From positions 3,038,001 through 3,102,000 of the forward strand of contig NZ_CP096276.1 of assembly GCF_024662235.1 (NCBI RefSeq): a DNA stretch of 64,000 nt. The letters run 5' to 3'. The translations under genes were made by a program, and so were the position numbers. Positions 1-64,000 of this stretch are shown here, piece by piece. The notes beneath the pieces were generated by a model. The model searched no databases and was not told the origin of the DNA. It saw only the letters and a list, made by a program, of their open reading frames with translations. This stretch comes from Pimelobacter simplex. GTDB taxonomy: Bacteria > Actinomycetota > Actinomycetes > Propionibacteriales > Nocardioidaceae. Each line of letters opens with the position of its first letter. Positions within the stretch are counted from its first letter, which is position 1.

Positions 1-730
1 GGTGGCTGACGCCCTCGGGGTTGAGGACGACGACGGCCTCGCCGGCGAGCGCGCCGTTCTTGGTGGCGCCGAACGAGAGCAGGTCGACGCCGGCGTCGGT
101 CGTGAACTCCCGCACCGGTACGCCGAGCGCCGCGGCCGCATTGGCCAGCCGGGCCCCGTCGAGGTGCAGGCGCAGACCCAGACCGTGCGCGTGGTCGGCG
201 AGCGCCCGGATCTCGCCGGGCGTGTAGAGCGTGCCGAGCTCGGTCGACTGGGTGATCGAGACGACCTGCGGCATCGCGCGGTGCTCGTCGTCGAAGCCCC
301 AGGCCTGCCGGTCGACCAGCTCGGGGGTGAGCTTGCCGTCGGGGGTCGCCACGGTGTGCAGCTTGAGCCCGCCCATCCGCTCGGGGGCGCCGCCCTCGTC
401 GACGTGGATGTGCGCGGACTCGGCGCAGATCACCGCGCCCCACCGGTCGGTGAGCGCCTGGAGGCCGACGACGTTGGCGCCGGTCCCGTTGAACACCGGG
501 TAGGCCTCGACGCCCGGGCCGAACAGCCCGGCCATGATCGTCTGGAGGTGCTCGGTGTAGACGTCCTCGCCGTAGGAGACCTGGTGGCCCCCGTTGGCCA
601 GCGCGATCGCGGCCAGCACCTCGGGGTGCGCGCCCGCGTAGTTGTCGCTCGCGAACTGGCGGGCCTCGGGATCGTGCCGCCGCTGCGCGGCGGTGGTCCC
701 GGAGGTGGTCAGGGTCGCGGCGTCAGCCAC
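1..730 (-). CDS. Threonine aldolase family protein, partial (N-terminal 243 residues)
   Basis: PLP-dependent beta-eliminating lyase of the threonine aldolase fold, which cleaves L-threonine or allo-threonine to glycine and acetaldehyde. The gene runs off the left edge. Visible are the N-terminal FASDNYAGAHPEV, the YGEDVYT segment, the cofactor-site LHLDGARLANA and the SFGATKNG motif carrying the Schiff-base lysine. The GTG start at 730 lies inside the upstream SDR gene (22-nt overlap), so translation is probably coupled. It is the last of three co-directional genes (DUF6421, SDR, aldolase). The true substrate could be another beta-hydroxy amino acid. Confidence 0.88.
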   Translation of the reverse strand, partial: MADAATLTTSGTTAAQRRHDPEARQFASDNYAGAHPEVLAAIALANGGHQVSYGEDVYTEHLQTIMAGLFGPGVEAYPVFNGTGANVVGLQALTDRWGAVICAESAHIHVDEGGAPERMGGLKLHTVATPDGKLTPELVDRQAWGFDDEHRAMPQVVSITQSTELGTLYTPGEIRALADHAHGLGLRLHLDGARLANAAAALGVPVREFTTDAGVDLLSFGATKNGALAGEAVVVLNPEGVSH

Positions 731-1398
731 AGGCGCTCTCCGTTCAGCTCGGCGGTCGGCCGGTCCCACAGACCGGCGATGGTCGCGGCCAGCTCGTCGA
801 CATCGGTGAACCCGGCGAACGCGGCGTCCGGACGGGCCGCCCGCATCGCCTCGTCGACCAGGGCCTTGACCACCACGATCGTAGCGGCGGCCGTCGTGCC
901 GGCCTTGGCGAAGGCATGGCCCAGCGCGAGGGTCCAGGCCTCCGCGGCGGCCTTGGCCGCGGCGTACGCCGCATTGCCCGCGGTCGGCGCGCCCGCACCG
1001 GCCGCGCTGACCACCACGAACCGCCCGGCGGGCGCCGCGGCGAGCGCGTCCTGCGCGGCGAGCGAGGTGTGCTGGAGGGTGCGGACGAGCAGCGGCTCGA
1101 GCACCGCCCAGTGGTCGAGCGCCTCGGCGGTGAGCCCCTTGCCCCCGCGCCAGCCCCCGACGAGGTGGACCATCCCGTCGAGCCGGCCGTGCCGGGCGAC
1201 GACATCGTCGACCCACCCGCGCGTGGCGGCCGCGTCGAGCAGGTCCACCACCGCACGGTCCGTCGCTGCGGTCGCCTGGGCGAGCCGGACCGGGTCGGCG
1301 TCGGCGGCCGCGACCGTGAAGCCGGCCGCGGCGAGCCGTCGTACTGCTGCCTGGCCGGCGGGACCACCGGCCCCGGCGACCGCGACGACGCGGGTCAT
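709..1398 (-). CDS. SDR family NAD(P)-dependent oxidoreductase
   Basis: Short-chain dehydrogenase/reductase of 229 residues. The N-terminal nucleotide-binding loop reads GAGGPAG, a variant of TGxxxGxG, and the catalytic YxxxK appears as YAAAK near residue 148, after the SAAGAGAP segment holding the active-site serine. The ATG overlaps the stop of the DUF6421 gene by 4 nt (ATGA), so the two are probably translationally coupled. The neighbouring threonine aldolase suggests a role in hydroxy-amino-acid metabolism, but the substrate cannot be read from the sequence. Confidence 0.85.
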   Translation of the reverse strand: MTRVVAVAGAGGPAGQAAVRRLAAAGFTVAAADADPVRLAQATAATDRAVVDLLDAAATRGWVDDVVARHGRLDGMVHLVGGWRGGKGLTAEALDHWAVLEPLLVRTLQHTSLAAQDALAAAPAGRFVVVSAAGAGAPTAGNAAYAAAKAAAEAWTLALGHAFAKAGTTAAATIVVVKALVDEAMRAARPDAAFAGFTDVDELAATIAGLWDRPTAELNGERLWLTPRP

Positions 1399-2750
1399 GC
1401 GGCGGCCGTGATGCCGCGGGTCTCGGCGATGACGTTCTTGAGCTTCTTGGCCAGCGCCTCGAAGAACATGCTCAGCGGGAACTCGTCGGGCAGCACGTCG
1501 TCGACCAGCTCACGCGGCAGCTTGGTGAGGTCGAGCGCCTCGGCGCCTCGGGCCCACTTGGATGCCGGGTGCGGCGCGAGGTAGCGGCTGACCAGCTCGT
1601 AGCCGGCCTGCCAGTGCACGAGCTTGGGCCGGTCGATGCCGTCGCGGTAGAGGTCCTCGATCTCGGTGCACAGCGCGTTGGTCACCTGGGGCGCGAGGTC
1701 CCAGTCGATGCGCAGCTTGTTGTCGGTCCAGCGCAGCGCGTCGTGCTGGTGCAGGTAGGCGAAGAGCAGCTGGCCGCCGAGGCCGTCGTAGTTGCGGGTG
1801 CGCGTGCCGGTCACCGGGAACCGGAACATCCGGTCGAGCAGGATCGCGTGCTGCACGTCCTTGGCCTGGGCCACGCCCTCGGCCTCGAGCTCGACGGCCG
1901 CCTTGAACGCGGTGAGGTCGCAGCGGAGCTCCTCGAGCCCGTACATCCAGAACGGCTGGCGCTGCTTGATCATGAACGGGTCGAACGGCAGGTCACCGTG
2001 GCTGTGGGTGCGGTCGTGGACCATGTCCCAGAGCACGAACGCGTCCTGGCTGCGCTGCTGGTCGTCGATCAGGTCGCGCACCTCGTCGGGCACCTCGACC
2101 CCGAGCAGGTCCACGGCCGCCTCGCTGACCCGGCGGAAGCGCGCCGCCTCGCGGTCGCAGAAGATCGCACCCCAGCTGAACCGGTCCGGCACCTCGCGCA
2201 CGGCGACCGTCTCGGGGAAGAGCACCGCCGAGTTGGTGTCGTAGCCGCTGGTGAAGTCGTCGAAGGTGATCCCGCAGAACAGCGGGTTGTCGTAGCGCGT
2301 CGCCTCGAGCTCGGCCAGCCAGTCGGGCCAGACCATCGTGAAGACGACGGCCTCCAGGTTGCGGTCGGGGTTGCCGTTCTGGGTGTACATCGGGAACACG
2401 ACCAGGTGCCGGCGCCCGTCGGTACGCTCCCGGGCCGGCTCGAACGCCATCAGCGAGTCGAGGAAGTCGGGCACCCCGAACCCACCCTCGGCCCACCGCC
2501 GCAGGTCGGCCCCGAGCGCGCGGTGGTAGGCGGCGTCGTACGGGAGGAGGGGCGAGAGCACCTCGACCGCCTCCACCACCCGGCCGACCGCCGCGGACAC
2601 CGTCTCGCGCGCGGGCGCCTCGGGTGCGTCGAAGTCGATGGACCCGTCGGCGCGCTGCCACGGACGGATCTCCTCGACGGCGTCCTTGAGGGTCCGCCAC
2701 GCCGGCTGGGCGACGAGGGAGTCACGGTCGGTCGAAAGAATCTCCGTCAT
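1395..2750 (-). CDS. DUF6421 family protein
   Basis: Conserved actinobacterial protein of unknown function, 451 residues from the ATG at 2750; a GTCTC-spaced in-frame ATG at 2759 is the alternative. The conserved centre contains HDRTHSHGDLPFDPFMIK, and there is an earlier YTQNGNPDRNLE segment. No signal peptide or membrane segment is seen, so it is likely cytosolic. I recognise the family from the HDRTHSHGDLPFDP signature. It heads a three-gene operon with an SDR and a threonine aldolase behind a strong promoter with a palindromic operator. The histidine- and aspartate-rich core could bind metal, but this is not established. Confidence 0.8.
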   Translation of the reverse strand: MTEILSTDRDSLVAQPAWRTLKDAVEEIRPWQRADGSIDFDAPEAPARETVSAAVGRVVEAVEVLSPLLPYDAAYHRALGADLRRWAEGGFGVPDFLDSLMAFEPARERTDGRRHLVVFPMYTQNGNPDRNLEAVVFTMVWPDWLAELEATRYDNPLFCGITFDDFTSGYDTNSAVLFPETVAVREVPDRFSWGAIFCDREAARFRRVSEAAVDLLGVEVPDEVRDLIDDQQRSQDAFVLWDMVHDRTHSHGDLPFDPFMIKQRQPFWMYGLEELRCDLTAFKAAVELEAEGVAQAKDVQHAILLDRMFRFPVTGTRTRNYDGLGGQLLFAYLHQHDALRWTDNKLRIDWDLAPQVTNALCTEIEDLYRDGIDRPKLVHWQAGYELVSRYLAPHPASKWARGAEALDLTKLPRELVDDVLPDEFPLSMFFEALAKKLKNVIAETRGITAAA

Positions 2751-2757
2751 GAGACCC

Positions 2758-2787
2758 ATTAGACAGGAAATCTTCCTGTCCGTTCAA
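2758..2787 (-). promoter_or_regulatory. Promoter of the DUF6421-SDR-aldolase operon
   Basis: On the minus strand a -35 TTGAAC (2782-2787) and a -10 TCTAAT (2758-2763) are separated by 18 nt. The -10 ends 7 nt before the ATG at 2750, so the transcript may be leaderless. Confidence 0.6.
2762..2780. promoter_or_regulatory. Perfect 19-bp palindrome, probable operator
   Basis: GACAGGAA and TTCCTGTC are exact inverted repeats around a 3-nt centre. The palindrome fills the spacer between the -35 and -10 boxes, a standard position for a repressor or MerR-type activator site. No regulator gene lies next to it in the window. Confidence 0.6.
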
Positions 2788-2801
2788 CTCCTGTGCGGGT
2801 T

Positions 2802-3254
2802 CTAGCTGGTCATCGACATCGCGAAGACGGCGAAGACGAGCACGAGGAGCGCGAAGGGCGCGAGCGCACCCCAGCGGACCGCCCGCGCAGCCGGTCGGCC
2901 CCACCGCCGCCGTACGAGGGCCGCGACGAGGACCGACAGGGCGAGCGGCGCGAGCGTGAGCGGGAGCCACGGCGTCCCCTCGTCCAGGAAGTCGTCGCGG
3001 TCGACCACGAAGCGCAGGGCCGCGAGGTTGAGCGCCGTACTGAGGAGGAAGCAGGCGACCACCCGGGGCCGGCCGCCTGCCCGCCGGCCGGGCGTCGTAC
3101 CGGTGGCGGGGATGGGCGACCCCGTCACCGAGAAGTCGCCGACCTCGATCCCGTGGGTCCCGTCGGCCCGCACGGGCGCCTCGATCTTTCCCTTGGTGAC
3201 GCGCACCTTCTGCGCCTGCTCCCACAACGACGAGCCCCAGCCGGTGTTGGACAC
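2802..3254 (-). CDS. Hypothetical membrane protein
   Basis: 150 residues from a GTG start with a good GAGGAGG ribosome-binding site 6-7 nt upstream. A polar N-terminal 60 residues (MSNTGWGSSLWEQAQKVRV, probably cytoplasmic) is followed by three hydrophobic stretches near residues 65-85, 94-112 and 125-146. No family was recognised. It stands alone between the divergent secreted-protein gene at 3362 and the DUF6421 operon. Confidence 0.7.
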   Translation of the reverse strand: MSNTGWGSSLWEQAQKVRVTKGKIEAPVRADGTHGIEVGDFSVTGSPIPATGTTPGRRAGGRPRVVACFLLSTALNLAALRFVVDRDDFLDEGTPWLPLTLAPLALSVLVAALVRRRWGRPAARAVRWGALAPFALLVLVFAVFAMSMTS

Positions 3255-3348
3255 GCCGCCTCCTCGTTCACCTCAGGACGATGCTGCTCCCGCTCCCCCA
3301 GCGTAGGCGCCGCCCGCCGATCCAGCCGGGAGACGCGGACCGCAGTGT

Positions 3349-3354
3349 TAGCGT
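3349..3354 (+). promoter_or_regulatory. -10 box of the secreted-protein gene, leaderless type
   Basis: TAGCGT lies 7 nt before the ATG at 3362, and no Shine-Dalgarno sequence is present. Confidence 0.5.
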
Positions 3355-3361
3355 GCTGGCC

Positions 3362-3871
3362 ATGCGCGCCATCGCTCGGGCCCTCACCGTGCTCCTCCTC
3401 GCCCTCGGTCTCCTGCTCACCGCCTCCCCCACTCCGGTCCACGCCGCCGGCACCCCCGGGTCCGTCGCCGTCGCCGAGCGGGCCAAGGCCAAGAGCCCGG
3501 ACGGCACCTACCGCGGCGCCGAGACGCCCACCGAGCCCAACCCGCTCGACCGGCTCGAGATCAAGTTCAAGGTCGCCAAGAACGGCCGCGTGATCAAGAA
3601 GTGGATCGTCACGATGAACGTGATCTGCGGCCTCGACGTCCGGCTCATCGCGCAGTCCATGCCCACGATGAAGGTCAAGGAGAACGGCCGCTTCAACCGC
3701 GTCTACGCGGGCACCCTGGCCAACGGCACGCAGTACCGCCTCCAGGCCACCGGCAAGCTCGTCGCCAAGAAGCGCAAGGTCACCCAGGGCACGTTCTCCT
3801 ACAAGGTCGGCGCATGCCAGCGCGGCACCAGCACCCCCCTGCGCTGGGCAGGCAAGCGCGTCTCCCGCTGA
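3362..3871 (+). CDS. Hypothetical secreted protein
   Basis: 169 residues. The N-terminus is a clear Sec signal peptide (Arg-rich start, Leu-rich core, VHAAG cleavage region near residue 28). The mature part is rich in Lys and Val and looks like one beta-sandwich domain with two cysteines (VICGLDV and VGACQRG) that may form a disulfide. The family is unknown; similar small all-beta exported proteins are common in actinobacteria. It is followed after 11 nt by a DUF805 membrane protein, with which it may be co-transcribed. Confidence 0.7.
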   Translation: MRAIARALTVLLLALGLLLTASPTPVHAAGTPGSVAVAERAKAKSPDGTYRGAETPTEPNPLDRLEIKFKVAKNGRVIKKWIVTMNVICGLDVRLIAQSMPTMKVKENGRFNRVYAGTLANGTQYRLQATGKLVAKKRKVTQGTFSYKVGACQRGTSTPLRWAGKRVSR

Positions 3872-3882
3872 CCAGAGGCCCG

Positions 3883-4236
3883 ATGGGTCCGACCGAGGCC
3901 GTCACCACGGGCCTCAGCACGAAGTACTACGCCTTCACCGGCCGCGCCCGCCGCAGCGAGTTCTGGTGGTTCCAGCTGGCCGTCACCATCGCCACCAACC
4001 TGACCCTGCTCATCCCCGGCACGGTCTCCGACCTGGCCACGGCACTGCTCACCCTCGCCTTGCTGGTCCCCACGACCGCGGTCGCCGTACGGCGGTTGCA
4101 CGACGTGGGCCGCTCCGGCTGGTGGCTCCTGCTCATCCTCGTCCCGGTGCTCGGCCTGATCGCCTTGATCCTCTGGTGGGCCTCACCCGGCGACAACGAG
4201 ACCAACCCCTACGGCCCGCCGCCCGCCGAGCACTAG
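3883..4236 (+). CDS. DUF805 domain-containing membrane protein
   Basis: 117-residue integral membrane protein. It has the DUF805 landmarks: an N-terminal YYAFTGRARRSEFW (the F-x-GRxxRxEFW signature), a central AVRRLHDVGRSGWW motif, and a C-terminal hydrophobic segment followed by polar DNETNPYGPPP. Three to four membrane segments are visible. The function of the family is unknown. The start lies 11 nt after the preceding stop, and the stop overlaps the convergent lipoprotein gene by 4 nt. Confidence 0.85.
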   Translation: MGPTEAVTTGLSTKYYAFTGRARRSEFWWFQLAVTIATNLTLLIPGTVSDLATALLTLALLVPTTAVAVRRLHDVGRSGWWLLLILVPVLGLIALILWWASPGDNETNPYGPPPAEH

Positions 4237-4634
4237 CCCTCGGGTAGCCCGGCGTCCTGGAGGGCCCGCCGGAGCATCCCGCCGACCACGGGCAGCTCGG
4301 GGCACCGGGCGTCGTTCTTGATGTCGAGCACCAGCTGCTCGCCAGCGAAGGTGACGTACGTGATCCCCGTGGCGGGGTCCCAGGACAGGTCCGGCGCCTC
4401 CTCCGGCGGTGGCGCCCACCCGGCCTCGATCAGCTCGGCGCACGACTGGACGTCGACGACGCCCGCTGTCCCCGTCGTCGCTCCCCCCGTGGCCGGCGAT
4501 CCGGGAGCGGCCGGCGCCCCACGGTCGGGGCCACTGCCGGTGCCACATCCCACCAGCAGGAGGACCGCCCCGAGGACGACGCCGGTCGGTCGGATCGCCT
4601 GCCCTCCTTCGGAACCACTGAGCCGAGAACTCAT
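4233..4634 (-). CDS. Hypothetical lipoprotein
   Basis: 133 residues from the ATG at 4634; a longer in-frame extension to 4781 would run through the tRNA terminator and bury the signal peptide, so it was rejected. The signal peptide ends in the lipobox LLVGC, giving an acylated N-terminal cysteine, followed by a Gly/Pro/Ser-rich linker and a small domain with two more cysteines. Family unknown. The 3' end overlaps the DUF805 gene on the other strand by 4 nt. Confidence 0.7.
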   Translation of the reverse strand: MSSRLSGSEGGQAIRPTGVVLGAVLLLVGCGTGSGPDRGAPAAPGSPATGGATTGTAGVVDVQSCAELIEAGWAPPPEEAPDLSWDPATGITYVTFAGEQLVLDIKNDARCPELPVVGGMLRRALQDAGLPEG

Positions 4635-4744
4635 GGAGTCAGGCTCATCTGTGCTGGCGACACCGGGCAACACCGGGTCGGCCCTGGTGCGCGAATCGCC
4701 GGTTCCCGGCTCGCTAGCCGCTGCCCCTGAGCCGAAAAAGCACG

Positions 4745-4774
4745 AGAGCCCGGCCGCTTCAGCGGCCGGGCTCT
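4745..4774 (-). terminator. Intrinsic terminator of tRNA-Ala
   Basis: A perfect 13-bp stem (AGAGCCCGGCCGC with its complement) has a 4-nt loop. On the minus strand it is followed after 5 nt by TTTTT. It lies 11 nt downstream of the tRNA 3' end. Confidence 0.8.
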
Positions 4775-4785
4775 TCGTCATCCGG

Positions 4786-4858
4786 TGGAGGTGAGGGGAC
4801 TCGAACCCCTGACCCCCTGCATGCCATGCAGGTGCGCTACCAGCTGCGCCACACCCCC
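4786..4858 (-). tRNA. tRNA-Ala (anticodon GGC)
   Basis: 73-nt tRNA. The acceptor stem pairs GGGGGTG with CACCTCC, followed by discriminator A. The anticodon stem CCTGC/GCAGG carries the loop ATGGCAT with GGC at positions 34-36. The T arm reads GGGGTTCGAGTCCCC. The genome encodes only ACC at the 3' end, so the CCA tail must be completed enzymatically. It has its own promoter and terminator. Its place beside the phosphatase, rsfS and nadD genes is a familiar actinobacterial arrangement. Confidence 0.96.
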
Positions 4859-4897
4859 GGGGTCATCGCCGCGCCCTGGGGCGAAGCAACGACCGGA

Positions 4898-4928
4898 ATA
4901 CTAGCCAAAGGATCCCCGCGAGGTGAAA
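4898..4928 (-). promoter_or_regulatory. Promoter of tRNA-Ala
   Basis: On the minus strand a TAGTAT -10 (4898-4903) has a TTCACC/TTTCAC -35-like element 18-19 nt upstream. It is placed about 40 nt before the mature tRNA 5' end. Confidence 0.5.
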
Positions 4929-4938
4929 TCGGGGTGCC

Positions 4939-5550
4939 TCACAGGTTGTACGACGCCAGCGCCCACTCCCCCGAGGGCCGCTGGTCGAGCACGACGCGGC
5001 CGCAGTTGCCGAGGCCGCGCAGGTCCTGGGCGACGGTGAGGGGCCAGCCGAGGAAGCGGACCAGGCCGACGCGGGTGGCGGCGCCGTGGGAGACGGCAAC
5101 GCCGGTCTCGCCGGGGGCGAGGGCGGTGGCGAGGTCGGTGAGGGCGGCGGCGTAGCGGGTGGCGACCTGGTCGGCGGTCTCGGCGCCGGGGATGTCGTCC
5201 CACTCGCCGAGGCGGAAGCGGGTGAGGGCGTGGCCGTCGGTGGCGCCGAGCTCGGCGTGGGTCAGGCCCTGGTAGTCGCCGAGGTGGAACTCCCGCAGCC
5301 GCGCGTCGTACGACGGCACGAGCCCGGCTTCCTTGGCGATCTCCTCGGCGGTGGACCGGGCCCGGGCGAGGTCGCTGGACCACACCAGGGCCGGCGGCAG
5401 CGCGGCCACGAGGGGCGCGACGGTGCGGGCCTGCTCGAGGCCGACCTCGTCGAGCTCGACGTCGGTCTGGCCCTGGATGCGCAGCGCGGCGTTCCAGGCG
5501 GTCCGGCCGTGCCGGACCAGCACGAGGCGGCGGTCGGGCGCGACCGTCAC
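4939..5550 (-). CDS. Histidine phosphatase family protein
   Basis: 203-residue phosphoglycerate-mutase-like phosphatase. The N-terminal LVRHGRTAWN gives the catalytic histidine near residue 14, SSDLARARSTAE carries the second phosphate-pocket arginine, the acidic region is REFHLGDYQGL, and the second catalytic histidine lies in VSHGAATR. GTG start, 2 nt after the rsfS stop, so it is the last gene of the nadD-rsfS operon. The substrate is uncertain; members act on sugar phosphates, nucleotides or phosphoproteins. A housekeeping role is likely given its operon. Confidence 0.88.
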   Translation of the reverse strand: MTVAPDRRLVLVRHGRTAWNAALRIQGQTDVELDEVGLEQARTVAPLVAALPPALVWSSDLARARSTAEEIAKEAGLVPSYDARLREFHLGDYQGLTHAELGATDGHALTRFRLGEWDDIPGAETADQVATRYAAALTDLATALAPGETGVAVSHGAATRVGLVRFLGWPLTVAQDLRGLGNCGRVVLDQRPSGEWALASYNL

Positions 5551-5552
5551 GC

Positions 5553-5951
5553 TCAGTCCTCGGCCGGTGCGGCGGGAGCGGTGGGCCCGTTGATCTCGGC
5601 CGGGAGGTCGATGACCGGGCAGTCACGCCAGAGCCGCTCGAGGGCGTAGAACTCGCGCTCCTCGGCGTGCTGGACGTGGATCACGACGTCGCCGTAGTCC
5701 AGGAGCACCCAGCGGCCGTCGCGGTGGCCCTCGCGGCGGATCGGCTTGGCGTCGAGCTCGCGGAGCTTGTCCTCGATCTCCTCGACGATGGCGCGGACCT
5801 GGCGGTCGTTGGCGCCCGAGGCGAGCAGGAAGGCGTCGGTGATGGCGAGCTGCTCGCTGACGTCGAAGGCGAGCTGGTCGGTCGCGAGCTTGTCGGCGGC
5901 GGCGAGGGCCGCGGTCCGGACGAGGGTCACGGCGTGGTCGGTGGCGGTCAT
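5553..5951 (-). CDS. rsfS: Ribosome silencing factor RsfS
   Basis: 132-residue RsfS/Iojap protein, which binds ribosomal protein uL14 and blocks subunit joining when nutrients are scarce. Family features visible are [17 protein letters not shown], the [20 protein letters not shown] block and the C-terminal ERLWRDCP. The ATG overlaps the nadD stop by 4 nt (ATGA), the usual nadD-rsfS coupling. Length is normal for the family. Confidence 0.95.
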
Positions 5952-6598
5952 TGTTCTCCGGTCGAGTGGGTGGCGGGGTAGAGCCCGTGCTTGGTGATGT
6001 ACTGGACGACGCCGTCGGGCACGAGGTACCAGACGGGCTGGCCCGCCCGCTGCCGCTGCCGACAGTCGGTCGACGAGATCGCCAGCGCGGGGATCTCCAC
6101 CATGGTCACCCGGTCGTGCGGAATTCGCGCAAGTGTCGCGGGGTCCATCTCCGAGCCGGGCCGGGTGCAGCCGACGAAATGGGCCAGGGCGAACAGCTCG
6201 TCGGCGTCGCGCCAGCTGAAGATGTCGGTGAGCGCGTCGGCGCCGGTGATGAAGTACAGGTCGGCGTCCGGCCGCTCCGCGCGCAGGTCGCGCAACGTGT
6301 CGATCGTGTACGTCGGCCCGTCCCGGTCGATGTCGACGCGGCTGACGGTGAACCGCGGGTTGGCCGCCGTGGCGACCACGGTCATCAGGTACCGGTGCTC
6401 AGCCGGCGAGACCTGACGGTCCGCCTTCTGCCACGGCTGGCCGGTCGGCACGAAGACGACCTCGTCGAGGTCGAACCAGCCCTGGACCTCGGACGCGGCC
6501 ACCAGGTGACCGTGGTGGATGGGGTCGAACGTGCCGCCCATCACCCCGATCCGGGTACGACGGCCGGCGGCCGGCCCGGCGGATGCCGACCCCGTCAC
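5948..6598 (-). CDS. nadD: Nicotinate-nucleotide adenylyltransferase
   Basis: Transfers AMP from ATP to nicotinate mononucleotide, forming deamido-NAD in NAD biosynthesis. 216 residues. The nucleotidyltransferase signature [11 protein letters not shown] lies at residues 21-31, and the second conserved site is ISSTDCR near residue 180. The start is a GTG at 6598, which adds about 16 variable residues before the Rossmann strand; an internal start is possible. It lies 7 nt downstream of a small membrane-protein gene and is coupled to rsfS. Confidence 0.95.
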
Positions 6599-6605
6599 GA
6601 GAGGC

Positions 6606-6770
6606 TCAGCTGTGGTCGCGGCCGCCGCCGAACCACACCAGTCCGAGCAGCAGGAACAGGAGGAAGGCCAGCACGGCGCCGCCGATGTACCACGGGTTCA
6701 CGGCGGGCTCGCCGTGCTCCTCCGCGGCGCGGACGGCGAGGACGGCGGCCTGGCTGATCTGGCTGAGCAT
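6606..6770 (-). CDS. Small single-pass membrane protein
   Basis: 54 residues: a polar amphipathic N-terminal half ([20 protein letters not shown]) followed by one transmembrane helix, roughly residues 29-48, and a short basic-acidic tail GGGRDHS. The start is supported by a TACGAT box 6 nt upstream. It probably heads the nadD-rsfS-phosphatase transcript. Function unknown. Confidence 0.65.
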
Positions 6771-6776
6771 GGGCGC

Positions 6777-6782
6777 ATCGTA
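6777..6782 (-). promoter_or_regulatory. -10 box of the nadD operon, leaderless type
   Basis: TACGAT on the minus strand lies 6 nt before the ATG at 6770. Confidence 0.5.
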
Positions 6783-6811
6783 TCCAACCCCGGCCGGGGC
6801 CCGCGCACTCC

Positions 6812-7273
6812 CTAGTGGATCGCGAAGTCCACGCCGAGGAAGAGCAGCGTGAAGCGGATGGTGCGGCCCACGAACACGGTGGGCACGAAGGCCCACATCG
6901 GCATCTTGAGGATGCCGCCGATGGCCGCCATGGCCAGCAGCGGCGGGATGCCGACGGAGGCGGCGAGGAACATGATGGCCGCGGCGTACCAGGGGCGGCC
7001 CTGCATGCGGCCCATCCACTTGTCGTAGCTGGCCTTGATCTTGGGCCCGGAGAGCTTCTTCTGGGCCCACTTCGACTCCGAGCCGCGGCGGGCGGCCTCG
7101 TAGACGATCACCTTGCCGACGGTGGCACCGGCGCCGGCGGCGATCCCGAGCGAGATCGCGGCGGCGGTGCCACCCTCGGCGGCACCGGCACCGAGGATGT
7201 AGACCTCGATCGGCAGGAACGGGAGCAGGGCGGACGCGATGCTGAAGGCAAACGTCGTCAGCCACAGGATCAT
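6812..7273 (-). CDS. VTT/DedA-like small membrane protein
   Basis: 153-residue membrane protein with an N-terminal hydrophobic helix, a Gly/Ala-rich segment GIAAGAGATVGKVIVYEAAR resembling the re-entrant region of DedA/VTT proteins, and two to three C-terminal helices with a GRTIRF motif. DedA proteins move lipid carriers or ions across the membrane. The ATG overlaps the preceding CDP-alcohol phosphatidyltransferase stop by 4 nt, so a shared role in phospholipid handling is reasonable. Family assignment is moderate. Confidence 0.65.
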   Translation of the reverse strand: MILWLTTFAFSIASALLPFLPIEVYILGAGAAEGGTAAAISLGIAAGAGATVGKVIVYEAARRGSESKWAQKKLSGPKIKASYDKWMGRMQGRPWYAAAIMFLAASVGIPPLLAMAAIGGILKMPMWAFVPTVFVGRTIRFTLLFLGVDFAIH

Positions 7274-7932
7274 GCCGCCGCAGCCTTCCCGTTCACGTCG
7301 GTGCGCTCCGGCACGGGGACGCCGAGCTGGAGCAGCCAGCGCAGCGAGACGCACTTGAGCACCAGCAGCCCGATCGCGATGATCGTGCCGAGCCAGACCC
7401 AGCCGGTGACGAGCAGGATGACCGCGAAGGCCCCGGAGTTGGCGGCCTTGCCGACGCGCGACCAGTTCCAGAGGTAGATCCGGCGGTCGATCACGTGGAA
7501 GTAGTTGGGGCTGCGGATCGGCCAGGCGAGGAAGGCCAGCGACAGGTACATGTCGATGACCATGAACTCGAAGAGGTAGATCGCGATCGGGATGCCGATC
7601 CACGTCATCGGCTCGTCACTGATCCACCCGCCGGGCTGGAGCCAGATCAGGCCGACGTAGAGCGCGCCGCAGCTGAGCCGGTCGCACATCATGTCGACGA
7701 CCGCGCCCATCCGGGTCTCGCAGTCGCGCCAGCGCGCCCACTCGCCGTCGATGCTGTCACCGACCCAGTAGGTCACCAGGCCGATCACGATCCAGGTCAG
7801 GCTCTCGTCGTACGCCGCCCAGACCGCGATCGCGAGGGTGATGACGGTACGGACGAACGTGATGATCGTGGCTCCGGTGAAGAGCCGTTCGTCGGACGGA
7901 TCGGCGTAGATCCGGTCCGGGGAGCCTGCCAT
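7270..7932 (-). CDS. CDP-alcohol phosphatidyltransferase family protein
   Basis: 220-residue membrane enzyme that transfers a phosphatidyl group from a CDP-linked lipid to an alcohol. The full catalytic motif D-x2-DG-x2-AR-x8-G-x3-D-x3-D is intact as DSIDGEWAR followed by GAVVDMMCD (about residues 59-84). Several hydrophobic helices surround it. The acceptor (glycerol phosphate, inositol phosphate or other) cannot be read from the sequence. First gene of a two-gene unit with the VTT-like protein. Confidence 0.9.
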   Translation of the reverse strand: MAGSPDRIYADPSDERLFTGATIITFVRTVITLAIAVWAAYDESLTWIVIGLVTYWVGDSIDGEWARWRDCETRMGAVVDMMCDRLSCGALYVGLIWLQPGGWISDEPMTWIGIPIAIYLFEFMVIDMYLSLAFLAWPIRSPNYFHVIDRRIYLWNWSRVGKAANSGAFAVILLVTGWVWLGTIIAIGLLVLKCVSLRWLLQLGVPVPERTDVNGKAAAA

Positions 7933-7938
7933 GGGCGC

Positions 7939-7944
7939 AACCTA
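7939..7944 (-). promoter_or_regulatory. -10 box, leaderless type
   Basis: TAGGTT on the minus strand lies 6 nt before the ATG of the phosphatidyltransferase gene at 7932. Confidence 0.55.
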
Positions 7945-8007
7945 TCGCGGGACCCTCGCGGATCCGGGTATCGGGAGGTGAACGGGGAGGAACGGGGTGC
8001 GACGCCG

Positions 8008-9258
8008 CTAGCGGACGTGGCCGTCGCCGATGACGACGTACTTGGTCGAGGTCATCTCGGGCAGGCCCATCGGGCCGCGCGCGTGGAGCTTCTGGGTGCT
8101 GATGCCGATCTCGGCGCCGAAGCCGAACTCGCCACCGTCGGTGAACCGGGTCGAGGCGTTGACCAGCACGGCGGCCGAGTCGACCTCGGCGACGAACCGG
8201 CGGGCGGCGCCCTGGTCGTCGGTCACGATGGCGTCGGTGTGCCCGCTGGACCAGGTGCGGATGTGCTCCAGCGCCCCGTCGAGGTCCGGTACGACGCGCG
8301 CGGCGATGTCGAGCGAGAGGTACTCCTGGCCCCAGTCGTCGTCGGTGGCCGGCAGCACGCCGTCGAGCGCGGCGAAGGCGGCGTCGCCGTGGACGACGAC
8401 CTCGGCCTCCTGGAGCGCGGCGACCACGCGGGGCAGGAACGCCTCGGCGATGTCAGCGTGCACCAGCAGCGACTCGGCGGCGTTGCACACCGAGGTCCGG
8501 TGGGTCTTGGCGTTGAGGACGATGGCGAGCGCCTTGTCGAGGTCGGCCGCGCGGTCGACGTAGACGTGGCAGTTGCCGACGCCGGTCTCGATCACGGGCA
8601 CCGTCGACTCGTTGACGACCGACTGGATCAGTCCCGCTCCCCCGCGCGGGATGAGGACGTCGACCTGGCCGCGGGCGCGCATCAGCGCCTTGACGCTGTC
8701 GTGGGTGTCGCCGGGGACCATCTGGACCACGTCGGCGTCGAGACCCGCGGCGGTGATCGCGTCGCGCAGCACGGCGACGATCGCGGCGTTGCTGGAGCGG
8801 GCGGAGGAGCTGCCGCGCAGGAGGACCGCGTTGCCGGACTTGAGGCAGATGCCGGCCGCATCGGCGGTGACGTTGGGACGGGCCTCGTAGATCATCCCGA
8901 CGACGCCGAAGGGGACGCGCACCTGGCGAAGCTCGAGCCCGTTGGCGAGCACCCCACCGCGGACCACCTCGCCGACCGGGTCGGCGAGCCCCGCCACGTC
9001 ACGCAGGCCCTGGGCCATGGCGTCGAGGCGCTCGGTGGTCAGCCGGAGCCGGTCGATGATGTTGGGCGGCGTACCGTCGGCCTCGGCCCGGGCGACGTCC
9101 TCGGCGTTGCCGGCGAGGATCTCGTCGGCGCGGGCGACCAGGGCATCGGCCATCGCGTGGAGCGTGGCGTCCTTCTGGGCCCGGGTGGCCAGCGCCAGCC
9201 CCCGGCTGGCGACACGCGCGCGCTGCGCGACCTCACGGACCTCGACCTCGGCAGTCAT
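8008..9258 (-). CDS. proA: Gamma-glutamyl phosphate reductase
   Basis: Reduces glutamate-5-phosphate to glutamate-5-semialdehyde with NADPH, the second step of proline synthesis. 416 residues, the usual ProA length. Visible are [15 protein letters not shown], the catalytic cysteine region [20 protein letters not shown], and the C-terminal [20 protein letters not shown] typical of the family. The start is an ATG with a TATCCT box 6 nt upstream. It sits near nadD as in many actinobacteria; proB is not in the window's upstream part. Confidence 0.96.
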
Positions 9259-9264
9259 GGGCCA

Positions 9265-9270
9265 AGGATA
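9265..9270 (-). promoter_or_regulatory. -10 box of proA, leaderless type
   Basis: TATCCT on the minus strand lies 6 nt before the ATG at 9258. Confidence 0.5.
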
Positions 9271-9302
9271 GATGTGTCGGGGCGTGGCTCTCGAGTCACG
9301 CC

Positions 9303-10598
9303 CTAGGCGCAGGGCCGGGACGTCGGCTTGCTCCCGGTGCGGTGCGTGGCCCGCGGGCTGCGCCACATCCGCCACCACTGGGCGTCGTACGCGCGGACGG
9401 CGGCGGCGTCGTGGACCTCGAAGGTGACCTCGTCGCTGCTGAGCCCGGGCGCGGACCAGTTCTCCGAGCCGGTCCACACCACGCGGGTGCCGCGGCCGCG
9501 GAAGAGGCCGTCGACGGTGACGTACTTGAGGTGGGAGTAGCAGCGCGAGCCGAAGACGATCTCCTCGCCGCTGGTCGCGGGCTTCTCCCCCCAGTCCCAG
9601 TCGGCGGCGCGGACCGGGATGCCGACCTTGCGCAGGATGCTCACCACGGGCGCGCTGATGACCGCGCCGATCACCGAGATCTGGCAGCCCTCGCGGCGCA
9701 TCGAGGCGAGCTCGCGGGCCAGGCGCTCGCCGCGGGCGCCGTACCAGGCGTACATGTTGACCCGGACGACGCTCCGCCCGCCCGCGCCGTAGCCCGCCGG
9801 CGCCCGGCAGCCGACCTGGCGCAGCCGGCGCAGCTGCGGGTCGCCGGAGCGGGCGACGAGGACCCGGCCGGGCGCGGACGCCGGCCGCTGGAAGTCGGCC
9901 CGGAGCGTGTCCGACTGGTAGGTGACGTAGCGCGGCGCGACCGCCCGGTCGCGCTTGAGCTGGTCGAAGACCGAGACCCAGGCCGAGAACAGGGCGTCGT
10001 CGCCGTAGACAGTGATGGCGTCGTTCCACTGCCCGTTGGCGGCGGCGCGGCCCAGGTTGCTCGAGCTGTTGATCACCACCGAGCGCGCGGCGCCGGACTG
10101 GGTGAAGGCGTAGACCTTCATGTGCAGGTTGCCGGTGCGCGAGCCGTTGCGGCACGCGGCCTTGCAGATCACCAGGAAGCTGCTGCGCGACGGGTTGCGG
10201 CCCAGGCGGCGCTGGAGCCGCTTGATCACCGGGTTGACCAGGTTGTCGTTGACGACGATCTGGACCGCGACCCCACGGGCGCGGGCCTGGAGCAGCAGGT
10301 CGGCGGTGTCCGAGCGGTCCACGTTGTACGTCGCCACCCGGATCGTCGCGCCCGCCGGGGTGTGCCGGATCGCCTGGTGCACCCGCTTGACCACCTGGCG
10401 GCGCTGGGCCGGGCGCCCGGTGGGGTCGTTGAAGACCGGCCCCGTCGCGGGCAGCCAGGCGGACCGGGCCGCGGCCGGTCCGGAAGGGCCCGGCGAGGGC
10501 TGCTCGCGGGCCGCCGGGGCGGGCGCCGTACCAGACGTCGCGAGGAGGCCGCCGGCCACGATCGCGACCAGCAGTCTGCGTCCTTGGGTCCCGAGCAC
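9303..10598 (-). CDS. Secreted phospholipase D-like domain protein
   Basis: 431 residues from a GTG at 10598. Signal peptide with core [15 protein letters not shown], then two PLD repeats. The first HKD-like motif is [11 protein letters not shown] followed by INSSSNLG; the second is HLKYVTVDG followed by WTGSENW. The PLD superfamily cleaves phosphodiesters through paired HxK histidines; the Asp of the first motif is not obvious, so activity needs testing. The product is probably exported. The gene diverges from the lysyl-oxidase-like gene across a 131-bp region. Substrate (phospholipid or nucleic acid) unknown. Confidence 0.82.
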
Positions 10599-10684
10599 CG
10601 AAGCAATGTATATCGATGGACTTAAATCACTCAATCGCGAGCGCAACCAAAGGGCGACGGTGCGCGTCGATGTAGGCAGGGGAT

Positions 10685-10716
10685 CCCCCCACCCCCCCAT
10701 CCCCACCCCCATCCCC
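10685..10716 (-). repeat. C-rich tract; G-quadruplex-type motif on the minus strand
   Basis: Five runs of 4-7 C are separated by A, AT, A and AT. On the minus strand these form five G-runs with 1-2-nt loops, a textbook intramolecular quadruplex pattern. It lies immediately 5' of the Shine-Dalgarno of the next gene, inside the divergent promoter region. Confidence 0.6.
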
Positions 10717-10729
10717 ACCAGGAGGAAAC

Positions 10730-12199
10730 GTGAAGCTGCGTCTCGGAGCCGCCGTCGCGGCGCTGACGGTCGCCGGGCTCACCCTGCCCGGCTCCGCCAC
10801 GGCCACCACGGCGACCACGCCGACCGCCGCCAAGGCGGCACCGACGGGCTCGCCCGTCGCGCTGCGCGGCCCGGCCAAGGTCGTCGCCTACAGCGAGGGC
10901 GGCCGGGTCTACGGGGACCTCGGCATCAACCTCGCCGCCGCCACCGACCACGCCTTCGAGGTGCGCTCGACCCGCGCCGACTGGAACAGCCCGATCCGCA
11001 CCGTGTGGCAGTCGCCGTCCGGCCCGGTCGCGCTGCCGGCCCAGACCAGGTGGGACGCCCTGAGCCGCTTCGTGCGGCTCACGATCCGCCGCGCGGACGG
11101 CTCGGTCGCCCGCACCCGGTACGTCGACACGTGCCTCAACTCCTACAACACCCAGCGCACCAACCCGGACGCGCCGCTGCGCTCCCCCTATCCGGAGAGC
11201 TGCCCGGCCAACCCGTTCACCATCGGGGCGGTCCAGGGCATCCAGGCCGGGTGGGTCTCGGGCATCGAGACCTGGAACACCAGCTTCAAGCTCAAGCCGG
11301 GCAAGTACACGATCACCGCCGACATCAACGCCGCCTACACCCGGGCCATCGGCATCGCCCCGGCCGACGCGACGCGCACCTACAGGCTCGTGGTCCGCAA
11401 GACCCAGGGCGAGGGCGAGGAGCCGGGCCACCGCGGCGGGCACAGCGCCGCCGAGCGTCCCTCGGCCACCCGGCCGAGCAGCGCCCGCTCCGGCGCGCCC
11501 ACGGACGCCGTACCGGACCTGCGGTCGCTGCCGGCCTTCGGCATGACGCTCTCCCCCAACAGCAAGCGGCTGCGGTTCTCGGCGACCGTGTGGAACGCCG
11601 GGGACGGCCCGATGGTGGTCGACGGCTTCCGCCGCGGGCGCTCGGACATCATGGACGCCTACCAGTACTTCATCGACTCCGACGGCAACCAGACCGGCTA
11701 CCGCCAGGTCGGCACGATGATCTGGCACAAGGCGCCGAGCCACAACCACTGGCACTTCCAGGACTTCGCCCGCTACACGCTGCTCAAGGCCGACCTGAGC
11801 GAGGCGGTGCGCTCGCGCAAGGAGTCCTTCTGCCTGGCCAACACCGACGCCGTCGATTTCACGGTCCCCGGCGCCGACTGGAAGCCCGAGGGCACCGACC
11901 TGCACACCGCGTGCGGTGACCGGAGCACGGTCTCGCTGCGCGAGGTGCTGGCGTCGGGGTCGGGTGACACCTACTCGCAGTTCCGCGCGGGCCAGGCGTT
12001 CCGGATCGACAACCTGCCCAACGGCATCTACTACATCTCCGTCGAGGGCAACCCCGACCGCAACCTGGTCGAGTCCGACACGACCAACAACGTCGCGCTG
12101 CGCAAGATCAAGCTCAGCGGCAAGCCGAAGCACCGCAAGCTCACGGTCTTCCCGGTCGGGATCATCGACGACTCGGGCTACGGCTACGACGAGGAGTGA
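10730..12199 (+). CDS. Secreted lysyl-oxidase-family protein
   Basis: 489 residues. GTG start with a perfect AGGAGG at 10720-10725. A Sec signal peptide (about residues 1-25, ending near SATA) is followed by a jelly-roll-like N-terminal half and a C-terminal domain resembling lysyl oxidase. The motif [12 protein letters not shown] supplies an HxHxH triad (H338, H340, H342) that in the family binds copper; TACGDR and NRNLVES-type beta strands follow. Known members oxidise lysine side chains to allysine using copper and a quinone cofactor. Bacterial members are poorly characterised, so a structural or adhesive role is also possible. Confidence 0.78.
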
Positions 12200-12217
12200 G
12201 CGCTCCCCCGAGATGAC

Positions 12218-12253
12218 GAACGCCGCGGCGACCAGGTGGTCGCCGCGGCGTTC
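12218..12253. terminator. Bidirectional terminator
   Basis: A perfect 17-bp inverted repeat (starting GAACGCCGCGGCGACCA) with a 2-nt centre lies between the convergent lysyl-oxidase-like and etfA genes. No T-tract follows, as is common in high-GC actinobacteria. Confidence 0.7.
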
Positions 12254-12280
12254 GCCGTTCAGTACGTCGTACCGGTGGGC

Positions 12281-13243
12281 TCAGCCCTTGCGCTTCTCGA
12301 TCTCCGCGGTCACGGCCGGGAGGACGGCGTGGAGGTCACCCACGACACCGAAGTCGACGAGCTCGAAGATCGGCGCCTCCTCGTCCTTGTTGACGGCCAC
12401 GATGGTCTTGGAGGTCTGCATGCCGGCGCGGTGCTGGATCGCACCGGAGATGCCGTTGGCGACGTAGAGCTGCGGCGAGACCGTCTTGCCGGTCTGGCCG
12501 ACCTGGAAGGTGTGCGGCTTCCAGCCGGAGTCGACGGCGGCACGCGAGGCGCCGACGGCGGCACCGAGGCTGTCGGCGAGCGCCTCGACCGCGGTGAAGT
12601 CACCGCCGGTGCCACGGCCACCGGAGACCACGATCGCGGCCTCGGTGAGCTCGGGACGACCGGTGGCCTGACGCGGCTGGGCGGCCACGATCTGGGCGGT
12701 CTTGGCACCGTCGGAGATCGTCGCGGCGAACTGCTCGACCGCGCCGGCGGCCTTGCCCTCGACGGGCGCGGCGGCGTTGGGCTTGACCGCGATGATCGGG
12801 GTGCCCTTGACCACGCGCGAGGCGACGGTGAAGTTGCCGGCGAAGACGGACTGGGTGGTGACGATCTCGCCACCCTCGACCTGGACGTCGACGGCGTCGG
12901 TGATCAGGCCCGAGGAGAGCTTGATCGCGAGGCGACCGGCGATCTCCTTGCCCTCGGCGGAGGACGGGATCAGGATCGCGGCGGGCGAGGTCTTCTCGGT
13001 GAGCTGCTGGAGCACCTCGGCCTTGGGGGCCACGAGGTAGCCCTTGATCTCGGCGTCGTCGACGACGTAGACCTTGGCAGCGCCGTAGGTCGCGACGCTC
13101 TCGGCGACGGCGGCGGCCTGGTCGGCACCGCCGATGAAGACGGCCGAGGGCTCGCCGATGCGCTGGGCGATCGCCAGGAGCTCGTAGGTGGGCTTGCGGA
13201 CCGCGCCATCGACGTGGTCGACCAGAACGAGAACTTCAGACAT
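12281..13243 (-). CDS. etfA: Electron transfer flavoprotein subunit alpha
   Basis: 320 residues. EtfA binds FAD with its C-terminal domain and, with EtfB, passes electrons from acyl-CoA and other dehydrogenases to the quinone pool. The C-terminal FAD-domain segments include [36 protein letters not shown] and [12 protein letters not shown]. It lies 12 nt downstream of etfB. The nearby enoyl-CoA hydratase fits a fatty-acid oxidation role. Confidence 0.96.
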
Positions 13244-13255
13244 GGATCAGGCTCC

Positions 13256-14056
13256 TCAGATGAACTTCTTCGAGGCGAGGAACTCGACCAGCGCCGTGGC
13301 GCCGGACCCGTCCTCGTCCTTGACGATCTCGCCGGCAGTCCGCGGCGGGCGGGCGGTCACGGTGTCGACGGCCGTCCACGCGGCGTCGAGGCCGACCTCG
13401 GAGGCGTCCACGCCGATGTCGGCGAGGGTGAGCGCCTCGAGCGGCTTCTTCTTCGCGGCCATGATGCCCTTGAACGACGGATAGCGGGCCTCGCCCGACT
13501 GGTCGGTCACGGACAGGACCAGCGGCAGCGTGCCGCCGATGACCTCGGTCGCGGTGTCACCGTCACGCTTGATGCGGACCTGGTCGCCCTGGGTCTCGAC
13601 GACCGCGGCGAGGGTGACCTGCGGGAGGCCGAGCCGCTCGGCGAGCATCGCCGGGACGACGCTGAGGCCGCCGTCGGTCGACGCGAGGCCACCGATGACG
13701 AGCTCCGGGACGCCGATCTTCTCGATCGCCTTGGCGAGCACCAGCGAGGTCGCGACGGCGTCGGAGCCGGCGATCGCGTCGTCCTGGACGTGGACCGCCT
13801 TGTCGGCGCCCATCTGCAGCGCCTTGCGGACGGCGGCCTCGGCCTCGGCCGGGCCGACGGTGAGGGCGGTGACGGTGATCTCCTCGTCGGCGCGCTTCTC
13901 CTTGATCTGGAGAGCCTGCTCGACGGCGTACTCGTCGAGCTCGGAGAGGAGACCGTCGACGCCGACCCGGTCGACGGTGTTGTCCGCCTCGAACTTCCGG
14001 TCGGCCGTCGCGTCGGGGACGTACTTCACAAGGACGACAATGTTGGAGAGAGTCAT
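13256..14056 (-). CDS. etfB: Electron transfer flavoprotein subunit beta
   Basis: 266 residues. EtfB carries structural AMP and docks the partner dehydrogenase. Typical features are the N-terminal VLVKYVPD, the central VGPAEAEAAVRKALQMGADKA and the partner-recognition region ALTLADIGV. First gene of the etfBA unit. A 180-nt upstream region separates it from the preceding membrane protein gene and holds a 7-bp hairpin (14095-14119) in the likely 5' leader. Confidence 0.96.
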   Translation of the reverse strand: MTLSNIVVLVKYVPDATADRKFEADNTVDRVGVDGLLSELDEYAVEQALQIKEKRADEEITVTALTVGPAEAEAAVRKALQMGADKAVHVQDDAIAGSDAVATSLVLAKAIEKIGVPELVIGGLASTDGGLSVVPAMLAERLGLPQVTLAAVVETQGDQVRIKRDGDTATEVIGGTLPLVLSVTDQSGEARYPSFKGIMAAKKKPLEALTLADIGVDASEVGLDAAWTAVDTVTARPPRTAGEIVKDEDGSGATALVEFLASKKFI

Positions 14057-14236
14057 GGTTGTGGCCGGACCGGCCCCTTCCTGTGCATCGTGAGCCCTGC
14101 CGCGTAGCCCGGGGCAGGGAACAGCTGTGGTCCTGAGAAGGACAGCGTCTCGCAGGCTACCGTCCGGTCACCAACGACGGGAACCGCGTCTCAGTGGACT
14201 ACCTCACAACCCACGCCCGGCAGGACATGGCGTGCG

Positions 14237-14653
14237 TCACGGCCGGATGATCCGCTCGAGGATCCGGCCGAGGACCAGGTAGACGACGGCGCCCAGGCCG
14301 TAGTTGAACAGGGCGGTCTTGACCGCACCGTTGGGGTCGTCGAACGCCTTGACCGGGTTGTCGAGGTCGAAGAACCCGAGGTCGAAGACGTCGGCCAGGT
14401 CGCGCGCGAGCTTGACCAGGCCGTTGTCGCTGTTGGCCTCGAGCGCATAGGTGAACGCCGCGATCGCCAGGACCAGGGCCAGCACCATGCAGACGATCCA
14501 GACGCCGCGGGCGACGATGTCGCGCACCCGGGCCACCGCCAGCGACCGGGTCGGGGCGGCCGGCGTCGCCGGGGCGGCCGGCGTGGCCGCGGTCGGGGTC
14601 GGGGTCGGGGTCGGGGTCACCTTCTCGTCCCGCTCGTCCTTGCTCTCCGCCAT
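14237..14653 (-). CDS. Hypothetical membrane protein with Thr-Pro repeat
   Basis: 138 residues. A polar N-terminus has a TP repeat (TPTPTPTPTA) and an Ala-Pro-rich linker. One transmembrane helix lies near residues 50-72, then an acidic amphipathic segment (LADVFDLGFFDLDNPVKAF) and a second helix near residues 110-130. The ATG lies 5 nt downstream of the enoyl-CoA hydratase stop, so they are probably co-transcribed. No family was recognised. Confidence 0.7.
   Translation of the reverse strand: MAESKDERDEKVTPTPTPTPTAATPAAPATPAAPTRSLAVARVRDIVARGVWIVCMVLALVLAIAAFTYALEANSDNGLVKLARDLADVFDLGFFDLDNPVKAFDDPNGAVKTALFNYGLGAVVYLVLGRILERIIRP
14595..14616 (+). repeat. GGGGTC tandem repeat, quadruplex-type
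   Basis: Four GGGG runs are separated by TC (6-bp unit). The repeat encodes the TP repeat on the other strand. The 6-bp unit preserves the reading frame, so copy-number change would alter only the repeat length. Confidence 0.7.
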
Positions 14654-14658
14654 GGGGA

Positions 14659-15444
14659 TCACCGTCCTCCGAAGGTGGCCTTGCCCGGGCCGTTCTCGAT
14701 GAAGGACGCCATCCCGGTGGCGCGGTCCTCGGTCGCGAAGACGCCCGAGAACGCCTGCCGCTCGATCGAGAGCCCGGTCTCCAGGTCGACCTCGAGACCG
14801 CGGTCGACGGTCTCCTTGATCGCCCGCAGGGCGTAGGGGGCGGCGGTCGCGAACGTCGTGGCCCAGGCGAGCGCCTCGGCGTAGACGTCGGCGGCCGGGA
14901 CGACGCGGTCGACCAGGCCGATCGCGAGCGCCTCGTCGGCCTTGACGAACCGGCCGGTGAAGAGGAGGTCCTTGGCCTTGCTCGGGCCGATCAGGCGCGG
15001 GAGCCGCTGGGTGCCGCCGGCGCCGGGGGTGATGCCGAGGAGCACCTCGGGCTGGCCGAGCACCGCGTTGTCGGCGGCGAAGCGGACGTCGGCGGCCAGC
15101 GCGAGCTCGCAGCCGCCGCCGAGGGCGTAGCCGTTGACCGCGGCGACCACGGGCTTGGGGATCCGGGCCACGGAGTTGACCGCGTCCTGCAGGGCGCCGA
15201 CCCGGTCGACCATGTCCGTGTAGGACATCGTCGACATCTCCTTGACGTCGTTGCCGGCGGCGAACACCCGCTCGCCACCCCACACGACCACGGCCCGTAC
15301 GTCGGCCCGCTCGGTGGCCTCGGCCGCCGCCACCCGGAGCTCGTCCTGCACCTGGATGCTGATGGCGTTCATGGCCTTGGGTCGGTCGAGCCGGATGGTG
15401 CCGACGCCGTCGGCGACTTCCAGGCGGACGAACTCGCTGGTCAT
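14659..15444 (-). CDS. Enoyl-CoA hydratase/isomerase family protein
   Basis: 261-residue crotonase-fold enzyme; the family hydrates trans-2-enoyl-CoA in beta-oxidation. The oxyanion-hole regions are AAGNDVKEM and ALGGGCELALAAD, and the catalytic glutamate region is LGQPEVLLGITPGAGGTQRL, with both acid residues of the classical hydratase apparently present. The acyl chain preference is unknown. The neighbouring etf genes support a role in fatty-acid oxidation. Confidence 0.9.
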   Translation of the reverse strand: MTSEFVRLEVADGVGTIRLDRPKAMNAISIQVQDELRVAAAEATERADVRAVVVWGGERVFAAGNDVKEMSTMSYTDMVDRVGALQDAVNSVARIPKPVVAAVNGYALGGGCELALAADVRFAADNAVLGQPEVLLGITPGAGGTQRLPRLIGPSKAKDLLFTGRFVKADEALAIGLVDRVVPAADVYAEALAWATTFATAAPYALRAIKETVDRGLEVDLETGLSIERQAFSGVFATEDRATGMASFIENGPGKATFGGR

Positions 15445-15546
15445 CTGATCCCTCTCGTCAGGGCCGTGGCGGCATGCGGGAGCACGAGTGGTGCCCCCGC
15501 TGCGCATTGTGCCGTACCCAGACGGCCGTTGGGCAGAATGGACCAG

Positions 15547-17667
<2,121 letters not shown>

Positions 17668-17699
17668 CCGTCCTGGACCCGGGGCCCCGGGCTCACGCC

Positions 17700-20291
17700 T
17701 CAGGCGAGGGCGACGACCCCCAGCTCGGCCGGTGCCACCAGCAGCGGGTGGGCCGGGAGCACCCGCACGGTGTAGCCGAACGGACCCGGGCGGGAGAGCG
17801 CGACCTCGCCGTCGAAGCGGTGCCGGCCGCCGTCGTACGACTCGACGAGGCGCAGGGGCACGATCTCGGAGGCGACGATGTCGTCCTCGCCGTCGACCTG
17901 GCCGTGCACGAGCTGGACCTCGACGTCGGACGGCGCCAGGTCGCCGAGCGCGACGTAGGAGTGCACGCGCAGGACCGCGCCGACCTCGGCGGCGTCGCCG
18001 ACACCCGCGGCCTCGACGTGCTCGACGCGGACGCCACCCCACGAGCCGCGGACCCGGGCCTTCCAGTGGGCCAGGTCCCGAGCCCCACCCGGTACGGCGG
18101 CCAGGGCGCGGGCGTTGCGCGCGGCCGGGGCGTAGAGCTGGGCGACGTAGTCGCGGACCATCCGGGTGGCCAGCACCTTGGGGCCGAGCGAGGCCCAGGT
18201 GTGGCGCAGCATCTCGATCCAGCGGCCGGGCACGCCCTCGTGGTCGAGGTCGTAGAAGCGCGGGGCGACCTCGGTCTCGATCAGGTCGTAGAGCGCCGCG
18301 GCCTCGAGGTCGTCGCGCTTGTCGGGGTCGCCGGCGAGGAGCGGGCTGTCGGCCGACGGGATGGGCCAGCCGAACTCCGGCTCGTACCACTCGTCCCACC
18401 AGCCGTCGAGGATCGAGAGGTTGAGACCGCCGTTGAGCGCGGCCTTCATCCCCGACGTGCCGCACGCCTCGTAGGGGCGCAGCGGGTTGTTGAGCCACAC
18501 GTCGCAGCCGGGGTAGAGCGGCTGGGCGAGGGCGATGTCGTAGTTGGGCAGGAAGACGATCCGGTGGCGCACGTCCTCGGCGTCGGCGAACCGGACGAGC
18601 TCCTGGATGAGTCGCTTGCCGCCGTCGTCGGCGGGGTGGGCCTTGCCGGCGACGACGAGCTGGACCGGACGCTCGGGGTGGAGCAGCAGCGCCTTGAGCC
18701 GGGCGGGGTCGCGGAGCATCAGCGTCAGCCGCTTGTACGACGGCACCCGGCGCGCGAAGCCGATCGTCAGCACGTCGGGGTCGAGCGCCTCGTCGATCCA
18801 GCCGAGCTCGGCGGGCGCGGCGCCACGCTTCTCCCAGGACCTGCGCAGCCGGCGGCGGGCGTCGTCGACGAGCCGCTCGCGCAGGGCGCGCTTGGTCCGC
18901 CACACGTCGGGGCCGGGGACCTTGGCGAACGCCGCCCAGAACGCCGCGTCGTCGTCCCCGTGAGGGTCGCCGCCCTGGGCCTCGGCGAGCGCCGCCACCT
19001 CGGGCGCCACCCAGGTGGGGGCGTGCACGCCGTTGGTGATCGAGCTGATCGGCACCTCGGCCTCGTCGAACGCGGGCCACAGGCCGTTGAACATCCCGCG
19101 GCTGACGTGCCCGTGGAGCTGGGAGACGCCGTTGGCGCGCTGAGCGAGCCGGAAGCCCATCACCGCCATGTTGAACACGCCGGGCTCACCGCCCTCGTAG
19201 TCCTCGGCACCGAGCGCCAGCACCTGGTCGACGGGGACGCCGGGCGTGGCGCCGTGCTCGCCGAGGTACTGCTCGACGAGGGTCCGCGGGAACCGGTCGA
19301 TGCCCGCCGGCACCGGCGTGTGCGTGGTGAAGACCGTCGAGGCGCGACCCGCCTCGAGCGCGGTCGCGAAGTCGACGTCGCTGTCGGCCGTGAGCTCGCG
19401 GATCCGCTCCACGCCGAGGAAGCCGGCATGGCCCTCGTTGGTGTGGAACACCTCGGGCTCGGGCGCCCCGGTGATCCGCGCGTGCACCCGCAGCGCCCGG
19501 ACGCCGCCCACGCCCAGGAGCAGCTCCTGGCGCAGCCGGTGCTCGGTGTTGCCGCCGTAGAGCCGGTCGGTGATGAGCCGGTAGGGCTCCGGGTTCTCCT
19601 CGAAGTCGGTGTCGAGCAGCAGCAGCGGCACCCGGCCGACCGACGCCACCCAGATCCGGGCGAGCAGGTCCGGGCCGTCGGGCATCCGGATCGAGATCGT
19701 CGCGCGCGTGCCGTCGTGCTCGTGCAGCAGCGACAGCGGCAGCCCGTCGGGATCGAGCACCGGGTAGCTCTCCTGCTGCCAGCCCTCGTGCGACAGCGCC
19801 TGCTTGAAGTAGCCGTGCCGGTAGAGCAGCCCCACCCCCACGATCGGCACGCCGAGGTCGCTCGCGGCCTTGAGGTGGTCGCCGGCCAGGATGCCGAGGC
19901 CGCCGGAGTACTGCGGCAGCACCGCGGTGATGCCGAACTCCGGCGAGAAGTAGGCGACCGCGGCCGGCCACGTCGCGTCCGGCTCCGCGGCCCGGGCGCG
20001 CTGGTACCAGCGGTCGTGGGTGAGGTACGCCGTGAGGTCGTCGCGCAGCTCGGCCGCCCGTCGTACGTAGGACTCGTCGGCGGCCAGCTCGGCCCACCGC
20101 TCGCCGCCCACCTCACCCAGCAGCCGGACCGGGTCGTGCCCGACCGCCTGCCACAGCTCCGCGTCGACCGCCTCGAACAGCGCCTGGGTCGGCGGGTGCC
20201 AGGACCAGCGCAGGTTGGCCGCGAGCTCGCCCAGGGAGGCGAGCGCGTCGGGCAGGACGGGGCGGACCGTGAACCTCCGGATCGCACGCAT
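17700..20291 (-). CDS. glgP: Alpha-glucan phosphorylase
   Basis: 863 residues, the length of the mycobacterial-type (GT35, short form) phosphorylase. It releases glucose-1-phosphate from alpha-1,4-glucan ends. N-terminal LRWSWHPPTQALFEAVD is typical of this subfamily; FHTNEGHAGF lies in the catalytic core, and GTSGMKAALNGGLNLS carries the PLP-binding lysine (K616). The allosteric N-terminal region of muscle-type enzymes is absent, as expected. The ATG at 20291 is preceded by a clear promoter. Confidence 0.94.
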   Translation of the reverse strand: MRAIRRFTVRPVLPDALASLGELAANLRWSWHPPTQALFEAVDAELWQAVGHDPVRLLGEVGGERWAELAADESYVRRAAELRDDLTAYLTHDRWYQRARAAEPDATWPAAVAYFSPEFGITAVLPQYSGGLGILAGDHLKAASDLGVPIVGVGLLYRHGYFKQALSHEGWQQESYPVLDPDGLPLSLLHEHDGTRATISIRMPDGPDLLARIWVASVGRVPLLLLDTDFEENPEPYRLITDRLYGGNTEHRLRQELLLGVGGVRALRVHARITGAPEPEVFHTNEGHAGFLGVERIRELTADSDVDFATALEAGRASTVFTTHTPVPAGIDRFPRTLVEQYLGEHGATPGVPVDQVLALGAEDYEGGEPGVFNMAVMGFRLAQRANGVSQLHGHVSRGMFNGLWPAFDEAEVPISSITNGVHAPTWVAPEVAALAEAQGGDPHGDDDAAFWAAFAKVPGPDVWRTKRALRERLVDDARRRLRRSWEKRGAAPAELGWIDEALDPDVLTIGFARRVPSYKRLTLMLRDPARLKALLLHPERPVQLVVAGKAHPADDGGKRLIQELVRFADAEDVRHRIVFLPNYDIALAQPLYPGCDVWLNNPLRPYEACGTSGMKAALNGGLNLSILDGWWDEWYEPEFGWPIPSADSPLLAGDPDKRDDLEAAALYDLIETEVAPRFYDLDHEGVPGRWIEMLRHTWASLGPKVLATRMVRDYVAQLYAPAARNARALAAVPGGARDLAHWKARVRGSWGGVRVEHVEAAGVGDAAEVGAVLRVHSYVALGDLAPSDVEVQLVHGQVDGEDDIVASEIVPLRLVESYDGGRHRFDGEVALSRPGPFGYTVRVLPAHPLLVAPAELGVVALA

Positions 20292-20297
20292 GGACCG

Positions 20298-20327
20298 ACC
20301 GTAGCCAATCGGACTTGAACGTTCCAA
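20298..20327 (-). promoter_or_regulatory. Promoter of glgP
   Basis: On the minus strand a -35 TTGGAA (20322-20327) and a -10 TACGGT (20298-20303) have 18-nt spacing. The -10 ends 6 nt before the ATG, so the transcript is probably leaderless. The -35 lies in a near-palindrome around AACGTT. Confidence 0.6.
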
Positions 20328-20385
20328 GAGGACGCCGAGAATGCGTGCGTAACGCGACGGTGGGCGGGGCCGTTGTGCAGACATA

Positions 20386-20424
20386 GACGGGCGGGGCGGA
20401 GTCATGGGGGCTGCCTCGCCCGTC
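20386..20424. repeat. Inverted repeat upstream of the secreted-protein gene
   Basis: GACGGGCG and CGCCCGTC are perfect 8-bp arms around a 23-nt centre. It could be an operator or a terminator-like hairpin; nothing else identifies it. Confidence 0.35.
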
Positions 20425-20487
20425 GTTGTTCTTCGACGATCTGCGCATAGTTCGCCACGGATGCGCGACACACGTCACCTGCCGACC

Positions 20488-20493
20488 TAACGT
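20488..20493 (+). promoter_or_regulatory. -10 box, leaderless type
   Basis: TAACGT lies 7 nt before the ATG at 20501. Confidence 0.5.
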
Positions 20494-20500
20494 CTCGGCC

Positions 20501-20956
20501 ATGGCTGCTCGACGATTCCACTTCGGCGCGGCCCGGCGCGCGCCCGGCCTCCTCCTCGGGGTCGTCCTGGGGTCGGTGCTCGGATCGAGCGCAGCGTTCG
20601 CTGCCGTCGACTGGAGCCGGACAACCGCGTTCACCTCGAACGGCGTGTCCTACGAGAACAGCTCGGGCATCAGCAACTCATCGTCGTGGGACATCCAGAC
20701 GCTGCTCGTCCGAACGTCTCACGCGGATGCTCCCGTGGGCCGCATAGGGGCGCGGGCACGCGCCTACTGGTCCAACGGCACTCTCTGCGAGCGCACCGCG
20801 ACCCGCTACAACACCACCGCGACCAGCTATCACTCGGTCGTCATCCGAAGTACGCAGTGCGGGGGCTTGGTCCACTCGAAGGGGTTCAGTGAGACATGGA
20901 ACGGCAACGGCTACCAGCGAGTGGCGAGCAAGCGCACCGCCAACTACCTCTACTGA
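20501..20956 (+). CDS. Hypothetical secreted protein
   Basis: 151 residues with an N-terminal signal peptide (core LLLGVVLGSVLGSSAAFA, cleavage near residue 34). The mature domain is short, Ser/Thr/Asn-rich and aromatic at its ends, with two cysteines (LCERTATRYN and TQCGGLV) placed for one disulfide. Its composition is less GC-biased and more polar than its neighbours. No family was recognised. It is followed after 14 nt by a second small exported protein gene; the two probably form an operon. Confidence 0.65.
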   Translation: MAARRFHFGAARRAPGLLLGVVLGSVLGSSAAFAAVDWSRTTAFTSNGVSYENSSGISNSSSWDIQTLLVRTSHADAPVGRIGARARAYWSNGTLCERTATRYNTTATSYHSVVIRSTQCGGLVHSKGFSETWNGNGYQRVASKRTANYLY

Positions 20957-20970
20957 AAGGACCCACTGCC

Positions 20971-21474
20971 ATGGTCACACGACGCACCCTGCACGCGGCG
21001 CGCCCGGCCCTGATCGGCTTCGTCGGCGCCATGGCGGTCAGCGCCGGCGCCGGCGCCGCATGGAGCGCGACGCGCGACCGCACACCGGAGCGGGCCACCG
21101 CCGAAAGCCCCTCATCCGCGCAGGTCAAGTCACCCGAGACAGCCACGGGCTACCGCGGTGAGATCGCGCTTCGCGACTTCCCGGTCAACTCGCGTGGCCT
21201 CACCTACGGCTCTGACGCAGCCGTCGCCGACGGCGAGAAGGGACCAGACCTGGTGGCCGTCGTGGGCGACCACAACGTGGCCGGATTCTCCTACGCCAAG
21301 GACCTCGACGACACGAGCGTCGTCACCACGCCCGAGGAGGCGGTCGCCCACACCAGGCGGCTCGCGACGGAGGGACCGGCGTCCATCGACGTCTATGACG
21401 TCGAGGGCCTCACCGTCGTCGACACCTTCACGGACGTCGTCGGTGAGACGATCGACCGGCCGCCGGCCGATTGA
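20971..21474 (+). CDS. Hypothetical exported or membrane-anchored protein
   Basis: 167 residues. A single N-terminal hydrophobic segment (about residues 12-32, LIGFVGAMAVSAGAGAAW) acts as a signal or anchor, followed by a low-complexity linker and a compact acidic domain (GSDAAVADGEKGPDLVAVVG, then NVAGFSYAKDL). No cysteine or catalytic motif was recognised. An AAAGGA ribosome-binding site precedes the ATG. Likely co-expressed with the secreted protein before it; function unknown. Confidence 0.6.
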   Translation: MVTRRTLHAARPALIGFVGAMAVSAGAGAAWSATRDRTPERATAESPSSAQVKSPETATGYRGEIALRDFPVNSRGLTYGSDAAVADGEKGPDLVAVVGDHNVAGFSYAKDLDDTSVVTTPEEAVAHTRRLATEGPASIDVYDVEGLTVVDTFTDVVGETIDRPPAD

Positions 21475-21500
21475 CACCTGCCGCACACGGATCGGCCCCC

Positions 21501-21506
21501 TAGGCT
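21501..21506 (+). promoter_or_regulatory. -10 box of moeA, leaderless type
   Basis: TAGGCT lies 6 nt before the GTG at 21513. A TTGACA occurs at 21471 but 24 nt away, which is too far for a normal -35. Confidence 0.5.
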
Positions 21507-21512
21507 GAGCGG

Positions 21513-22751
21513 GTGAGTGCGTCCCCCCTCCGCTCGGTCGCCGAGCACCAGCAGCACGTCGCCGCCCGCCTCGCCGCCCCGCACGGCTCCGCCGACGGGT
21601 GGCCCACCGAGGCGATCCCGGTCGCGGACGCCCGCCACCGGGTCCTCGCCGCGGCGGTCGTGGCGCCGGAGCCGCTGCCGAGCTTCGACAACTCCGCCAT
21701 GGACGGGTACGCCGTCCGCGCGGGCGAGGTCGCGTCCGCGAGCCCCGAGCAGCCGGTCCGGCTGCCGGTGGGCGAGGACATCCCGGCCGGGGCGCCCACG
21801 GGTGAGCTGGCGCCGGGCACGGCCCGGCGGATCATGACCGGGGCGCCGGTCCCCCGGGGCGCCGACGCGGTGGTCGAGGTCGAGGTGACCGACGGCGGCA
21901 CCGAGGACGTCGAGATCCGGGAGGCGCGGGCGGCGGGGACGTTCGTGCGGCCGCAGGGCTCCGACCTGGCCGTGGGCCAGGAGGTGCTCGCGGCGGGCAC
22001 GCTGCTCGGGCCGGCCCAGCTCGGGGTGCTGACGGCGCTCGGCATCCGCGAGGTCGTCGTACGGCGCCGGCCCCGGGTGCTGGTGTGCTCGACCGGGTCC
22101 GAGCTGGCCGAGGACCCGGTGCCGGGCTCGGGCCAGATCCGCGACGCCAACGGCGCGCTGCTCGCGGCCGCGGTCGAGGAGGCCGGCGGCGTGGCGGTGC
22201 GCCAGCTGTGGGTCGCCGACGACGTCCCGGCGTTCCTGGCGCTGCTCGACGAGCAGCTCGCGGCCGGGGACGTCGACCTGGTGCTGACCTCCGGCGGGGT
22301 GAGCGCGGGCGCCTACGAGGTCGTCAAGGAGGGCCTCGGGCCGCGCGGCGTGGAGTTCACCAAGGTCGCGATGCAGCCCGGGATGCCCCAGGGCTCCGGT
22401 CTGGTCAGCGGTGTTCCGGTCGTCTGCCTGCCCGGCAACCCGGTCAGCGCGCTCACTTCGTGGGAGGTGTTCGTGCGCCCCGGCCTGCGGCGCGCGTTCG
22501 GGCACCCGGTCCCCGACCGCCCGGTCGTGCGGGCCCGGCTGACCGAGCCCGTCGAGGGACTGCCCGCCAAGCGCCAGATCCGCCGCGCGCGGCTCGACCG
22601 TGCCACCGGCAGCGTCACCCCCTGGGGTCCGCCGGGCTCCGGTTTCCTGGGCTGGTTCGCCGGTGCGGACGCGCTCCTCGACCTGCCCGCAGGAGGCGCC
22701 CCGCTCGCCGCCGGGGACACCGTCGATGCGTGGGATCTGCTGTCTGGGTAG
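21513..22751 (+). CDS. moeA: Molybdopterin molybdotransferase MoeA
   Basis: Inserts molybdate into adenylated molybdopterin to make molybdenum cofactor. 412 residues. Motifs in order: SFDNSAMDGYAVR, IMTGAPVPRGADAVVEVE, SGGVSAGAYEVVKEGL, MQPGMPQG and LPGNPVSALTSWEVF. The GTG start has no Shine-Dalgarno but has the leaderless -10 arrangement. No other Mo-cofactor gene lies nearby; its placement just before glgE appears incidental, although its stop codon lies inside the glgE -10 box. Confidence 0.95.
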   Translation: MSASPLRSVAEHQQHVAARLAAPHGSADGWPTEAIPVADARHRVLAAAVVAPEPLPSFDNSAMDGYAVRAGEVASASPEQPVRLPVGEDIPAGAPTGELAPGTARRIMTGAPVPRGADAVVEVEVTDGGTEDVEIREARAAGTFVRPQGSDLAVGQEVLAAGTLLGPAQLGVLTALGIREVVVRRRPRVLVCSTGSELAEDPVPGSGQIRDANGALLAAAVEEAGGVAVRQLWVADDVPAFLALLDEQLAAGDVDLVLTSGGVSAGAYEVVKEGLGPRGVEFTKVAMQPGMPQGSGLVSGVPVVCLPGNPVSALTSWEVFVRPGLRRAFGHPVPDRPVVRARLTEPVEGLPAKRQIRRARLDRATGSVTPWGPPGSGFLGWFAGADALLDLPAGGAPLAAGDTVDAWDLLSG

Positions 22752-22754
22752 GTT
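22749..22754 (+). promoter_or_regulatory. -10 box of glgE, leaderless type
   Basis: TAGGTT lies 6 nt before the ATG at 22761. Its first three bases are the moeA stop codon. Confidence 0.55.
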
Positions 22755-22760
22755 CGACGC

Positions 22761-24767
22761 ATGGTCGGACGCATCCCCGTGATCGACGTCATGCCCCTCC
22801 TCGAGGCGGGCCCCACCTCAGGGCGCCTGCCCGCGAAGGCCAGCCTCGGTGAGCCCTTCCCGGTGAGCGCGACCGTGTTCCGCGAGGGACACGACCGCCT
22901 CGGTGCCGAGGTCGTGCTCCTCGCCCCCGACGGCGTACGACGACCGCCGGTGCGGATGCGCCCGCTCCCGGCGCGCGACCGGCGCACGGTCGACCGCTAC
23001 GAGGCCTGGGTCGCCGCGGACGCCGAGGGCCCGTGGTCGTTCGAGATCCACGCCTGGTCCGACCCGATCGCCACCTGGGAGCACGCGGCCGGCATCAAGA
23101 TCCGCGCCGGGATCGACGTCGAGCTGATGTTCGCCGAGGGCCGGCTGCTGCTCGAGCGCGTCCTCGCGGAGGCCAAGCCCCCCAAGGCCGCGCGGGCCAC
23201 GGTCAAGGCCGCCATCACCGCCGCGACCGACACCAAGCGCCCGGCCGAGGCGCGGCTCGCCCAGCTCGAGTCGCCCGAGCTGCGGGCCGTCCTCGCGGCG
23301 TACCCGCTGCGCGACCTGCTGACCGTCGAGGGCCCCTTCCCGGTCTACGTCGACCGCTCCCGGGCGCTGTTCGGCAGCTGGTACGAGCTGTTCCCCCGCT
23401 CCGAGGGCGCGACCTACGACCCCGCCACCGGCGAGGTCGTCAGCGGCACCTTCCGCACCGCCGCCGAGCGGCTGCCGGCCGTGGCGGCGATGGGCTTCGA
23501 CGTCGTCTACCTGCCGCCGATCCACCCGATCGGCGAGGTCAACCGCAAGGGCCCCAACAACACGGTGCTGCCCGAGGGCGAGCCCACCCCCGCCGACTGG
23601 ACCGGCTCCCCCTGGGCGATCGGCAGCAAGGACGGCGGGCACGACGCGGTCCACCCCGACCTCGGCACGATCGCGGACTTCGACGCCTTCGTCGCGGCCG
23701 CGCACGCGGCCGACCTGGAGGTCGCGCTCGACCTGGCGCTCCAGTGCGCCCCCGACCACCCGTGGGTCGAGGCCCACCCGGAGTGGTTCACCACGCGCGC
23801 CGACGGCACGATCGCCTACGCCGAGAACCCGCCGAAGAGGTACCAGGACATCTACCCGGTCAACTTCGACAACGACCCCGACGGCATCGCGGCCGAGGTG
23901 CTGCGCGTCGTGCGGCACTGGATGGCCCACGGCGTGCGGATCTTCCGCGTCGACAACCCCCACACCAAGCCGGTCGCCTTCTGGCAGTGGCTCCTCGCCG
24001 AGGTACGGCGTACCGACCCGGACGTGCTCTTCCTCGCCGAGGCCTTCACCAAGCCGCCGATGCTCCAGACCCTCGGCGCGATCGGCTTCCACCAGTCCTA
24101 CACCTACTTCACGTGGCGCACCGAGAAGGTCGACGTCGAGGACTACCTGCGCGAGGTGTCGGCCGAGTCGGCCCACCGGATCCGGCCGAACTTCTTCGTC
24201 AACACCCCCGACATCCTCCACGAGTTCCTCCAGTACGGCGGCCCCGCGGCCTTCCGCGTGCGCGCGGTGCTCGCGGCGCTGTCGTCGCCCACCTGGGGCA
24301 TGTACGCCGGCTACGAGCTCGGCGAGCACGTGGCGGTGCGGCCCGGCAGCGAGGAGTACCTCGACTCGGAGAAGTACCAGATCCGGGTCCGCGACTGGGA
24401 GGCCGCGCGGGGCAACGCGCACGGCCTGCCGGCGTACATCACCCGGCTCAACGAGATCCGCCGCGCGCACCCCGCGCTCCAGCTGCTGCGCAACCTGACG
24501 GTGCACCCGACCGACGAGGACCACGTCATCTGCTGGTCCAAGGTGGCCGGCGAGGACCGCGTGGTCGTCGTCCTCAACCTCGATCCGCACCAGCCCCGCG
24601 AGACGATGGTGCACCTCGACCTCGCCGCGCTCGGCCTGCCGCCGGGCGCCGCGTTCGAGGTGCACGACGAGATCACCGGCAGCGACTGGACGTGGGGCGA
24701 GCACAACTACGTCCGGCTCGAACCCGCGCAGCCCGCGCACATCCTGGTCGTGAGGGGGAACCAGTGA
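22761..24767 (+). CDS. glgE: Maltose-1-phosphate maltosyltransferase GlgE
   Basis: Transfers maltosyl units from alpha-maltose-1-phosphate to the growing alpha-1,4-glucan (GH13_3). 668 residues, normal length. An N-terminal all-beta domain and helical insert (residues 1-200) precede the catalytic barrel. The nucleophile lies in [12 protein letters not shown] (D near 397) and the acid in FLAEAFTKP (E near 427); [14 protein letters not shown] is a family-specific segment. The stop overlaps the treS GTG by 4 nt, giving a tight glgE-treS-mak operon. Confidence 0.97.
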
Positions 24768-26467
24768 CGTTGTCCGACGCCGTGGTCGTCAACGAGGAGC
24801 CCGAGTGGTTCCGGACGGCCGTGTTCTACGAGGTCCTGGTCCGGTCGTTCCGCGACGCCGACGCCGACGGGACCGGTGACTTCCAGGGCCTGACCGAGAA
24901 GCTCGACTACCTGCAGTGGCTGGGCGTCGACTGCCTGTGGGTGCCGCCGTTCTTCTCCTCGCCCCTGCGCGACGGCGGCTACGACGTCGCCGACTACACC
25001 AACATCCTTCCCGAGATCGGGACCGTCGAGGACTTCCACGCCTTCCTCGATGCCGCGCACGAGCGCGGGATCCGGGTGATCATCGACTTCGTCATGAACC
25101 ACACGAGCGACGCGCACCCGTGGTTCCAGGCCTCGCGCAGCGATCCGGACGGCCCCTACGGCGACTTCTACGTGTGGTCCGACACCGACGAGCTCTACCA
25201 GGACGCACGGATCATCTTCGTCGACACCGAGCCGTCCAACTGGACCTGGGACCAGGTGCGCGGCCAGTACTACTGGCACCGCTTCTTCCACCACCAGCCG
25301 GACCTCAACTTCGACAACCCCAAGGTCCACGACGCGATGCTGGAGGCGATGTCGTTCTGGCTCGACATGGGCCTCGACGGCTTCCGGCTCGACGCGGTGC
25401 CCTACCTCTACGAGCGCCCGGGCACCAACGGCGAGAACCTCCCCGAGACCCACGAGTTCCTCCGCAAGGTCCGCAAGTTCGTCGACGACAAGTACCCCGG
25501 CCGGGTCCTGCTGTGCGAGGCGAACCAGTGGCCGACCGACGTCGTGGAGTACTTCGGCGATCCGGCCGTCGGCGGCGACGAGTGCCACATGGCGTTCCAC
25601 TTCCCCGTGATGCCGCGCATCTTCATGGCCGTGCGGCGCGAGTCGCGGTTCCCGATCTCGGAGATCATGGAGCAGACGCCGGACATCCCGGACGGCTGCC
25701 AGTGGGGCATCTTCCTGCGCAACCACGACGAGCTGACGCTCGAGATGGTCGCCGACGAGGACCGCGACTACATGTGGGGCGAGTACGCCAAGGACCCCCG
25801 CATGAAGGCCAACATCGGCATCCGCCGCCGGCTCGCTCCCCTGCTCGACAACGACACCAACCAGATCGAGCTGTTCACCGCGCTCCTGCTGTCGCTGCCC
25901 GGCTCCCCCGTCCTGTACTACGGCGACGAGATCGGGATGGGCGACAACATCTGGCTCGGCGACCGCGACGGCGTACGGACGCCGATGCAGTGGACGCCCG
26001 ACCGCAACGCCGGGTTCTCCGCGGCGACGCCCGGCAAGCTGCACCTGCCGGTGATCCAGGACCCCGTCTACGGCTACCAGAGCGTCAACGTCGAGGCCCA
26101 GCTCGAGAACCCGTCGTCCCTCCTGCACTGGACGCGGCGGATGATCCACATCCGCCGCCAGCACGACTGCTTCGGGCTCGGCACGTTCACCGACCTCGGC
26201 GGCTCCAACCCGACCGTGCTGTCGTACGTGCGCGAGCTGCCCGGCAGCGCCGACGACATGATCCTGTGCGTCAACAACCTGTCCCGCTTCCCCCAGCCGG
26301 TCGAGCTGGACCTGCGCCGCTTCGAGGGCCGGGTGCCGGTCGAGCTGCTCGGGGGCGTGCCGTTCCCCCGGATCGGGGAGCTCCCGTATCTCCTGACGCT
26401 CAGCGGGCACGGCTTCTACTGGTTCCGGCTCACGGATCCGGAGACGACAGGGAGGCCGGTGCTGTGA
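24764..26467 (+). CDS. treS: Trehalose synthase / maltose alpha-D-glucosyltransferase
   Basis: Interconverts maltose and trehalose (GH13_16). 567 residues from the GTG at 24764, a stand-alone form without fused maltokinase. Features: [20 protein letters not shown], the GH13 regions [17 protein letters not shown] (nucleophile near D210), LLCEANQW (acid near E251) and [10 protein letters not shown] (near D322). GTGA overlaps link it to glgE before and mak after, matching the pathway in which TreS makes the maltose that Mak phosphorylates. Confidence 0.96.
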
Positions 26468-27783
26468 TCGAGACGTTCCTCGCCCAGAGCCGGTGGTTCG
26501 GCGGCAAGGGCCGCGCCTTCAGCGTCAGCGGGGTGCGCGAGCTCGGCCGCCTGGGCACGGCTCCCGAGGTCGTCCTGCTCCTGGTCGAGGTGACCTACGA
26601 CGGCACCCGCGACCGCGAGCTCTACCAGGTGCCGCTCGCCCTGTACGACGAGCCGCAGGAGCGTCTCGAGCACGCGCTGGCCGCGCGCTGGCCGCTGGGG
26701 CTCGCCGACGGCGCCTACGCCTACGACGCCGTGCAGGACCGAGTCGCGATGGCCCACTTCCTGCGGGCGTTCGGCGAGCGTCCGGGCTTCCAGACCCTTC
26801 CCGGGCACGAGCTCGACCGGGAGGCCGTGGCGAGCCCGTTCAGCGGCGAGCAGTCGAACTCGTCAGTGTTCTTCGGCGAGGACGCCGTGCTCAAGCTGTT
26901 CCGCAAGGTCACCCCCGGCGAGAACCCCGACATCACCACCCACCGGGTGCTCACCGAGGCCGGCTCGACCCACGTCGCCCAGCTCTACGGCTGGATCGAG
27001 GCCGACGACCTGCACCTCGGCATGCTCCAGCAGTTCCTGCGCACCGCCAGCGACGGCTGGGACCTCGCCCTGGCCAGCGTCCGCGACCTCTTCGCCGAGG
27101 CCGACCTGCACGCCGAGGAGGTCGGCGGCGACTTCGCCGCCGAGGCCGCCCGGCTCGGCACCGCCCTCGCCGAGGTCCACGCCCAGCTCGCCGCGTCGTT
27201 CCCGGTCGCCGAGGCCTCCGGCGCGGCCCTGTCCGCCGCGATGACCGACCGGCTCGCCGCCGCGACCGACGTGGTGCCCGACCTGGCCGCTCATGCGCCG
27301 GGCGCGCGGGCCGTCTTCGACGCGGTGGCCGGCCTGGACGCCGTACCGGTGCAGCGGATCCACGGCGACCTGCACCTGGGCCAGACCCTGCGCACCGTCC
27401 TGGGCTGGAAGCTCGTCGACTTCGAGGGCGAGCCCGCCAAGCCGCTCTCCGAGCGCCTGCTCCCCGACTCCCCCTGGCGCGACGTCGCCGGCCTGCTCCG
27501 CTCCTTCGACTACGCGCCCCACGCGGTCGCCGAGTCGATCGGCGACGACGAGCCCGACGCCGCCCACCAGCGCGCCCACCGGGCCGACGAGTGGGCCCGG
27601 CGCAACCGCAAGGCCTTCCTGGCGTCGTACTGCGGCGACGAGGGGTTGAGCGCGGCGGACCGGACGCTGCTGACGGCGTACGTGGTGGACAAGGCGGTCT
27701 ACGAGTGCGTCTACGAGGCGCGCAACCGGCCGACCTGGCTGCCGATCCCGCTGGCGGGGGTGGCTCGGCTCACTGCTCGCTGA
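26464..27783 (+). CDS. mak: Maltokinase
   Basis: Phosphorylates maltose to maltose-1-phosphate, the GlgE donor. 439 residues, GTG start overlapping the treS stop by 4 nt. The N-terminal [10 protein letters not shown] is the family hallmark. The kinase core has VLKLFRKV (nucleotide-binding lysine), [11 protein letters not shown] (catalytic loop) and VDFEGEP (metal-binding Asp). Length matches stand-alone Mak/Pep2. Its 3' end overlaps the convergent lipoprotein gene by 14 nt. Confidence 0.95.
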
Positions 27784-28705
27784 CGGCGGCGGCGCAGGGC
27801 CCGACGGACGGGGCGCCGGCCGGACCACCGGCCAGCAGGTCGGTCTGGTCGCCCAGGTCGATCACCTCGCGCTCGGGTGGCGGGCGCACGTCGACCGGGG
27901 CGCCGTGGTCGGCGTACTCGAAGCGGACGACGACCCCGTCCGTCTCGCCGAACGCCGCGATCTCGTCGGGGACATCGGCCGGGTCGAGCGCGCCGAGCAC
28001 GTCACCGAGCCGGTACTCCAGCGCCGCGTAGCGCCCGTCGCGAACCGTGACGACACCCGGGACGGTCGCGGCCGGGTCGATCCCGCTGACCGACTTGTTG
28101 GCGATGCGGGGCATCACGGCCGGTGCCGCCTCGTCGAGCAGCAGGTCGACGGCCACCCGCTCGGCGCCGTCGTCCGCGGCACCGGCGACGAACCCGTCGG
28201 CGGCCGGGTCGACGAGCATCAGCGCCGGGGGCGGCACCGCCGCGAGACGTGCGTCCTCGCCGTCGCCCCGGGTCATGTGGATCCAGCAGCCGGCGAGCGC
28301 CTCGCCCTCCGAGGACGCGGCCAGGGCCCAGGCGTGCTCCTCGACCAGGCGGTACTCGACCCGGAACTTCCCCGGCAGCTCGACCACCTGGGAGGCGGCC
28401 GGCACCAGCAGGTCGAAGTCGCCCGTTCCGATCTCCAGGCCCCCGGTCGTCGAGGCCGGCGTCTCCCACCACATCGTGTAGCGGGCGCTCCCGTCCTCGA
28501 GCAGCCGCTTCTCGGCGGCGTCGACCACCCGCTGGGCACGGGCCCGGGAGCCCGGCACCACGCTGGGCGCGGGCGCCGAGGTCGCGGCCGGTCCGTCGCT
28601 CGACCTCAGCCGGTGGATCTCGGAGGAGCCGGTACCGCACCCCGTCAGTGCGACCACCGACGAGACGACGACCAGCAGGGTGAGCACGCGGGAGCAGGCG
28701 GCCAT
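27770..28705 (-). CDS. Hypothetical lipoprotein
   Basis: 311 residues from the ATG at 28705 (a GTG at 28711 is the alternative). The signal peptide ends in the lipobox ALTGC. After a Ser/Pro-rich linker the domain begins with RVVDAAEKRLLEDGSARYTM, in the style of mycobacterial LppX/LprG-type lipoproteins that hold lipids, but the resemblance is weak. It carries two further cysteines. A CAGGAT -10-like box lies 6 nt upstream of the ATG. Likely surface-anchored; function unknown. Confidence 0.7.
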   Translation of the reverse strand: MAACSRVLTLLVVVSSVVALTGCGTGSSEIHRLRSSDGPAATSAPAPSVVPGSRARAQRVVDAAEKRLLEDGSARYTMWWETPASTTGGLEIGTGDFDLLVPAASQVVELPGKFRVEYRLVEEHAWALAASSEGEALAGCWIHMTRGDGEDARLAAVPPPALMLVDPAADGFVAGAADDGAERVAVDLLLDEAAPAVMPRIANKSVSGIDPAATVPGVVTVRDGRYAALEYRLGDVLGALDPADVPDEIAAFGETDGVVVRFEYADHGAPVDVRPPPEREVIDLGDQTDLLAGGPAGAPSVGPCAAAVSEQ

Positions 28706-28711
28706 GGGCAC

Positions 28712-28717
28712 ATCCTG
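28712..28717 (-). promoter_or_regulatory. -10-like box of the lipoprotein gene
   Basis: CAGGAT on the minus strand lies 6 nt before the ATG at 28705, favouring that start over the GTG at 28711. Confidence 0.4.
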
Positions 28718-28750
28718 GCAGCCGGACGCCCGTCCGGCCGTGGAATCCGC

Positions 28751-29992
28751 TCAGAGCATCTCGGTCGGCTCGAGCTCGGCGGCGTCCCTCGACACCACGC
28801 AGTCCCGGTCCTCCACCGCGCAGTGCCACGCCCACAGCAGCTGCCCCGCGCCGACCCCGACCAGCGCCGCGGTCGCGAAGCCGAGCGCCGACCCCCCGAT
28901 CACCGGTACGACGGCCACGGCGGTCACCGCGTTCAGGACGAGCGCGAGGAACGAGCCGAGCGAGACCACCGCGCCGCGGCGGGCCGGGAAGCGGTCGAGG
29001 AGCAGGAGCTGGAGGGTCGGGTAGGTGATGCCGTTGCCGAGCGCGATGAGGCTGACGCCGATGACGGCCCAGGGCAGGTCCGTGGCGGCGGGAGTCGCGG
29101 CCACGATGACGCCGACGACGCCGCCGATGAACGAGGTGGTGCAGCCGAGGGAGACCAGGCGGCGGGCGGTGATCCGGCCGGCGGCGCGGCCGCACAGCCA
29201 GGAGCCGAGCATCATCGAGCCGATCATCGGGACGAAGAGCTTCCAGAAGTCGAGCTCGCCCTGGCCGAGGACGTCGACGACGAAGACGGCGGCGCCGCCG
29301 ATGTAGAGGAACTGGGCGCCGAAGATGAGGGCGGTCGACCAGCCGAGGCGGTGGAAGGCGCCCTCGCGGGCGACGGCGCCGAGGCCGCGCATGATCTCGC
29401 CGACGTTGAGGGGCACCCGGCGCTCGCGCGGGTGGGTCTCTGGCAGCAGGAAGACCACGGCGAGGACGAGCACGACACCGAGGCAGGCCTGGAAGACGAA
29501 GATCAGCGGCCAGGAGCCGACCTGGAGGATGGCGCCACCGAGGATCGGGCCGATCGCCGGGGCGATGCCGAAGATGATCGCCACCCGGCTCATCAGGCGC
29601 TGCGCCTGCGGTCCCTCGAAGAGGTCGCGGATCACGGTCCGGCTGACGATGGTGGCGCCACCGGCGCTGAGTCCCTGGAGGGCGCGGAAGACGAGCAGGA
29701 CCGCGAGGCTGCCGGACAGCGCGGCGCCGATGGACGCGACGACGTACACAGAGATCGAGACCGCCATCACCGGGCGGCGGCCGACGGCGTCGGAGAGCGG
29801 TCCGTGGAACACGCTCATCAGGGCGAACGAGCCGAGGTAGACGGTGACGACGAGCTGGAGCTCCTCGGTGCCGACGCCGAGGTCGCGCCCCATCGCGGGG
29901 AAGGCCGGGAAGGGCGTGTCGATGCTGAAGGGACCGATCATCGACAGCGCGGCCAGGACTCCCGGGATGAGGACGGCGTAGCGCCAGCCCAT
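28751..29992 (-). CDS. Bcr/CflA-type multidrug efflux MFS transporter
   Basis: 413 residues, about 12 transmembrane helices. The cytoplasmic loop [13 protein letters not shown] is the MFS motif A, and [21 protein letters not shown] (split by the usual glycine-rich helix) plus [15 protein letters not shown] are typical of the drug:H+ antiporter Bcr/CflA group. ATG at 29992 has a GGGGGTGA upstream; a GTG at 30004 is the alternative. It diverges from glgB across only 34-46 bp, so the promoters overlap. The transported compound is unknown. Confidence 0.9.
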
Positions 29993-30025
29993 ACGTTCTG
30001 TCACCCCCGCATCATTCCGTATCGC

Positions 30026-30031
30026 TACTAT
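30026..30031 (+). promoter_or_regulatory. -10 box of glgB
   Basis: TACTAT lies 7 nt before the ATG at 30039. The intervening CGGAGAG could serve as a weak ribosome-binding site if the transcript has a short leader. Confidence 0.5.
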
Positions 30032-30038
30032 CGGAGAG

Positions 30039-31965
<1,927 letters not shown>

Positions 31966-31994
<29 letters not shown>

Positions 31995-32127
31995 CGAGCG
32001 GTGTTGGCGGCCGATCGGGCAAGACGGCGGAGCGACGACGTGCCGGATCGCCCTTCGAGCGACGCCGCCGCAGCCCGATCGCGCCGCGAACGCCGCGCAG
32101 TAGGCGGGGTGCTGGGAGGCAGGCCCT
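31966..32127. repeat. Structured repeat element, copy 1 (nested inverted repeat)
   Basis: 162-bp element. The terminal arms 31966-31985 and 32108-32127 pair over 19 of 20 positions (the odd one is G-T). Inside are a perfect 9-bp stem (32012-32020 with 32073-32081, CGATCGGGC) and a 6-bp stem (CGGCGG 32025-32030 with CCGCCG 32065-32070). Four core blocks are shared with the copy at 32911-33078: 31986-32000, 32018-32035, 32060-32075 and 32094-32108, together 60 of 64 identical. No ORF of its own. It supplies the end of glgB, and its right arm abuts the Nudix promoter. No described family was recognised. Confidence 0.85.
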
Positions 32128-32132
32128 AGGGT
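32127..32132 (+). promoter_or_regulatory. -10 box of the Nudix gene, leaderless type
   Basis: TAGGGT lies 7 nt before the GTG at 32140. Its first base is the last base of repeat copy 1, so a hairpin there could influence initiation. Confidence 0.5.
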
Positions 32133-32139
32133 GATCCTC

Positions 32140-32916
32140 GTGTCCGAGCAGCCGGAGATCACCCATGCGACCGTCGACGACGGGATCGCCCGGCTGACCT
32201 GGACCTCCGGCCTCACCGAGCGCGGCTGGCAGGCCGCCGTCGACGTCGTACGACGCCAGGTGGCGGCCGCGCTGACCGACCACGACCGGGTCGAGGTCAA
32301 GGTGGCCGTCGACGACGCCGAGGGCCAGCGGATCGCGACCTGGTCCGGGCTGCGCCGCGAGGGCGTGCAGCGGCAGCGGACCGGTGACGTGGTGGTCTAC
32401 GCGCGGCTGGCCGACGACACCCCGGTGCACGAGCCTGGTGGCTTCCGGGCGCTGCTCAACTCGTTCCTGCCCCGCAAGCGCGGGATCGGCCAGATGCTCA
32501 TCCGCGACAGCGACGGGCCCGAGCCGCGGGTGCTGCTGTGCCAGCTGACCTACAAGAGCGACTGGGACCTGCCTGGTGGCGTGGTCGAGGTCGGTGAGTC
32601 GCCGCGGGTCGCGGTCAGCCGTGAGGTCGAGGAGGAGCTCAGCCTCACCATCGAGGCGGGCGCGCTCGTGCTCACCGACTGGCTGCCGCCGTGGGGTGGC
32701 TGGGACGACGCGCTGTGCCTGGTCTTCGACGGCGGGGTGCACCCGGCCTCGATCGTCCAGCAGGTGGTGCCCCAGGCCCGCGAGATCAAGAGCGCGGAGT
32801 TCCTGACCCTCGCCGAGGTGGACGAGCGGGCCGCCGACTTCACCGCTCGGCGGGTGCGGGCAGCGCTGGCGAGCCTGGCCGGGACGGGTCCGTCGTACAC
32901 GGAGTCGGGGCGCTAG
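32140..32916 (+). CDS. Nudix hydrolase with N-terminal extension
   Basis: 258 residues from the GTG at 32140, chosen for its leaderless -10; an in-frame GTG at 32131 would sit in the -10. The Nudix box in GGVVEVGESPRVAVSREVEE fits G-x5-E-x7-RE-x2-EE, though the following Gly of the consensus is Leu-Ser-Leu here. Nudix enzymes cleave nucleoside diphosphates linked to another moiety. The first 110 residues are a separate region of unknown role (WSGLRREGVQRQRTGD resembles an acetyltransferase-like piece). The gene is bracketed by two copies of the structured repeat, and its TAG lies in the left arm of the second. Confidence 0.85.
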   Translation: MSEQPEITHATVDDGIARLTWTSGLTERGWQAAVDVVRRQVAAALTDHDRVEVKVAVDDAEGQRIATWSGLRREGVQRQRTGDVVVYARLADDTPVHEPGGFRALLNSFLPRKRGIGQMLIRDSDGPEPRVLLCQLTYKSDWDLPGGVVEVGESPRVAVSREVEEELSLTIEAGALVLTDWLPPWGGWDDALCLVFDGGVHPASIVQQVVPQAREIKSAEFLTLAEVDERAADFTARRVRAALASLAGTGPSYTESGR

Positions 32917-33925
32917 GAGTCTGCTGAGCAAGGGCGCCGTCGCGAGCGTCGCGAGGCGCGTGCGATGGCAAGGCGGCGGAGTGAGGCGGTCTGGTTGACC
33001 GTTGATCGACGCCGCCGCAGCCAGCGTGCGTGCATCGCGGCGCGCAGCAGGCGGGCTTGCTCAGCGGACTCCTGGCGCCGCGCCGCTGGGCCACCAGCAC
33101 GCCCAGCACCAGGATCGCCCCGCCGAGCAGCTCACCGGTCGAGGGCACCTCGTCGAGCAGCAGCCAGGCCGAGCCGATGGCGACCGGCGGCACGAGCAGG
33201 ATCCACGGCACGACCGCGGCCGACGGGTTGCGCGAGAGCAGTCCGTTGAAGATGCCGTAGCCGACGAGCGAGGCCAGCGCGGCGGTGTAGAGCGTCGAGA
33301 CGATCGCCTGCCAGCCGAAGGCGCCGAGGCCGTCGGCCACCGCCGCCGGACCGTCGACGACGAGCGAGAGCCCCACCAGCGGCACCGGTACGACGAGCGC
33401 CGACCACACCGTCAGCGCCAGCCCGCCGGTCGCTCCGGAGGCGCGCGAGACGACATTGCCGATCGCCCACATGAGCGCCGCGACCAGGCACAGCAGCAGC
33501 GCGAGGGCCGGGACGTGACCGCCGCGGCCCAGGCCGACGACGACCAGCCCGGCCGCGCCGAGCACGACGCCGGCGGTCTGCGGGCGGGTGGGGCGCTCGC
33601 GCAGGGCGACGGCGGCGATGAGGATCGTGAGCACCACCTGGGCCTGGAGCACCAGGCCCGCCAGTCCGGGCGGCATGCCGGCGTCCATGGCGACGTACAG
33701 GAAGCCGAACTGGCCCAGCGACATGAACGTCCCGACCGCCACCACCGTGCGCCACGGGACCGGCGGCGGGTCGAGCAGGAAGACCGCGGGCACCACGACG
33801 GCGAGGAAGCGCGCCGCGACGAACAGCAGCGGCGGGACCTCGCCCATCCCCCAGTCGATGACGACGAAGTTGAAGCCCCAGATCACGGCCACGAGGGCGG
33901 CGAGGGACTGGTCGCGGCGGGTCAC
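32840..33925 (-). CDS. EamA/DMT family transporter with repeat-derived C-terminal tail
   Basis: 361 residues from a GTG at 33925. Residues 1 to about 280 form a standard ten-helix drug/metabolite transporter with two EamA repeats (AALVAVIWGFNFVVIDWG at the start; ALMWAIGNVVSRA in the second half). The normal protein would end near VLVAQRRGA. Instead the frame continues through structured repeat copy 2 (about residues 283-338, Cys/Pro/Arg-rich) and then antisense to the Nudix gene end (residues 339-361), overlapping it by 77 nt. Divergent from lysR, which may regulate it. Confidence 0.82.
   Translation of the reverse strand: MTRRDQSLAALVAVIWGFNFVVIDWGMGEVPPLLFVAARFLAVVVPAVFLLDPPPVPWRTVVAVGTFMSLGQFGFLYVAMDAGMPPGLAGLVLQAQVVLTILIAAVALRERPTRPQTAGVVLGAAGLVVVGLGRGGHVPALALLLCLVAALMWAIGNVVSRASGATGGLALTVWSALVVPVPLVGLSLVVDGPAAVADGLGAFGWQAIVSTLYTAALASLVGYGIFNGLLSRNPSAAVVPWILLVPPVAIGSAWLLLDEVPSTGELLGGAILVLGVLVAQRRGARSPLSKPACCAPRCTHAGCGGVDQRSTRPPHSAALPSHAPRDARDGALAQQTPSAPTPCTTDPSRPGSPALPAPAER
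32911..33078. repeat. Structured repeat element, copy 2 (nested inverted repeat)
   Basis: Second copy, 168 bp, in the same orientation as the first. Outer arms 32915-32932 (AGGAGTCTGCTGAGCAAG) and 33056-33073 pair 17 of 18, and extend to about 32911/33078. An inner imperfect stem pairs 32957-32969 with 33020-33032, and the 6-bp CGGCGG/CCGCCG stem lies at 32974-32979 and 33012-33017. The core block CGACGCCGCCGCAGCC (33007-33022) is identical to copy 1. The outer arms differ in sequence from copy 1 but keep self-complementarity. It spans the Nudix stop codon and encodes the EamA tail on the minus strand. Confidence 0.85.
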
Positions 33926-33985
33926 CGGTCCAGGATCCCCGCCCTGACCTTGAAGCACCAGCGAATGATCATGCACCTTTTGATG

Positions 33986-33991
33986 TAGCGT
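33986..33991 (+). promoter_or_regulatory. -10 box of the LysR-type gene, leaderless type
   Basis: TAGCGT lies 6 nt before the ATG at 33998. An ATGATCAT palindrome at 33965-33972, within the 72-bp divergent region, is a candidate autoregulatory site. Confidence 0.5.
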
Positions 33992-33997
33992 CGCTGC

Positions 33998-34894
33998 ATG
34001 ATCGATCTCGACGCCCTGGTCGGCCTGCGGGCCGTCGCGACCCACGGCTCGGTGGTCGCCGCGGCGGCCGCGACGGGCTTCACGCCCAGCGCGATCTCGC
34101 AGCAGGTCAAGCGCCTGGAACGGCAGACCGGCGTCCCGCTGCTGGAGCGGGTGGGCCGCGGCGTCATGCTGACCAGCCACGGCCGGCACCTCGTGGACGC
34201 CGGCGAGCAGGTGCTCGCCGACCTGGAGCAGCTCGAGTCCCGGCTCCAGCAGCGCGCGGGCGTGGTCGCGGGACGGGTCCGGCTCGCCGCCTTCTCGACC
34301 GCGATGCGCGGCCTGGTCGCCACGATCGCCCGCGACCTGCGCGACGCCCACCCCGACCTCACGCTCACCCTGCGCGAGGGCGAGCCGTGGGACGTCGTCG
34401 ACCTCGTCGCCAGCGGTCAGGTCGAGCTCGGCATCGTGCACCGGTGGGGCGGCGTCCCGCTCGCCGTGCCCGACCACGTCGTGGCCACCCGCCTCGCCGA
34501 CGACCTGGCCGAGCTCATCGTCCACCGCGACGACCCGCTCGCCGCGCGCTCCCGGGTCACCCCGCACGACCTGGTCGACGTCGACTGGATCGCCACGCCC
34601 GAGGGCACGATCTGCCGCCAGTGGCTCTCCCGCATGTACGACGGCACGGGCCGCCCGCCGCGCATCGCCCACATCTCCGCCGAGTTCGACTCCCACCTGG
34701 CGCTGGTCCGCGCCGGCCTCGGCGTCGCGCTCGTGCCCCGCATGGGGCGGGCTCCGCTCGGGGACGACCTGGTCGCCGTACCGGTCGCGGAGCCGGAGCC
34801 GATCCGCCTCGTGGACGCCCTGCACCGCCGGACGATGGCCGAATCGCCGGCGGTGCAGGCCGTGCTCACTGCCTTCAGCAGGATCAGCGGCTGA
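33998..34894 (+). CDS. LysR-type transcriptional regulator
   Basis: 298 residues. N-terminal winged helix-turn-helix (residues 3-62) with GSVVAAAAATGFTPSAISQQ as recognition region and LLERVGRGVMLTSHG as the wing, followed by a linker helix and a periplasmic-binding-like effector domain from about residue 88. Divergent from the EamA transporter gene, the classical LysR-target arrangement; the effector is unknown. The ORF ends 3 nt before the convergent LPXTG protein gene stop. Confidence 0.92.
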   Translation: MIDLDALVGLRAVATHGSVVAAAAATGFTPSAISQQVKRLERQTGVPLLERVGRGVMLTSHGRHLVDAGEQVLADLEQLESRLQQRAGVVAGRVRLAAFSTAMRGLVATIARDLRDAHPDLTLTLREGEPWDVVDLVASGQVELGIVHRWGGVPLAVPDHVVATRLADDLAELIVHRDDPLAARSRVTPHDLVDVDWIATPEGTICRQWLSRMYDGTGRPPRIAHISAEFDSHLALVRAGLGVALVPRMGRAPLGDDLVAVPVAEPEPIRLVDALHRRTMAESPAVQAVLTAFSRISG

Positions 34895-34897
34895 GGC

Positions 34898-37800
34898 TCA
34901 CTCCTCGCGCAGCCGGCGGTTGACCACCAGCAGCCAGGCACCGAGCAGCAGCATGACGCCGGCGAGCAGCGAGAGCTGCACCGCGTACGTCGGGGCGCCG
35001 GTGTTGGGCAGCCCGCCACCGGAGACGTGCCCGCCCTTCTCCTCGTCGATGCCGCCGACCTCGCCGGGCTTGTCCGGCTTGCGCTCGTTGGTGACGTCGA
35101 TGGTGAGCGTGGTGCCGGCGTTCTCGGTGGTCACCTCGACCGCGTGCTCGGCGTCCTTCGGCAGCACGTAGCCGGTGGGCGCGGCCACCTCGACCGCGAC
35201 GTAGGCGCCGTGGAGCAGCTCGCTCCAGCGGATCGTGCCCTGGGCACCGGTGGTCCGGGGACCACCGACCTTCGGCTCGCCGTCGTCGACCGCGCCGTTG
35301 CCGTCGGTGTCGGCGTAGAGCTGGAAGACCGCGCCGGCCAGCGTCTTGCCGTCCTTGGCGTCGGTCTTGACCAGGTCGAGCGCCGAGCGCAGCTGCGGGT
35401 CGGCCACCGGGACGGGCGTGAACGTCGAGCCCGCGTTGGCGGCGCTCACCACGACCGGGTCCGAGACCGGGTTCGCCGGCAGCTCGTAGCCCTGCGGCGC
35501 CTTGGTCTCGACCCAGAAGTAGGTGCCGAAGCCCACCGGGTCGACCGTGCACGGGTCGGTGCCGGCCGTGGTGCACTCGGCGACCTTGACGTCGTTCGCG
35601 CGGTCGAAGGTCCCGCTGCGGTCGGCGTCGCGCCAGAGCTCGAAGGTCGCGCCCGCCACCACGGCGCCGGTCTCGGCGTCGTGCTTGAGGACGGACAGCT
35701 CGCTCTTCTTCTGCGGGTCGCCGATCACGGTCACCGGGAACGTGGTGCCGGCGTTCTGCGCGGTCACCACGATCGGCCCGGACTGGGCGTCCACCGGCAG
35801 CTCGTAGCCCTGCGGGGCCGCGGTCTCGAGCCAGTAGTACGTGCCGTGCGCGAGGCCCTCGATCGTGCAGGGCTCACCGCCCGACGTCGTGCACTCGCTG
35901 ACCTTGGTGTCCGAGCCGGGCTGCAGGCCGGGCGTCCCGTTGGTCTCGCTGAACAGCGCGAACGTGGCGCCGTCGACGGTCTCCTTGGTCTCGCCGTCCT
36001 GCTTGAGCACGGAGAGCGCGCTGGTCGTCTGCGGGTCGCGCATCGTCGTCACCGCGAAGTCCTCGCCCGCGTTCTGCGGGGTGATCTCGATCGGGTCGGA
36101 GTCACGGTCGGCCGGCAGCTCGTAGCCGACCGGCGGCGTCCGCTCGTGCCAGTAGTAGGTGCCGAACTCCAGCTCGCCGATGGTGCAGCGACCGCCCTGG
36201 GTGGTGCAGGAGCCGTACGTCGACTCGCTCCCGTCGGCCGCGACCTTGCGCAGGTCGAAGACCGCGCCGTCGAGCTCGGCACCGGTGACGGCGTCCTTCT
36301 TCTCGATGGTCAGCGCGGAGACCACCTGCGGGTCGGAGAGCCCGGACTGGATGATCGGGCCGCCGGCGTTGACCGCGTTGACCTCGATGATGCCGACGAT
36401 CGGGTAGCCCGGGATCGTGTAGCCCTCGGGCGCCGCGGTCTCCAGCCACCAGTACTGACCGAACGGCAGGTCGTCGACCGTGCAGGTGCCGTCGGCACCG
36501 CTCACGCACGTCTCGACGAGGGTGTCGCCGCCGGGCTGCGCCGTCTGCAGGCCGTTCTGGTCGTTGCTCTCGCGGTAGAGCGCGAACGTGGCGCCAGGCA
36601 GGGTCTTGCCGGTGATGGCGTCGTACTTCGTGATGGTCAGCTCGCTGCGCTTCTGCGGGTCGCCGATCACGGTGACCGGAGCCTGGCCGCCGGCGTTGGC
36701 GGCGTCGATCACGATCGGGTCGGACACGGCGTCCGGCGGAAGCTGGTAGCCCTGCGGGGCCTGCGTCTCCTGCCAGTAGTACGTGCCGAAGTCGAGGCCG
36801 CCGACGGTGCACGGGTCGGTGCCCGTCGTCGTGCACGGCACGCCGACCTTGGTGTCACCGGCGGGCTGGAGACCGGCCTGGCCGTTGGTCTCGCGCCAGA
36901 GCTGGAACTGCGCGCCGGGGACGATCTTGTCGGTCACCGTGCCGTCGGGACGGGACTCGTGCTTGATCACCGACAGGCTCGACTTCTTGCGGGTGTCGGT
37001 GAAGGCCGGCACCGTGACCGGCGTCGTGTCGTCCGCGCTCACCGTGAAGGCGACCGGGTTCGGGTCGTCGATCTCGTAGCCCTGGGGTGCCTGGGTCTCG
37101 GTGACCGTCCAGGTGCCGGGGATCAGGCCGCGCACCTCGACCCGGCCCGCGGTCGGGTCGACGTCGGGGGCCTGGTTGTCGGTGACGACGATCGCCGGGG
37201 CGGCACCGCCGGAGCCCGAGGTCTTGTCGAAGCGGAAGGTCGCACCGCCCAGGAGCGCGTTGCCGTCGGCATCACGCTTCTCGACGATCGCGCCGCCCTG
37301 GGCGTTGGTGAAGGTGCAGTGCACGTCGCCGCCGACGGCGCCGACGTCGAAGCGGGCGTTGTCCTTGTCGATCCGCACGCCGCTGGTGTCACCGGTGCAG
37401 GCGAGGTCGGTCAGCGCCCAGCCGGCGCTGGCGCGCTCGGTGAAGCTCGCGTCACCGGCGATCTCGTAGGTCTTGGTGTCGCGGTCGCCCAGCGTCGAGG
37501 TCGCGGGCAGGTTGCCGTCGATCGTCGGGCCGGTCTGGTCGAAGGTGAACCGGTCGCTCGCGCCCTGCGGACGGGTCCGCTTCTCGATGGTGACCTGGCG
37601 GACCGGGTCGAGGGTGCCGTAGACGCAGCCGGTGGTCTTGGCCCGCTCCTTGGTCACGAAGGCGTCGGTGCTGTTGGCCGGCGGGCTCGCCGGGCACTGC
37701 TCGCCGCCCGCCTTGGCGATCGAGCTGATCGTGAGGCGGTAGTGCTGGCCCGAGGAGTCGACCACCGAGCGCGAGCCGCTGGGGTCGGTGAAGCTGAGCC

Positions 37801-38389
37801 GGTCGTCGCACTTGACGCCGTCGGTCGCGCCGTAGGGACAGTCGCCGGAGTTCGCGGTCTCCTCGAGCAGCCAGGGGTAGGCGACCGTCGGGTTGCCCTG
37901 GAAGTCACCCAGGCGCAGCGTCAGCGTGCCGCCGATGTACGCCGAGCTCGTGCCCGCCGGATAGGTCAGGCCCTGGATCGGGTTGTTGTAGTGGATGATC
38001 GAGGCCAGCAGGAACGGCTGACCCGCGGTCACGCTGCCCGGCGCGCTGGCGTCGAAGCCGACGCCGCTCTGGCGGCCGAGGTCGAGCGAGCCCGGGCAGC
38101 TCTCCCCCGAGGGCCGGCCGTAGGCCACGTTCACCTCGCCCGCGGACGCCGTACCGGCGGCGGGGTTGTAGTTGATGCAGTCCGCGACCGTCCCGTCGAC
38201 ACCACCGACGCCGGAGACGGCGCCCGTGATGTTCGTCAGGGGCACCGCGGCCTGCGCCGGCGCGGCCATGGTGCCGGGCACCACGACTCCCGCCGCTGCG
38301 ACCGCGAGCGCCGCGATCCAGCGCACCCCGCTCCCCCGAGTCCTTGCGTGCGTGTTCTTCCTGTGTGCGCGCATGACGGCGCGACCCAT
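34898..38389 (-). CDS. LPXTG-anchored SpaA/prealbumin-fold surface protein
   Basis: 1,163 residues from the ATG at 38389 (AGGTGG upstream; an ATG at 38374 is possible). Order: signal peptide with core WIAALAVAAAGVVVPG (to APAQA); an N-terminal adhesin-like domain containing ASIIHYNNPI, reminiscent of choice-of-anchor domains; one prealbumin-like domain starting VTIEKRTRPQG; then seven SpaA/Cna-B repeats of about 95-110 residues, most with SxLxVxKxD, TAAPQGYELP-type ETxAPxGY and an NAG segment, the Lys/Glu/Asn set that forms isopeptide bonds in the family. It ends LPNTG, a hydrophobic helix and RRLREE, a sortase signal. No sortase gene is in the window. Likely a long covalent surface stalk. 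Confidence 0.9.
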   Translation of the reverse strand: MGRAVMRAHRKNTHARTRGSGVRWIAALAVAAAGVVVPGTMAAPAQAAVPLTNITGAVSGVGGVDGTVADCINYNPAAGTASAGEVNVAYGRPSGESCPGSLDLGRQSGVGFDASAPGSVTAGQPFLLASIIHYNNPIQGLTYPAGTSSAYIGGTLTLRLGDFQGNPTVAYPWLLEETANSGDCPYGATDGVKCDDRLSFTDPSGSRSVVDSSGQHYRLTISSIAKAGGEQCPASPPANSTDAFVTKERAKTTGCVYGTLDPVRQVTIEKRTRPQGASDRFTFDQTGPTIDGNLPATSTLGDRDTKTYEIAGDASFTERASAGWALTDLACTGDTSGVRIDKDNARFDVGAVGGDVHCTFTNAQGGAIVEKRDADGNALLGGATFRFDKTSGSGGAAPAIVVTDNQAPDVDPTAGRVEVRGLIPGTWTVTETQAPQGYEIDDPNPVAFTVSADDTTPVTVPAFTDTRKKSSLSVIKHESRPDGTVTDKIVPGAQFQLWRETNGQAGLQPAGDTKVGVPCTTTGTDPCTVGGLDFGTYYWQETQAPQGYQLPPDAVSDPIVIDAANAGGQAPVTVIGDPQKRSELTITKYDAITGKTLPGATFALYRESNDQNGLQTAQPGGDTLVETCVSGADGTCTVDDLPFGQYWWLETAAPEGYTIPGYPIVGIIEVNAVNAGGPIIQSGLSDPQVVSALTIEKKDAVTGAELDGAVFDLRKVAADGSESTYGSCTTQGGRCTIGELEFGTYYWHERTPPVGYELPADRDSDPIEITPQNAGEDFAVTTMRDPQTTSALSVLKQDGETKETVDGATFALFSETNGTPGLQPGSDTKVSECTTSGGEPCTIEGLAHGTYYWLETAAPQGYELPVDAQSGPIVVTAQNAGTTFPVTVIGDPQKKSELSVLKHDAETGAVVAGATFELWRDADRSGTFDRANDVKVAECTTAGTDPCTVDPVGFGTYFWVETKAPQGYELPANPVSDPVVVSAANAGSTFTPVPVADPQLRSALDLVKTDAKDGKTLAGAVFQLYADTDGNGAVDDGEPKVGGPRTTGAQGTIRWSELLHGAYVAVEVAAPTGYVLPKDAEHAVEVTTENAGTTLTIDVTNERKPDKPGEVGGIDEEKGGHVSGGGLPNTGAPTYAVQLSLLAGVMLLLGAWLLVVNRRLREE

Positions 38390-38430
38390 TGCCACCTGTC
38401 GGCTCCCTCGCCTGTTGTCCCTCATCAGCA

Positions 38431-38492
38431 GGGTGCGCTCCCCCCAGGTGCGCACCCTGTCCCGAGGGACAGACACCCCGGGACCTTGGTCC
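38431..38492 (-). promoter_or_regulatory. Three consecutive hairpins in the LPXTG-gene leader
   Basis: GGGTGCGC/GCGCACCC (38431-38457, perfect 8 bp), CTGTCCC/GGGACAG (38457-38472, 7 bp with 2-nt loop) and GGACC/GGTCC (38481-38492) follow one another between the EI24 stop and the LPXTG start. They could end EI24 transcription or structure the LPXTG 5' leader. Confidence 0.5.
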
Positions 38493-38514
38493 TTACGGGA
38501 TGGCCGGGAAGTTT

Positions 38515-39249
38515 TTACCGACGCGGGTCGGTGGCGAGCGCCTCGCGCGCCAGGTACGTCGCCCCGGCCACCGCCGCGGGCATGACGAGGATGCCGCCGC
38601 CGGGCACCAGGAAGCAGGCCTGCACGCAGACCCCGAAGCCGAGCATCGCGCCGCGGTGCGGGCGCAGGAGCGCAGCCTGCGCGGCGCGGTCCATGCCGCG
38701 CGCCTCGAGGGCGCGCGAGACCAGCTCGCCGGCGAGCAGCCGGCCCGCGACGACGAGACCGAGCACCGCACCGACCACGGAGCCCACCACCGGCAGCAGG
38801 CCGATCACGAAGACCCCCACCGCCGTCACGATGCCGAGCCCCACGAGCACCAGGCCGTCGATCGCGCCGCGCACCCAGCCGACGCCCCGCTCGGGGACGT
38901 CACCGCCGAGCGAGAGCTCGACCTCCTTCCAGATCTTCTCGTAGAAGGGATCGCCCACCGCGAGCGTGAGCCCGGTGAAGGTGACGATCGCGAGCATGCC
39001 CGCGCCGACGAGCACGAGGAGGTAGAGCGCGCCCCGGAACAGCCCGCGCGGGGCGTCCCCCCACCCGTCGGCGAACGGGGTCGCCCAGTCGATCAGGTCG
39101 TCGGCGACGAAGACCAGCGTCACCAGCGCCGCACCGACCAGGACGGCGACGATGAGCGCCGGCACGATGCCGAGCAGCATCAGGCGCGGCCGCTCCCGCC
39201 ACATCCGCAGTCCGCGGAGGAGGAAGCCGACGCCGCGCCCGAAACCCAT
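38515..39249 (-). CDS. EI24 domain-containing (CysZ-like) membrane protein
   Basis: 244 residues with an N-terminal FGRGVGFLLRGLRMWRERP, then two long helix pairs and DPFYEKIWKEVE, the family's hallmark DPFxE segment, followed by more helices. EI24/CysZ proteins include sulfate permeases, but actinobacterial members are uncharacterised. It stands 34 nt downstream of the ybbN-like gene stop and in the same direction, so it may share that transcript. Confidence 0.85.
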   Translation of the reverse strand: MGFGRGVGFLLRGLRMWRERPRLMLLGIVPALIVAVLVGAALVTLVFVADDLIDWATPFADGWGDAPRGLFRGALYLLVLVGAGMLAIVTFTGLTLAVGDPFYEKIWKEVELSLGGDVPERGVGWVRGAIDGLVLVGLGIVTAVGVFVIGLLPVVGSVVGAVLGLVVAGRLLAGELVSRALEARGMDRAAQAALLRPHRGAMLGFGVCVQACFLVPGGGILVMPAAVAGATYLAREALATDPRR

Positions 39250-39283
39250 GGCCGTGCTCGCGCTCGTGCTGTCGCCGCTCGGC

Positions 39284-40255
39284 TCAGAAGAGCGCCGAGG
39301 CGAGGGCCTGGCGCCCCTTGAGCACCCGCGGGTCGTCGTTGCCGACCGCGCCGAAGAGCCCGATCAGGTGCTCGCGCACCCGGTCGCGGTCCTTGCCCGC
39401 CGTCCGCCGGATCAGCTCGACGAGGCGCGCGAACGCGTCCTCGACGTGACCGCCGAGCATGTCGAGGTCGGCGACCATCGTCTGCGCGTCGATGTCGTCG
39501 GGGCTCGCCGCCGCGGCCGCCCGGGCCGCGTTGAGGTCGACGCCCTGGGTGCGCTGGAGGACCTTGGCCATCGAGAGCCCGGCCGCCGCCTCGTGGTCGG
39601 CGGGGTTGGCGTCGGCGAGCTTCTGGTACTCCGCGACCGCCGCGTCGATGTCCCCGGCGGCCAGCGCCTCCTGGGCCGGCGCGTAGCGCGGGTCGAGCTC
39701 GGGCTCGCCGTCCTCGCCCTCGGCGCCACCGGCACCGGCCCCCGCACCGCCGAAGGCGTTGGGCTGGTGCCGTCCGGCGATGCCCTGGGCGGTGAGCTGC
39801 TGGGCGAGCTGGTTGAACAGCGCCCGGATGTCGTCGATCGGCGCCGCTCCCGGGATGGGCTGGGTGGCCGGGCGACCGTCGAGGATCACCAGCATCAACG
39901 GCACCTGCGGGATCTGCATCGCCTGCGCGATCTGGGGCGAGGCGTCCACGTCGATGGAGGCGGCGAGGAACCGGCCGTCGTACTCGTCGGCGACGGTGGC
40001 GACGTCGCGCGCCATCTCGGTGCTCTCGGGCGACTGGGTCGGCGAGTGGAAGACCAGCACCACGGGCGCGGTCATCGAGGCCTCGAGGACCGTCTGGAAG
40101 TTCGCCTCGTCCACCGTGACCGAGTACGCCGTACCGCCTCCGGAGGCCGCGGGGGCGCTTCCGGCGGGCGCGCCGCCGGCGGGGGCGGCGGGCCGCTGCT
40201 GCTTCAGTGCGGACAGGTCGATCGCACCGGGGCGGGAGAACGGCTGCTGCGTCAT
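39284..40255 (-). CDS. Thioredoxin-fold co-chaperone, YbbN/CnoX-like, with TPR region
   Basis: 323 residues. After a Pro/Ala-rich N-terminus (residues 1-45), a thioredoxin-like domain occupies residues 46-150 with VVLVFHSPTQSPES in place of the redox CxxC, and the cis-Pro region IPQVPLMLVI. C-terminal TPR-like helices follow (YAPAQEALAAGDIDAAVAEY). YbbN/CnoX proteins are holdases handing clients to GroEL or DnaK; loss of the cysteines implies a non-redox role, as in E. coli YbbN. A TAGGAT box 7 nt upstream supports the start. Confidence 0.9.
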   Translation of the reverse strand: MTQQPFSRPGAIDLSALKQQRPAAPAGGAPAGSAPAASGGGTAYSVTVDEANFQTVLEASMTAPVVLVFHSPTQSPESTEMARDVATVADEYDGRFLAASIDVDASPQIAQAMQIPQVPLMLVILDGRPATQPIPGAAPIDDIRALFNQLAQQLTAQGIAGRHQPNAFGGAGAGAGGAEGEDGEPELDPRYAPAQEALAAGDIDAAVAEYQKLADANPADHEAAAGLSMAKVLQRTQGVDLNAARAAAAASPDDIDAQTMVADLDMLGGHVEDAFARLVELIRRTAGKDRDRVREHLIGLFGAVGNDDPRVLKGRQALASALF

Positions 40256-40262
40256 GGCGGCA

Positions 40263-40268
40263 ATCCTA
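40263..40268 (-). promoter_or_regulatory. -10 box of the ybbN-like gene, leaderless type
   Basis: TAGGAT on the minus strand lies 7 nt before the ATG at 40255. The rest of the 171-bp gap to 40426 holds a GCCGGACCAG direct repeat (about 40311-40332) and no supportable gene. Confidence 0.5.
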
Positions 40269-40426
40269 CGGATCCGGCACCGGCACCCACGACAAGGCCA
40301 CGGCGGGAACGCCGGACCAGACGCCGGACCAGGAGGTGGAGGGAGCGAGGAACGAGCGACCGGAGCCGACGCGGCCGGGGTTGCCGGCGTGCCGGGCGCC
40401 TCGACGACGCGCTCGGCCGGTCCGGG

Positions 40427-40963
40427 CTAGTTGGGCACGCGGGGCCCGCGCAGACCCGCTCGCTGGACCACCCGCTGGATGGCGAGGTCGCGGTCGTCGG
40501 GCCGCCCGACGTACCGGATGTCGCGCAGCCCCTGCTCCTGGGCGGCGGACTCGAAGCAGAAGTGCCCGAAGCCGAGCATCCGGCCGTGGAGCGGCTTCTT
40601 GACCGAGATGTCGAGGATCCGGCTCAGGGGCATGGTGGCCAGGCTCTGGGAGAGCACCCCGTGGACCCGGAAGACGCGCATGTTGGTGATCACGAAGCGG
40701 TCGCGCAGGACGGCGAGCCAGCCCCAGCCGGCGTGGAGCATGAGTCCGGCCGCGACGATGATGAGGAACCAGGCGACCTGGACCGAGACGAACCAGCTGC
40801 AGACCAGCAGCACGAGCGAGAGCGCCAGCTCGAGCGCGGGGCGGGTGTAGGCGAACCAGTGGTGGACCACCTCGTCGACGACGACCTCGCCCTCCTCGCG
40901 GAGCAGGTGCTTGCCGATCTTGGGATCGCCGAGCCAGCCCAGCAGGTCGGAGACGAACGCCAT
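40427..40963 (-). CDS. PH domain-containing membrane protein
   Basis: 178 residues. Two transmembrane helices near residues 44-62 and 64-86 are followed by a bacterial PH-like domain (bPH2 type) beginning LAVLRDRFVITNMRVFRVHGVLSQ (quoted in part), with MPLSRILDISVKKP and a C-terminal arginine-rich tail. Proteins of this YdbS-like type sit in the membrane; molecular function unknown. It follows a 56-residue membrane protein gene with 13 nt between them. Confidence 0.85.
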   Translation of the reverse strand: MAFVSDLLGWLGDPKIGKHLLREEGEVVVDEVVHHWFAYTRPALELALSLVLLVCSWFVSVQVAWFLIIVAAGLMLHAGWGWLAVLRDRFVITNMRVFRVHGVLSQSLATMPLSRILDISVKKPLHGRMLGFGHFCFESAAQEQGLRDIRYVGRPDDRDLAIQRVVQRAGLRGPRVPN

Positions 40964-40976
40964 GGCAGGCGTCCCG

Positions 40977-41147
40977 TCAGTCCATCGCGCCGACGAAGTC
41001 GATGACGCCCTTGAAGGCCTGCGTGGCGAGGTCCCAGCCGCCGCCGGCGGCTTCCTTCGACGTGGTCGCCAGGCCCGAGGGGTCGGTGAACATCCAGAAG
41101 CCGAGGAACACGATCACGACGACACCGATGAGCTTCTTGGCGTCCAT
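40977..41147 (-). CDS. Small membrane protein
   Basis: 56 residues: MDAKKLIG, one transmembrane helix (about residues 6-22), then a short amphipathic tail WDLATQAFKGVIDFVGAMD. Probably co-transcribed with the PH-domain gene. No family recognised. Confidence 0.6.
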   Translation of the reverse strand: MDAKKLIGVVVIVFLGFWMFTDPSGLATTSKEAAGGGWDLATQAFKGVIDFVGAMD

Positions 41148-41250
41148 GTGCGGGTGTCTCCATCCTGGGTACGAGCGTGCCGAGGCGGCACAGGTCGACA
41201 CATTCGTACCAAAGACCCCACCGGTCACACGGGAGGCGCGCCCGGGGGCG

Positions 41251-42717
41251 TCAGGCGCAGGCGTGGGTGAGGCCGTTGGCCGGCGTCGCGGCCGGGGCCT
41301 GCCCGCCGCGGAGCCAGGCGTCGAAGAAGCCGCTCAGGTCCGCGCCGTGGACCTGGGTGGCGAGCGCCTCGAACTGCTCGACGGTGGCGTTGCCGCCGCG
41401 GTGGTCGCGGACCCAGGTCCGCAGCAGGGTGGTGAGCTGGGCCGGGCCGATCACGTTGCGCAGGGCGGCGATGACCATGGCGCCGCGGTCGTAGACGGCG
41501 TCGTCGAAGACCCGGGCCGCGCCCGGGTTCGAGATGTCGAGGCGCCAGAACGAGCCGGTGCTGTCGCAGGTGGCGTCCCAGCGGTCGTCGAGCCAGGAGG
41601 CGACGCTCGGGCCGCCGTGCGCGGCGGCGTACTCGACCTCGAGGTACGACGCGAAGCCCTCGTTGAGCCAGATGTCGCGCCAGCGCCGCACCGCCACGCT
41701 GTCGCCGAACCACTGGTGGGCGAGCTCGTGGACCATCACGCTCGGGTAGATCCACGAGCCGTAGGTCGGGCGGGTCTGGTTCTCCAGCGCGAAGCCCACG
41801 TCGAGCCCGGTGACCAGACCGCCGGTCGAGCCGAAGGGGTAGGTGCCGAGGCGGCGCTGGAGCCAGTCGGTCATCCCCGCCGTACGCCGCAGCATCCGCA
41901 CCGACTGCGCGCGCAGGGCGGCCGGGAGCTGCTTCGAGACCGCGTTGTAGAACGGGATGCCCGCCGCCGAGCGGCCCTTCTCGACCACGAAGTCACCGGC
42001 CGCGAAGAACGCCAGGTAGGTCGCCATCGGGTCCGTCATCCGCCAGTGGGTCGTCGCCCGGGCGCCGGAGACCTTGCGCGCCACCCGGCGGCCGTTGCTG
42101 ATGACCTGCTTGCCGCGCGGCGCGGTCACCCGGATGTCGAAGGTCGCCTTGTCGGAGGGGTGGTCGTTGGACGGGAACCACCACGGCGCCATGTGCGGCT
42201 GGTTCATCGCGACGACCTCGCGCCGGTCGGCCAGCCAGTTGCGCTCACCGGCGTAGCCGACGGCGCCGGGGCGCCCGGCGTAGGTCACCACGACCTGGAA
42301 CCGGCTGCCCTGGGCGATCGGGCGCTTCGGGACGATGCGCAGCTCGTGCTTGCTCGGCTTGCGGAAGCGCGCCGGCCGCCCGTCGACCGTGACCGCGGTG
42401 ACCGGCAGCAGCAGGTCGAGCGAGAAGGACTTGAGGTCGGCGGTCGCGACCATCGTCGCGGCCGTGCGCCCGGTCAGCCGGCCCGAGGCGAAGTCGTAGG
42501 CGACCCGGACGTCGTAGTGGCGCGCGTCGGTGCCGCCGTTGCCGTCGAGCGGCCAGTACGGGTCGCCGCCGCGGTCGGAGCCGGCGCTCGGCGTACCGGC
42601 CGCGGCAGACCCGGCAGACCCGGCGGGCCCGGCAGGCTCGGCCTGGGCCGCGGGCACCGCCGCGAGGCCGGGCAGGCAGAGGACGAGCAGGAGCACCAGC
42701 AGGATCCGATTGCGCAC
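41251..42717 (-). CDS. Secreted M1 family metallopeptidase
   Basis: 488 residues from a GTG at 42717. Signal peptide LLVLLLVLCLPGLAAVPAAQA, then an N-terminal beta domain and a thermolysin-like domain with HELAHQWFG and WLNEGFASYLE, i.e. the zinc motif HExxH-x18-E (near residue 328). The substrate-binding GxMEN loop of aminopeptidase N appears as FALENQTRP. The C-terminal ARM-like domain of full PepN is missing, which is common in shorter secreted members. It diverges from the RIO kinase gene. Confidence 0.9.
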   Translation of the reverse strand: MRNRILLVLLLVLCLPGLAAVPAAQAEPAGPAGSAGSAAAGTPSAGSDRGGDPYWPLDGNGGTDARHYDVRVAYDFASGRLTGRTAATMVATADLKSFSLDLLLPVTAVTVDGRPARFRKPSKHELRIVPKRPIAQGSRFQVVVTYAGRPGAVGYAGERNWLADRREVVAMNQPHMAPWWFPSNDHPSDKATFDIRVTAPRGKQVISNGRRVARKVSGARATTHWRMTDPMATYLAFFAAGDFVVEKGRSAAGIPFYNAVSKQLPAALRAQSVRMLRRTAGMTDWLQRRLGTYPFGSTGGLVTGLDVGFALENQTRPTYGSWIYPSVMVHELAHQWFGDSVAVRRWRDIWLNEGFASYLEVEYAAAHGGPSVASWLDDRWDATCDSTGSFWRLDISNPGAARVFDDAVYDRGAMVIAALRNVIGPAQLTTLLRTWVRDHRGGNATVEQFEALATQVHGADLSGFFDAWLRGGQAPAATPANGLTHACA

Positions 42718-42723
42718 CGACTC

Positions 42724-42729
42724 AACCTA
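42724..42729 (-). promoter_or_regulatory. -10 box of the M1 peptidase gene, leaderless type
   Basis: TAGGTT on the minus strand lies 6 nt before the GTG at 42717. Confidence 0.55.
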
Positions 42730-42736
42730 TGTCGCC

Positions 42737-42763
42737 GGAAAATCGGTTGCCACCCGATTCTCC
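42737..42763. promoter_or_regulatory. Inverted repeat in the divergent peptidase/RIO-kinase region
   Basis: GGAAAATCGG and CCGATTCTCC pair 9 of 10 around a 7-nt spacer. It is locally AT-rich and placed between the two divergent start sites. Candidate operator. Confidence 0.4.
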
Positions 42764-42826
42764 GATCCGGCACGCTGGGCCGGTTCCGTCCGCGACCACC
42801 GCGGACCCCCTCGAGAGGAGCGTGAC

Positions 42827-42919
42827 ATGTCGATCGCTGTCGTCGGCCTGCCCTCAGTCCGCAACCTCCTCTCGACCTCAAGGAACCACCGTGTCCCAGG
42901 AGCACTCCTCCACCCCTGA
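42827..42919 (+). CDS. Small upstream ORF overlapping the RIO kinase start
   Basis: 30 codons (MSIAVVGLPSVRNLLSTSRN then ten more), ATG preceded by GAGAGGAG at 42813-42820 with ideal spacing. The ORF ends 29 nt after the GTG of the next gene, in another frame. Its ribosome-binding site is much better than that of the kinase, so it may couple or gate kinase translation. The peptide has no recognised family. Confidence 0.5.
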   Translation: MSIAVVGLPSVRNLLSTSRNHRVPGALLHP

Positions 42920-43775
42920 TCTCAGCGCAGATCTCAGCGCAGATCTCTCGGACCTCGACGCCCGCTTCGTCTTCGACTACCAGGCGTACGACGACCTGGC
43001 CACCGGCCAGCGCTGGTCCACCTGGCTCTCCGTCGAGCCGCTCTCCCGCGGCCCCGAGCCCCGCCCCGACTGGGTCGTCACGTCCCAGGGCGCGATCGAC
43101 ACCGAGCTCGGCATCCTCAAGACCGGCAAGGAAGCCGACGTCTTCCTGCTCGACCGCAGCGACCCGCACGACCCCGCGCAGTCGGTGGTGATGGCGGCCA
43201 AGCGCTACCGCTCGACCGAGCACCGCACGTTCCACCGCTCGGCGACCTACACCGAGGGCCGCAGCATGCGCCGCTCCCGCGACGAGCGGGCACTCAAGCG
43301 CAAGAGCACCTTCGGGCGCGAGGTCGCCGCCGGCGAGTGGGCGGTCTCGGAGTGGACGGCGCTCAACCGCTGCTGGTCGCTCGGCCTGCCGGTCCCCTAT
43401 CCGGTCCAGGTCGACGGCACCGAGATCCTCATGGAGTGGATCGCCGGCGCCGACGGCGAGACCGCGCCGCGGCTCGCCCAGACCCGGCCGGAGCCGGCCC
43501 TGCTCGCGTCGTACTACGAGCAGCTGCGCGAGGCGATGCTGACGCTCGTGCAGTCCGGGCTGGTCCACGGCGACCTGTCGCCGTACAACATCCTGGCGGC
43601 GGACGAGCGGCTCGTGATCATCGACCTGCCCCAGCTCGTCGACCTGGTCGGCAACGCCCAGGGCTTCGACTTCCTGCTGCGCGACTGCACCAACATCTGC
43701 ACGTGGTTCGCGCGACGGGGGCTGGAGGTCGATCCGCAGGAGCTGTTCGGCGAGCTGATGGCGCACGCGTTCTAG
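42891..43775 (+). CDS. RIO-type serine/threonine protein kinase
   Basis: 294 residues, GTG start with AAGGAA upstream. The RIO1-like fold lacks the usual activation segment. ILKTGKEADVFLL is the nucleotide loop, AAKRYRST carries the phosphate-binding lysine, HGDLSPYNIL the catalytic loop and IIDLPQLVD the metal-binding Asp. The N-terminus contains a duplicated 12-nt unit giving SADLSADLSDLD. Bacterial RIO kinases are scarcely characterised. Convergent with the TauE/SafE gene 9 nt away. Confidence 0.9.
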   Translation: MSQEHSSTPDLSADLSADLSDLDARFVFDYQAYDDLATGQRWSTWLSVEPLSRGPEPRPDWVVTSQGAIDTELGILKTGKEADVFLLDRSDPHDPAQSVVMAAKRYRSTEHRTFHRSATYTEGRSMRRSRDERALKRKSTFGREVAAGEWAVSEWTALNRCWSLGLPVPYPVQVDGTEILMEWIAGADGETAPRLAQTRPEPALLASYYEQLREAMLTLVQSGLVHGDLSPYNILAADERLVIIDLPQLVDLVGNAQGFDFLLRDCTNICTWFARRGLEVDPQELFGELMAHAF

Positions 43776-43784
43776 GGGCGCGGG

Positions 43785-44525
43785 TCAGAACGCCGCTCCG
43801 GCCAGGGCGCCGACGCCGCTGAGCAGGACGAGCGCGATCGTCAGCAGGTCGAACCGCCGGGCGTCCAGGCGCCCGGCCAGGGCCAGACCGACGGCGTTGC
43901 CGACGAGCCCGGCGAGGAGCCAGCCCGCGGTCGTCGCGGTGACCGGCAGCACGAACGCGCTGCTGGTCACCGCGAGCGCGGCCAGCGTGAGGCAGTTGCC
44001 CACCGCGAAGAACACGCTCAGGTCGGCGAGCCGAGTCCGGACCGTCGCGCCGCTGCGGGCCAGCAGCACCGCGGGCGGGATGCCGTTGAGGCTCGTCGTG
44101 ATCCCCATCAGGCCGCTGCAGGCGCCGGTGAGCGCGGTGGCAGGCGCGGAGACGCCCGGGTGGTCCGCGGGCACCTCGCGGGCGGCGAGGAGGTAGAGCC
44201 CGCTCGCCAGCACGAGGACGCCGGCCGCCACCTCCAGCGCGTGCTGCGGCACCACCCGCGTGGTGACCACGCCCAGCGCGATGCCGGGGACCGAGCCCGC
44301 GACCAGCACCGCCGTCCGCCGTACGTCGACGTCGGCGCGCAGCGCCACCACCGAGGGCAGCCGGGTCACGATCGCCAGCACCAGGTTGAGCGCCACCGCC
44401 TCCGGCAGCGGTACGCCGAGCAGGAGCAGCACCGGGAGGAAGAGCAACGAGCTGGCGAACCCGACGAGGCCGCCCACGGCGTACGCGAGGAAGGCGCCGG
44501 CCGCGCCGACGACGAGCGTCACCAT
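43785..44525 (-). CDS. Sulfite exporter TauE/SafE family protein
   Basis: 246 residues, eight hydrophobic helices in the two-fold TSUP pattern. Markers are VGGLVGFASSLLFLPVLLLLG near the start (in part) and ALTGACSGLMGITTSLNGIPPA in the second repeat (in part). TSUP proteins export sulfite, sulfoacetate or related anions. Divergent from the substrate-binding lipoprotein gene; together with a nearby sulfatase-like enzyme this hints at release of sulfur anions, which is inference. Confidence 0.88.
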   Translation of the reverse strand: MVTLVVGAAGAFLAYAVGGLVGFASSLLFLPVLLLLGVPLPEAVALNLVLAIVTRLPSVVALRADVDVRRTAVLVAGSVPGIALGVVTTRVVPQHALEVAAGVLVLASGLYLLAAREVPADHPGVSAPATALTGACSGLMGITTSLNGIPPAVLLARSGATVRTRLADLSVFFAVGNCLTLAALAVTSSAFVLPVTATTAGWLLAGLVGNAVGLALAGRLDARRFDLLTIALVLLSGVGALAGAAF

Positions 44526-44532
44526 GCGGCGG

Positions 44533-44538
44533 ACGCTA
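44533..44538 (-). promoter_or_regulatory. -10 box of the TauE/SafE gene, leaderless type
   Basis: TAGCGT on the minus strand lies 7 nt before the ATG at 44525. Confidence 0.5.
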
Positions 44539-44614
44539 GGGGCGCCCGACCGGCCGTCCTGGCGTGCTTCCCGGTGAGCGGGATCGCTCGACGAGGCTCC
44601 GCGCCCGGCGCTCC

Positions 44615-44663
44615 TAGCGTGACGCGCAACACACCTCCGGACGCCGGCTCTCGGCGCTCCGGA
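44615..44663 (+). promoter_or_regulatory. -10 box and 5'-leader hairpin of the solute-binding-protein gene
   Basis: TAGCGT (44615-44620) precedes a leader of about 60 nt containing an 11-bp hairpin with one bulge (TCCGGACGCCG 44636-44646 with 44652-44663), just upstream of GGAGGA at 44674. The leadered arrangement contrasts with the leaderless neighbours. Confidence 0.45.
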
Positions 44664-44682
44664 CGAACCCTCTGGAGGATCT

Positions 44683-46299
44683 GTGAGGAACCGCATCACG
44701 ACACGGAGCCGGGTCGCCGTCGCTCTCCTGGCGACCACGCTGCTGGCCGCCGGATGCGCCGGCTCGGGCGGCTCGGACGGCGAGAGCGACTCGTCGTCGA
44801 AGAGCAAGGAGGAGATCTATGCGGCCGGCGTGGTCGGCGACCAGAAGGACGCGGGCGACCCGGTCGACGGCGGCACGCTGACGCTCGCCGACTACTCCGA
44901 GGCTCGCAGCCTCGACCCCACCAAGACCATTCCGAACGGCGCGTCTGGCGGCAACGCCCTCGCTGCCGTCTACGACGTCCTGATGCGCTACGACCAGCCG
45001 ACGAACAAGTTCGAACCCTGGCTCGCGAAGTCGCTCACCAGCGACGACAACATCACGTGGACCCTGACCCTTCGCGACGGCGTGACGTTCTCGGACGGCA
45101 CCCCGCTCGACGCCAACGCGGTCGTGGGCAGCCTCGGCTACTACATGCAGAACGCCGGTTTCAACACGCTCCTCCTGGCCACCAACATCAAGTCGATGAA
45201 GCCCGAAGGCACCGGAACCGTGGTGTTCACGCTCAACCAGCCGTGGATCACGTTCCCGAACATGCTGGCCAGCGGCCCGGGCATGATCATGGCGCCCGCG
45301 GCCTACCAGGGTGGTCCCGACAAGTTCCGGCCCATCGGCGCGGGCCCCTTCGTGCTGAAGGACTACCAGCCGGCCGAGGAGCTCGTGCTCGACGCGAACG
45401 CCCAGTACTGGGGCGGCAAGCCGCATCTGGAGTCGGTGCGCTTCGTCTGGCTCGGCAGTGACGACGACCGGCTCAAGTCGCTCGCCGACGGCTCGGTCGA
45501 CCTCACCAGCATCCGCGCGCCGCAGACGCTGGAGAAGGCCCGCAAGGACGGCTTCGCCGGCATCATGGCGCCCAGCGGCCTCGGCAGCCTCTACTGGCTG
45601 AACAACCGCGAGGGGCGCGCGGCGTCCGACGTACGAGTGCGCCAGGCGATCAACTACGCCATCGATCCCCAGGTGCTCACCGACCGGGTCAGCGGCGGGG
45701 CGGGGCTGCCCGGCCGCAACATCTACTCACCGAGCGCGCCCTACTTCGCCGACGTGAAGACCGCGGACTACGACCCCGAGAAGGCCAAGGAGCTCCTGAA
45801 GGCCGCCAAGGCCGACGGCTACGACGGCACGCTGAACTACATCGGGCAGTCGGACCAGGCCTCTCAGACCCAGGCTGTGACCGTGCAGGCCATGCTCGAG
45901 GCCGTCGGATTCACCGTGAAGACCGACCTGCTCCGCAACATCGCCGACCAGATCCAGCGGATCTACGTCACACACGACTACGACCTCGCCGTCGCCGCGA
46001 TGAGCATCCCTGACGAGGACCCGTACTCGCGCCTTGCCACGGGCCTCCAGAGCAAGTCGCCGCAGAACCCGTCGGGCTACGCCAACCCCGAGATGGACGT
46101 GCTGATCGCGCAGCTCCAGGGCGCTTCCGGCAGTGAGGCCACCGCCATCCTGAAGCAGATCAACGAGCTGTGGCAGGAGACGATCCCGGGCGTGGCGATC
46201 AGCTCCGGCGCGTTCTTCAACCCCTGGAACGACGACGTGCACGGTGTCGACGCCAGCTCCGAGGGCCTGCTGCTCCTGGGCAAGGCCTGGAAGAGCTGA
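44683..46299 (+). CDS. ABC transporter solute-binding lipoprotein, family 5
   Basis: 538 residues, GTG start close behind GGAGGA. Signal peptide with lipobox LAAGC, then a peptide/nickel-type (SBP_bac_5) binding domain: GGTLTLADYSEARSLDPTKT at the start, WTLTLRDGVTFSDGTPLDA, and RQAINYAIDPQVL in the second lobe. Family 5 proteins bind peptides, opines, glycosides and other bulky amphiphiles. The matching permease and ATPase genes are 4-9 kb away (49845-53616), separated by TetR, MBL and amidase genes, so this is probably the receptor of that importer. Confidence 0.92.
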   Translation: MRNRITTRSRVAVALLATTLLAAGCAGSGGSDGESDSSSKSKEEIYAAGVVGDQKDAGDPVDGGTLTLADYSEARSLDPTKTIPNGASGGNALAAVYDVLMRYDQPTNKFEPWLAKSLTSDDNITWTLTLRDGVTFSDGTPLDANAVVGSLGYYMQNAGFNTLLLATNIKSMKPEGTGTVVFTLNQPWITFPNMLASGPGMIMAPAAYQGGPDKFRPIGAGPFVLKDYQPAEELVLDANAQYWGGKPHLESVRFVWLGSDDDRLKSLADGSVDLTSIRAPQTLEKARKDGFAGIMAPSGLGSLYWLNNREGRAASDVRVRQAINYAIDPQVLTDRVSGGAGLPGRNIYSPSAPYFADVKTADYDPEKAKELLKAAKADGYDGTLNYIGQSDQASQTQAVTVQAMLEAVGFTVKTDLLRNIADQIQRIYVTHDYDLAVAAMSIPDEDPYSRLATGLQSKSPQNPSGYANPEMDVLIAQLQGASGSEATAILKQINELWQETIPGVAISSGAFFNPWNDDVHGVDASSEGLLLLGKAWKS

Positions 46300-46316
46300 C
46301 TTCTCTGCGATCGTGA

Positions 46317-46345
46317 GCCCCGCACGCCCGGACGGCGTGCGGGGC
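46317..46345. terminator. Bidirectional terminator
   Basis: A perfect 12-bp stem (GCCCCGCACGCC and complement) with a 5-nt loop lies between the convergent solute-binding-protein and TetR genes. Confidence 0.75.
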
Positions 46346-46363
46346 CCGCGGCATGTCCGCTGC

Positions 46364-47056
46364 CTACCGCGTGACCGCAGCCAGTCCGGCGCCGACCTCG
46401 GGTGCACTCGGCGCGACAGGGCGGAGCAGCAGACTGGCCATCATGGCGAGCACTTCGTCGCACACGGCCGGCAGCTCCCCGAGGGCCGACGTCCCCAACC
46501 GCTCCTGCTCGGCCAGGATCCGCAACGATGCCTGCGCGGCCCATTCCATTCGCCGCGCGAAGAGCGCTCCCGACTGCTCGGGCACCAGGCCGCGCAGCTC
46601 ACGGTAGGCGTCACCCATCAGCACCGGCTCGACGTGCGCCGCGCGCCAGAGGGCCAGCAACGAAGGCTCGTCCACGCAGCGCGACAAGAACCGCAGGTAG
46701 GACGACGTGCCCCCCGCACTCCGCAGCAGGCCGGCGAGAGGAAGCACGAAGTAGCCCAAGAGCTCCCGCGCCCGGCCCTCCTGGGTCGCAGGGTGAGCGA
46801 TCCCGGCAGACATCAGGCGCGCGCGCAGCACCCCGACCTGCTCCGAGCGGGCTCCGATGATCGCCTGGACCAGGACTTCGCGAGAGCCGAAGTGGTACTG
46901 GGCCGCGGAGTTGTTGCGCTGCCCGGCCGCCTGGGACACCTCCCGGAGCGGGACCGCGAAGATTCCGCGCTCGGCGAGCAACCGCTCCGCGGCATCGATC
47001 AGCGCAGTGCGTGTGTCGGCCCGGCGTCCGATCGGTCCCGGTGGTTCGGAGTGCAC
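46364..47056 (-). CDS. TetR family transcriptional regulator
   Basis: 230 residues, GTG start. N-terminal helix-turn-helix TRTALIDAAERLLAERG, then REVSQAAGQRNNSAAQYHFG with the recognition helix, and VLVQAIIG. The C-terminal ligand domain is unclassified. Divergent from the MBL gene over 65 bp of unusually AT-rich DNA with a palindrome, so it very likely represses that gene and itself. It may also sense the substrate of the importer cluster. Confidence 0.9.
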   Translation of the reverse strand: MHSEPPGPIGRRADTRTALIDAAERLLAERGIFAVPLREVSQAAGQRNNSAAQYHFGSREVLVQAIIGARSEQVGVLRARLMSAGIAHPATQEGRARELLGYFVLPLAGLLRSAGGTSSYLRFLSRCVDEPSLLALWRAAHVEPVLMGDAYRELRGLVPEQSGALFARRMEWAAQASLRILAEQERLGTSALGELPAVCDEVLAMMASLLLRPVAPSAPEVGAGLAAVTR

Positions 47057-47078
47057 GTTGACGAGGATAAGACATCTC

Positions 47079-47094
47079 TCTTAAATCGTTAAGA
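47079..47094. promoter_or_regulatory. Palindromic operator candidate between tetR and the MBL gene
   Basis: TCTTAA and TTAAGA are perfect arms around ATCG. Flanking repeats TAAGACATC (47069-47077) and TTAAGACAGATC (47089-47100) suggest a second half-site. The region is far more AT-rich than its surroundings. Confidence 0.6.
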
Positions 47095-47121
47095 CAGATC
47101 ATTTAACACCCCGGAGGCACC

Positions 47122-48393
47122 ATGTCCTTTCCCTCGCAGCAACAGGCGGCCGCCCGCGCGGCCTTCGGCCGTTTCAACCCCGACCAGGCGCTGCAGATCT
47201 TCGACCGCACGGTCGGCTCGGGCCACCCGTCCGGGGTCATCGAGGTGGCCCCACGGACCTGGTGGATCCAGCCCGGCATGGTCAACGTCTGTCTCTTCGA
47301 GACCGACGCCGGCCTGGTGCTCGTGGACGCGGGCTGTGCCGGCGATGGACCTGAGCTGCTGCGGGTCGTGCGCTCCCTGAGCGACCAGCCGCTGCGCGCG
47401 GTCGTCTACACCCATGGCCACTGTGACCATGCCTTCGGCCTGTGGGCCTTCCTTGAAGCCGGCGAGACGCCGGAGATCTACGCGCACCGCAACCTGCCGG
47501 CGCACTTCGACCGGTACCTCAAGACCGCGGGCCTCAATGCGCGGATCAACGGCCAGCGGGCAGGCGTCGACGGCACGCGTTGGCTGGAGGACCCGGCGAC
47601 CGCGGCGTGGCCGACGCAGACCTACGACGACGTCCTCGAGATCGAGGTGGGCGGAGAGCAGTTCGTCCTCCACCACGGCATGGGCGAGACCGACGACGCC
47701 ACGTGGGTCTGGGCTCCCGAGCGCCGGGTGATCGCCGCCGGCGACCTGGTGACCGGCTATCTCCCGAACGCGGGCAACCCCCGCAAGGTCCAGCGGTACG
47801 CCGAGGAGTGGGCAGACGCCGCCGACCAGATGGCGAACCTCGATCCGGTCGCGATCGTCACCGGGCACGGCGAGCCGGTCGTCGGCACCGACGCGATCCG
47901 CGACGAGCTGGGTGCCCTTGCCCGTTACCTGCGCGTCATCGTCGACCACGCACTGGCCGGGCTCAACGCGGGAGTACTGCCAGACCACATCGTCGAGTCC
48001 CTGGTCATTCCACTTGAGCTCCGCGACCATCCGCGGTTGCCCGCCCTCTACGACCAGCCCGAGTTCATCTGCCGCAACGTGATCCGCCGCTACAGCGGCT
48101 GGTGGGACGGCTATCCGTCCCACCTGCTGCCCGCGCCACAGGAGACGCAGGCTCGTGAGATCGCTCGGCTCGCCGGCGGCACCGCCGCACTCGTCGCCCG
48201 CGCGAACGAGCTCACGGCCACCGACCCCCGCCTCGCGGGTCACCTGGCCGAGTGGGCCTTCCTTGCCGACCGTGAGGACCCTGACGCCCAGGAGTGCTAT
48301 CGCCGGGTGTTCGAGGACCGCGCCCTTCGCTCCCCCGGACTGATGGCACAGGTGAACCTGCGCGTCAGCGCCCGTTGGGTCGACGGCTCCTGA
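47122..48393 (+). CDS. MBL-fold hydrolase, alkylsulfatase-like
   Basis: 423 residues, ATG with CGGAGG upstream. The metallo-beta-lactamase core has THGHCDHAFG (zinc ligands near residues 97-102) and HHGMGETDDATW, with VTGHGEPVV as a later ligand. The C-terminal part (RRYSGWWDGYPSHLLP, then AREIARLAGG) matches the dimerisation domain of type III alkylsulfatases such as SdsA1. The SCP2-like third domain of those enzymes is absent. It may cleave a sulfate ester; a different ester or lactone is possible. Confidence 0.82.
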   Translation: MSFPSQQQAAARAAFGRFNPDQALQIFDRTVGSGHPSGVIEVAPRTWWIQPGMVNVCLFETDAGLVLVDAGCAGDGPELLRVVRSLSDQPLRAVVYTHGHCDHAFGLWAFLEAGETPEIYAHRNLPAHFDRYLKTAGLNARINGQRAGVDGTRWLEDPATAAWPTQTYDDVLEIEVGGEQFVLHHGMGETDDATWVWAPERRVIAAGDLVTGYLPNAGNPRKVQRYAEEWADAADQMANLDPVAIVTGHGEPVVGTDAIRDELGALARYLRVIVDHALAGLNAGVLPDHIVESLVIPLELRDHPRLPALYDQPEFICRNVIRRYSGWWDGYPSHLLPAPQETQAREIARLAGGTAALVARANELTATDPRLAGHLAEWAFLADREDPDAQECYRRVFEDRALRSPGLMAQVNLRVSARWVDGS

Positions 48394-48401
48394 GCCGATC
48401 A

Positions 48402-48436
48402 GTGCCCGCGTCATCGCTCGGCGGTGGCGCGGGCAC
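48402..48436. terminator. Bidirectional terminator candidate
   Basis: GTGCCCGCG and CGCGGGCAC are perfect 9-bp arms with a 17-nt loop. They fill the 48-bp space between the convergent MBL and amidase genes. Confidence 0.55.
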
Positions 48437-48441
48437 CGTCA

Positions 48442-49845
48442 TCAGCGGTAGGCCGGGGCCAGCAGCGGCCACGGCCGTGCGGCCTCGACCTGCGTGGCGA
48501 GCGCGAGGAGCGTCCCCTCCGCGCCGAGGTCGCCGACGAAGTGCGCGCCGAGCGGCAGGCCGGCCGTGTCGAGCCCGCAGGGCAGCGACATCGCGGGCAT
48601 CCCGGTGGCGTTGGCGACCGCGGTGAACGACGAGTAGTCGCCGCCGCGCTGCCACATGACGGCCGGGTCCGTGGTGTCGAGGACACCGAGCTCGGGGACC
48701 GGGAGCGGCAGCGTGGGGGTGAGCAGGAGGTCGAAGCGGTCGAACATCGTGCCGACCTGCCAGCCGACCGTCTGCACCGCGGCGAGCGCGTCGTACACGT
48801 CGACGGGCGTCATGGTGGCGCGGTAGTGGTCGTGGATCATCCGGGTGAACGGCTCGAGGTCGTCGTCGCGCAGGTCCCGGCCGAGCTCGGCCAGGCGGTG
48901 CTCGACGTCGGCGAGGAGCGAGACGCCCATCAGGGTGCCGAACCCGCTCATCAGCAGCTCGGCGTCGTACGCCGGCTCGACCTCCTCGACGACGTGCCCC
49001 AGGTCCTCGCAGAGCGCGGCCGTCGTACGGACGGCGTCGACGACCTCGGGTGAGACGACGCCCCCGTCGGCACGCCGGGTGACCAGACCGATCCGCAGCC
49101 GCAGCGGCGCGTGGGCCGCCTGGGCGACGAAGGGCGAGGACGGCGTGGGCGCCGCCAGGGCGTCCCCGTGCAACGGGCCCGACGACAGGTCGAGCAGGAG
49201 GGCGGAGTCCCGGACCGAGCGCGCCAGCGCGTGGTTGGCGGACAGGGGCGCGGCGAGCGTCCCCGCGACCGGGTACGTCGTCACCCGCCCCCGGCTCGGC
49301 TTGAGCCCGAAGAGCCCGCACGCCGAGGCCGGGATCCGGATCGAGCCGCCCCCGTCGTTGCCGTGGGCCACCGGCACCAGGCCGGCGGACACGGCCGCGG
49401 CCGCACCGCCCGAGGACCCACCCGGTGAGTGCGTGGTCGCCCACGGGTTGCGGGTGGGGCCGTGCAGGAGCGGCTCGGTACTGGCGTTCTTGCCGAGCTC
49501 GGGGCTGTTGGTGACGCCGAGCACGACCATGCCGGCCCGGCGGTAGCGCTGCACGAGCGCGCTGTCCTCGGTGGACACGTCGTCGGCCCACAGCCGGCTG
49601 CCCCGGGTCAGCGGCAGCCCGGCGACCTGCATGCCGAGGTCCTTCACCAGCGTCGGTACGCCGTGCAGCGGCCCCGCCGGCAGCCCGGCGTCCACCTCGG
49701 CGAGTGCCTGCTCGAAGCGTTCGGCCACGACGGCGTTGAGGACGCCGTCGTGCTCCTCGATCCGGGCGATGGCGTCCGTGACGACCTCGCGCGCGGACAC
49801 CTCCCCCGAGCGGATGGCGGCGGCGGTGGCGATGGCGTCGTGCAT
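48442..49845 (-). CDS. Amidase (amidase signature family)
   Basis: 467 residues. Catalytic Ser-cisSer-Lys triad readable as K68 (PTLVKDLG), S144 (SPGGSSGGAAAA) and S168 (GNDGGGSIRIPAS). The family hydrolyses carboxamides or N-acyl amino acid bonds. The ATG overlaps the upstream ABC ATPase stop by one base, so it is the last gene of a seven-gene operon and probably acts on the imported substrate in the cytoplasm. Confidence 0.93.
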   Translation of the reverse strand: MHDAIATAAAIRSGEVSAREVVTDAIARIEEHDGVLNAVVAERFEQALAEVDAGLPAGPLHGVPTLVKDLGMQVAGLPLTRGSRLWADDVSTEDSALVQRYRRAGMVVLGVTNSPELGKNASTEPLLHGPTRNPWATTHSPGGSSGGAAAAVSAGLVPVAHGNDGGGSIRIPASACGLFGLKPSRGRVTTYPVAGTLAAPLSANHALARSVRDSALLLDLSSGPLHGDALAAPTPSSPFVAQAAHAPLRLRIGLVTRRADGGVVSPEVVDAVRTTAALCEDLGHVVEEVEPAYDAELLMSGFGTLMGVSLLADVEHRLAELGRDLRDDDLEPFTRMIHDHYRATMTPVDVYDALAAVQTVGWQVGTMFDRFDLLLTPTLPLPVPELGVLDTTDPAVMWQRGGDYSSFTAVANATGMPAMSLPCGLDTAGLPLGAHFVGDLGAEGTLLALATQVEAARPWPLLAPAYR

Positions 49846-50849
49846 CAGGACTCCTCGACGTGGTGGCAGGCGGTGAACTGGCCGGGCCGGACCTCGCGCA
49901 GCACCGGCTCCTCGGCCGCGCAGCGCTCGGTGGCGAGCGGGCAGCGGGTCCGGAACCGGCAGCCCGACGGCGGCGCCAGCGGCGAGGGCAGCTCGCCCAC
50001 AAGCGCGGCAGCGGCAGCAGGGTCCGCGGCGTCCTCGGCGTCCTCGGCGCCGGAGGACTCGGGCACGGACGCGAGCAGCAGCCGGGTGTACGGGTGCAGC
50101 GCGGCCTCCAGGGACGCCGACGGGAGCACCTCGCAGGTCTTGCCGAGGTACATCACGAGCACCCGGTCGCTGATGTTCTTCACGACGGCGACGTCGTGGG
50201 CGATGAAGATCATGCTGAGCCGCAGCCGCTCGCGCGCCCGCTCCAGCAGGTTGAGGATCTGGGCCTGCACCGACACGTCCAGGCTCGACACGGGCTCGTC
50301 GCAGATGAGCACGTCGGGGTCGAGCGCGAGCGAGCGCGCGATGCAGACCCGCTGGCACTGGCCGCCGGACAGCTCGTGGGGCCGCCGGTCCCGCACGGTC
50401 GCCGGATCGAGCCCGACCGACGAGAGCAGCTCGTCGACGAACCGGTCCCGGTCCCGCTCGCCCCAGCCCCAGATCTCCAGGCCCTCGACGACGAGGTCCT
50501 TGACCCGGCGGCGCGGGTTGAGCGCGGAGACCGGGTCCTGGAGGACGAGCTGCATGCGGGCGCGGGCCGCGCGCATCCGGCGTGCGGGCAGCGCGGTCAG
50601 GTCGACGTCGCCCAGCCGCACCTCGCCGGACGTCGGCGGCGGCAGCTGCATCACGGCCCGCCCGGCGCTGGACTTGCCGCAGCCGGACTCGCCGAGGATC
50701 CCGAGCGTCTCGCCCGGCAGGAGGTCGAGGCTCAGCCCCGAGACGGCGTGGACGGTGCCGCGGCCCGCCGGGTACTCGACGACCAGGTCGTCGACGACGA
50801 GGGCCCGCTCGGCCTCGGGGCGCAGGTGCGCGGTGCCACTACCGGCCAT
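49845..50849 (-). CDS. Peptide-type ABC transporter ATP-binding protein (DppF-like)
   Basis: 334 residues. Walker A GESGCGKS, signature LSGGQCQRVCIA, Walker B VLICDEPVSSLD. The C-terminal oligopeptide/dipeptide extension has a CRFRTRCPLATERC cysteine cluster typical of DppD/DppF proteins. Second ATPase of the importer; its start overlaps the stop of the first ATPase by 11 nt. Confidence 0.94.
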   Translation of the reverse strand: MAGSGTAHLRPEAERALVVDDLVVEYPAGRGTVHAVSGLSLDLLPGETLGILGESGCGKSSAGRAVMQLPPPTSGEVRLGDVDLTALPARRMRAARARMQLVLQDPVSALNPRRRVKDLVVEGLEIWGWGERDRDRFVDELLSSVGLDPATVRDRRPHELSGGQCQRVCIARSLALDPDVLICDEPVSSLDVSVQAQILNLLERARERLRLSMIFIAHDVAVVKNISDRVLVMYLGKTCEVLPSASLEAALHPYTRLLLASVPESSGAEDAEDAADPAAAAALVGELPSPLAPPSGCRFRTRCPLATERCAAEEPVLREVRPGQFTACHHVEES

Positions 50850-51831
50850 GGGTGACCTCCAGGATCGGATGGTGGCAGGCTACGTCGCGCCCGCCCGGGA
50901 CGCCGGTCACGACGGGCTGGTCGGCCCGGCACCGGTCGGAGGCGAACCCGCAGCGCGGCGCGAAGCGGCAGCCCTCCGGCGGGCGGCCCATGTCGGGCGG
51001 GTTGCCCTCGATGGTGCGCAGCACCGTGTGCGGGGCGTTCGAGAGCCGCGGGATCGAGGCCAGCAGCGCGTCGGTGTAGGGATGCCGCGGTGCGCCGAAG
51101 ACCGGGCGGGTGGGGCCGGACTCGACCGTGCGGCCGGCGTACATGACCTGGACGCGGTCGGTCCGGCCGGCGACGGCGCCGAGGTCGTGGCTGACCAGCA
51201 CCAGGGCCATGGTGCGCTCGGCGACGAGTGAGCCGAGCAGGTCGAGGATCTGCTTCTGCACGGTCACGTCGAGCGCGGTCGTCGGCTCGTCGGCGATGAG
51301 CAGCCGCGGGTCGCACGCGAGGGCGGTGGCGATGACGACGCGCTGGCGCATGCCGCCGGAGAGCTCGTGGGGGTACTGGCGCATCCGCCGGGCGGGCTCG
51401 GGGATCCCTACCTGGCGGAGCAGGTCGATGCCGCGCTCCGTCGCCTCCGCGCGCGAGCAGCGCAGGTGCCGGCGCAGCGTCTCGGTGAGATGGGTGCCGA
51501 CCCGCTTGACCGGGTTGAGCGAGGTCATCGGGTCCTGGAACACCATCGCGACCTCCGGGCCCCAGAGCCGGCGGCGCTCGGCGGGCCTCAGGTCGTGCAC
51601 CGAGCGGCCGTCGAGCAGCACGGATCCGGACACGGTGGTGGTCGCGCTGGAGCCGATCAGGCCCATCACGGTGCGTCCGAGCACGGACTTTCCGGAGCCG
51701 GACTCCCCCACCAGTCCGAGGGATTCTCCCGGCGCGAGCGAGAACGAGACGCCGTCCACCGCGTGCACGTCGCCGCGCGCGGTGTGGAAGACGGTACGGA
51801 GGTCGGTGACCTCCAGCAGGGGCGTGGTCAC
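50839..51831 (-). CDS. Peptide-type ABC transporter ATP-binding protein (DppD-like)
   Basis: 330 residues. Walker A GESGSGKS, signature LSGGMRQRVVIA, Walker B LLIADEPTTALD. The C-terminal cysteine-containing extension (CRFAPRCGFASDRC) can bind an Fe-S cluster in some family members. Overlaps the upstream permease stop by 4 nt. Confidence 0.94.
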   Translation of the reverse strand: MTTPLLEVTDLRTVFHTARGDVHAVDGVSFSLAPGESLGLVGESGSGKSVLGRTVMGLIGSSATTTVSGSVLLDGRSVHDLRPAERRRLWGPEVAMVFQDPMTSLNPVKRVGTHLTETLRRHLRCSRAEATERGIDLLRQVGIPEPARRMRQYPHELSGGMRQRVVIATALACDPRLLIADEPTTALDVTVQKQILDLLGSLVAERTMALVLVSHDLGAVAGRTDRVQVMYAGRTVESGPTRPVFGAPRHPYTDALLASIPRLSNAPHTVLRTIEGNPPDMGRPPEGCRFAPRCGFASDRCRADQPVVTGVPGGRDVACHHPILEVTHGR

Positions 51832-52676
51832 AGCTTGGCGCTCCTCGGGTCCCAGCGCTTCTGCGCCTTCTCCCCCAACAGGTTGAACGAGAACACGGTC
51901 AGGAACAAGCAGATCCCCGGCACCACCACGATGAACGGGTGCTCCTGCATCACGCCGCCCTGGCCCTCGGCGATCATGTTCCCCCAGGTGGGCTGCGGCT
52001 GCTCGATGCCGATGCCGAGGAACGACAGCGACGCCTCGGCGACCACGAGCACCGAGATCATCACCACCGACAGCGACAGCACCGGCAGGACCACGTTCGG
52101 CAGCACCTCGCGCAGCATCAGCCGCACCCGGCTGGCGCCGAGCGCCCGGGCGGCGAGCACGTACTCGCGCTGCGCGACGGTGATCGTGTTGGCCCGCGCC
52201 AGCCGCACCATGCTGGGGATCGTCAGCAGGGACAGGGCGAACGCGATGCTGCGCACGCTCGGGTCGAGCACGGTGCCGAGGGCGATGAGCAGGATCAGCG
52301 GCGGTACGGCGAGCAGCGCGTTGGACGCGATGCCGACGACCCGGTCGGTGGTGCCCCGCACGAAGCCCGAGACCAGTCCGACCAGGCCGCCGACCGTCGT
52401 ACCGATGAGGACGGCGAGGAGGGCGATCACGATGGAGGTCCGGGCGCCGTAGACCGCGCGGGCGAGCACGTCGAGGCCGTAGTTGTTGGTGCCGAGCGGG
52501 TGCTCCGCACCGAGTCCGCCCGGCGAGGCGAAGACCGGCTGGGTCAGGCCGGCGACGGAGTCGTCGTGGTTGCCCAGAGGCAGCAGCGGCGCGAGCAGCG
52601 CCGCACCGAGGACGAGCGTCAGCCAGGTCATGCCCAGCCAGAAGACGAGATCGAGGCGTTTCCTAGACGTGCGCAC
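51828..52676 (-). CDS. Peptide-type ABC transporter permease (DppC-like)
   Basis: 282 residues, GTG start. One N-terminal helix (LVFWLGMTWLTLVLGAALLA), a periplasmic stretch with HPLGTNNYGLDVLARAVYGA, then five helices with the EAA loop around YVLAARALGASRVRLMLREV. Forms the transmembrane pore with the DppB-like protein. It overlaps that gene by 14 nt. Confidence 0.94.
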   Translation of the reverse strand: MRTSRKRLDLVFWLGMTWLTLVLGAALLAPLLPLGNHDDSVAGLTQPVFASPGGLGAEHPLGTNNYGLDVLARAVYGARTSIVIALLAVLIGTTVGGLVGLVSGFVRGTTDRVVGIASNALLAVPPLILLIALGTVLDPSVRSIAFALSLLTIPSMVRLARANTITVAQREYVLAARALGASRVRLMLREVLPNVVLPVLSLSVVMISVLVVAEASLSFLGIGIEQPQPTWGNMIAEGQGGVMQEHPFIVVVPGICLFLTVFSFNLLGEKAQKRWDPRSAKL

Positions 52677-53616
52677 GGCGGGTCCTCGGGTCGAGCAGCC
52701 CGTAGCTGCGGTCGATCAGGGTGTTGCTGGCGACGTAGACGAGGGCGATGACGAGCACCGCCCCCTGCACGACCGGGTAGTTGCCCTGGTTGGCGGCGTC
52801 GATGACGAGCTTGCCCATGCCGGGCAGCGCGAAGAGGTACTCGACGATCACGGTGCTCCCCACCAGGCGCCCGATGCTCAGCCCGAGCACGGTGACGAGC
52901 GAGAACGACGACGGGCGCAGCGCGTCGCTCACCATGATCCGCAGCGGCGACATGCCTCGTGCTCGCGCGGCGAGGATGAAGTCCTCGTGCAGCGTGGTGA
53001 CCAGGTCGCCGCGCAGGATGCGGGTGAACATCGCCGCCTCCATCAGCGCGATCGTGAGCGCCGGCAGGAAGGCGTGGTGCAGGTTGCCGCCGATGCTGTC
53101 CCCCAGGCGCACCCACTCGTTGCGGGCGAAGAGGCCCAGCCCGTCGACCAGGAGGGCGATGAGCACGATCCCGATGAGGAACGACGGCATCGACAGCAGG
53201 CCGAAGGTCATCGCGCTGATCGCCCGGTCCGCCCGCCCGCCCTGGTGGTACGCCGACCACATCGCCAGCGGGACCGCGATGACGAGCGCCATCACGAGGC
53301 CGAGCACCGCGAGCTCCAGGCTCACCGGGAAGGCGGAGACGATGCGGTCCAGCACGCTGGTCTGCGGGGGCACCAGGGACGTGCCGAGGTCGCCGTGCAG
53401 GACGCCGCCCAGCCAGTCGCCGTACCGGGCGAGGAGGGGCTGGTCGAGCCCGAGCTCGTGGCGCATCGCGGCGTACTCCTGGGGCGTGCGGCCCTCGCCG
53501 AGCACCGCCACCGCGGGGTCACCGGGGACCAGCGAGAGCAGCAGGAAGACGCCGATGCTGACCAGGAACAGGACCGCGGCCAGCTCCAGGACGGAGAGGA
53601 GAAGTCGTCGAGCCAC
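52663..53616 (-). CDS. Peptide-type ABC transporter permease (DppB-like)
   Basis: 317 residues. N-terminal helix LLLSVLELAAVLFLVSIGVF, a periplasmic domain with LGLDQPLLARYGDWLGGVLH, further helices, and the EAA-type loop DFILAARARGMSPLRIMV. Paired with the DppC-like permease. It lies 21 nt downstream of the OYE-family reductase, in the same transcript. Confidence 0.94.
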   Translation of the reverse strand: MARRLLLSVLELAAVLFLVSIGVFLLLSLVPGDPAVAVLGEGRTPQEYAAMRHELGLDQPLLARYGDWLGGVLHGDLGTSLVPPQTSVLDRIVSAFPVSLELAVLGLVMALVIAVPLAMWSAYHQGGRADRAISAMTFGLLSMPSFLIGIVLIALLVDGLGLFARNEWVRLGDSIGGNLHHAFLPALTIALMEAAMFTRILRGDLVTTLHEDFILAARARGMSPLRIMVSDALRPSSFSLVTVLGLSIGRLVGSTVIVEYLFALPGMGKLVIDAANQGNYPVVQGAVLVIALVYVASNTLIDRSYGLLDPRTRRAHV

Positions 53617-53637
53617 AGGAGGAACCTCGCACCCGTC

Positions 53638-54903
53638 TCAGCCGGCGCGGTGTGACGCGTCCCACTCACCGGAAGGCTCGGCGGGGGCGCCCGCGTAGCC
53701 CTCCGGCTTGCCCCAGCTCGCGCTGCGGGTGGTCCGGCGATCGACCAGCACGCAGCGGGTCCCGGTGTAGTTGGTGGGCATGCACTTGTTGCAGTGGATG
53801 CAGAGCGACGTGCGGTTCGCGTCGGCCTGCATCCGCTGGACGAGGTCGGGCTCGCGCAGCAGGGCGCGCGCCATCGCGACGAAGCCGAATCCCTCGGCCA
53901 TCGCGGTGTCCATGACCGCGCGGCTGGTCACTCCCCCGAGCAGGATCATCGGCAGGTCCACCGCCGCGCGGACCTGCTTGGCGTCCTCCAGCAGGAAGCC
54001 GTCGGTGTAGGGATAGCTCTTGAGCAGCCGGTGGCCGATGAGCTTGACGCCGGCCTTGACCGGCTGCGGCATGACCCCGGCGAACTCGTCGAGGGGGACG
54101 TCGCCCTTGAACAGGTACATCGGGTTGAGCAGCGAGCTGCCGGCCGTCATCTCCAGCGCGTCGAGCGTGCCGTCGGCCTCCAGCCACTGGGCGACCGGGA
54201 TCGCCTCGTCGAGCCAGAAGCCGCCGGGGGCGCCGTCGTCCATGTTCATCTTGGCGACGATCGCGATCCGGTCACCGACGGCGTCGCGCACCGCCTGCAT
54301 GATCTCGCGCGCCAGGCGGGCGCGGTTGCGCAGACCGCCGCCGTAGCCGTCGTCACGGTGGTTGAGCTTGGGGCTGAGGAAGGCGCTGGCCAGGTAGTTG
54401 TGGCCCAGGTGCACCTCGACGGCGTCGAACCCGGCCTCGACGGCGCGGATCGCGGCGCGGCCGTGGGCGGCGACGATCCGCTCCAGGTCGGCGACGGTGG
54501 CCTGCTGGGCCTTGTTCATCGCGATCACGTTGACCCGTGCGGACGGCGCCAGCGCGGGCGCGCGGTTGCCGCGGGACTCGGCGACCGGTCCCCCGTGCCC
54601 GATCTGCGCGCTGACCGCCGCACCCTCGGCGTGGACGGCGTCGGTGAGGGCGCGCAGGCCGGGCATGGCCTCGTCGGTCCAGAGCACCTGGTGCCGGTCG
54701 GTGCGGCCGTCCTTGTCGACGGCGAGGTAGGCGACCGTCGTCATGCCGACCCCGCCCCGGGCGTAGGCGACGTGGAAGTCGATGAGGTCCTGGGTGACCC
54801 GGCCGCGGTGGCTGAGCCCCTCGTACGTCGCCGCCTTGATCGTGCGGTTGCGCAGGGTGACCGGGCCGAGCCGGCCGGGGCTGAAGACGTCGGGGGCGCT
54901 CAC
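53638..54903 (-). CDS. OYE-family NADH:flavin oxidoreductase, single-domain
   Basis: 421 residues. FMN-binding TIM barrel of the old yellow enzyme family: FSPGRLGPVTLRNRTIKAA at the start, AQIGHGG, the active-site HLGHNYLASAFLSPKLNHR and GGGLRNRARL. A C-terminal CIHCNKCMPTNYTGTRC supplies four cysteines (C-x2-C-x2-C-x8-C) for an Fe-S cluster. The FAD/NAD domain of 2,4-dienoyl-CoA reductase and BaiCD/BaiH is missing, so electrons must come from a partner. Substrates are usually conjugated enones or enoyl-CoAs. Its ATG... region overlaps the upstream acyl-CoA synthetase by 4 nt. Confidence 0.9.
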   Translation of the reverse strand: MSAPDVFSPGRLGPVTLRNRTIKAATYEGLSHRGRVTQDLIDFHVAYARGGVGMTTVAYLAVDKDGRTDRHQVLWTDEAMPGLRALTDAVHAEGAAVSAQIGHGGPVAESRGNRAPALAPSARVNVIAMNKAQQATVADLERIVAAHGRAAIRAVEAGFDAVEVHLGHNYLASAFLSPKLNHRDDGYGGGLRNRARLAREIMQAVRDAVGDRIAIVAKMNMDDGAPGGFWLDEAIPVAQWLEADGTLDALEMTAGSSLLNPMYLFKGDVPLDEFAGVMPQPVKAGVKLIGHRLLKSYPYTDGFLLEDAKQVRAAVDLPMILLGGVTSRAVMDTAMAEGFGFVAMARALLREPDLVQRMQADANRTSLCIHCNKCMPTNYTGTRCVLVDRRTTRSASWGKPEGYAGAPAEPSGEWDASHRAG

Positions 54904-56510
54904 AGGGCGACCGCCGTACGGACGACCTTGCCGGTGGCGTTGCGCGGCAGCGGGTCCACGCCGATCCGCCAGTGGGCCGGGACCTTGTAGTGCGCGAGCT
55001 CCTGCCGGGCGTGGGCCTCCAGCGTCGCCCGCAGCAACGCGGGATCGGCCTGCGGGTCAGCCGGTACGACGACCGCCGCGACCTCCTGCCCGAGGTCGTC
55101 GTGCGGGACGCCGAGCACGACGCACTCGCGGACCTCGGGGTGGTCGGTGAGCACCGCCTCGACCTCGGCGGGATAGACGTTCTCGCCGCCGCGGATGATC
55201 AGGTCGGTCCGCCGCGCGACGAGCCGGATCCGGCCCTTGTCGTCGAAGAGCCCGAGGTCGCCGGTGTGCAGCCAGCGCTCGTCGTCGATCGCGGCGGCGG
55301 TGGCCTCGGGGTTCTCCCAGTAGCCGAGCATGTTGTAGGCGCTGCGCACGCAGATCTCCCCCTCCTCGCCGGGCGGGAGCACGTTGCCCAGCGCGTCGCG
55401 GACCTCCATCTCGACCCCGACGATCGGGGTGCCGAGCGTGCCCGGCGCCTCGGCGAGGTCGAGCGGCGTCGCCAGCGCGACGGCCGTGCACGACTCGGTG
55501 AGGCCGTAGCTGTCGACCAGCGCGCCGGCGAACGGCAGGTGCGCGCGCAGCCGCTCCTTGAACGCGGTGCTCGACGGCGCCGAGGCGAGCGAGAAGGCGT
55601 AGAGCGACGAGGTGTCGTAGTCGCCGACCCCGTCGAACTCCAGCAGCCGGTTGGCCATCGTCGGCACCGCACCCCAGTGGGTGACGTGCGCGTCCTGCAC
55701 GAGCTGCAGCACCCGGGCCGGGTCGAAGGCGCCGAGGTGCAGCGCGACGGTGCTCCCGTTGGCGAGGCGCGGCACGGCCAGGTTGTGCAGGCTGCCGACG
55801 TGGAAGAGGGGCATCGCCAGCAGGTAGACCTTGTCCTGCGGGGCCACCGGATCGCCGTACCGGGCGGCCATGGCGTCCATGCTGCGGTGGAAGCCGATCA
55901 CCGAGCAGAGGTTGCGGTGGGTGTGGACGGCGCCCTTGGGGCGGCCCGACGTACCGGAGGTGAAGAGGATGACGGCCGGGTCGTCCTCGGCGACGTCGGC
56001 GCTCGGCAGTGCCGCGTCCGGGTACGCCGTGGCGAGGGCGTTGTCGACGTCCAGGACGGGGATGCCGGCGTCGGCGTCGGTGTCGAGGAGGGCGCGGCGC
56101 CGCTCGTCGGCGAGCACCAGCACGGGCCGGGTCAGCTCGAGCGCGTGCCGCAGCTCGCGCGGCGACCACCAGGCGTTGCAGCCGACGGCGATCGCGCCGA
56201 TCGACACGGTCGCCCAGAAGGTCTCGATCCAGGCCTGCGAGTTGGCGGCCGCGATCGCGACCCGGTCTCCCTTGCGGACGCCGTGGTCGTGCCGCAGCGC
56301 GTGCGCCAGCGAGGACACCCGGCGGGCGTGCTCGGCGAAGGTCAGCCGCCCGTCGAGCGTCACGACGTAAGGCCGGTCGCCGTGCTCCAGCGACGCGGCG
56401 AGCACCTCGTGCAGCGCGCGGAAGCGGTCCGGGAACACCTGCACAGGGGCGCCCAGGACGGTCTCCACGCGCAGCTCGGTCACGGTCGTCCCCTCGGTCG
56501 TCGATGTCAT
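54900..56510 (-). CDS. Acyl-CoA synthetase (AMP-binding)
   Basis: 536 residues from the ATG at 56510. ANL-superfamily ligase: P-loop ILFTSGTSGRPKGAVHTHRN (20 residues), DSYGLTESC, LHTGDLGLFDDKGRIRLVAR and the C-terminal lysine in PRNATGKVV. It activates a carboxylic acid to an acyl-AMP and then to the CoA thioester. First gene of the operon that continues with the reductase, importer and amidase, so the acid probably derives from the imported substrate. Chain or ring preference unknown. Confidence 0.93.
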   Translation of the reverse strand: MTSTTEGTTVTELRVETVLGAPVQVFPDRFRALHEVLAASLEHGDRPYVVTLDGRLTFAEHARRVSSLAHALRHDHGVRKGDRVAIAAANSQAWIETFWATVSIGAIAVGCNAWWSPRELRHALELTRPVLVLADERRRALLDTDADAGIPVLDVDNALATAYPDAALPSADVAEDDPAVILFTSGTSGRPKGAVHTHRNLCSVIGFHRSMDAMAARYGDPVAPQDKVYLLAMPLFHVGSLHNLAVPRLANGSTVALHLGAFDPARVLQLVQDAHVTHWGAVPTMANRLLEFDGVGDYDTSSLYAFSLASAPSSTAFKERLRAHLPFAGALVDSYGLTESCTAVALATPLDLAEAPGTLGTPIVGVEMEVRDALGNVLPPGEEGEICVRSAYNMLGYWENPEATAAAIDDERWLHTGDLGLFDDKGRIRLVARRTDLIIRGGENVYPAEVEAVLTDHPEVRECVVLGVPHDDLGQEVAAVVVPADPQADPALLRATLEAHARQELAHYKVPAHWRIGVDPLPRNATGKVVRTAVAL

Positions 56511-56612
56511 GGCGGGGAGTATTCGGCCGGGCTCGGGCCGTCGGCTGCGAAGGCTCCCGGTGACCGGGATGCGGGCGCGCCGGGCGCGCGTCGTACCCCT
56601 GAGGGTGGCGCC

Positions 56613-57371
56613 ATGAACGCACTGCAGGGGAAAGTCGCCATCGTCACCGGAGCCGGCCAGGGGGTCGGGCAGGGCATCGCGCTCGCCCTCGCCACCGAAG
56701 GCGTGTCGGTCGCCGTGGTCGGCCGGACCGTGGCCAAGCTCGAGGAGACCTGCGCCCTGCTGCGGTCCCGCGGCGTCCGGGCCGAGGCGTACGCCCTCGA
56801 CCTGCTCGACACCGACGCCATCGCGCCGCTGGTCGACCGGATCGCCGGCGACTTCGGGCGCCTCGACATCCTCGTCAACAACGCCTACGACGGCGTGATG
56901 ATGCCGCTGCTCGACATGAGCCAGAAGAACTTCACCAAGGGCTTCGTCACCGGCCCCTTCGCCGCCTTCGCCTTCATGAAGGCCGCGCACCCCCACCTCG
57001 TCGCCGCCGGCGGCGGCTCGATCGTCAACCTCGTCACCTCGGCGATGGTCCGCTGGGACCCCACCACCTACGGCGCCTACGCCGCCGCCAAGACCGCCCT
57101 GCGCTCACTGACCCGCACCGCTGCGGTCGAGTGGGCCCCCGACGGTATCCGGGTCAACAGCGTCGCCCCGCACGCCCTCTCTCCCGGCCTGAAGTGGTGG
57201 ACCGAGACCCACCCGGAGGAGGCCGCCGAGTTCGTCGCCGCCATCCCGATGAAGCGCATCGGCGACCCCGAGGCGGACATCGGGCGTGCGGTCGTCGCGC
57301 TCGTCGGGCCGGACCTGGCCTACCTCACGGGCGCGACGGTGCCGCTGGACGGCGGGCAGGCGCACTTCTAG
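56613..57371 (+). CDS. SDR family oxidoreductase
   Basis: 252 residues. TGAGQGVGQG cofactor loop, LVNNAYDG in place of NNAG, catalytic Ser region VTSAMVRWD and YAAAKTALRSL with the YxxxK. C-terminal LTGATVPLDGGQ. Divergent from the acyl-CoA synthetase operon across about 100 bp and probably part of the same pathway; the alcohol or ketone substrate is unknown. Convergent 4-nt overlap with the lipoprotein gene. Confidence 0.92.
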   Translation: MNALQGKVAIVTGAGQGVGQGIALALATEGVSVAVVGRTVAKLEETCALLRSRGVRAEAYALDLLDTDAIAPLVDRIAGDFGRLDILVNNAYDGVMMPLLDMSQKNFTKGFVTGPFAAFAFMKAAHPHLVAAGGGSIVNLVTSAMVRWDPTTYGAYAAAKTALRSLTRTAAVEWAPDGIRVNSVAPHALSPGLKWWTETHPEEAAEFVAAIPMKRIGDPEADIGRAVVALVGPDLAYLTGATVPLDGGQAHF

Positions 57372-57994
57372 CAACCCCGGGTGACGGCCGGGCCGCACAG
57401 GGCCATCGACCACGCGACGTCCAGGGCATAGGGCCGGCCGTTGGCGGTGTACGCGACGGTGAAGTCGTCCAGCGCCGCACCCTCCGGTCCGGAGGTCAGC
57501 GCAATGACGAGCTCTTCGCGCGGCCTGTCGACATCAGGACGCCCTTCCGGGCATCGCGCAGCGATCTCCTGCCCCCGGTAGCCGACGAAGGTTCCGCCCC
57601 ACTCGGGCTGGGTCTCCGGCGTGCCGCGGAGCATGCCGATGGGGTCGTAGTCCTTGCCCGCCGTCCGGTCCTCCCGGGCCGGGATCCTCCGGACGAACAC
57701 CTCGACCTCGAGCGGCTCGGCCGACGACGTCCAGGTGACGTCCTCGAGCCGGGCCGTCTGGCCGCCCGTCGTACAGAGCAGGTAGAGGCCGAAGCTGCCC
57801 GACCACCGATCGTTGCCCCGGCGTGGCGGCGCCATGCCCCACGAGCCACCGCCGCCGTCCGTGCGGACCGATAGGATGCCCTTCCCGTCGGCGTGGTGCC
57901 GGACGGCGTCCCGGTGCTCCTGGCCCGACGTGCACGAGGCCAGCAGCACCAGACTTGCGAACGGTACGGCCCACCCGCGAGCGCGAGGAGTCAC
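57368..57994 (-). CDS. Hypothetical lipoprotein
   Basis: 208 residues from a GTG at 57994 that overlaps the preceding stop by 4 nt (GTGA). Short signal peptide ending in lipobox LLASC. The mature region has an Ala-poor beta-rich domain with paired cysteines (LLCTTGG, ARCPEGR, LCGPAV). No family recognised. Co-transcribed with the cysteine-containing protein upstream, and perhaps its membrane-anchored partner. Confidence 0.65.
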   Translation of the reverse strand: MTPRARGWAVPFASLVLLASCTSGQEHRDAVRHHADGKGILSVRTDGGGGSWGMAPPRRGNDRWSGSFGLYLLCTTGGQTARLEDVTWTSSAEPLEVEVFVRRIPAREDRTAGKDYDPIGMLRGTPETQPEWGGTFVGYRGQEIAARCPEGRPDVDRPREELVIALTSGPEGAALDDFTVAYTANGRPYALDVAWSMALCGPAVTRGC

Positions 57995-59058
57995 CGCTTC
58001 CGCTCGACCAGCTTGCCGGCGACCGCGGGGTAGTCGTTGTTGCCGCACAGCTTCTTGGGGTTGGACCCGGCAATGTCGTAGACGAGCTTGTGGCTGCGCG
58101 AGTAGGACTTCTGGCCGGACAGGTCGACGCCGATGACGTCCTTGAACTTCACGGCAGCACCGTAGGAGTAGTCGGCCCCGTCGCTGCGCTCACGAGCCCA
58201 CGTGCCCTTGGTGACGTTGGCGCAGTAGGTGTTCCAGCTCGGCCGGTTGACGCCAGCGGTGTTCTCGGTGGCACCACCGGTCTCGATGTGCGGGGTCCAC
58301 CGAAGCGGCGGTCCCGAGCAGAGCCCGACCTTCTCGAACTTGTGGTAGTTGACCTGGATCCGGTAGCTGCGAGCGACGGACTGCTTGGTCCAGCTGAACG
58401 ACCAGGCGCCCTCCACGAACCGGGTACCGCTGGCCGTGAACGATGCACCCTTGCCCGTGCTGAGCCCGATCCCGTACTTGCCGCCCTCACTCGACCGCAC
58501 CTCGAGCCACGACTTCGTGGCACCCACCGGATACGACGTGGCGATCGTCGTGGAAACGTTCCGGTCGCCGAGGTACTTGTTCTCGCAGATGCCCGCAGCG
58601 GCGGCACGGCTCGATCCCGGAGCAGTTGTCCGGTAGGTCTCGCGGTACCTGGCCGGCATCCGGACGAGGTCGCGGGCCTTCACCCTCGCCCGCTCCTTGG
58701 CGATCCGGGTCGGCACGCTCTTGATCCCCACCTGGCGACCGTTCGCGACACGAGCAGACACCTTCGCGGCGTTGGACGGCAACGACTCGATCGGGTCGAT
58801 CCAGGTGAGGGTGCCGGTCGATGCGTCGCGAACCAAGCGGACCGAGAGGTAGGTCACCCACATGTCGCGCCGCGAGCTCAGCTGCACCTCGAGGTCCACC
58901 ACGCCGTTGGCGTCGAACGCGGAGCGAGGCACGTCGTCCGGGCGCACGCCCACCGCGTAGTCGTCGCCGGTGACGGACAGCTCGGCAGGAACCTCGTACT
59001 CGGCCAGGGTGTCGCCGATCTTCGCGGCGTCGTCGACCTGTTGCGCGATCACTGCCAC
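57991..59058 (-). CDS. Hypothetical protein, probably secreted; start region frameshifted
   Basis: 355 residues from a GTG at 59058, but the frame is open and protein-like for about 85 nt further upstream (TGTFGGAGELDS), where no start codon exists before a TAG near 59146. The body is rich in Ser/Tyr/Lys and has five cysteines, including AGICENKYLG, VGLCSG, NTYCANV and KKLCGNN, the look of an exported disulfide-bonded protein. A matching signal peptide lies just upstream in another frame (59049-59279). It overlaps the lipoprotein gene by 4 nt. No family recognised. Confidence 0.55.
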   Translation of the reverse strand: MAVIAQQVDDAAKIGDTLAEYEVPAELSVTGDDYAVGVRPDDVPRSAFDANGVVDLEVQLSSRRDMWVTYLSVRLVRDASTGTLTWIDPIESLPSNAAKVSARVANGRQVGIKSVPTRIAKERARVKARDLVRMPARYRETYRTTAPGSSRAAAAGICENKYLGDRNVSTTIATSYPVGATKSWLEVRSSEGGKYGIGLSTGKGASFTASGTRFVEGAWSFSWTKQSVARSYRIQVNYHKFEKVGLCSGPPLRWTPHIETGGATENTAGVNRPSWNTYCANVTKGTWARERSDGADYSYGAAVKFKDVIGVDLSGQKSYSRSHKLVYDIAGSNPKKLCGNNDYPAVAGKLVERKR

Positions 59059-59279
59059 GCTGTCGAGCTCGCCGGCACCACCGAACGTGCCGGTGAGGAC
59101 AGGGAGCGTGTGGAAAGCCGGGACTCCACCGCGCCGGCGTTCGCCGGACTACCGACGGACGGGGGCGCAAGGTGCGCCGACGACTCAGCATGCTGAGCAG
59201 ATGCCGGCAGGGCGAAGCCCGCCGCCCCCAGCGCGAGAGCGAAGAGTGGAATCGACAACAGGGAAGCCCGAGATGACAT
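59049..59279 (-). pseudogene. Signal-peptide fragment separated by a frameshift from the gene downstream
   Basis: 76 codons from the ATG at 59279, with GGGAA upstream. A good Sec signal peptide (LLSIPLFALALGAAGFALPA then SAQHAES) leads into a low-complexity Ser/Pro segment that ends at a TGA 9 nt past the GTG of the next ORF. The downstream ORF lacks a signal peptide, so the two are probably one gene interrupted by a one-base shift between about 59051 and 59146. Mutation, sequence error or programmed shift cannot be told apart here. Confidence 0.5.
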
Positions 59280-59427
59280 GTCCGAACATTCCCTTGAATG
59301 CGATTTTCTCGTCAAGGAGATCAGCAAGCACCGTGCGCAAACTGTCGACGGGCGTCCTCGGAGTGCTGTGACGACGTGGCCGGCGGGCCGTGCAACCCGC
59401 TCTGCGCTCCCGCCCCGCGTCCTCCGC

Positions 59428-60216
59428 TCAGCTGCGCACCGCGGTGACCACCTCGGCCCCGCCGTCAACAAAGACCACCTGCCCGGCCATGTGCGAGTTC
59501 TCCGGCGCGACCAGCCACAGCAGGGCGTTCGCGATCGCCTCGGGCGGGGCGTAGCCGTTGAGGGGCATCGGTACGGCGGCGTCCATGACCGTCTTCCACT
59601 GCGGGTTCGAGACGAGCTCGGCCGTCATCGGCGTCAGTACGACGCCCGGCGCGATCGCGTTGACCGCGATCCCCGCCCCGGCGAAGTCGTCGGTGATCGC
59701 GATCCGGCGCAGCCAGCGGTTGAGCGCGGCCTTGGTCGAGGCGTAGATCTCGTGCGGGCGGCCGTCGGCGACGGCCTTCTCGGCGAGGGCGAGGGCGGCG
59801 GCCTCGGTGCCGGTCAGGCAGGCCTCGACGAGTGCGGGGTCGTGGGGCTGGGTGGAGGAGATGGAGCTGACCAGGGCGACCCGGGGGGCGGGCGCGGCGG
59901 CGAGCAGGGGGCGCAGGCCGAGCACGAGGTCGACGGTGCCGAAGTAGTTGACGCTCACCTGGGGAGCGCCGGCGCGGCTGAGGCCGGCGCAGGTGATGAG
60001 GCCGTCGAGCGGGGCGTCCCCGAGGGCGGCGGCGAGGCCGGACACGGCGGACGCCCGACCGTCGGCGGTGGAGAGGTCGGCGCAGACCTCGGCGTCGCGC
60101 AGGTCGACGCCGAGGACGCGGTCGCCGCGGGAGCGCAGCAGGGCGGCGGTGGTCGCGCCGATGCCGGAGGCGACGCCGGTCACGGCGATCACCCGGCTGG
60201 TCACGCTGCCGGTCAT
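59428..60216 (-). CDS. SDR family oxidoreductase, 3-alpha-HSD-like layout
   Basis: 262 residues. TGVASGIGATTAALL cofactor loop, Asp after the second strand (VLGVDLRD) favouring NAD, ITCAGLSRAG, SSISSTQ and YASTKAALNRWLRR with YxxxK, C-terminal AGQVVFVDGGAEV. The short N-terminal half and the order of motifs recall 3-alpha-hydroxysteroid dehydrogenase/carbonyl reductase types, a tentative link. The ATG overlaps the TetR stop by 4 nt, so regulator and enzyme are coupled. Confidence 0.88.
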   Translation of the reverse strand: MTGSVTSRVIAVTGVASGIGATTAALLRSRGDRVLGVDLRDAEVCADLSTADGRASAVSGLAAALGDAPLDGLITCAGLSRAGAPQVSVNYFGTVDLVLGLRPLLAAAPAPRVALVSSISSTQPHDPALVEACLTGTEAAALALAEKAVADGRPHEIYASTKAALNRWLRRIAITDDFAGAGIAVNAIAPGVVLTPMTAELVSNPQWKTVMDAAVPMPLNGYAPPEAIANALLWLVAPENSHMAGQVVFVDGGAEVVTAVRS

Positions 60217-60845
60217 GCCACGGCCTCCGGGCCGTCGTACCGGGGGCCGAGCAGGAGCCGGGTGGCGAGGCGGATGTCGGCCTCGGCCTGCTCGGCGGTG
60301 ATGACGCCGTTGAGCACCGAGACCAGGACGCCGTACCAGGTCTGCTCGGTGATCCGGACCATCCGGAAGTCCTCGTCCTCGGGCTCGGCGACGCCGAGCG
60401 CGCGCAGCAGCACCCGGTGGAACGCCGCATTGGCCTCGGTGTACTCGCGGCCGCCCTGGAGCTGCGCGGCGTTGTTGGCCTGGAGCATGGCGGTGGCGAG
60501 CTGGGGGCGGGCGAGCAGGCCGCGGCCGGCGCCGATCAGGACGTCGGCGACGGCGTCCGCGCGCTGGCCCGGCGTACCGACGGCGATGACGTCCGCGCCG
60601 GCGCTGCTGAGCCGCTGGATCTGGCCGTGCAGCACCCCGACGAAGAGGTCGGTCTTGGACGGGAAGTAGCGGTAGAGCGTGGCGATCGCGACGCCGGCCT
60701 CCTTGGCCACGTCGTTCATCTGCATCCGCTCGAGCCCGTGCTCGGCGCCGAGCTTGCTGGCGGCGCGGAGGATCCGGCGGTAGCGGTCCTTCTGCTCCGC
60801 GGAGGTGGGCTCGGCGGGTTGCCGGGCCTCGGCGATTCGCGGCAC
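60213..60845 (-). CDS. TetR family regulator, KstR-like
   Basis: 210 residues. HTH region RILRAASKLGAEHGLERMQM (20 residues) followed by NDVAKEAGVAIATLYRYFPS. The wording around QMxxVAxxAGVAxxTLYRYFPSK resembles KstR, the cholesterol-catabolism repressor, and the neighbouring kshA supports a steroid link, but many TetR proteins share this segment. Divergent from kshA over 125 bp containing CACTC-GCGGT and ACCGC-T-GAGTG half-repeats (about 60890-60930). Confidence 0.88.
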   Translation of the reverse strand: MPRIAEARQPAEPTSAEQKDRYRRILRAASKLGAEHGLERMQMNDVAKEAGVAIATLYRYFPSKTDLFVGVLHGQIQRLSSAGADVIAVGTPGQRADAVADVLIGAGRGLLARPQLATAMLQANNAAQLQGGREYTEANAAFHRVLLRALGVAEPEDEDFRMVRITEQTWYGVLVSVLNGVITAEQAEADIRLATRLLLGPRYDGPEAVA

Positions 60846-60970
60846 GCGTCACTCCTGGTGTCTCGGTGGACCGCCATCCTCGGCCCGCACCGCACTCGCG
60901 GTCCTCGCAGGCTACCGCTGAGTGGGACCGTGGACGGCGTGCCGCGCGCCCGCCGCCGCAGACTCCCCCC

Positions 60971-62104
60971 ATGACGCTCAACGACCACGTCCGGCAGATC
61001 GAGGTGGACGCCGGCCCGCGCCGGTTCGCCCGCGGGTGGCACTGCCTCGGCCTGGCCCGCGACCTCGCCGACGGGCAGCCGCACCAGGTCAACGCCTTCG
61101 GCCAGAAGCTCGTCGTCTTCGCCGGCGAGGACGGCGAGCTCAACGTCCTCGACGCCTACTGCCGCCACATGGGCGGCGACCTGTCCCAGGGCAGCGTCAA
61201 GGGCAACGAGATCGCGTGCCCCTTCCACGACTGGCGGTGGGGCGGCGACGGCCGCTGCAAGCAGATCCCCTATGCCCGGCGCGTCCCCCTCCGCGCCCGT
61301 ACGGCGGCCTGGCCGACGCTCGTGCAGGACGGCATGGTCTTCGTCTGGAACGACCCCGAGGGCAACCCGCCGCCCGCCGACGTGACCATCCCCCGCATCC
61401 CCCAGGTCGACGACGACCGGTGGACCGAGTGGCTCTGGTACGAGACGGTCATCGAGGGCGCCAACTGCCGCGAGATCGTCGACAACGTCGTGGACATGGC
61501 GCATTTCTTCTACATCCACTACTCGTTCCCGACGTACTTCAAGAACGTCTTCGAGGGCACGAGCGCCTACCAGTACATGAACGGCGACGGCCGCGAGGAC
61601 GTCCGGCCGGCCCGGCCCTCGAAGAGCAACCCGACGGTCCTCGGCACGACGAGCGTCGCGGCGTACCACGGGCCGAGCTTCATGATCGACGAGGTGACCT
61701 ACCACTACGAGGACCTCGACGTGGACACGATCCTGATCAACTGCCACTACCCGATCGACGAGAGCTCGTTCGTGCTGCAGTACGGGATCATCGTGGAGAA
61801 GAAGGACGGCATCTCCGACGAGGAGGCTGACCTGATGGCGGAGAAGACCGGCAAGTTCATCCGCTACGGCTTCGAGCAGGACGTCGCGATCTGGAAGAAC
61901 AAGGCGCGCATCGACAACCCGCTGCTGTGCGAGGAGGACGGGCCGGTCTACCAGCTGCGGCGGTGGTACCAGCAGTTCTACGTCGACGCCGCCGAGGTCA
62001 CCGCGGAGATGACCGACCGGTTCGAGTTCGAGATCGACACGACGCGGCCCAACGAGGCCTGGCGTGCGGAGGTCGAGCAGAACCTCGCCGCACGGCGCTC
62101 ATGA
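60971..62104 (+). CDS. kshA: 3-ketosteroid 9-alpha-monooxygenase oxygenase subunit
   Basis: 377 residues, the usual KshA length. Rieske [2Fe-2S] ligands C64/H66 (AYCRHMGGDLS) and C83/H86 (CPFHDWRWGGDG), then the mononuclear iron site NVVDMAHFFYIHY with the bridging Asp. KshA hydroxylates the steroid nucleus at C9, which with KstD opens ring B. It needs the reductase KshB, which is not in the window. ATG followed immediately downstream by two overlapping genes. Divergent from the KstR-like TetR gene. Confidence 0.93.
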   Translation: MTLNDHVRQIEVDAGPRRFARGWHCLGLARDLADGQPHQVNAFGQKLVVFAGEDGELNVLDAYCRHMGGDLSQGSVKGNEIACPFHDWRWGGDGRCKQIPYARRVPLRARTAAWPTLVQDGMVFVWNDPEGNPPPADVTIPRIPQVDDDRWTEWLWYETVIEGANCREIVDNVVDMAHFFYIHYSFPTYFKNVFEGTSAYQYMNGDGREDVRPARPSKSNPTVLGTTSVAAYHGPSFMIDEVTYHYEDLDVDTILINCHYPIDESSFVLQYGIIVEKKDGISDEEADLMAEKTGKFIRYGFEQDVAIWKNKARIDNPLLCEEDGPVYQLRRWYQQFYVDAAEVTAEMTDRFEFEIDTTRPNEAWRAEVEQNLAARRS

Positions 62105-62418
62105 CCGGCCCCCGGCCGGACGTCCGGCTGGAGTCCGCGCCGATGCAGCCGGTCGGGTGCGGGACGTGCGGCGCCGAGGTCCTCGCCCGCAAGAGCAGCT
62201 GGGACCAGACCACCGTGCAGTGGAACGCGGCAGCGCTCGCCCGCTGCCCCGAGCGCCGTACGACGCAGGGCGCTGCCGTCTCCGACCGCCCCAACCGCAA
62301 CGCCTTCCCGGGCTGCGCGGCCCTGCGCGCCTCGCTGCGCGCGGCCGCCGTCGCGGGCACCCTCGACGTGCAGTCCGACGAACCCCTCAAGACCAACCCG
62401 GAGGCCGCTCATGACTGA
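62101..62418 (+). CDS. Small cysteine-containing protein coupled to kshA
   Basis: 105 residues, ATG overlapping the kshA stop by 4 nt and its own stop overlapping the next SDR start by 8 nt, so it is firmly within the operon. It has C-x2-C (VGCGTCGAEV), SSWDQTTVQWN and two later cysteines (ARCPE, PGCAAL), which could bind a metal or small Fe-S cluster. No membrane segment or signal. Whether it helps electron transfer to KshA is open. Confidence 0.7.
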   Translation: MTGPRPDVRLESAPMQPVGCGTCGAEVLARKSSWDQTTVQWNAAALARCPERRTTQGAAVSDRPNRNAFPGCAALRASLRAAAVAGTLDVQSDEPLKTNPEAAHD

Positions 62419-63202
62419 TCCCGACCGCTACGGACCGTGGGCCGTCGTCGCCGGCGGCTCCGAGGGCGTGGGCGCCGAGTTCGCCCGGGCGCTGGCCGGC
62501 GCCGGCATCAACCTGGTGCTCGTCGCCCGCAAGCCCGGTCCGCTCGAGGAGACCGCCGCATCGGTGCGTGACCTCGGCGTCGAGGTGCGCACCGTCGCCG
62601 CCGACCTCACCGATCCCGCCTCCGTCGCGGCGGTCACCGCCGCCACGGCCGACGTCGAGGTGGGCCTGCTGATCTACAACGCGGGCGCCAACACGCACGG
62701 CCGCGCGTTCACGCAGGGCACCTTGGCGGGCTTCCAGGGCGTGATCGACCTCAACATCACCGCGCTGCTGGCGCTGACCCACCACTACGCCCTGCCGATG
62801 CGGGAGCGGGGGCGCGGCGGGATCCTGCTCGTCGGCTCGCTCGCCGGCTACGTCGGTACGTCGACCGAGGGCGTCTACGGTGGCGTCAAGGCGTTCAGCC
62901 GGATCTTCGCCGAGGGCCTGTGGGCCGAGCTGCGCGAGCACGGCGTCGACGTCCTCGAGCTCGTCCTCGGCGTCACCCGCACACCCGCGATGGAGCGGGC
63001 CGGGCTCGACTTCGACCTGCCCGGCCTGCACGTCTCGGAGCCGGCCGACGTCGCCCGCGAGGGCCTCGCCGCGCTCCCCCACGGGCCGGTGCACGTCGTC
63101 AGCGGCAACGAGGACGTCGTGGCGATGCGCTCGACCGACGACCGCGCGCGGCTCGTGGCGGGGACCGAGAAGGTCCTGCGCCGCCTCCTCAGTCCTCAGT
63201 GA
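62411..63202 (+). CDS. SDR family oxidoreductase
   Basis: 263 residues. GGSEGVGAEFARAL cofactor loop (a GGSxGVG variant), IYNAGANTHG, VGSLAGYVG and YGGVKAFSRIF with the YxxxK. Third gene of the kshA operon, so it may act on a hydroxyl or carbonyl of the same steroid-like substrate. Its 3' end overlaps the convergent IclR gene by 14 nt. Confidence 0.9.
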   Translation: MTDPDRYGPWAVVAGGSEGVGAEFARALAGAGINLVLVARKPGPLEETAASVRDLGVEVRTVAADLTDPASVAAVTAATADVEVGLLIYNAGANTHGRAFTQGTLAGFQGVIDLNITALLALTHHYALPMRERGRGGILLVGSLAGYVGTSTEGVYGGVKAFSRIFAEGLWAELREHGVDVLELVLGVTRTPAMERAGLDFDLPGLHVSEPADVAREGLAALPHGPVHVVSGNEDVVAMRSTDDRARLVAGTEKVLRRLLSPQ

Positions 63203-64000
63203 CGTGCAGCCGCTGGCTGCGCAGGTCGAGGTCGGGGTAGAGGTCCTCGGAGATCCGCCGCGCGGCGTCCAGGACCAGCGGCGCGACCCGCTCGAGCGCC
63301 GTACCGACCGCGGCGACGACGGACAGCGCGCCGATCGGCCCCTGCGGCCCGCGCACCGCGGAGGCCAGGCAGGCGATGTCGGGGAAGCACTCCCCGCGCT
63401 CGAAGGCGAGCCCGCTGCGGGCACGGATCCGGACCAGCTCGCCGTGCAGCACGTCGAGCTCGCCGATCGTGGCCGCGGTCCGGGTGGGCAGGTGGTCGCC
63501 GACGAGCTCGTCAACGCGCTCGGGCTCCAGCCAGGCGAGCATCGCCTTGCCGAGCCCGGTGCAGTGCGCGGGCGCGGAGCCGCCGACGCGCGAGGGGACG
63601 GTCGCCGCGAACGGCCCGCCCAGCTTGTCGAGGTAGCGCACGCGGTCGCCGTCGAGCACCGCCAGGTGGATCACCGCACCGGTGCGCAGCAGCAGGTCGT
63701 GCAGGTACGGCGACGCCGCCGCGCGCAGGTCCGCCTCGCCCGCCGAGCCGCCGCCGAGCACGAGCGAGCGGCGGCCGAGCCCGTAGCCGCTGGTGCCGTG
63801 CTCCAGCCAGTCGAGGCGGACGAGCTGGTCGAGGATCCGGTGCGCCGTGGAGCGCGGGAGCCCGGTCGAGCGGGCGATCTCCTCCAGGCTCAGCCAGGTC
63901 TGGCGGGTGGTGAACCGGTCGAGGATGAGCGTCATCCGCTCGACCATCGACGGCGGCAGCTCGCGTGCCGCGGCCGTGCTGATGACATCCGCCTGCTCCA
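63189..64000 (-). CDS. IclR family transcriptional regulator, partial (5' end beyond window)
   Basis: At least 269 residues; the frame stays open to the right edge (EQADVISTAAARELPPSMVE...), so the true start lies outside. Winged helix-turn-helix: MTLILDRFTTRQTWLSLEEI (20 residues), ARSTGLPRSTAHRILDQLV, and GYGLGRRSLVLGG as the wing. The C-terminal effector domain contains HCTGLGKAMLAWL and PIGALSVVAAVG. Convergent with the kshA operon; a role in the same pathway is plausible but unproven. Confidence 0.93.
   Translation of the reverse strand, partial: EQADVISTAAARELPPSMVERMTLILDRFTTRQTWLSLEEIARSTGLPRSTAHRILDQLVRLDWLEHGTSGYGLGRRSLVLGGGSAGEADLRAAASPYLHDLLLRTGAVIHLAVLDGDRVRYLDKLGGPFAATVPSRVGGSAPAHCTGLGKAMLAWLEPERVDELVGDHLPTRTAATIGELDVLHGELVRIRARSGLAFERGECFPDIACLASAVRGPQGPIGALSVVAAVGTALERVAPLVLDAARRISEDLYPDLDLRSQRLHVTED

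Follow-up and report, generated by a model that had tools for sequence, protein, structure and literature searches.

A widespread, apparently undescribed family of hairpin repeats in Nocardioides and relatives, probably MITE-like, whose conserved fold is strand specific and whose orientation is linked to replication

Two copies of a nested, self-complementary repeat lie close together in the 64,000-nt stretch of Pimelobacter simplex DNA analyzed here (the window), raising the question of what kind of element they are and how they came to be there. Rechecking of the coordinates and the alignment placed both elements where the original prediction had put them, in the same orientation. Copy 1 occupies 31967..32126 (160 nt) on the + strand, the best-folding strand, as delimited by a match to covariance model R1, the fold, and empty sites in loci L096 and L195; its conserved core of nested stems and asymmetric internal loops lies at 31986..32110 (+ strand; R1 match, 131.9 bits). 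Copy 2 occupies 32916..33072 (157 nt, + strand), as delimited by the R1 match, the fold, and its absence from loci L096, L097, L103, and L104, with its conserved core at 32934..33057 (+ strand; R1 match, 126.4 bits). These were the only strong core-model matches in the window, the next one reaching 18.3 bits (E 0.12). The self-complementary structure claimed for both copies was borne out: their folds lay about 10 SD below those of dinucleotide shuffles (z of -9.84 for copy 1 and -10.18 for copy 2), 0 of 200 shuffles reached the stability of either copy, and framing inverted repeats of 34 nt (88% complementary) and 33 nt (85%) were found around copies 1 and 2, respectively. Each copy, about 160 nt long, folds into an almost unbroken hairpin that contains internal loops. 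When the two copies were aligned, the conserved blocks surrounded the loops, and the arms differed between the copies and paired inside each.

The neighbors of the copies are an alpha-amylase-type gene (CBM_48), which probably encodes a branching enzyme, a Nudix gene that is also present in relatives, and an EamA gene. The ORF upstream of copy 1 receives its stop codon from inside the element (31992-31994), and copy 2 is placed in the stop codon of the Nudix gene. The EamA reading frame (window 32840-34825, - strand) meets no stop in copy 2 and continues into the Nudix gene, as though copy 2 had displaced the EamA stop codon when it inserted.

The two window copies were used to build a covariance model of their 126-nt core, which yielded 38 matches in their own genome (G000) at up to E 10, the weakest of which had an E value of 0.054. 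At E<=1, the model matched 35 of the 58 genomes searched within the order (own genome included). In the same genus, 26 of 37 genomes had matches (32 in G025, 21 in G014, and 18 in G008, for example), and the other 11 had no core-model match at this threshold; among genomes of other genera, 9 of 21 had matches, mostly weak ones. A strict pattern search found at least 119 stretches in named genomes, mainly of Nocardioides, with further matches in Kribbella, Pimelobacter, and MAGs labelled Acidimicrobiales, Frankiales, and Nostocoides. Of these loci, 80 entered a model search with 91 matches, of which 83 were used and 8 were dropped (two repeats of others, one cut by the locus end, and five weak). 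Thus, the further copies in the host and related genomes on which the original prediction had been staked do exist. The prediction that the repeat belongs to no Rfam-type family also held, with no match of the elements at the gathering score or at E<=1; the sole Rfam match of the window was a tRNA gene (4786-4858, - strand). A limited search of the open-access literature found no description of the family. These results indicate a repeat family that is widespread in Nocardioides and relatives and apparently undescribed. In loci L018 and L030, from genomes of another genus (g3), the outer loop motifs were kept and the inner part of the core was different; this type is possibly a sister family.

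Conservation of the fold was assessed in alignment A4, which comprised 56 of 63 non-redundant cores, the seven left out being aberrant (L018 and L030 among them). Standard pairs filled 93.7% of the cells at the 26 pairs. Cells changed on both sides numbered 220 (shuffles, 67.5; slid controls, 35-49), and such changes occurred at 19 of the 26 pairs of a structure that was inferred as RNA, which favours G.U; the copies are related by descent, and these pair counts, like the arm counts that follow, are not independent. The outer arms, which lie outside the model, paired at 15.3 of 18 positions within copies versus 8.8 between copies. They fell into 74 arm types among 170 copies and paired in 162 of these, so the loss of arm pairing that had been named as grounds for abandoning the prediction did not appear. 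Several unpaired loop bases were invariant or nearly so. The fold is therefore kept by compensatory change although the sequence of the arms varies.

The fold is also strand specific. With RNA parameters, the + strand folded more stably than the complementary strand in 144 of 144 copies, and with DNA parameters it did so in 143 of 144; in the flanking DNA used as a control, it was more stable in 30 of 56 cases. G.T outnumbered A.C in the outer arms (144 vs 51) and in the core (141 vs 18, by a hand count on a structure that was inferred as RNA, which favours G.U). These results support a single-strand role of the fold. The arm pairing across so many arm types, the compensatory changes, the greater stability of the + strand, the G.T excess in the outer arms, and the invariant loop bases would all be expected if the folded + strand hairpin were the substrate of a structure-recognizing candidate enzyme and were joined at gaps at the replication fork, with arm sequence free and pairing and loop bases constrained; the evidence on insertion and on enzymes bears on this reading below.

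The original prediction had found no target-site duplication, which proved wrong: comparison with empty sites revealed a duplicated TA, one half of which has changed at each site. Copy 1 was absent from L096 (G014) and L195 (Nocardioides sp. LHD-245), both of which read CACCCGTAGGGTGA where the window has CACCC-CA-[element]-TA-GGGTGA; because of one additional base, this empty site is not letter-perfect. By this comparison, the left half of the duplication lies at 31965..31966 (now CA) and the right half at 32127..32128 (TA), neither assigned a strand. The latter two positions are the first two bases of a TAGGGT that, we assume, resembles a putative -10 box of the Nudix gene. At copy 2, for which the four loci named above lack the element, the left half (TA, 32914..32915) belongs to the stop codon of the Nudix ORF (TAG, 32914-32916), and the right half (33073..33074), identified by comparison with relatives, is now TG; these, too, are unstranded. 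At the intergenic site of copy 2, L195 carries an unrelated palindrome or hairpin (about 1110-1191). A third site was occupied in L195 and empty in the window near 30021-30081.

The empty-site comparison identified the target as CTAG with TA duplicated. CTAG adjoined a border in 76 of 157 copies, compared with 2 and 1 in the control zones, and TA was present at both borders in 60 of 157, compared with 3 and 3. The recent G025 copy L265 is flanked by AT on both sides, which speaks for a true 2-bp duplication. Insertion of the core into pre-existing terminator hairpins was rejected for copies 1 and 2, the empty sites of which contain no arm sequence. A distant blastn search of copy 1 against plasmid and phage records gave no match. 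The elements are short (about 160 nt), dispersed (38 matches in their own genome), and without a transposase gene, and have terminal inverted repeats in the form of the outer arms and a TA duplication at CTAG, as in MITEs. Together with the empty sites and arms like IS5-type ends (see below), this supports one of the options first proposed, a short mobile repeat that relies on an enzyme encoded elsewhere. Double-strand insertion would be expected to leave a TA duplication, and its presence counts against the folded-strand substrate.

Hairpins of about 57-63 bp that contain both outer arms and have the core deleted were found at G000:C1:5927484-5927540 (L086), G000:C1:1749869-1749931 (L084), and G025:C1:3604831-3604893 (L279), and are internal-deletion derivatives of the element. 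A 10-copy insertion sequence of G000:C1 (loci L070-L079), which looks IS481-like (a putative assignment), has TGTACCCGGCCAGGACG ends, adjoins CTAG, and stands directly beside an element or remnant in at least four cases (L070, L072, L074, and L078). A flank common to several copies was rejected as part of the element, being the end of this separate insertion sequence beside CTAG.

Which enzyme could move the elements was examined through their arms. The arms that occur most often in the own genome, CTAGGGCGTGTCTCCCAAG, correspond to the termini of IS5-type insertion sequences. Arms of the CTAGGGCGTGTCTCC type match IS5-type ends in G000, G034, and G009, and in five of eight plasmid IS5 copies (Microbacterium, Pseudonocardia, Dietzia, Arthrobacter, and Leifsonia), the remaining three showing no convincing repeat. 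To the other arm types, including AGCCTGGATCCACCGAT, AGAGGTTCCGCC, and GGCCGTGTTGGTAAAG, no insertion sequence was matched here. By eye, the arms of copy 1 agree with IS5 ends at 10 of the first 12 bases, and those of copy 2 show no resemblance. The sole IS5 copy in the own genome has two frame changes in its coding stretch and appears interrupted, and one of the two could be programmed.

Ends common to an autonomous element were thus seen for the commonest arm type, and none were found for the arms of G025. This genome contains 32 copies, several almost identical, and gave no PF13340, PF01609, or RVT_1 match; PF13340 was also absent from G014, G032, G008, and G010. A search of G025 for its arm sequence with up to three mismatches returned only elements or, in five extra places read, apparently truncated or deleted elements, and an autonomous parent with the same ends was accordingly set aside. 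The mobilizing enzyme of the G025 copies may have been lost, may reside on a transient element, or may belong to a family (such as IS630, IS3, IS110, IS256, or the tyrosine recombinases) other than those searched, which were PF01797 (Y1), RVT_1, PF01609, and PF13340. An IS200/REP mechanism was rejected on the lack of a Y1 transposase (PF01797; 0 of 16 genomes, with control genomes positive in 5 of 14), and reverse transcription on the absence of RVT_1 from six of eight element-rich genomes, G000 and G025 included (it was present in G014 and G034).

These two absences and the identity of the commonest arms with IS5-type ends add to the case against the folded-strand substrate, which we consider doubtful. 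Extended to its full form, it would describe a new class of replication-fork element, the mobility of which would depend on the folded + strand; an enzyme other than a Y1 transposase or a reverse transcriptase would recognize this strand by shape and loop bases instead of arm sequence, the element entering lagging-strand gaps with fixed polarity and borrowing whatever IS5-like ends are available; we offer this only tentatively.

The orientation of the copies also speaks for the folded-strand substrate. The dnaA gene maps to 4.903 Mb in G000, and in G025 and G032 it sits where the contig begins; for the terminus, a position opposite dnaA was assumed. The + strand ran against fork movement in 34 of 38 matches in G000 (p 6e-7 vs 0.5), in 23 of the 27 matches listed in G025 (of 32; p 3e-4 vs 0.5), in six of the seven listed in G032 (of 10), and in two of four in G001 (all four counted); G027, G045, and draft genomes were not counted. 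Against a 65% expectation, p was 0.0006 in G000 and 0.018 for the listed G025 matches. The origin that best fitted the strand alone lay at 4.75-4.85 Mb in G000; for G025, the corresponding range was 4.5 to 0.1 Mb. In two genomes, orientation by itself thus locates the origin to about 150 kb or less from dnaA. In G000, all 30 copies most similar to another copy obeyed the fork rule, and the four exceptions were among the eight most divergent; in G025, three of the eight youngest copies went with the fork. Overall, there was no age trend (14 of 17 young and 43 of 48 old copies obeyed). By a hand count, the separate 10-copy insertion sequence of G000 was opposed to the fork in 3 of 10 cases. Neighboring genes do not explain the orientation, since for only 9 of 30 copies would transcription from the upstream gene read the + sense, and since at L003 and L055 both flanking genes run against the fork and the element still obeys the fork rule. 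Reasoning from fork geometry, the + strand would lie on the leading-strand template and equal the nascent lagging-strand sequence, the opposite of IS200/IS605. Gomez et al. (2014) are said to have dealt with element orientation and the beta clamp.

The best explanation, to which we assign a probability of about 0.68, is that the repeats are non-coding, non-autonomous MITE-like elements of about 160 nt that insert at CTAG with TA duplication, and that IS5-type DDE transposases mobilize them in trans, or once did, by way of the outer arms. It draws on the observed dispersal, empty sites, TA duplication, CTAG preference, and agreement of the commonest arms with IS5-type ends, and takes in the compensatory conservation of the fold, its strand asymmetry, and the orientation against the fork in two genomes. 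In this mechanism, the transposases would act in trans on the outer arms, and the other arm types would be ends used by other transposases. The folded + strand would be needed for mobility, probably in some single-stranded state; a host function at each site is unlikely because the fold is kept at unrelated sites, and selection is probably on mobility. Insertion at or through the replication fork would set the orientation, and the available text of a review describes element polarity set at the fork for other elements (PMC5371812). Several observations weigh against the MITE reading: preservation of the entire hairpin is more than a DDE transposase by itself would demand, G025 has near-identical copies yet no PF13340 or PF01609 match, the arms of copy 2 are unlike IS5 ends, and orientation was evenly divided in G001 and ran with the fork in some of the youngest G025 copies.

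Gene context bears on another option first proposed, an RNA at gene 3' ends. A home-made gene finder, applied to 30 of the 38 own-genome copies, placed a gene stop at the border of 17, put 10 between divergent genes, and left only the 9 mentioned above where the upstream gene would read the folded sense. The proposal in its original form therefore finds no support; the finder missed the EamA gene beside copy 2, which really lies between convergent genes. A structured RNA or terminator that the host selects at the ends of genes, and that a repeat-spreading process copies, would account for the covariation, the strand-specific fold, and the border stops, but the divergent contexts, the few copies read in the folded sense, the sites empty in relatives, the lack of an Rfam match, and the 11 of 37 same-genus genomes without a match make it improbable. 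Least credible of all is the idea that pairing arises from template switching between palindrome arms and orientation from the loss of copies with the better-folding strand on the lagging-strand template, with neither selection for mobility nor targeted insertion: four both-side changes even between same-site copies of two species (four site pairs) and the internal-deletion derivatives fit it, but invariant unpaired bases and asymmetric loops need selection, orientation does not grow with divergence, and same-site pairs had 4 paired changes versus 13 broken, compared with 561 versus 680 at different sites (120 of 283 pairs sampled), a comparison that is no more than suggestive, because both groups have more breaks.

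The family has a wider interest. A single-strand fold that is conserved while arm sequences turn over offers a testable case of fold- and fork-dependent small elements, and the family, which has no Rfam model, is common in Nocardioides, occurs in Kribbella, and sits in stop codons and promoters.

Among known systems, the Correia repeat enclosed elements (CREE) of Neisseria are similar in being short, non-coding inverted-repeat elements with a characteristic core and a target duplication; the text of PMC2649163 consulted gives lengths of 104-108 or 153-157 bp, binding of the hairpin RNA by RNase III, and a mobilizing mechanism not determined. Compared by description, CREE ends are a few fixed sequences, whereas here 74 arm types pair within copies; CREE also have other hosts, and the same portion of that paper notes no replication orientation. 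RUP, BOX, and SPRITE of Streptococcus pneumoniae are likewise dispersed short repeats, and in the part of PMC3049150 available RUP ends resemble IS630-Spn1 and BOX ends ISSpn2. According to that part, 60.8%, 60.9%, and 63.3% of them are on the leading strand, mirroring genes, compared with the 34 of 38 and 23 of 27 listed matches here, and the arms here, unlike theirs, do not have a single fixed sequence. The IS5-type elements that end in CTAGGGCGTGTCTCC share the end sequence of the commonest arms and the CTAG site, but they encode a transposase, and the conserved core was not seen by eye near their ends. IS200/IS605 and REP elements are hairpin-based and strand specific, with an orientation that follows replication (PMC5371812, available text); here, no Y1 transposase was found in 16 genomes, a TA duplication is present, and, by the reasoning above, the better-folding strand would lie on the leading-strand template, with polarity opposite to that of IS200/IS605. 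The family is thus probably a variant of the MITE kind, new in the strand specificity of its conserved fold and in its link between orientation and replication, both of which exceed the degree shown by the repeats in the portions of the papers compared.
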